From a virus, in IMG/VR virus record IMGVR_UViG_3300000928_000566, positions 1 through 23,003 of that record: a DNA stretch of 23,003 nucleotides. One strand, written 5' to 3'. A model generated the notes under the pieces. It was given only the letters and a program-made list of their open reading frames with translations. It had not been told where the DNA came from and did no database searches. Positions 1 through 23,003 of the stretch are shown in pieces; position 1 is the first letter of the stretch; every line of letters begins with the position of its first letter. Both the position numbers and the translations under genes were made by a program.

Positions 1-1613
1 GGAGTTCTCAATACACCATAATATCGTATTCCATTTGCGGTTGATATTTGACTTTGCGTTTCGTACTGCCAATTAGTAGTTTCCAGTTCATGTTTACTAG
101 ATCCAGCATGGCGATTTGAAAAGAAACTTCCTTTAACTGCGTTGTTCCAATAAAACTGAACATTAAAGTTTTTATTAGATGCCATTTGAGATTTTACTTT
201 TACATATCCATTACCACCTTTACCACCAGCACCCGCTTGTGTCGAACCACCATCTTTTGGGCCGCCCGCACCACCTTGGCCAATACTAGTTACGTTTAAT
301 GTAACATTAGATTTTCCTGTTAGATCTATCACAAATGTCTTTGATGCGCCTGCTTTACCACCTTCAGCACCGTAACCAGTGCGCCAATTTACGGCACCAG
401 AACCACCACCGCCGCCGGCTGCTCTTCCACCATTTCCGCCAGGCTTTCCATGGATACTACTGGCCAGTTTTACCCCTCCAGCTCCACCTGTTCCAACTGA
501 ACTATTTTCACCCTTTTGTCCATTTGGTCTATAACTTGCATTTTCGAACAATGTCGCAGAACCCCCAGCGGACTTTCCTCTCTTACCCCCACGGCCCCCA
601 GAGCCGCCGGTTGCAGTTTTAGTATTACTATTCCATTTTACTATAGTTCCAGTTCCTGCCGTACCCGCTGTACCCTGACCTTTCCAGTCATCACCGCCGG
701 AGCCACCGCCGCCGCCACCACCTATAATGGTGATGGTATGTTTCATATTACCTAGTAATGTGAAAGCAGTTTCGGATGTGATTGCTGGATGGTCGACTTC
801 AGTTGGAGTTATTTTTACGAAATCTCCTGTCACCGTTCCATTATTTCTAACAGTATGTTGACCCTGTTCTGGAACTATTTGTGTATCTGGAACCCCATCT
901 GGATCTTGTCCGCCAGGCGCTCCATATAATTCGACAGTTCCATTTTCTGAAATAATTCTTGCATCCCCACCCTTATATCCAGATTCTTCTGTAGCAGGCA
1001 ATGTCTTATCCAATAAAAAGTCACCACTCAATTCAGTTTTCTGAACACTTCCAGAACCACCACCAGCTGTCGCAACAATTCTAAATCTTGTAAACTTAGC
1101 AGGAATTGTCAAAGACCATTCACCGAATTCAAAGTAATCTTTATTTTCTTGAGTATTTCTAAGAAGTTTTTCAAAATTACTACTAGCACCAACTTCTGTT
1201 TCTAAATCAACTTCAACACCTTTTGTTGCGTTTCCGCTCCAAACTTCAACCAATGCAGCAGGAGAACGAATGTCAACTGCAACAGCATGTCTATCATTAA
1301 TGCGTGTTACGTGTTGTCTCCAATTATCTTGAATATCTGTCCAATTATTTACTTCAGCAGTTTCTTGCCAAAAATCGTCAACATCAATTGGAGGTAATAT
1401 AATACTAGTAGGACGAACTTGATCACTAGAACCATAGAAGTCACTAAAGCAAATAGTTCCTCTTGTTGGAATTCCATCGTTTTCAACTATGTCGGGAACA
1501 TTTACACCATCTCTATAATATTCACTAATACAGTGTGGTGCTGAATTGCTTCCTGGCCTGAATTCGCCTTGGATTTGTGCTAATGTTACTCTGCCCGTCT
1601 TAGGTATCGTCAT
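1..1613 (-). CDS. Glycine-rich tail fibre / adhesin, N-terminal part (3' end outside window)
   Basis: From the ATG at 1613 the frame is open to the left edge, giving 537 residues without a stop. AAGAG lies 7 bases before the ATG, 22 bases after the previous stop. The N-terminus (MTIPKTGRVTLAQIQGEFRP, then GTICFSDFYG near residue 55) is a small module found at the start of many phage fibre and virion proteins. Residues about 65-290 are predicted beta-rich. The first half ends in FRIVATAGGGSG, and a second similar strand (HTITIIGGGGGGGSGG) opens the Gly-rich region, residues about 296-475. This has a run of seven Gly (298-304) and many GGxGG or GxGG motifs (GGAGG, GGRGGKRG, GGGGGSG). After it the sequence becomes ordinary and aromatic (FNVQFYWNN). 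Polyglycine loops are known in phage adhesins of the S16 gp38 type, so host binding is likely but unproven. Confidence 0.82.
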   Translation of the reverse strand, partial: MTIPKTGRVTLAQIQGEFRPGSNSAPHCISEYYRDGVNVPDIVENDGIPTRGTICFSDFYGSSDQVRPTSIILPPIDVDDFWQETAEVNNWTDIQDNWRQHVTRINDRHAVAVDIRSPAALVEVWSGNATKGVEVDLETEVGASSNFEKLLRNTQENKDYFEFGEWSLTIPAKFTRFRIVATAGGGSGSVQKTELSGDFLLDKTLPATEESGYKGGDARIISENGTVELYGAPGGQDPDGVPDTQIVPEQGQHTVRNNGTVTGDFVKITPTEVDHPAITSETAFTLLGNMKHTITIIGGGGGGGSGGDDWKGQGTAGTAGTGTIVKWNSNTKTATGGSGGRGGKRGKSAGGSATLFENASYRPNGQKGENSSVGTGGAGGVKLASSIHGKPGGNGGRAAGGGGGSGAVNWRTGYGAEGGKAGASKTFVIDLTGKSNVTLNVTSIGQGGAGGPKDGGSTQAGAGGKGGNGYVKVKSQMASNKNFNVQFYWNNAVKGSFFSNRHAGSSKHELETTNWQYETQSQISTANGIRYYGVLRT

Positions 1614-1635
1614 CGAAATACTCTTTTATTAAATG

Positions 1636-2799
1636 TTAAAATTGTACATATGCACAAACATCACCAGAACTTCTAATTGCATTATTCTGAGAACCATTGA
1701 CTTCCAAATCTCCACCATTGATAGATAGTGTTCCTGTCATTGTATCTCCATTTCTTCTAACAAATGGAGTCGAATCTGCGCCGGCAAGCAATGGAGCTAG
1801 TAATGAATATAAAGAATTTATCGCTGCAACAATATTAGAAATATCTCCAATATTACCGTCTAGTGCTGATAAATTACCAATGGTTACTTTATCTTCTTTA
1901 GTTGCAATGTCTGTCACTAGTGTTGCAATTTGTGTATCGATATCAGTTTCTAATTTAGAATCCAAAGATTTTATTTTATCATCCAACAATTTAATATTGT
2001 ATCTAACTTCAGTACCAACGGCATAATCATTTGCCAAGTCTGCGGCAAGAATACCCTGAGAATTTAATCCCACTGAATCTAAAATATTTTCAACTTTTAT
2101 ATTGATAGCATCAATAGAATTTACATTTACAACAATATTATCGCTGTTTACTTTTACTTGGCTATCTAATTCAATAAGATTTGTTTTTACGGCAGCATTC
2201 CCATTGGTTGCTGACATATAATTTACATTATCTCCATTATAATTAAATGTACCATTTGCATTAGTTCCGATAGTAGCTCTAAGAGTATCTACCATGTCGG
2301 ATTCATCTTTTAAGCCAGTGTCTAAAGCGTTTAATGCTTGCATCACTGTACTTGATGTATTAATATAAGTTGCTCCAGTTGGAAAAGATACCGTTCCGTT
2401 TGCTGCAAATCCTAATGTTGTTTGTGTTAAATCTAATTCTGATTGTAACGCATTGTCTTTAGTCAATCTAATTAATGCTTCAGCAGCTACTGCATCTGTA
2501 GTATATTTTTCGTGATATGCTACCGCAGCGTTCAAAGTATCTACGATGGTAGATCTTATAATCTTACCATCAATTTCTGTCATTGGCCCAATATTTGCGG
2601 TATTGGTATCTGCATGAGTATCTACTTCATTGATTGCATCTACTATTGTTGATTGTCCGTCAGTGTTAAGAAAATTCAAATTTCCTACATTCTGGGCAGC
2701 TGCCTCAGTATGTGCAATCATAGAGTTGGTTTTAACTCTCCACTCTTCGAATGTATCTGTTTGTATTACACTGACAAGTGTTGGATATTCTACTGCCAT
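1636..2799 (-). CDS. Segmented fibre / fibritin-like tail protein
   Basis: 387 residues, low in Cys and aromatics, rich in Asn, Asp, Thr, Ala and Ile. The N-terminus (SVIQTDTFEEWRVKTNSMIA) is a type shared by many marine phage fibre proteins and probably anchors it to the baseplate. The middle consists of short helical or coiled-coil stretches (STIVDAINEVDTHADTNTAN; VKVNSDNIVVNVNSIDAINI; IKLLDDKIKSLDSKLETDID) broken by Gly/Asn-rich loops, some of them similar to each other (TLGFAANGTVSF and TIGTNANGTFNY). This resembles T4 fibritin and the shafts of trimeric fibres. Near residue 351 is GDTMTGTL, a motif common at the ends of tail-fibre shafts. The C-terminus is short (VCAYVQF), so this is more likely a shaft or connector than the receptor-binding tip. 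That job may fall to the next gene, 22 bases downstream. Function is inferred. Confidence 0.8.
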   Translation of the reverse strand: MAVEYPTLVSVIQTDTFEEWRVKTNSMIAHTEAAAQNVGNLNFLNTDGQSTIVDAINEVDTHADTNTANIGPMTEIDGKIIRSTIVDTLNAAVAYHEKYTTDAVAAEALIRLTKDNALQSELDLTQTTLGFAANGTVSFPTGATYINTSSTVMQALNALDTGLKDESDMVDTLRATIGTNANGTFNYNGDNVNYMSATNGNAAVKTNLIELDSQVKVNSDNIVVNVNSIDAINIKVENILDSVGLNSQGILAADLANDYAVGTEVRYNIKLLDDKIKSLDSKLETDIDTQIATLVTDIATKEDKVTIGNLSALDGNIGDISNIVAAINSLYSLLAPLLAGADSTPFVRRNGDTMTGTLSINGGDLEVNGSQNNAIRSSGDVCAYVQF

Positions 2800-3006
2800 T
2801 TAAATTCTCTCCAATATTACGTTTAATATTTTTTTAATCTCATCCATTTCAGATTTCAGGTCTTTTATTTCTTCATCTCTTCTTTTGATAGAATGCATTT
2901 TATTCATATAATCTCTGTATGCATTATTATCAGTATTTATTATAGCCTTTGAATGCATATCTCTCTGTAATGTTTTATTTTCTTTTACAATATGTCTGTT
3001 TGTCAT
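2800..3006 (-). CDS. Small coiled-coil protein of unknown function in the fibre cluster
   Basis: 68 residues, charged and soluble, with no signal peptide or membrane segment. The N-terminal half is polar (DNNAYRDYMNKMHSIKRR). The C-terminal half, from about residue 43, follows a heptad pattern (EEIKDLKSEMDEIKKILNVI) and should form a coiled coil. The gene is locked between two structural genes: its ATG directly follows the stop of the giant protein and its TAA directly precedes the ATG of the fibre gene. That setting makes it a real gene despite its size. It may be a small structural or assembly partner of the fibre, for instance a trimeric connector. This is inference and no family is recognised with certainty. 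Confidence 0.75.
   Translation of the reverse strand: MTNRHIVKENKTLQRDMHSKAIINTDNNAYRDYMNKMHSIKRRDEEIKDLKSEMDEIKKILNVILERI
2807..2812 (-). promoter_or_regulatory. Ribosome binding site of the 387-residue fibre gene
   Basis: GGAGAG on the minus strand, 7 bases before the ATG at 2799. It lies inside the end of the small upstream gene and is the strongest Shine-Dalgarno match in the window. Confidence 0.6.
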
Positions 3007-6000
3007 CTAACTCGCCAATGCAATCACTCTAAAATCTTTTACTTTTGGTACAATAGAAGAATTATTTGTTTTCAAAACAATTTTGATAGAAACGGATGTA
3101 AATTCTGACAATCCTCTCAAATCAAAATCAAACTCTTTATAATCTTCTGGGCCAGTTGAAGCAATGTTATATGCAGCAGGGCGACTCATTAATGTATATG
3201 AAAGTTTAGAAAATAATTGATCTTCTGATGTTTTCACTCTATAATAAAAGTCAACATCACAACCATCCTGTCTATTCACTGATGCTAATACTCTCAGAGA
3301 TGTTGCTGGTTGGTCTAATGTGACTTCTCTTGTCATATATTTAGTCGCAACAGATCCACCGGCAGCTGCCGTTTCCTCAACAAATCCAGTATTAACATGT
3401 CCGATAACTCCATCTGCTACATTAGAAGGATTATTAGTTTGATTTGATATCAAGATTGCGCTCATACGTTGAGTGTCAATAATAGGAGATAAGTTGTCAA
3501 CTTCTGTTCTCATTCCTACTCTAAATACCAAAGATTTCTTATCTATGGGTGAAGACTCTGTATTGTATTCATTTTCGTTAAAGTATGTTGCAACCATTTT
3601 TGGAGATGTCAGCTCATAATTTGTATTTGGAATAAATCCAGAATAAATTGGATCTTTGATGCCAGGAACTTGAGTAGAATCTTGTGACGTTCCGCTCAAT
3701 CCCCTCATTCCAAATGTCATCGAAGTTTTTGGCAATTCAATATTTTGTATAATCGGTTTGATTAAATCGTATTTAAAGTTTGAAGAGACAGTTGGACTCG
3801 ATGCAGTATTAGACTTCGGAGTAAATAAGTCATCCGTAGTTGGCAAGACACTGCCATTATATGCAACTTGAGATGTAGAACTGCCAATTGGATAAAAAGG
3901 ATTTCTCAAATCAATTGTAAAACTGTTATATGTCGTGTCTGTGACCAAATGCGTTCCGTTAAATGATTCTGATGGAAATACTCCATAGGTTCCAAAGAAA
4001 TTTTTCAAAGTAACATAATTATAGCCATTGGATTGCCAAAATTTAGTTGCAACCATCCCGCCGCTATCTGATATAGAAAATGTTACTTTTGTGTCTCCAT
4101 TGAAAACTTTTAAAGAGTTTCTATTGAGCTTTTCTGCCCATAGATCATTTCCATTATCATCTCTTTCATTATTTTGTAGATAGATTTCTGCTTGAGTATT
4201 CGTATCAAACTTTGCTCGCGAAACTCTAAACTTCAAATCTTCCATTTGATCGGCAGTCCATGTAGATGCGTTCTGAGACTTAAAGAAGACGCCCGCATAT
4301 GGCTGTTGTGATATCTTACCACTACCATCTAGAGAATCCTCTCCCATTCTTGCTACATGACATCTATATCCCTGTGTATCTGCCATAATTACGATACAAT
4401 ATTCTGTCTCATCTTGTACATATATCGGCGATGGGAAAACAAAAGATGTTGGAAGAGTACCATCATCAGAAACCGCAGCGTTTTCTGGATATACAATAGA
4501 TTGTCCTAGTATTTTAGGGCCAGGATAACCATTAACAGTCTGTCTCAATTGAACTGTTACTGGTTTTGTGGCATCTTTAGTTGAGAAAAATAATTCAACT
4601 GCAGTGATAAAACATCCACCATCCTGATTAATCATGATAGTTTGTGCAAGAGGATCATACCATCCGCCGGCCGTAACTGTCGTGTTTATACTAGTATCTG
4701 TAATGGCTTCAGAATCACTAACCTCTCTGGTAGAGAAGTCTGGAAGTCTAGTGAGAATAATTTGATCTGCAACTGTTTCGATTGTACCCGATGCAACATA
4801 AGTTGTCTGTGCTTCAGTATCAGTGTCCTGTGAATTATTAGGCTGGTCAGACATCTTAAAGATTCTTTCACCAGTTTTGAATTTCATGTTGTCTGAATTT
4901 GGAATAGAGAAAATACCAGAAACAAATCCAGAGGAGTCTGAAATTATAGAATTGCTTCCAGACACAATTCCTGAAGCTTTCCACGTTCCAATATTTCTAC
5001 TTTTTTCACCAGTTCCCTGATCTGGATCTGGATACACAATAAATATAGTTTCTCCTTCAGAAAAACCAAGAGAATCTGCGTTTGATTGTAAATGTAAGCG
5101 TAAACTTGTAGCAGCAAGATAATTTATATCATAAATTCTTGCCTCAGTATTAGTTGTTCCACCACGTATAATTACCTGCCCTAGATTATCTCTAACCAGA
5201 CTTGGATTTTCTCTTCTCCAAGTCGCAGTAACAGCTGGAGTGTCGGTAGTAGTAAGTTTTACAGTCGTTTTACAAAAATCAGAAACATTTACTCCATCAA
5301 AATATTGATATAGTTTTGTATTTGGTTTTAATTTTTCTCCGCTGAAATATACATCTCTGGCTCTAATAAATGGTATAATTTCTGTGCTTACAGTCCTAGT
5401 TCCAACACTCTCTCGATCATCTCGCATAGAAACTAGTTGCTCTGTACCAGTTCTAGTTTTTTGTCCTGTCAAAGTAGTTGTAGTGATTGTTGTAGTTTCT
5501 TGTCTTACCAAACCAGCAGAAGCAACAATTGGAGTAAAAATACTTGCAGTGGCATTGCTTCTATTTGCTCTTCTAGTAGAAGCTGTAGAAGAATCGTCGC
5601 GGCCTGTCCAATTTTCTTCCCAACCATTCCACATGGTTCCCATCACACCATCTTGTGGCAAAAGAGCTCCAAATATATTATCATATTGTTCTCTTCTATC
5701 TGTAACAATATCTGGTGCCTGTTTTGTTTCTTTCCATTCGTCGGTTGAAGGGAACATAGAAATGCTTCCTCTAAATGTGAAGATTGCAAATGGGTTAACA
5801 TTTACTGTTTTAGAAGATTTTTCTTGAGTAATCAAATATTCGCTAGTATATGGCAAATGGATTTTTTGTTCTTTGATAGCATAACCACTAGAGCTTCTTG
5901 CATCTAATGTCATATTTACTAATTTTTCTGAGAAAAATGGACGCAGAACACCTTCAGTTTTACTGATTGAAACTTTGTAATCTGGATCAAATACGTTACC

Positions 6001-9000
6001 AACTGTATGGTCTACAAATCTATCTACAATAAATCCATTTTTAAATCTATCATTTCCATTTTCATCTTTTACTGCTAAATCCATGGTATCTTTTTCTAGC
6101 ATGTTCAGAGATGTATAGTATTCTAGATTTTCAATTCTTTTTTCTAACTTACCGATATCCCGCATTGTATATCGTTTATTGTCGCGCATCTTAGTTGCAA
6201 TTGCTTTAGGCCCGACAGTATATGGATCAGATTCTAATTCATACAATACCATACCCTCTGATGGATCTTCTGGCATAGATGGATTTTCTGCTGGAGAACC
6301 ATATTTCAATCTAACTCTTCCAAGCTTGTCCATGAATAGTTTATCTTTTCTTGCAAGGTAAACTCTGAGATCAGCACTCACTGCAGTACCATCAATTGGA
6401 TAATCCGTTGCCGAGGAAACCATACCTCTTCCAAATGGATATCCTGTAGTTTGTATATAGCTGGCAACAGGGCGGAAATCTAAGACATCTGAAAGTCTCT
6501 CAGAACCATAATATCCAATACTTGCATATCCATCAACATATGAGTCTACAGATGCATAATCTCCAACTCCATGGTTATAATATGAATATATTGCTATCGG
6601 TCTACCACCACAAGGAAGACTTCCTGGCTTCAGATCCAATTCTCCCAACTGAATGATAGATGGTTTTTGTCCATCGAATAGATCATATCTGTCTGTGATA
6701 TCATTAAGTTTGACAGGAACTTCTGTAGGATTTGTTATAAGATTTCCATTAGTCCAAGCATTAATAATTTCTGTATTAAATGGATTTTCAATTCCATCAA
6801 CAACAAGTAATACTGCTAATTCTGTAAGAGAAGTTGTTACAGAGTTGTCTAAATTTACATTAAATGGAGATTGTCCAGTTTGTTCATAAAATTCATAGGC
6901 CTTGAATGCAAAATCAAAATCTGCTGTAGTCATTTCATGAATAAATTTTTTGTTGTCTGAGACAACTCCAGTTCTATATGCAACATTATTTACATTACAG
7001 GTGTCATATAATTTTATTAATTCTCTAACATCTGCGTTCTGTAGTTGCAAATTCGACAAACTCATACTAACATCACCACTTGCACCAACCGCAAAACTAG
7101 GATTGACAGTTCCTGTAGATGCGCTACTATTGATTCCCAACACATCTGCTTCATAGGAACTAGTCGTATCGTTAACGGCACCAACAGTGTTGTCGTAATT
7201 TGCAGAATTGATAGCAGAGCCTTCAATTCCAACAAGACTTAATGGAAATTCGATGTAATTTTTTACTAGAGTTTTTGTTTTTTCTTTTGCATTAGTCTTT
7301 TTCATGGGAACTAATGCAGTAAATCCAGAAGTAATAGCACCAGTACCTGTCACATCAAAAGAAACCGTTCTCAAGTCTGCAGAAAACGCTAGGTTTTGTA
7401 TATATCCAACAAGTCCAGAAGTATCGCTTGAATTAGCACTAGAAAATATGCTATATAGTGATGGAATATTTTCAAAATATGTATCTGCCTCTGTGGCAAT
7501 TAGAGTGACAGTACCAGCAGGAAATGAAACTGAATTGAATTGCTTCATCACAGAATATTGAGTGTCAATTGAAGAAACACCTGTCAATTCATTTATGTTT
7601 CTTGCAGTCCGTACCCATTTTTTTCCAGTATCAACTAAACTAGATCCGCTAGTGTTATGTAAAACAGATTTACTAAAAATTCTGGCAAGGACATTTCCAT
7701 TATCGGCCGTTTGAGAATTATTCCACGAAGCTGCATTTGTAGTTGACGTATCTGTAGAAGGTATTGCCTCGCTGACTAGTTCATTTGTTGTAAATGAGGC
7801 AGATGGTAATACTCCAGTACCTTCTGCTCCGGCAGTAATATTTCCAGAGTTTAAAGGTTTTATCAGCATGGTATTGGTTATATTATTATGGTAATAATTA
7901 ATACCTCTAAAGTTTACATTATATCTATCAAATATTAAACTTTTAGGAGTAAATCCGCCCTGCACTTCAGTCAAATCTAATTGTGTCAGAATATTTCCTG
8001 CATTTTCATATATGTCAGAACCAGAGTTGGAGACTGTTGTTTCGCTTACAATAGACCTTGCGTCGATCATTGTGTATGGTTGGGTTGTTCTAGGATTTAA
8101 TTCATATTCAATGTCATATAGATATACTTTATAAATCGCAGATTCTTTTGATTGCTCAATATCATCTGTTGGTCTATAATTAGATTGTAGATAGTTATTC
8201 AATCTTGCGCTATCAGAAGACTCTGAAAAATATTCTACAGCCTTTACTTTTGCTGTTGCAATCACATCAACACCATAAATATTTGTTCCTAGAGTGGTTC
8301 CCCCACCTTGAAAAAATATAGAAGTTGGATCATATGCTATTGTGTGAAGATAGTTCGATTCGCCAGAATCTATATTAGAATCTATATTAATAAATTGAGA
8401 AGTTCCACTTTGCGACGAATGCACATTTACAAGATTGACAGATTCGTCAATTTTAAATAAACCTTTAGTATCTGTAACATATATAAATGAACCCAAATTT
8501 ACTGGCATATACTTATTATTGATTTGATAATTACTTCTAGATTTATCAAATATTACATACTTAGATTGATTTGAAGATGGTTTTCTTTCAATTTCATATC
8601 CTCTTACATATGCCTTACCAGCTTCAACCCCTACTGCTAGTTTATCTCTAATCGCATCTAAAAGATTTTCGTGCGTCTGGCCAGGATAGTATAACAATCC
8701 AGTATTGTCTAAATTTTGATCTGCATATGTCGTTAAATCTATAGTAGAAATTGTATGGGCCTGTCCTTCACCATCAACAACCATTCCTAAATCATCTGGA
8801 AAATTTTGTAATGCAAAATCTTTTGCAGCAACCTCAGTTTCAAAAACTAAATCCGACATCGTATATACGCCGCCGTTATTATTTTCGCTGAAATATTCTC
8901 TGATATCTAATTTAAATGGACGAACTGTATAATCACCAGATTCGTCATATGTTCTTCTAGCTAACGTTTTCATCAATACAGAATAATCTGTAGAAGAAAC

Positions 9001-9948
9001 ATAGTTGCTAACAAATCCATTTCTAACTGCAATCAACTCAACAAAATTTGTAGTATCAATTGCGTCATAATCTCTCTTAGCAAGAGTTAATTGAACCTTG
9101 TATCTATCAGCGCCAGGAGAATTATAATTAGTTGTTCCTAATGAATTATCTAGAAGACTTGGGTCGTCATTATAATTAACAACAGATTCCGATATTTCTA
9201 GGCCAATTTTATATGATGGTGTGTTTGAATATTTGTCAAGAATTAAACTCTGAGATGCAACTCTTACCAAATTTCCATTGATGTAGTACACACCCTCTTC
9301 GATAAATGCTTGCGATCCAATTCCGATTGGATTTTGTACAGTTGAAGATGTTTGAACTGTACAAACTAAATTCACCCCATCGGTTGTTGTTGCAACAAGT
9401 TCTTCTCCCTCAACGAAAGTAGAAGTCTGTCCTTCAGAAATTGTTACAGTTTCTCCATTTACGGTAAATGATGCTGTACCGCCATCTAGTATGTTTACTG
9501 TCGTTCCATCACTAAATGTTGTAGAACCAGATGTTGTACCATCCAAATACTTTAAGTATAATGTTGTAAACTCGTCATTGTCGCCGTCGATTACATCATC
9601 ATTATTCAAATCAACTTCATCGGAGTAATTGACAACCAATGCGCGTATGCCTGTGCTCTTACCCTGTACTATCTTTCCCACGAAACCATTGGCAGTAGAA
9701 AGTGTTCCGTTAAGAGAAACTTTGACATAATTTGCCTTTAAGTCCAACGCGGCCTGGCCAGGAATTACCATTGCTCCTTCTTTGAAGAAATGGTCTGATA
9801 AATTTGATATTTGCCCCTGCAAAATACTTTGCAGTTGGGTCATCTCTCTCGCCTGAACAGAATTGCCGGGCTTGAATAGTATTTTTAGATAACCCTTATT
9901 TACGTCAAAATCATCAAAATAGGGGGTGACATTAAGATTTAAGGCCAT
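3007..9948 (-). CDS. Giant DUF4815-type baseplate/tail-fibre protein
   Basis: 2313 residues, the largest gene here. The N-terminus has the hallmark of DUF4815 phage structural proteins (FKPGNSVQAREMTQLQSILQ at about residues 26-45, then FFKEGAMVIPG). A later conserved block, near residues 1370-1550, includes VNPFAIFTFRGSISMFPSTD, a Thr-rich stretch (TTTITTTTLTG) and IIPFIRARDVYFSG. Further on are DPLAQTIMINQDGGCFITAV, with a jelly-roll-like segment after it, and GVFFKSQNASTWTA. These blocks recur in large proteins of marine T4-like phages, which carry them where T4 has genes 9-12. The likely role is the peripheral baseplate or fibre attachment, an inference from context. Residues about 108-125 (DLNNDDVIDGD) resemble a calcium-binding loop. 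The TAG stop is followed directly by the next ATG. No frameshift is seen despite the length. Confidence 0.82.
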   Translation of the reverse strand: MALNLNVTPYFDDFDVNKGYLKILFKPGNSVQAREMTQLQSILQGQISNLSDHFFKEGAMVIPGQAALDLKANYVKVSLNGTLSTANGFVGKIVQGKSTGIRALVVNYSDEVDLNNDDVIDGDNDEFTTLYLKYLDGTTSGSTTFSDGTTVNILDGGTASFTVNGETVTISEGQTSTFVEGEELVATTTDGVNLVCTVQTSSTVQNPIGIGSQAFIEEGVYYINGNLVRVASQSLILDKYSNTPSYKIGLEISESVVNYNDDPSLLDNSLGTTNYNSPGADRYKVQLTLAKRDYDAIDTTNFVELIAVRNGFVSNYVSSTDYSVLMKTLARRTYDESGDYTVRPFKLDIREYFSENNNGGVYTMSDLVFETEVAAKDFALQNFPDDLGMVVDGEGQAHTISTIDLTTYADQNLDNTGLLYYPGQTHENLLDAIRDKLAVGVEAGKAYVRGYEIERKPSSNQSKYVIFDKSRSNYQINNKYMPVNLGSFIYVTDTKGLFKIDESVNLVNVHSSQSGTSQFINIDSNIDSGESNYLHTIAYDPTSIFFQGGGTTLGTNIYGVDVIATAKVKAVEYFSESSDSARLNNYLQSNYRPTDDIEQSKESAIYKVYLYDIEYELNPRTTQPYTMIDARSIVSETTVSNSGSDIYENAGNILTQLDLTEVQGGFTPKSLIFDRYNVNFRGINYYHNNITNTMLIKPLNSGNITAGAEGTGVLPSASFTTNELVSEAIPSTDTSTTNAASWNNSQTADNGNVLARIFSKSVLHNTSGSSLVDTGKKWVRTARNINELTGVSSIDTQYSVMKQFNSVSFPAGTVTLIATEADTYFENIPSLYSIFSSANSSDTSGLVGYIQNLAFSADLRTVSFDVTGTGAITSGFTALVPMKKTNAKEKTKTLVKNYIEFPLSLVGIEGSAINSANYDNTVGAVNDTTSSYEADVLGINSSASTGTVNPSFAVGASGDVSMSLSNLQLQNADVRELIKLYDTCNVNNVAYRTGVVSDNKKFIHEMTTADFDFAFKAYEFYEQTGQSPFNVNLDNSVTTSLTELAVLLVVDGIENPFNTEIINAWTNGNLITNPTEVPVKLNDITDRYDLFDGQKPSIIQLGELDLKPGSLPCGGRPIAIYSYYNHGVGDYASVDSYVDGYASIGYYGSERLSDVLDFRPVASYIQTTGYPFGRGMVSSATDYPIDGTAVSADLRVYLARKDKLFMDKLGRVRLKYGSPAENPSMPEDPSEGMVLYELESDPYTVGPKAIATKMRDNKRYTMRDIGKLEKRIENLEYYTSLNMLEKDTMDLAVKDENGNDRFKNGFIVDRFVDHTVGNVFDPDYKVSISKTEGVLRPFFSEKLVNMTLDARSSSGYAIKEQKIHLPYTSEYLITQEKSSKTVNVNPFAIFTFRGSISMFPSTDEWKETKQAPDIVTDRREQYDNIFGALLPQDGVMGTMWNGWEENWTGRDDSSTASTRRANRSNATASIFTPIVASAGLVRQETTTITTTTLTGQKTRTGTEQLVSMRDDRESVGTRTVSTEIIPFIRARDVYFSGEKLKPNTKLYQYFDGVNVSDFCKTTVKLTTTDTPAVTATWRRENPSLVRDNLGQVIIRGGTTNTEARIYDINYLAATSLRLHLQSNADSLGFSEGETIFIVYPDPDQGTGEKSRNIGTWKASGIVSGSNSIISDSSGFVSGIFSIPNSDNMKFKTGERIFKMSDQPNNSQDTDTEAQTTYVASGTIETVADQIILTRLPDFSTREVSDSEAITDTSINTTVTAGGWYDPLAQTIMINQDGGCFITAVELFFSTKDATKPVTVQLRQTVNGYPGPKILGQSIVYPENAAVSDDGTLPTSFVFPSPIYVQDETEYCIVIMADTQGYRCHVARMGEDSLDGSGKISQQPYAGVFFKSQNASTWTADQMEDLKFRVSRAKFDTNTQAEIYLQNNERDDNGNDLWAEKLNRNSLKVFNGDTKVTFSISDSGGMVATKFWQSNGYNYVTLKNFFGTYGVFPSESFNGTHLVTDTTYNSFTIDLRNPFYPIGSSTSQVAYNGSVLPTTDDLFTPKSNTASSPTVSSNFKYDLIKPIIQNIELPKTSMTFGMRGLSGTSQDSTQVPGIKDPIYSGFIPNTNYELTSPKMVATYFNENEYNTESSPIDKKSLVFRVGMRTEVDNLSPIIDTQRMSAILISNQTNNPSNVADGVIGHVNTGFVEETAAAGGSVATKYMTREVTLDQPATSLRVLASVNRQDGCDVDFYYRVKTSEDQLFSKLSYTLMSRPAAYNIASTGPEDYKEFDFDLRGLSEFTSVSIKIVLKTNNSSIVPKVKDFRVIALAS

Positions 9949-9953
9949 GTTTT

Positions 9954-9962
9954 CTTTCTCTC
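9954..9962 (-). promoter_or_regulatory. Ribosome binding site of the DUF4815-type gene
   Basis: Purine-rich GAGAGAAAG on the minus strand, 5 bases before the ATG at 9948, in a 21-base gap. It supports this start. Confidence 0.45.
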
Positions 9963-9969
9963 AATTTAA

Positions 9970-11640
9970 TTAAAATTCAAAGACAACTTTGATATCTTCG
10001 ATCTGGTCGATTGCTCTAGCCACTGGCTGTCTGTTTTCTGTATAAAGTACTTTGCCAGAACCAGTCAAAATATCAAATGGTTCTTCATCAGCAGTTCCAA
10101 AATCTGGGTGTTTTGGTCCTCTGTAAGATTCTTCCGTTGCCGGTGGATTATCAGACGTTGCCTCTTGAGGATCTGCCACAATTGCGATTTGTCTGAACTG
10201 TGCCTCATCACCAGAAACAGGGAATATAACTTTAGTTTCAGAATTTCCTAAACTATTATCTCTGGTTGATTGTTCGTCATACTCCAATCGCATGGAAACC
10301 ATAACATAATATCCAGCTAATTCTTCTATTGCATTGTACCCATGACCATAATCTGGAGAAATAATCGGTTTTACTTTACATGCATTCACATTTTGATTTC
10401 CATTACCATCCACTGCAGGCACATTAGATGTATCAATCTCGGCAGAATCTACTGCACTCCAGTTTGCACCTTTAGCAGTAATTACCATACTAGAAATTTT
10501 ATCAATAGTAACAATACCATATGCTGTAAACCCTGCACCATTTCCAGCAACTGAAACGCCAGGCGCGATGATGAGGTTTCTATCAGCACCACCAGTAAAG
10601 GTGCCGTTGACTGTCACTGCAGCTGTGGTTCCTGTGACGTTCCACTGTGTGATTTCAAACTGTTCATTATTTCCCAAATCGATTATAAAATATTTTGTAT
10701 AATCAAGAGATGTATTAGATATATTAGGAATAGATAAAGTATTTCCTGTTAATGCTATTCCAGTTTTATTAATATTCGGGTGATATCCAGACCCCCCAGA
10801 TACAGCACCACCCACTTCATTTGGTTCGATTTTGATCCACTCAATTTCGCCATCTATGCCGGCAGCATTTTGTTGAATTTGCCACTGCACATATTCTGCA
10901 CTAGAAACATCCACTGGCTCATATAAAATCGTATCAACTGGAATATAATCTTTTGTTAAAAACTTTAATGCATCCGACAGTTCAATTGAATACATGTACT
11001 TCCAAACATACCCATCAGAAGTTTCTTGAAATTCAGTAGTAGATGTTGAAGTAGGTTTGACAGTAGATGCGACCGTTTGCACACCTACAGCATCATCTAC
11101 ATATGCTCTGTTATTAATACATTTATACACATTATATTGATTTCCAGAATCTGTTACAACATAATTGTTTGGAATGATTTCTTCTGGGGAATCATGTTCG
11201 AACATAGTATAAACTCTACCAGAAGTCCAATTAATTCTTGGAATTGCAAGAGTCATATCTGCATAGTTTACTTTTTTCATAGCGATAGTATCTGCGTTCA
11301 CACTATAACCATAGCCAATAGAATCTTGTGGAGTTGGTGGATTTGCATCATTAGTCCATGGAGTATGTTTTGCAACTGACATGTACAGATTATTGTACAC
11401 CGCCAGTCCTTGATGTATCCATGTAACTGTGCCATCAGTCAATGAAGATGGCGTTGGGCCGGTTCCAGTTGCCGCTGATGTGCCTGTAGCCACTGCGACA
11501 AAGAGATTTCTATTGTTTACAACCGAATCGCCAGCACTATATGATTGGTTAGTATTCCAAACTGGGGCCGAACGATTTATTGATTGCAAAAATTCTTGAG
11601 CGTTAAAAATTCTCAATTTATTTGTGATAATTGCTGCCAT
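9970..11640 (-). CDS. 8: Baseplate wedge protein gp8 with inserted carbohydrate-binding-like module
   Basis: 556 residues, against 334 in T4. Conserved gp8 landmarks are present in order: AKHTPW (90-95), PTPQDSIG (102-109), AIPRINW (132-138), DGYVWKYMYSIEL (209-221), and at the C-terminus FRQIAIVADPQEA (482-494) and VLYTENRQPVARAIDQ (531-546). The extra length comes from two insertions. Residues 25-79 (W28 to W74, with YSAGDSVV and LTDGTVTW) look like a chitin-binding-type beta module. Residues about 270-470 form a Gly/Ser/Thr-rich beta segment. gp8 dimers bridge the inner wedge (gp6/gp7) and the outer baseplate, so surface insertions there could reach outward. It is the first gene after the predicted late promoter. 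21 bases separate it from the next gene. Confidence 0.93.
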   Translation of the reverse strand: MAAIITNKLRIFNAQEFLQSINRSAPVWNTNQSYSAGDSVVNNRNLFVAVATGTSAATGTGPTPSSLTDGTVTWIHQGLAVYNNLYMSVAKHTPWTNDANPPTPQDSIGYGYSVNADTIAMKKVNYADMTLAIPRINWTSGRVYTMFEHDSPEEIIPNNYVVTDSGNQYNVYKCINNRAYVDDAVGVQTVASTVKPTSTSTTEFQETSDGYVWKYMYSIELSDALKFLTKDYIPVDTILYEPVDVSSAEYVQWQIQQNAAGIDGEIEWIKIEPNEVGGAVSGGSGYHPNINKTGIALTGNTLSIPNISNTSLDYTKYFIIDLGNNEQFEITQWNVTGTTAAVTVNGTFTGGADRNLIIAPGVSVAGNGAGFTAYGIVTIDKISSMVITAKGANWSAVDSAEIDTSNVPAVDGNGNQNVNACKVKPIISPDYGHGYNAIEELAGYYVMVSMRLEYDEQSTRDNSLGNSETKVIFPVSGDEAQFRQIAIVADPQEATSDNPPATEESYRGPKHPDFGTADEEPFDILTGSGKVLYTENRQPVARAIDQIEDIKVVFEF

Positions 11641-11647
11641 GTTTTTA

Positions 11648-11652
11648 CCTTT
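11648..11652 (-). promoter_or_regulatory. Ribosome binding site of the gp8 gene
   Basis: AAAGG on the minus strand, 7 bases before the ATG at 11640, between the late promoter and the start codon. It supports this start, which also gives the N-terminus expected for gp8. Confidence 0.55.
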
Positions 11653-11673
11653 TGAATCTTTGTAAGTTTGTAC

Positions 11674-11681
11674 TATTTATA
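11674..11681 (-). promoter_or_regulatory. T4-type late promoter (TATAAATA) upstream of gp8
   Basis: The minus strand carries an exact TATAAATA, the -10 element of T4-family late promoters, which are read by the sigma-like gp55 with gp33 and the sliding clamp. It lies in the only sizeable intergenic gap (11641-11687), about 34 bases before the gp8 ATG. The expected start would be near 11668, giving a leader of under 30 bases with its own ribosome binding site. It is the only exact copy found by eye. AT-rich DNA produces such octamers by chance, but this position is where one is expected. Confidence 0.7.
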
Positions 11682-11687
11682 ATCTTT

Positions 11688-14600
11688 TTAATCGACTAAA
11701 GTAGAACTTATTATAATATTTAATTCCTCTATACTAGAAGGAGATGAATTGTATGTTACAATATTGGATTCTGATGCAAAATTAGATTTATCATGTAGTC
11801 CGCCAGGAACTGCATACTTCCCAAAAGTATTTAAATATAGTTCATTTTCGTCAAAATCTATTCTGTCAACATTATAATCCAACATCTGCACCTTTTCATT
11901 AAACTTTGCCCTTTCAACTGATAAGTTAGTTGGGCCCATTCTCTTTCTTGTACTAGAATTTGGTTCTTCTTCACTCATGACCAAATAAACAGGATTTAAA
12001 TCTACATGTGCATCTAATACTGCTCTGTATTTTCTATCCGATTTTTCAGTTATTTCTGCTATTCTAGTATTCGTCCATTTATGATCTGTTCCATCCGTAT
12101 TCGCAATCCATTCATCATCACCATCTACTTCTACTGGCAAGAAATACCACATATTATATTGTGTTGGTCTTCTTGCAACATGTGTCAAAGTAGTACCTTG
12201 TATCAATTTTCTTCTATTTAGCCACGGAGATGTATACATTTCTGCCTGTGGACTGAACAAATATGGAGAAAGGTTTTGCCAAGGAAAAGATGCAGTAAAG
12301 TAAAACTTAAATCTTTCTAGAGAACGGTAAGTTGTGTGTAGAGTTGGAACATCTCCTTCTTTATTATTGTTATATCTTCCAGAAATATTTATGATCATTT
12401 TTTCATCTCTTGGATTGGCACCATCTGCTGTGGAACCTATCCAATGATTTGGTTGTCTATCAACATTTCCTCTAAATATATTATCCCATCTGAACTCCAC
12501 TCTATTTTCTGGAGATAGATTTGGCATAGTCTTATAATGACGCAAGTATTTAACGCTAAGAATTGCATATCTATCTTCAGCATCATCATCAAATTCTACA
12601 GAAGTAACTTCATATTTACCCCAAGGCCGAGTATTCAACCATTCATTACTTGTAATATTTGCATCTGAAGTATCATATACAGTAAAGTTATTTCCAATGA
12701 TTTCAGATTCATAATAATTTGCATTATCAGTGCCGAAAGCATCTTTATAATTCAATGCAATTTTTTCCACTAAATTCCAATCTAGGGCATCTGCATTTGA
12801 GCTATCTAAAAGTGCATATCTACCCGAACCAGTATCAACAGATGCTGCCCCAATAGTATCATCGGATATTTCGCCAGTACCAACACCGGCATATAATCCA
12901 TCAATCATACTATCGATTGTTGGTTGTCTATTGTCATATGTAACTCGTATTCCATGCGAATTTAAATTGTTTGTATCTTGAACATCAGAGTGTCCATAAG
13001 TCCATCTTCCCAAACCATCCATATTTTTGACTTTAAGATTAATATTTTTAATAATCTCATAAATCAACTGACTCCATGCAGAGTTTGTAGTTCTTCTCAG
13101 GCCTGCCGTAGTGGTTATAGAATATTCACCAAACATCATCATACCAGCTGGGTGTAGAACCTTTTTAACTATTTTTCTCCACTCATCAATATATCTTCCA
13201 ACTTTTATAACATAAGAATAGTCTTGCCATAGATAACTATCCGTAATTCTATTATTATCGGATAAGAACCCTTGATCGTTTATATATGCACCCTCTCTTA
13301 CACAAAGAGGGCCTGTCTTGACTGTTACTTGTGCATCTCCATTACCTATGCTTGAAAGGTCTATTGTGGGTGCTGTGTCATATCCTACTCCAAAGCCATC
13401 ATATTCATCTTGGATATCACTTTCAAATATCTTTACCTTACTAATTCCACCAATAGAACTTCCCATACCTTTGAAAAATGCTCCATCGCCTTGTGAGGAA
13501 TAACTTAGAGTTTTATTCCTCACATAACCATATGGTTGTCTAATATAATTAGCACCTTTGCTTATAAGTCTTGTTCCAGAAACTCCAGCAGGAGGCCGCG
13601 CAGAATATTTAACTCTTAACGAATGGCCATCTGGTAAGTTGTATGTAGAATATATTCCAGTAGCATCAGCATGACGCAGTGAAATTTTATTACCAGCAGC
13701 TGCGTTTGTGTTGTCGTATATAATATATTCAACATCATCTTCAATATTAGAATACGAAGAAACTTTTACTATATCACCTTCAGATAGTCCACTATTAAAA
13801 ATTATCTGCTCACCGTCTGTTGCAGTAAAGTTTGTATTTGATACATCATTAACTAATATATTGACTTGGAGTGATGCATCATATTCAAGGGCGAATATGG
13901 TCTGGCCCTGATCTGCTGTAAAAGTATTTTGCTGTTGTGTAGAGTTTCTTATAGTTCTATAACTAGGAACAGGATTTACATGAATAGGATTTAATCCGTT
14001 GCCACTTATTGGATTTTCTGTACCCCTATCTTCAACTAAGATATCTCCATCTACATTTATTGGTTGTTCTTCATATCTCTGCCCTGAGGTAAACCTCATA
14101 CTACCAAAGAAACCTAACGTATAATCGAACATAATATAATCTGCACTCACCTCTTGTCTTGCACCAACATAAAAGTTAGTTCCAGATGAGTATTGCAACA
14201 TATTAACACTTGAAATTGTATCTTCTTTTTTGCCATCTACATATAGTGTAGTGCTGGCATTTGAGAAATGAATAGCAATATGATGCCATTTTCCAAATTC
14301 CAATTGAGCAGAAGTTAATTGATTGCCACCACCATCTTCCAATAATAATGTTCCATCTGGTCTTTGCCAAAGGATTGATTTTTGTTCGCCAGTATTTTCA
14401 ACATTAAAAGAGAATAAAGTTCCGCCAGGAGATGAAAGATCAGTAACCGATATAGATTTTCTAAAATACCAAAAGTCTAATGTCAATTCTCCAGAAGTTA
14501 ATTTTTCGTCCAGTACTGCATCAATATCATTAGTTCTCGTATAGCCAAAATTAGTGAATAGTGCGTTATCGCCTACTTTAGATAATCCGGCTACAAAATT

Positions 14601-17546
14601 ATCTTTAATCCACTGATATCCCAATCTTTGTCCAGAAATAGTTAGAGTTTGACCTACTTCATATCCAGAACCATCAAAACTAGGAGAAACTGTGGCAGAA
14701 AAGTTTCCAGAATTTATCGATACATCGAATTTTGCCCCACGACCCTTACCATTCATTACATTCAAATTTAAATAACTATCTGAATTTGCAGCAGTTCCAT
14801 TCAACACAGACAGCTTTCGGACTTGGCCAGAAACAAAAGAACCATCAACGTTTCCGTCTACAGTTTCATCAATCCGTATCGTTAAATCATTAGTACCGTC
14901 GGCACCGCCTAGTTCCGAGCCCAAAACAGTTATGATAGAACCAACTACATAATTGCTTCCCCTATCTTTGCCAAACGGATCAACTGTTTCATAAGAATTA
15001 CCAATCTTGTTTACAGAAAATCTCAAATCAGAACCACCAGATACATCTACAGAATATGTCGGTGAAAAGTAAGAATTTACAGAATCCGGCATCGCCTTAG
15101 CTGGATCCATCAATTGGAATGCAGATATCTGTCCACCTTGTGGGCGGCCGATCGCGGCGAAATCATTAATTCTACCACTATCGTCAACTTCTGTCACCTG
15201 TATCACCAAATCATGTTCTGGAGTACTTCCGCCAATCAAAGTGCCTGGAATTGTAAAAGTATCACCCACTACATATCCTGTAGTTGGGGATGGATTATTA
15301 TTTGAATCTGCATCACTCAAAAGAAGAGAAATAAGTTTTGGATATGTCGCCTGTGTTGTGTCTACATCCCAAACAGCACCAGTGCCATTTTCAGATGTGG
15401 TAGTATATTGTGTATCCTCAATGTCTGTAACAACAACTCCACCAGTTACTGCAGTGATTTTTACAAACACATCGTGAGTAATATCTTCGCCCTGTGGGGC
15501 AAAATTGCTACCCAATATTTTAACAACATCATTGACTGAATACAATTGGGAATTGTCTGTAGATGAAAGACTAATATTGCTAATGATATTATTTGTAATT
15601 ACAACATCAAAATTAGCACCAAATCCCAATCCATTGTTCAACACTGCATCTTGTCTCAGTAGATCTACTGTTGCAGGGAATATGGAAGTAGTATTAGCTG
15701 TGGTATTTACTACTGAAACTCCAGTAATCGCCCCATCCGCATCTACTGATGTAACTGTTAAATCTAAATCTTGTCTAACTCTTGTTTCTGTTGGATCCCC
15801 CTGATTTATATTGACAATATTTCCCAAAGGAAATTCTACAGGCATTAGTGAAGATTTGTGTCTATATGAAAGTGCATTTGCCTTTTTATCTAAAAAATAA
15901 CCCTGATATTGATTATCATTTCTGAATAAGATCTGATCGGTTCCAAGAAATGCTTCATAATCATATAGGATGAAAACATCGTCATATTTTGTGTCTATAT
16001 TTTCTATAGAAACTACAGTGTTTGTTGAATTTGCTGGATATATATCTCCGCTCAAAGAAATATCAAAAACAGTCATAGGATATTCTAGAGACTCAGGGTT
16101 TTGATTAAATATAACTTCATAATTTGTTGTAGTTGAACTTATATCAGCAACTTCGCCAAGACCACCAGAACCCAATGTACCAGTATCTGCAAATTCAATC
16201 TGTTCTCCAGTAATATATCCTTCACCAGCACCAACAATTTCAATTTCTTCTATGTGGCCAGGCGTAGTGTGTTCTATAAGAGCAGAGAACCCTGTGCCAG
16301 AACCGGCAGACGAAATATATGGGGTCAGTCCACGATTTCTTGGATAGTCTGTGCCTGGGCTTGTTATTTCAAATCCAACAACACATTCATATAATTCTTC
16401 TTCATAGCTTGTATTATTTGTTTGAAAAATTTCAATTTTTTCTTTACTAGAGAATTCTCCAATAATATTAGTTATAAAATATTCTCTAACTAGATTATTG
16501 CCCAATTTAAAATCTTTATAGTATTCTACAATACCTTCTGCTTTGGAAGTTTTTCCAACGACTTTATATGGAGTTTCTATTTTTGGATCTGTAGGAGCAC
16601 TTCTAGTATATGGAATTGCTCTAAGACTCTTATTAGAATCCCAAACATTATTGCTCAATTTAAATATATTTGTTTTGGGGTAGTAAATATCAATATCTTC
16701 GTTAAATATAGCACGAAATAAAAACTTAAAAGATGGTTCTGTACCTTTTGATTGGTAGAACTCTTTCATAAACTTTAAAAAATTCTTTTGATTCGTATAG
16801 CTCGTTTTTTTAACTGAGGCATCACTAACAATTTTCTTCACAGCATCTTCGGTGTCTGCAGTAGCAGTTGTTGCCAACAAAGACTGGATATAAAATCTAA
16901 CTTTTATTAAGTCATTACTAGTTGGTTTTTGTGGGTCGCCATTACTGTCTATGAATTTTATTTGATTATTATCTAAAATATAATCTACATTTTCTACTAA
17001 TTCTACATAACTACCTAATGCCCCACCAGACTGCAGTTCTGGATCTGTAAGATGTTCAACGATTGCATCTAAAGTAGTTCCCGTACCTCTAGCAGACCCA
17101 GCCGCATTAGAAAAAACTCTAATATCGACAACAGAACTATCATCATTTGGATTGCCAAGATAATATATAGGACTGAAATAATTTAATTTAAATGTATGGT
17201 TATTTCCATCTGCAAAAAAGTGTTGATCAGAAGTAGTTTCAGTTAAAGATTGAGTATCTGCTTCTAAATTTTCATCTGAAAACTGTAAACCTTTTATTCT
17301 TGTAATATTTGGAAAACTATCGGCAAGTTCACTTTTAAACATCGAAACGAATAAATCAAGAGTTTGATCTAGGTCAGTATAATCTACGATTTTATTAGTA
17401 ACTTGTGATACATTACTCTCTTTAGCCATCCACTCATAATAAAGTTCTAAAAACTTAACAAACTTACCATATTCTTCATCACTAGAAATATAGAAAGGAA
17501 GTTGGTCTCTAATGTAGGCTGATATGTTTTTAATATTTTCTTGCAT
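11688..17546 (-). CDS. Giant baseplate wedge protein in the gp7 position, with beta repeats and a LamG-type lectin domain
   Basis: 1952 residues, nearly twice T4 gp7 (1032). The N-terminus (IRDQLPFYISSDEEYGKFVK, then FLELYYEWM) and residues about 253-289 (FMKEFYQSKGTEPSFKFLFR) have the pattern of the large structural proteins found between gp6 and gp8 in marine T4-like phages. Several repeats carry a Y-x-V-G-D/x-x-x-x-x-x-G-x-x-x-G pattern, seen near residues 672, 757, 866 and 963 (for example GYVVGDTFTIPGTLIGG). Residues about 990-1160 look like a LamG/concanavalin-type domain (FGKWHHIAIHFSN, then TTLYVDGKKED). After it comes a conserved block near 1415-1470 (INDQGFLSDNNRITDSYLWQ and LHPAGMMMFGEY). 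Its role as wedge initiator is inferred from position, since T4 gp7 similarity is not obvious by eye. The ribosome binding site is weak and the start lies 2 bases after gp6, so translation probably depends on coupling. Confidence 0.8.
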   Translation of the reverse strand: MQENIKNISAYIRDQLPFYISSDEEYGKFVKFLELYYEWMAKESNVSQVTNKIVDYTDLDQTLDLFVSMFKSELADSFPNITRIKGLQFSDENLEADTQSLTETTSDQHFFADGNNHTFKLNYFSPIYYLGNPNDDSSVVDIRVFSNAAGSARGTGTTLDAIVEHLTDPELQSGGALGSYVELVENVDYILDNNQIKFIDSNGDPQKPTSNDLIKVRFYIQSLLATTATADTEDAVKKIVSDASVKKTSYTNQKNFLKFMKEFYQSKGTEPSFKFLFRAIFNEDIDIYYPKTNIFKLSNNVWDSNKSLRAIPYTRSAPTDPKIETPYKVVGKTSKAEGIVEYYKDFKLGNNLVREYFITNIIGEFSSKEKIEIFQTNNTSYEEELYECVVGFEITSPGTDYPRNRGLTPYISSAGSGTGFSALIEHTTPGHIEEIEIVGAGEGYITGEQIEFADTGTLGSGGLGEVADISSTTTNYEVIFNQNPESLEYPMTVFDISLSGDIYPANSTNTVVSIENIDTKYDDVFILYDYEAFLGTDQILFRNDNQYQGYFLDKKANALSYRHKSSLMPVEFPLGNIVNINQGDPTETRVRQDLDLTVTSVDADGAITGVSVVNTTANTTSIFPATVDLLRQDAVLNNGLGFGANFDVVITNNIISNISLSSTDNSQLYSVNDVVKILGSNFAPQGEDITHDVFVKITAVTGGVVVTDIEDTQYTTTSENGTGAVWDVDTTQATYPKLISLLLSDADSNNNPSPTTGYVVGDTFTIPGTLIGGSTPEHDLVIQVTEVDDSGRINDFAAIGRPQGGQISAFQLMDPAKAMPDSVNSYFSPTYSVDVSGGSDLRFSVNKIGNSYETVDPFGKDRGSNYVVGSIITVLGSELGGADGTNDLTIRIDETVDGNVDGSFVSGQVRKLSVLNGTAANSDSYLNLNVMNGKGRGAKFDVSINSGNFSATVSPSFDGSGYEVGQTLTISGQRLGYQWIKDNFVAGLSKVGDNALFTNFGYTRTNDIDAVLDEKLTSGELTLDFWYFRKSISVTDLSSPGGTLFSFNVENTGEQKSILWQRPDGTLLLEDGGGNQLTSAQLEFGKWHHIAIHFSNASTTLYVDGKKEDTISSVNMLQYSSGTNFYVGARQEVSADYIMFDYTLGFFGSMRFTSGQRYEEQPINVDGDILVEDRGTENPISGNGLNPIHVNPVPSYRTIRNSTQQQNTFTADQGQTIFALEYDASLQVNILVNDVSNTNFTATDGEQIIFNSGLSEGDIVKVSSYSNIEDDVEYIIYDNTNAAAGNKISLRHADATGIYSTYNLPDGHSLRVKYSARPPAGVSGTRLISKGANYIRQPYGYVRNKTLSYSSQGDGAFFKGMGSSIGGISKVKIFESDIQDEYDGFGVGYDTAPTIDLSSIGNGDAQVTVKTGPLCVREGAYINDQGFLSDNNRITDSYLWQDYSYVIKVGRYIDEWRKIVKKVLHPAGMMMFGEYSITTTAGLRRTTNSAWSQLIYEIIKNINLKVKNMDGLGRWTYGHSDVQDTNNLNSHGIRVTYDNRQPTIDSMIDGLYAGVGTGEISDDTIGAASVDTGSGRYALLDSSNADALDWNLVEKIALNYKDAFGTDNANYYESEIIGNNFTVYDTSDANITSNEWLNTRPWGKYEVTSVEFDDDAEDRYAILSVKYLRHYKTMPNLSPENRVEFRWDNIFRGNVDRQPNHWIGSTADGANPRDEKMIINISGRYNNNKEGDVPTLHTTYRSLERFKFYFTASFPWQNLSPYLFSPQAEMYTSPWLNRRKLIQGTTLTHVARRPTQYNMWYFLPVEVDGDDEWIANTDGTDHKWTNTRIAEITEKSDRKYRAVLDAHVDLNPVYLVMSEEEPNSSTRKRMGPTNLSVERAKFNEKVQMLDYNVDRIDFDENELYLNTFGKYAVPGGLHDKSNFASESNIVTYNSSPSSIEELNIIISSTLVD

Positions 17547-17548
17547 TT

Positions 17549-19588
17549 TTAGTAACCACTACCACTGCTAGAGCTTGATCCGCCTGAACCAGCAGATGTT
17601 TGAGAACTATCTCCATATACTCTAGTTATTGAACCACTACTTCCGCTAGATATAGAAGCAGAGTTTGTATTGTAAGAAGTCGAAACATTTCTAGAAACCA
17701 CGACCCTCTGCGTTGAGATATCATAGTTTTCATTAAATTCGTCCGTATCTTCAATAAGATTAACTTCCAACTCATCCATATCAATATAAATTATTTGATT
17801 TCTAACAGGAAAAATATCATTTGATGCTGGAGTACATGCAATTCCTATCATATCACCACCCAATACTCCTGTAACATTTAAGTCTGGAATATCAACCAGA
17901 CCTGTTGTATAATTTACAGTACCAATAGGATTTAATGTATAAATTCTTGTTCCAAAATTATTGATATTATACATTCTGATGCTTCCGAGCCCATTATCGT
18001 CTATATAAAATGGAAGTTCGTTTCCAGAAATATAAAATGCGTTTGAGTATATGGAATTTGGAGAAATATTATTACTAAAATTAAAAGAATATTTGCTTGA
18101 TGTATTTACTGTTGCGGATTGTTCATTTATCATTATAATTGTAGTTAAGTTATTGGTAATACTTTCATCTGTTTGGTCAATCTTAGCAAGAAATTGAGAA
18201 TACCTAAAATAACTGTTAAAATCATTCAAGAATTTACTATTATAATCTATGATAGAATTTTTGACAGCAGCTGTCAGATCTGCAGTTTCTAATAAGGTAG
18301 ATTCGTTATCATATTTCACTTGAGTATTGATTTTTAATTTAATAAAATCTGGATCAACAATATCTGGAGTAAGTCCTAAAACAGAATAATTTTTAACTAA
18401 AGAATTCTTTACAGAAACTTTTTCTTGCTCAGACAAATATAATCCACTATTTGGTTTAATAGAAATAAATATTCTACCATATTGTGGAGGGTCATTATCT
18501 TCACCACCCCAAACATTCATTGAAGCTGTTTGTGGATAAATTTTTGGAATAATTGTCATATAATCTCTAGAAGTTACTGCACGATTTTGTCCTTCAAAAG
18601 TTCTTGGAGCATAAAATTTAATCGATTCTATACTCTCTTTATCAGAACCACCATAAGTTCTACCAATTATAGATAAATTGTTTGGGAAAACAGTAGGAGT
18701 TGCTGCCCGTATATTATCGGGAACATCTTTTCCCAACATTGTCATTTGGCCAGTAAGTCCATTTACTGCTGCGCCGGCAGAAGTAACATATCTAATAGTA
18801 AGTTCATTTCCAGATACCAAATTTTTTCCAAGAACTCCATCTCCAAACAAAACCTCATAATTTCCATCAGCAGATTCTTGTAAAAAATATCTAGTGGAAA
18901 CATCAGTCAATGCCATCGTATCGGTGTTTAATGTATACTCTTCTATGAAATCACTAAATTTATTTTCTTTAACAAAAACTTTCAACGTAGAAGTATCGAC
19001 ATTTGGGTTTGATATCAAAAATCTTTGATTTACATCAGAAGTGTCCACGATATAACTTTCAGTTACTAAACTACCTTGGATTACTTCAAGGTCAAATATT
19101 TCGTAAATATGTCTAAACTGGCCATTGCCAATATCAATTGGATCTTGTGAACGATTGACTACTCTCGAAACTGATGGTACAAATCTATAGTCAACTCCGT
19201 CAACTGATAACTTAAATACAAAATTACTATCAATTTTAATATTTGCAAACTTAGTATTTGATTTATCTCCAATTCTATTCTCGATCATAAAAACTGATGA
19301 TAATGTTGCCTTTGCAGATCTTGTAGAGGTTGGAGTATATCCAAGCAATTTTGCTTTGGATACCACGTTGTCTCTAATTCTGGCGGTGTCTAAAAACATT
19401 TCATTTGCCATCATGTTCAAATAGAATGAGTTATAATATGTGTTATATCCCAAGATATCAGTAAGAGTATCTAGTGCAGAACCTTCAAAGTTATAATCTC
19501 TAAAAGTTTCATCCGATTTCATATAGTCTTTTATAGAGGACTTTATAGCCTCAAAATCTAATTCAGATATATTAATGTTTTTTGCCAT
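17549..19588 (-). CDS. 6: Baseplate wedge protein gp6 (baseplate J-like)
   Basis: 679 residues, close to the 660 of T4 gp6. The N-terminal part has the typical gp6 pattern: DYNFEGSALDTLTDILGYNT, followed by YNSFYLNMMANEMFLDTAR and AKLLGYTP. The middle contains the J-like core signature near residues 335-360 (NRAVTSRDYMTIIPKIYP, then VWGGEDNDPPQYGRIFISIKP). gp6 dimers form the continuous inner ring of the baseplate and change shape when the sheath contracts. The last 35 or so residues are almost entirely Ser and Gly, a likely flexible tail not present in T4 gp6. The ATG directly follows the gp25 stop, and AAAGAG lies about 10 bases upstream. Only 2 bases separate its stop from the next start. 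The identification rests on clear family motifs and gene order. Confidence 0.95.
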   Translation of the reverse strand: MAKNINISELDFEAIKSSIKDYMKSDETFRDYNFEGSALDTLTDILGYNTYYNSFYLNMMANEMFLDTARIRDNVVSKAKLLGYTPTSTRSAKATLSSVFMIENRIGDKSNTKFANIKIDSNFVFKLSVDGVDYRFVPSVSRVVNRSQDPIDIGNGQFRHIYEIFDLEVIQGSLVTESYIVDTSDVNQRFLISNPNVDTSTLKVFVKENKFSDFIEEYTLNTDTMALTDVSTRYFLQESADGNYEVLFGDGVLGKNLVSGNELTIRYVTSAGAAVNGLTGQMTMLGKDVPDNIRAATPTVFPNNLSIIGRTYGGSDKESIESIKFYAPRTFEGQNRAVTSRDYMTIIPKIYPQTASMNVWGGEDNDPPQYGRIFISIKPNSGLYLSEQEKVSVKNSLVKNYSVLGLTPDIVDPDFIKLKINTQVKYDNESTLLETADLTAAVKNSIIDYNSKFLNDFNSYFRYSQFLAKIDQTDESITNNLTTIIMINEQSATVNTSSKYSFNFSNNISPNSIYSNAFYISGNELPFYIDDNGLGSIRMYNINNFGTRIYTLNPIGTVNYTTGLVDIPDLNVTGVLGGDMIGIACTPASNDIFPVRNQIIYIDMDELEVNLIEDTDEFNENYDISTQRVVVSRNVSTSYNTNSASISSGSSGSITRVYGDSSQTSAGSGGSSSSSGSGY

Positions 19589-20047
19589 CTATCTTACTCT
19601 TTTTACTTTTAAAGTATAGTCAAATACTTCTGTTGCCGGTGGTACTTTATATTTAATTTCAATATTCAACTGATTATTATCAGTTGCCCTAGTCACAGAA
19701 CCTTTTCCATATCTATTTTCCCCATCACCAACAAATTGAACGTCTGTCACTACAACTCTAGGCTCATATTCTGCTATAGTCAATCTTATAGTTTCTTTTA
19801 TATTTATTTCGTCTGGAATGGACATATATTCAATATCTGATATCAATTCAAAAAGATTTCCATACATATTACCACCAAAATTTTGAAAGAAAGGTTTTTC
19901 ACCTTTATTGGTAAGTAAAATATTCACAAGACTCTGTTCAATTGCAGGGAATTTATTTTGCTCGGGAATATCTTTTTTAATCTTTATATCTCCAGAAGAC
20001 ATTCTGGTAAATTTTAAATCAAAATCTTTATTAGTTACTAGTGTCAT
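19589..20047 (-). CDS. 25: Baseplate wedge / sheath-initiator protein gp25 (GPW/gp25 family)
   Basis: 152 residues, compared with 132 in T4. The family core is clear: the AIEQSLVNILLTNKGEKPF segment (residues 35-53), then FGGNMYGNLFE (57-67) and the conserved EPR at 95-97, followed by VVVTDVQF. gp25 proteins resemble lysozyme in fold but are structural. They join the inner wedge ring to the first sheath ring and help start sheath polymerisation. The gene sits between gp5 and gp6, the order usual in marine T4-like phages. Its TAG stop is followed immediately by the gp6 ATG with no spacer. The C-terminal extension after residue 105 (VGDGENRYGKG and on) is rich in basic residues and somewhat longer than in T4. 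Confidence 0.95.
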   Translation of the reverse strand: MTLVTNKDFDLKFTRMSSGDIKIKKDIPEQNKFPAIEQSLVNILLTNKGEKPFFQNFGGNMYGNLFELISDIEYMSIPDEINIKETIRLTIAEYEPRVVVTDVQFVGDGENRYGKGSVTRATDNNQLNIEIKYKVPPATEVFDYTLKVKRVR

Positions 20048-20050
20048 TTT

Positions 20051-20057
20051 TCTTCCT
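20051..20057 (-). promoter_or_regulatory. Ribosome binding site of the gp25 gene
   Basis: AGGAAGA on the minus strand lies 3 bases before the gp25 ATG and overlaps the TAG stop codon of the gp5 gene. Only 8 bases separate the two genes, so ribosomes ending gp5 translation would sit on this site. This supports the ATG at 20047 and suggests translational coupling. Confidence 0.6.
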
Positions 20058-22332
20058 ATGGATTTAAATCAATTTTCGGGGCTTTAATCGTAGTATTCCC
20101 ACCAGATTCGGTATCTAGAGTTTTTCCTATTTTTGCGTCCACTGCACCAGTAACATTAATATTGACATCTTTATCTACAACAATATTTAGGTTTCCTTTT
20201 ACATAAATATTATTATCACCAAAAACAATTTCATAATTGTCTTTTACTATCTTAGTGACCATGCTGCCATCTGGATGCATTTCTTGGAAAGTTCCCGATT
20301 TATGCATTACATTAATTCTTTCAGCCCCAGGCGTATCATCAAACTCTTGGACATGTCCAGACTCTGTAAATAATACTTTATTGTGGGGATATTTCGCCGC
20401 GTATGGATTTTCTGGTTCTTCGAATAGGTCAGTTGTGTCTCTAGTCTTTTCTTTTTGTTGTACTGAATATGGTTTATCCTCAGAGGCGACTCCAGACGCT
20501 CCAGAGCCCTTTGCGTTTGTGGTGTAACCATCTGTAGTGGTCGCAGCTGCTGCCTCTGCAGCATCCTTCTGTGCATTCACAGAAGACTCTTGAACACTAT
20601 CGGGTGCAATTTCCCACAACACCGTACCATCTGTCAAATTAGAAGTTCTGGGGCCGCCATCAGTTCCAGAAGTTCCTGCTTTTTTTGCAATATAAACTTT
20701 TTGTTCTATAAAAGTAGATTCTCCAGCACCTTTAAGAAGTCTATTGGCGTTTACTTCATGTCCAGCCATTTGATTATTTACTTTATCTCTGACTGTTCCA
20801 GCAGCACCACCATTATTTGCATCAGTTCTACCATAATACTTTTCACCAACACCGCCAGCGTTGATTGCAGAATAAACTTCCAATCTTCCCATGCCAGATC
20901 TAACACCAGCACCTTTGAGATATTTTACAACAGCACCATTAGGCCCAAGTTGGGAATCTAATGCAGTTTGTTCTGTTGAAAAATTTGCTCCATATTGTCT
21001 GGCTTGTGGTTCTCCAAATTGTATCAGTCCTCTATGCTGCCCCCATTGAGTAGTCGGGCCTTTCTTACGTGGATCGAAAGTACCACCTGTTTCATATGAT
21101 ATCACTGTTGCTAAATCTGTTGCAGATATACCCAGAGAAGCAGCAGAAGAAATAATACCAGTTTTCAATGTGAAGGGCGGCCCTCCAACTGAGTTTTGTC
21201 CTTCCGGCAACTTTGGGCCCTTAACCAAGTCTCCAACTGCATATGGTGTTTTTTCGTTCCAATCGCTAACATCTAATGTGGGTTTGGGTTGTGTTTTTGC
21301 GCCAGTTCCAGATGGAGTTGAATATGTAGAACCAGTAATTGGTGCTGAGTTACCAACAATTGCACTTTGATTTCCACTTGCATCTGGAACAATACCATTA
21401 CGCTTTAGACGAACTGTTCCACGCTCTCCACTTGCCATACTGAAATGCATCGTATCTTTTTTAGAGCTCCAGTCACCACCCCAACCCAGACCATATTTCT
21501 TAGCGATTGCAGATGTGTTTGATGGCATGTCAGTGATAAACCTATCACTATAAGGATTTTCCGCTGGATTAATATCTATTGACGCACCAGATGCATGATA
21601 ACTCCATTTACCATTTCCAGCTGCAGATTTTCTATAAACATAACCACCAATACTGTAGATAGTATATCCATTAGGATGATTTGGAGAAGGTGTCTTTTCT
21701 AATTCATTAATGAATCCTTGAAAATTGTCCTTGAATACTGTAGCAACCCATGCACTCTTACCATTCTTAGTTGTAACTTTAGATATACGTTTTCTGTTCT
21801 CTTCGTCTGAAGATGTTCCAGATTGATCTACATCTTCGCTGTAATGCTTACCATGTCCACCATCATCAGGCCCAGAAGAATCTACGGCAGTTCCAGAAGA
21901 ACCAGTATCTGGAGGAACGCCTTGAGCAAGTCTGTTAACATCTGTCTCATTAGTTGTAGATGCGCCAGGAACTCTTTCTTCAGTAGACGGATATGAACCA
22001 TCCTCTGCTCCTGTAGATGTTTCATTTGGTCGTCCATAGACTGTTCCCCAAATGATAGGGTCTTGGCCGGATTGTCCATCTCTAAAGAACCCCATAACCC
22101 ATGCGCCAGGCAATGCACCAGTTGGAGATTGTCCTACACCAGCAATCGCTGCAGATGTGATAGGCATTATCGGGGAGGCCCAAGGAAGTTTTGTTGTTGG
22201 TAGTAATGACTTGTCTTCATTATGAAATCCAAAGATTCTAACTCTAACTCTACCTAATGCTTCGGGGTCGTTTACATCTTCGACAATTCCTTGCCACCAA
22301 ACTAAACCTTCTTTACCACTGAAAAAATCCAT
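20056..22332 (-). CDS. 5: Baseplate hub / cell-puncturing protein gp5, with M15 peptidase and transglycosylase-like domains
   Basis: 758 residues. Residues about 1-110 are the gp5 OB-fold (VWWQGIVEDVNDPEALGRVR, later GQDPIIWGTVYGRP), which docks on gp27. Residues about 180-300 look like a D-Ala/L-Ala-D-Glu-type M15 zinc peptidase: H246-x6-D253 (HASGASID) and D293-x-x-H296 (DTMH) match the zinc ligands and catalytic acid of phage endolysins of this family. Residues about 385-530 resemble a lytic transglycosylase, with predicted catalytic E414 in ISYETGG and GLIQF near 434. This second domain is flanked by two halves of a chitin-binding-like module: PYAVGDLVKG near 362 and KVYIAKKAGTSGT near 544, the latter continuing to LTDGTVLW. 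Residues about 645-758 are the beta-helix needle (NIYVKGNLNIVVDKDVNINV). T4 gp5 (575 aa) has instead one T4-lysozyme-type domain. Enzyme activities are inferred from motifs. The start overlaps the upstream stop. Confidence 0.93.
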   Translation of the reverse strand: MDFFSGKEGLVWWQGIVEDVNDPEALGRVRVRIFGFHNEDKSLLPTTKLPWASPIMPITSAAIAGVGQSPTGALPGAWVMGFFRDGQSGQDPIIWGTVYGRPNETSTGAEDGSYPSTEERVPGASTTNETDVNRLAQGVPPDTGSSGTAVDSSGPDDGGHGKHYSEDVDQSGTSSDEENRKRISKVTTKNGKSAWVATVFKDNFQGFINELEKTPSPNHPNGYTIYSIGGYVYRKSAAGNGKWSYHASGASIDINPAENPYSDRFITDMPSNTSAIAKKYGLGWGGDWSSKKDTMHFSMASGERGTVRLKRNGIVPDASGNQSAIVGNSAPITGSTYSTPSGTGAKTQPKPTLDVSDWNEKTPYAVGDLVKGPKLPEGQNSVGGPPFTLKTGIISSAASLGISATDLATVISYETGGTFDPRKKGPTTQWGQHRGLIQFGEPQARQYGANFSTEQTALDSQLGPNGAVVKYLKGAGVRSGMGRLEVYSAINAGGVGEKYYGRTDANNGGAAGTVRDKVNNQMAGHEVNANRLLKGAGESTFIEQKVYIAKKAGTSGTDGGPRTSNLTDGTVLWEIAPDSVQESSVNAQKDAAEAAAATTTDGYTTNAKGSGASGVASEDKPYSVQQKEKTRDTTDLFEEPENPYAAKYPHNKVLFTESGHVQEFDDTPGAERINVMHKSGTFQEMHPDGSMVTKIVKDNYEIVFGDNNIYVKGNLNIVVDKDVNINVTGAVDAKIGKTLDTESGGNTTIKAPKIDLNP

Positions 22333-23003
22333 TATCTACCGCCTCCACCAAAGCCAACCGGCCCAACCAGCTGGGGAACTGGAGAAGGAAGAGTTTCGTT
22401 GAATGAATCTTTTACTAATTCTAAATCCATAATATATCTCCCACCCTGTATTCTATGTCTCAATGCGAATATTATATATTTCCCACTATAATATTCATCC
22501 TTTTTATCTGGATCAGTTGAACTAAACAAAGGAACATTTAATTCAAGACAATCGCCTGTAACCAAGTCACTATCTCCATACACTGTAATTGTACATTTAA
22601 TATTTTCCATCAATTGTTTATAAAACAGTCTACTTAAAAATATCTTCTCTTGGTTGTATAGCGGCTTGCCAGCAGTCAATTCGACTTCTGGAAGGAGATA
22701 ATAGGATTCTGGGCGATACTGTCTCCCCTGCCCGCTTACATCTTGGATAGGCCCATCATTCATATACTGATAGTCTGTAGAGTTATCCCAATATGAATGA
22801 GTGAAGGTTTTTGTATTTCTTGTAACCATATCTACCGTAGTGAGATTTCCAACATACATACCCTTTGCGATATTATCTAAAACAGAAAAGTTTGAGTTGA
22901 AAGAATATGTTATTACTTTTTTGTTTTCTGAATTTGGATCTAAAAAGGCATCAGGAGCTCCAGATCCAGTATTTTTTAAATCTCCCAAAAAGAACTCATT
23001 TCT
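22332..23003 (-). CDS. Baseplate hub protein, gp27-like, C-terminal part (5' end outside window)
   Basis: The frame stays open to the window edge, with residues RNEFF encoded before a TTG, so the true start lies beyond 23003 and 223 residues are visible. The TTG at 22988 is not a convincing start: it has no ribosome binding site and the frame continues upstream of it. The visible part is beta-rich and ends in a flexible Pro/Gly tail (PSPVPQLVGP, then a GGGG run). The segments LVTGDCLELNVPL and YYSGKYIIFALRHRIQGG have the pattern of the C-terminal domain of gp27/gpD-type hub proteins, which form the trimeric ring at the end of the tail tube. The stop codon overlaps the ATG of the gp5 gene by one base (TAATG), as expected for a gp27/gp5 complex made in matched amounts. 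The gp27 assignment rests mainly on gene order and these C-terminal motifs; another tail-hub paralogue is possible. Confidence 0.7.
   Translation of the reverse strand, partial: RNEFFLGDLKNTGSGAPDAFLDPNSENKKVITYSFNSNFSVLDNIAKGMYVGNLTTVDMVTRNTKTFTHSYWDNSTDYQYMNDGPIQDVSGQGRQYRPESYYLLPEVELTAGKPLYNQEKIFLSRLFYKQLMENIKCTITVYGDSDLVTGDCLELNVPLFSSTDPDKKDEYYSGKYIIFALRHRIQGGRYIMDLELVKDSFNETLPSPVPQLVGPVGFGGGGR

Follow-up and report, generated by a model that had tools for sequence, protein, structure and literature searches.

Two predicted wall-degrading domains in the gp5-type spike of an uncultured T4-like virus

The gp5 protein of phage T4 is the textbook cell-puncturing device and carries one lysozyme. 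We asked whether the gp5-type spike of an uncultured virus carries two wall-degrading domains of different kinds in a single chain. The DNA analysed, hereafter the window, is a stretch of 23,003 nucleotides (IMG/VR record IMGVR_UViG_3300000928_000566). A sequence-only reading of the window had described such a protein at 20056-22332, with an OB fold and a needle enclosing two enzyme-type domains. The open reading frame lies exactly there, on the minus strand, and encodes 758 aa; the residue numbers given for it (H246, D253, D293, H296 and E414) were exact, and GLIQF lies at 435-439. The scaffold and its gene neighbours are listed below.

20056..22332, minus strand: gp5-type baseplate hub/cell-puncturing spike, 758 aa, ATG start (open reading frame; Gp5_OB; PHROG 430; T4 gp5 in the PDB)
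21898..22332, minus strand: N-terminal OB-fold domain, residues 1-145 (PF06714, 70 bits over residues 40-145; aligned to T4 gp5 structures)
20059..20445, minus strand: predicted C-terminal needle of the trimeric beta-helix type, residues 630-758 (T4 gp5 370-459 in PDB 9f4a)
22332..22988, minus strand: gp27-like tail-hub protein, C-terminal part, truncated at the contig end (PHROG 350, E 2e-29, profile positions 238-430 of 436)
19589..20047, minus strand: gp25-like baseplate wedge protein (PF04965, 35 bits)
17549-19588: gp6 homologue
9970-11640: gp8-like wedge protein

The scaffold is that of the T4 gp5 family, as judged from Gp5_OB, the needle match and the adjoining gp27, gp25 and gp6 homologues. 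The Gp5_OB score of 70 bits compares with a Pfam cut-off of 25, PHROG 430 ('baseplate hub subunit and tail lysozyme') matched at E 7e-90, and solved T4 gp5 chains in the PDB matched both ends of the protein, with overall E-values of 1e-36 to 1e-39. These matches bear out the enclosing OB fold and needle. In the needle, which is short and divergent, residues 630-719 aligned to T4 gp5 370-459 in 9f4a (i-Evalue 1.3e-20); the Pfam trimer domain PF22178 reached 14 bits, under its cut-off, and Pfam found no Gp5_C repeats. Pfam also gave no Phage_lysozyme (GH24, T4-type) match in this gp5, and an NCBIfam search gave no match. The GH24 domain was present in 2 of 48 sampled gp5s; since most sampled gp5s are without it, this lysozyme does not define the wider gp5 family. 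The gene order in the window (gp27-like, gp5, gp25, gp6, a 1952-aa wedge protein, gp8 and a 2313-aa protein) is that of a T4-type baseplate block. No near-identical DNA was found among named phages, and the closest named phages by gp6 were Methylophilales phage Melnitz, Pelagibacter phage HTVC008M and cyanophages (33-37% identity). The 1952-aa wedge protein (11688-17546, minus strand) has a Laminin_G_3 (concanavalin-like) domain at residues 1013-1133 (38.8 bits), a possible sugar-binding insert.

The first of the two enclosed domains had been taken for an M15-type zinc peptidase.

21385..21777, minus strand: M15 zinc peptidase domain, residues 186-316 (PF13539, 58.3 bits; profile, AlphaFold, Foldseek)
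21574..21597, minus strand: predicted zinc ligands H246 and D253 (HASGASID; invariant in 27 homologues)
21445..21456, minus strand: predicted catalytic acid D293 and zinc ligand H296 (DTMH; invariant in 27 homologues; aligned to the D-x-x-H of Ply500, 2vo9)

Several lines of evidence agreed with this assignment. Peptidase_M15_4 (PF13539) scored 58.3 bits against a Pfam cut-off of 25, and S244, H246, D253, D293 and H296 were unchanged across 27 homologues. The homologue profile matched, in the PDB, Ply500 (2vo9, E 1e-7), 8q2g, LysB4, an M15C enzyme (that of phage RB49, according to the Foldseek listing) and ChiX, the entries matched including 6akv; most of them are labelled L-alanyl-D-glutamate peptidases. 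D293 aligned with the Asp of Ply500. The AlphaFold model of the domain (pLDDT 88, pTM 0.86) has a predicted Hedgehog/DD-peptidase fold; this is the structural check that the sequence-only reading had proposed. Foldseek placed Ply500 first (probability 1.00, E 3e-3, TM 0.45), followed by VanX, LysB4, the RB49 enzyme, VanXY and Hedgehog; no PDB match of this model fell under E 1e-3, and fold TM-scores in the analysis as a whole were modest (0.45-0.47). The domain thus combines the H-x6-D...[D/E]-x-x-H site with the fold that characterizes the M15 family. As proof of M15 membership the motif alone was rejected; it occurred in 5% of shuffled copies of the gp5 protein and by itself proves little.

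The bond to be cut is a separate matter. The sequence-only reading had the peptidase cutting peptide cross-links; the enzyme type stood, whereas the bond probably lies in the stem peptide next to the glycan. The domain most resembles, by profile, L-Ala-D-Glu endopeptidases with Asp as catalytic acid (Ply500, ChiX). The stem peptide, rather than the cross-link, is therefore the probable target, and the likeliest bond is L-Ala-D-Glu, beside the glycan. A D,D-carboxypeptidase or cross-link endopeptidase of the VanX/VanY kind would agree with the name of the Pfam family (D-alanyl-D-alanine carboxypeptidase) and with VanX and VanXY among the fold matches. We consider this unlikely, given that the top profile matches (Ply500, 8q2g, LysB4, RB49 M15C, ChiX) are mostly L-Ala-D-Glu peptidases and that an Asp precedes the last zinc ligand, as in Ply500; VanX and VanY have Glu, not Asp, at this acid position.

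The second enclosed domain had been described as transglycosylase-like, with a catalytic-type glutamate.

20725..21180, minus strand: GH23-type lytic-transglycosylase-like domain, residues 385-536, with E414, GLIQ at 435-438 and NAGG at 491-494 (homologue conservation; 9udh profile; AlphaFold; Foldseek)
21091..21093, minus strand: codon of E414, predicted catalytic glutamate (invariant in 54 homologues; aligned to the Glu of 9udh)

Profile and fold comparisons both recovered such a domain, in the stretch that separates the OB fold from the needle. Sixteen columns, including E414, Q438 and N491, were invariant in 54 homologues, and the profile matched PDB 9udh, a phage lytic transglycosylase, with the Glu aligned (E 1e-5). 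The AlphaFold model had pLDDT >90 in most blocks. Foldseek ranked 9udh first (probability 1.00, E 1e-3), then Slt, MltD and MltF; the cyanophage A4 pre-ejectosome, T7 core proteins and phiKZ gp144 also matched, and the viral-library fold matches included LT_GEWL and PRD1 transglycosylase proteins. The GH23-type lytic transglycosylase fold was thus obtained in the structure prediction that had been suggested for this domain as well. The domain combines the lysozyme-like fold of the Slt/Mlt group with an invariant Glu and the GLxQ and NAG motifs. In the window the domain matched no Pfam family, and the Pfam SLT model matched 0 of the 54 homologues. We accordingly class the domain by fold-level similarity only: the model resembles a GH23-type transglycosylase and stands outside the curated families. 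PHROG 21656, named 'peptidase', spans residues 396-514, inside this domain.

One Glu in a GH23 fold is compatible with a goose-type hydrolase and with a transglycosylase alike, and goose-type and invertebrate lysozymes were among the fold matches. The second domain could accordingly hydrolyse glycan as a goose-type lysozyme does, instead of being a lytic transglycosylase, with the rest of the protein read as before. This is doubtful: a phage lytic transglycosylase heads both the fold and the profile matches, and those ranked next are mostly Slt, MltF and MltD; in addition, GLIQ and NAGG resemble the motifs of family-1 transglycosylases. The transglycosylase remains our preferred reading of this domain.

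The sequence-only reading had overlooked that the transglycosylase-like domain appears to be nested within a further module.

21214..21273, minus strand: CBM5/12-like module, N-terminal half (DWNEKTPYAVGDLV), residues 354-373 (colinear with the intact gp8 module)
20608..20712, minus strand: CBM5/12-like module, C-terminal half, residues 541-575 (matches the intact gp8 module, E 4.6e-5)
11419..11559, minus strand: intact CBM5/12-like module near the N-terminus of the gp8-like wedge protein (PF02839, 17.6 bits; similarity to gp5)

We read residues 354-373 and 541-575 as the two halves of one CBM5/12-like module, by comparison with the intact module of the gp8-like protein. The stitched halves aligned to that module with only small gaps and a score of 95 (shuffle mean 24), which 0 of 2000 shuffles reached. 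Taken alone, the C-terminal half had a score that 0 of 2000 shuffles reached, and the N-terminal half was outscored by 3 of 2000. In the AlphaFold model, both halves were largely confident and contained strands. Most relatives gave the same result; in one of them (L127) the N-terminal half is weak. PF02839 scored the intact gp8 module at 17.6 bits, under its cut-off of 26.2, gave no match for the stitched gp5 halves, and was weak in 2 of the 54 homologues of the transglycosylase-like domain. Searching further loci for an intact form of the CBM-like module yielded that of the window gp8 only.

More than 12 distinct gp5s from IMG/VR, about 61-100% identical to that of the window, carry both domains in the same order. 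Their enzyme domains are 70-84% identical to those of the window, and in most relatives the linkers are mostly 31-48% identical. Between relatives, dN/dS was about 0.02-0.15 in both enzyme domains, near the OB-fold value. Both enzyme domains are under strong constraint within the clade. Chance or a pseudogene was rejected by the open frame, the many intact relatives and these dN/dS values. No second copy of either domain was found in four larger contigs of the clade.

All gp5s found with the window's M15 type also have the second domain, which is divergent in one of them (L178, 3446-5863). In that protein, the M15 domain is intact, the second domain is 41% identical with a dN/dS of about 0.3 and retains E414 and Q438, and the conserved Trp of the CBM-like module is absent. 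Since its second domain is divergent under relaxed constraint, this domain is not indispensable everywhere, and L178 offers a natural test of the need for a second enzyme. The same relative, together with the missing Pfam glycosidase match, would fit a spike that needs only its M15 peptidase, the transglycosylase-like domain and its CBM-like shell being mainly wall-binding or accessory, active or not. We regard this as highly improbable: none of the 54 homologues, L178 among them, departs from E414 or Q438, dN/dS is 0.02-0.15 outside L178, and the same domain stands alone, without a CBM-like module, in many other phages.

Given this evidence, our favoured reading, to which as a whole we give a probability of about 0.8, is that the window gp5 is the trimeric spike of an uncultured T4-like marine myovirus. 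In this spike, the single lysozyme of T4 would be replaced by an M15 endopeptidase, probably of L-Ala-D-Glu type, and a GH23-type transglycosylase set in a carbohydrate-binding-like module, both on flexible linkers and both attacking the wall at entry. The scaffold, the domains, their active-site residues and the constraint on them follow from sequence and structure prediction, as does the context. From family membership we infer the two activities, the trimeric copy number and the joint action at entry; release from inhibition would be a further step of this kind. T4 gp5 (PDB 1k28, 1pdl) shares the OB fold, an enzyme on linkers, the C-terminal needle and the hub/wedge gene neighbours. It differs in that it has one lysozyme, whereas the window gp5 has the M15 and GH23-type domains and no T4-type lysozyme. 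The T4 gp5 lysozyme is 43% identical to T4L and is a precedent for a spike-borne lysozyme working in the periplasm (PMC3004832). In T4, gp5-gp27 crosses the outer membrane at contraction, and the spike enzyme digests peptidoglycan locally once the needle leaves (PMC3004832). By analogy, the window spike would follow the same route, with outer-membrane passage and then local peptidoglycan digestion after departure of the needle. Tail contraction would carry three copies of each enzyme into the periplasm on the needle; the M15 domain would detach stem peptides and the transglycosylase would cut glycan strands, and the tail tube would pass through the wall where they had opened it locally. Both enzyme modules are candidate tools for cell-wall opening.

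Other gp5 proteins also combine two enzymes. In a DNA-motif sample of 80 gp5 loci, which gave 63 complete ORFs, the window's domain types were clearly present in none; a weak M15 score in one locus (L309) belonged to the other M15 type. A C-terminal M15_3-like domain was present in 15 of the 80 loci (9 of the 63 complete), and five of these 15 also have GH19 (L268, L321, L332, L340) or the T4-type lysozyme GH24 (L339), some of the GH19 matches lying just below the Pfam cut-off. These five share with the window a glycosidase and an M15 domain within one gp5; they differ in having GH24 or GH19 ahead of the needle and the M15_3-like domain behind it. The gp5 of the cultured Caulobacter phage Cr30 (KF301602, L382:1911-4016, 701 aa) has Phage_lysozyme2 at 130-269 (101.6 bits) and an M15-type peptidase at its C-terminus (551-696, with H621, D628 and WIH). 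It likewise joins a lysozyme and an M15-type peptidase in one gp5, and differs in that the peptidase follows the needle and that the M15 type and the lysozyme family are others. This protein is annotated as hub and tail lysozyme only.

The window was therefore not unique in its two-enzyme gp5, an idea rejected by Cr30 and by the uncultured gp5s with GH19 or GH24 plus M15. The M15 domain of the window and the M15_3-like type gave a short, low-probability profile match (hhalign probability 8), and because the two M15 types match only weakly, the pairings look independent. As far as the sequences indicate, the dual-enzyme gp5 is a recurrent design that arises with unrelated domains. In the literature, of which few subscription journals were covered, we found no statement of a dual-enzyme gp5 as a general pattern. 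The two-enzyme gp5 is real and well supported; the domain pairing and the nested arrangement are new, while the kind of protein is known.

Three further named systems come close. The gp5-like CBB_240 of phage CBB combines a Gp5 N-terminal domain with a lysozyme and possibly an M23 peptidase, all by prediction (PMC5259590); it differs in having M23 rather than M15, a C-terminal lysozyme and a weak E-value. The same paper calls this protein CBB_240 and CBB_250 in turn. In Anabaena cyanophage A-1(L), the endoglucanase and peptidase domains of the hub protein gp15 were assayed on cells (PMC10966104); gp15 shares several wall-active domains in a single hub protein, but carries them on a barrel-domain hub and not on an OB/needle spike. 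The gp5 pair of Melnitz (MZ577098) is among the nearest named relatives and has M15-type (VanY-like) matches in gp5-like proteins; it differs in that gp5 is split into two ORFs, each of which contains an M15-type domain, and that no glycosidase was found. At L253:2489-5532 of Melnitz, an OB protein with a VanY-like domain accompanies a separate needle protein with an M15_3-like C-terminus.

Both domain types of the window recur outside gp5. The second domain was found at 43-69% identity in internal virion, tape-measure and other proteins. For the M15 domain, matches at 42-48% came from Rhizobium phages, in tape-measure and lysin proteins, and from a protein of a Synechococcus phage; the domain also forms the C-terminal part of L079, a VgrG-like spike. 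Other phages thus have these domain types in ejected or entry proteins, of the tape-measure or internal virion kind, and both domains look like entry-protein modules moved between scaffolds. We lean slightly towards the view that a peptidase plus a glycosidase on gp5 is a general entry strategy. It would have at least four origins in T4-like phages from unrelated domains (M15_4 with GH23-like, GH24 with M15_3, GH19 with M15_3 and Phage_lysozyme2 with M15_3), the enzymes being exchanged with tape-measure and internal virion proteins and gp5 serving as a swappable platform matched to the host wall. According to a 2018 review, virion lysins of the endopeptidase type are almost confined to phages infecting Gram-positive bacteria (PMC6116005). 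The clade of two-enzyme spikes, found in many metagenomes, and the parallel cases with unrelated domains suggest that attack on both wall components is frequent among the spikes of phages whose hosts are probably Gram-negative.

The host hints diverge. Named-phage records with the second domain have alphaproteobacterial hosts in 10 of 12 cases, and its bacterial genome matches are alphaproteobacterial in 8 of 9. Relatives of both domains come mainly from alphaproteobacterial phages and genomes, whereas the phages closest by gp6 are those of Methylophilales, Pelagibacter and cyanobacteria (33-37%).

M15 and M15_3-like domains were also seen in other arrangements. Two large proteins (L059:880-3780 and L205:2858-5887) have two M15 domains each, with a glucosaminidase domain between them in L205. 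In PA5oct (L383:2967-3989) and Milchi (L384:2955-3959), a PAAR tip protein is fused to the M15_3-like peptidase also seen in the sampled gp5s, an arrangement that places the peptidase at the point of the spike.
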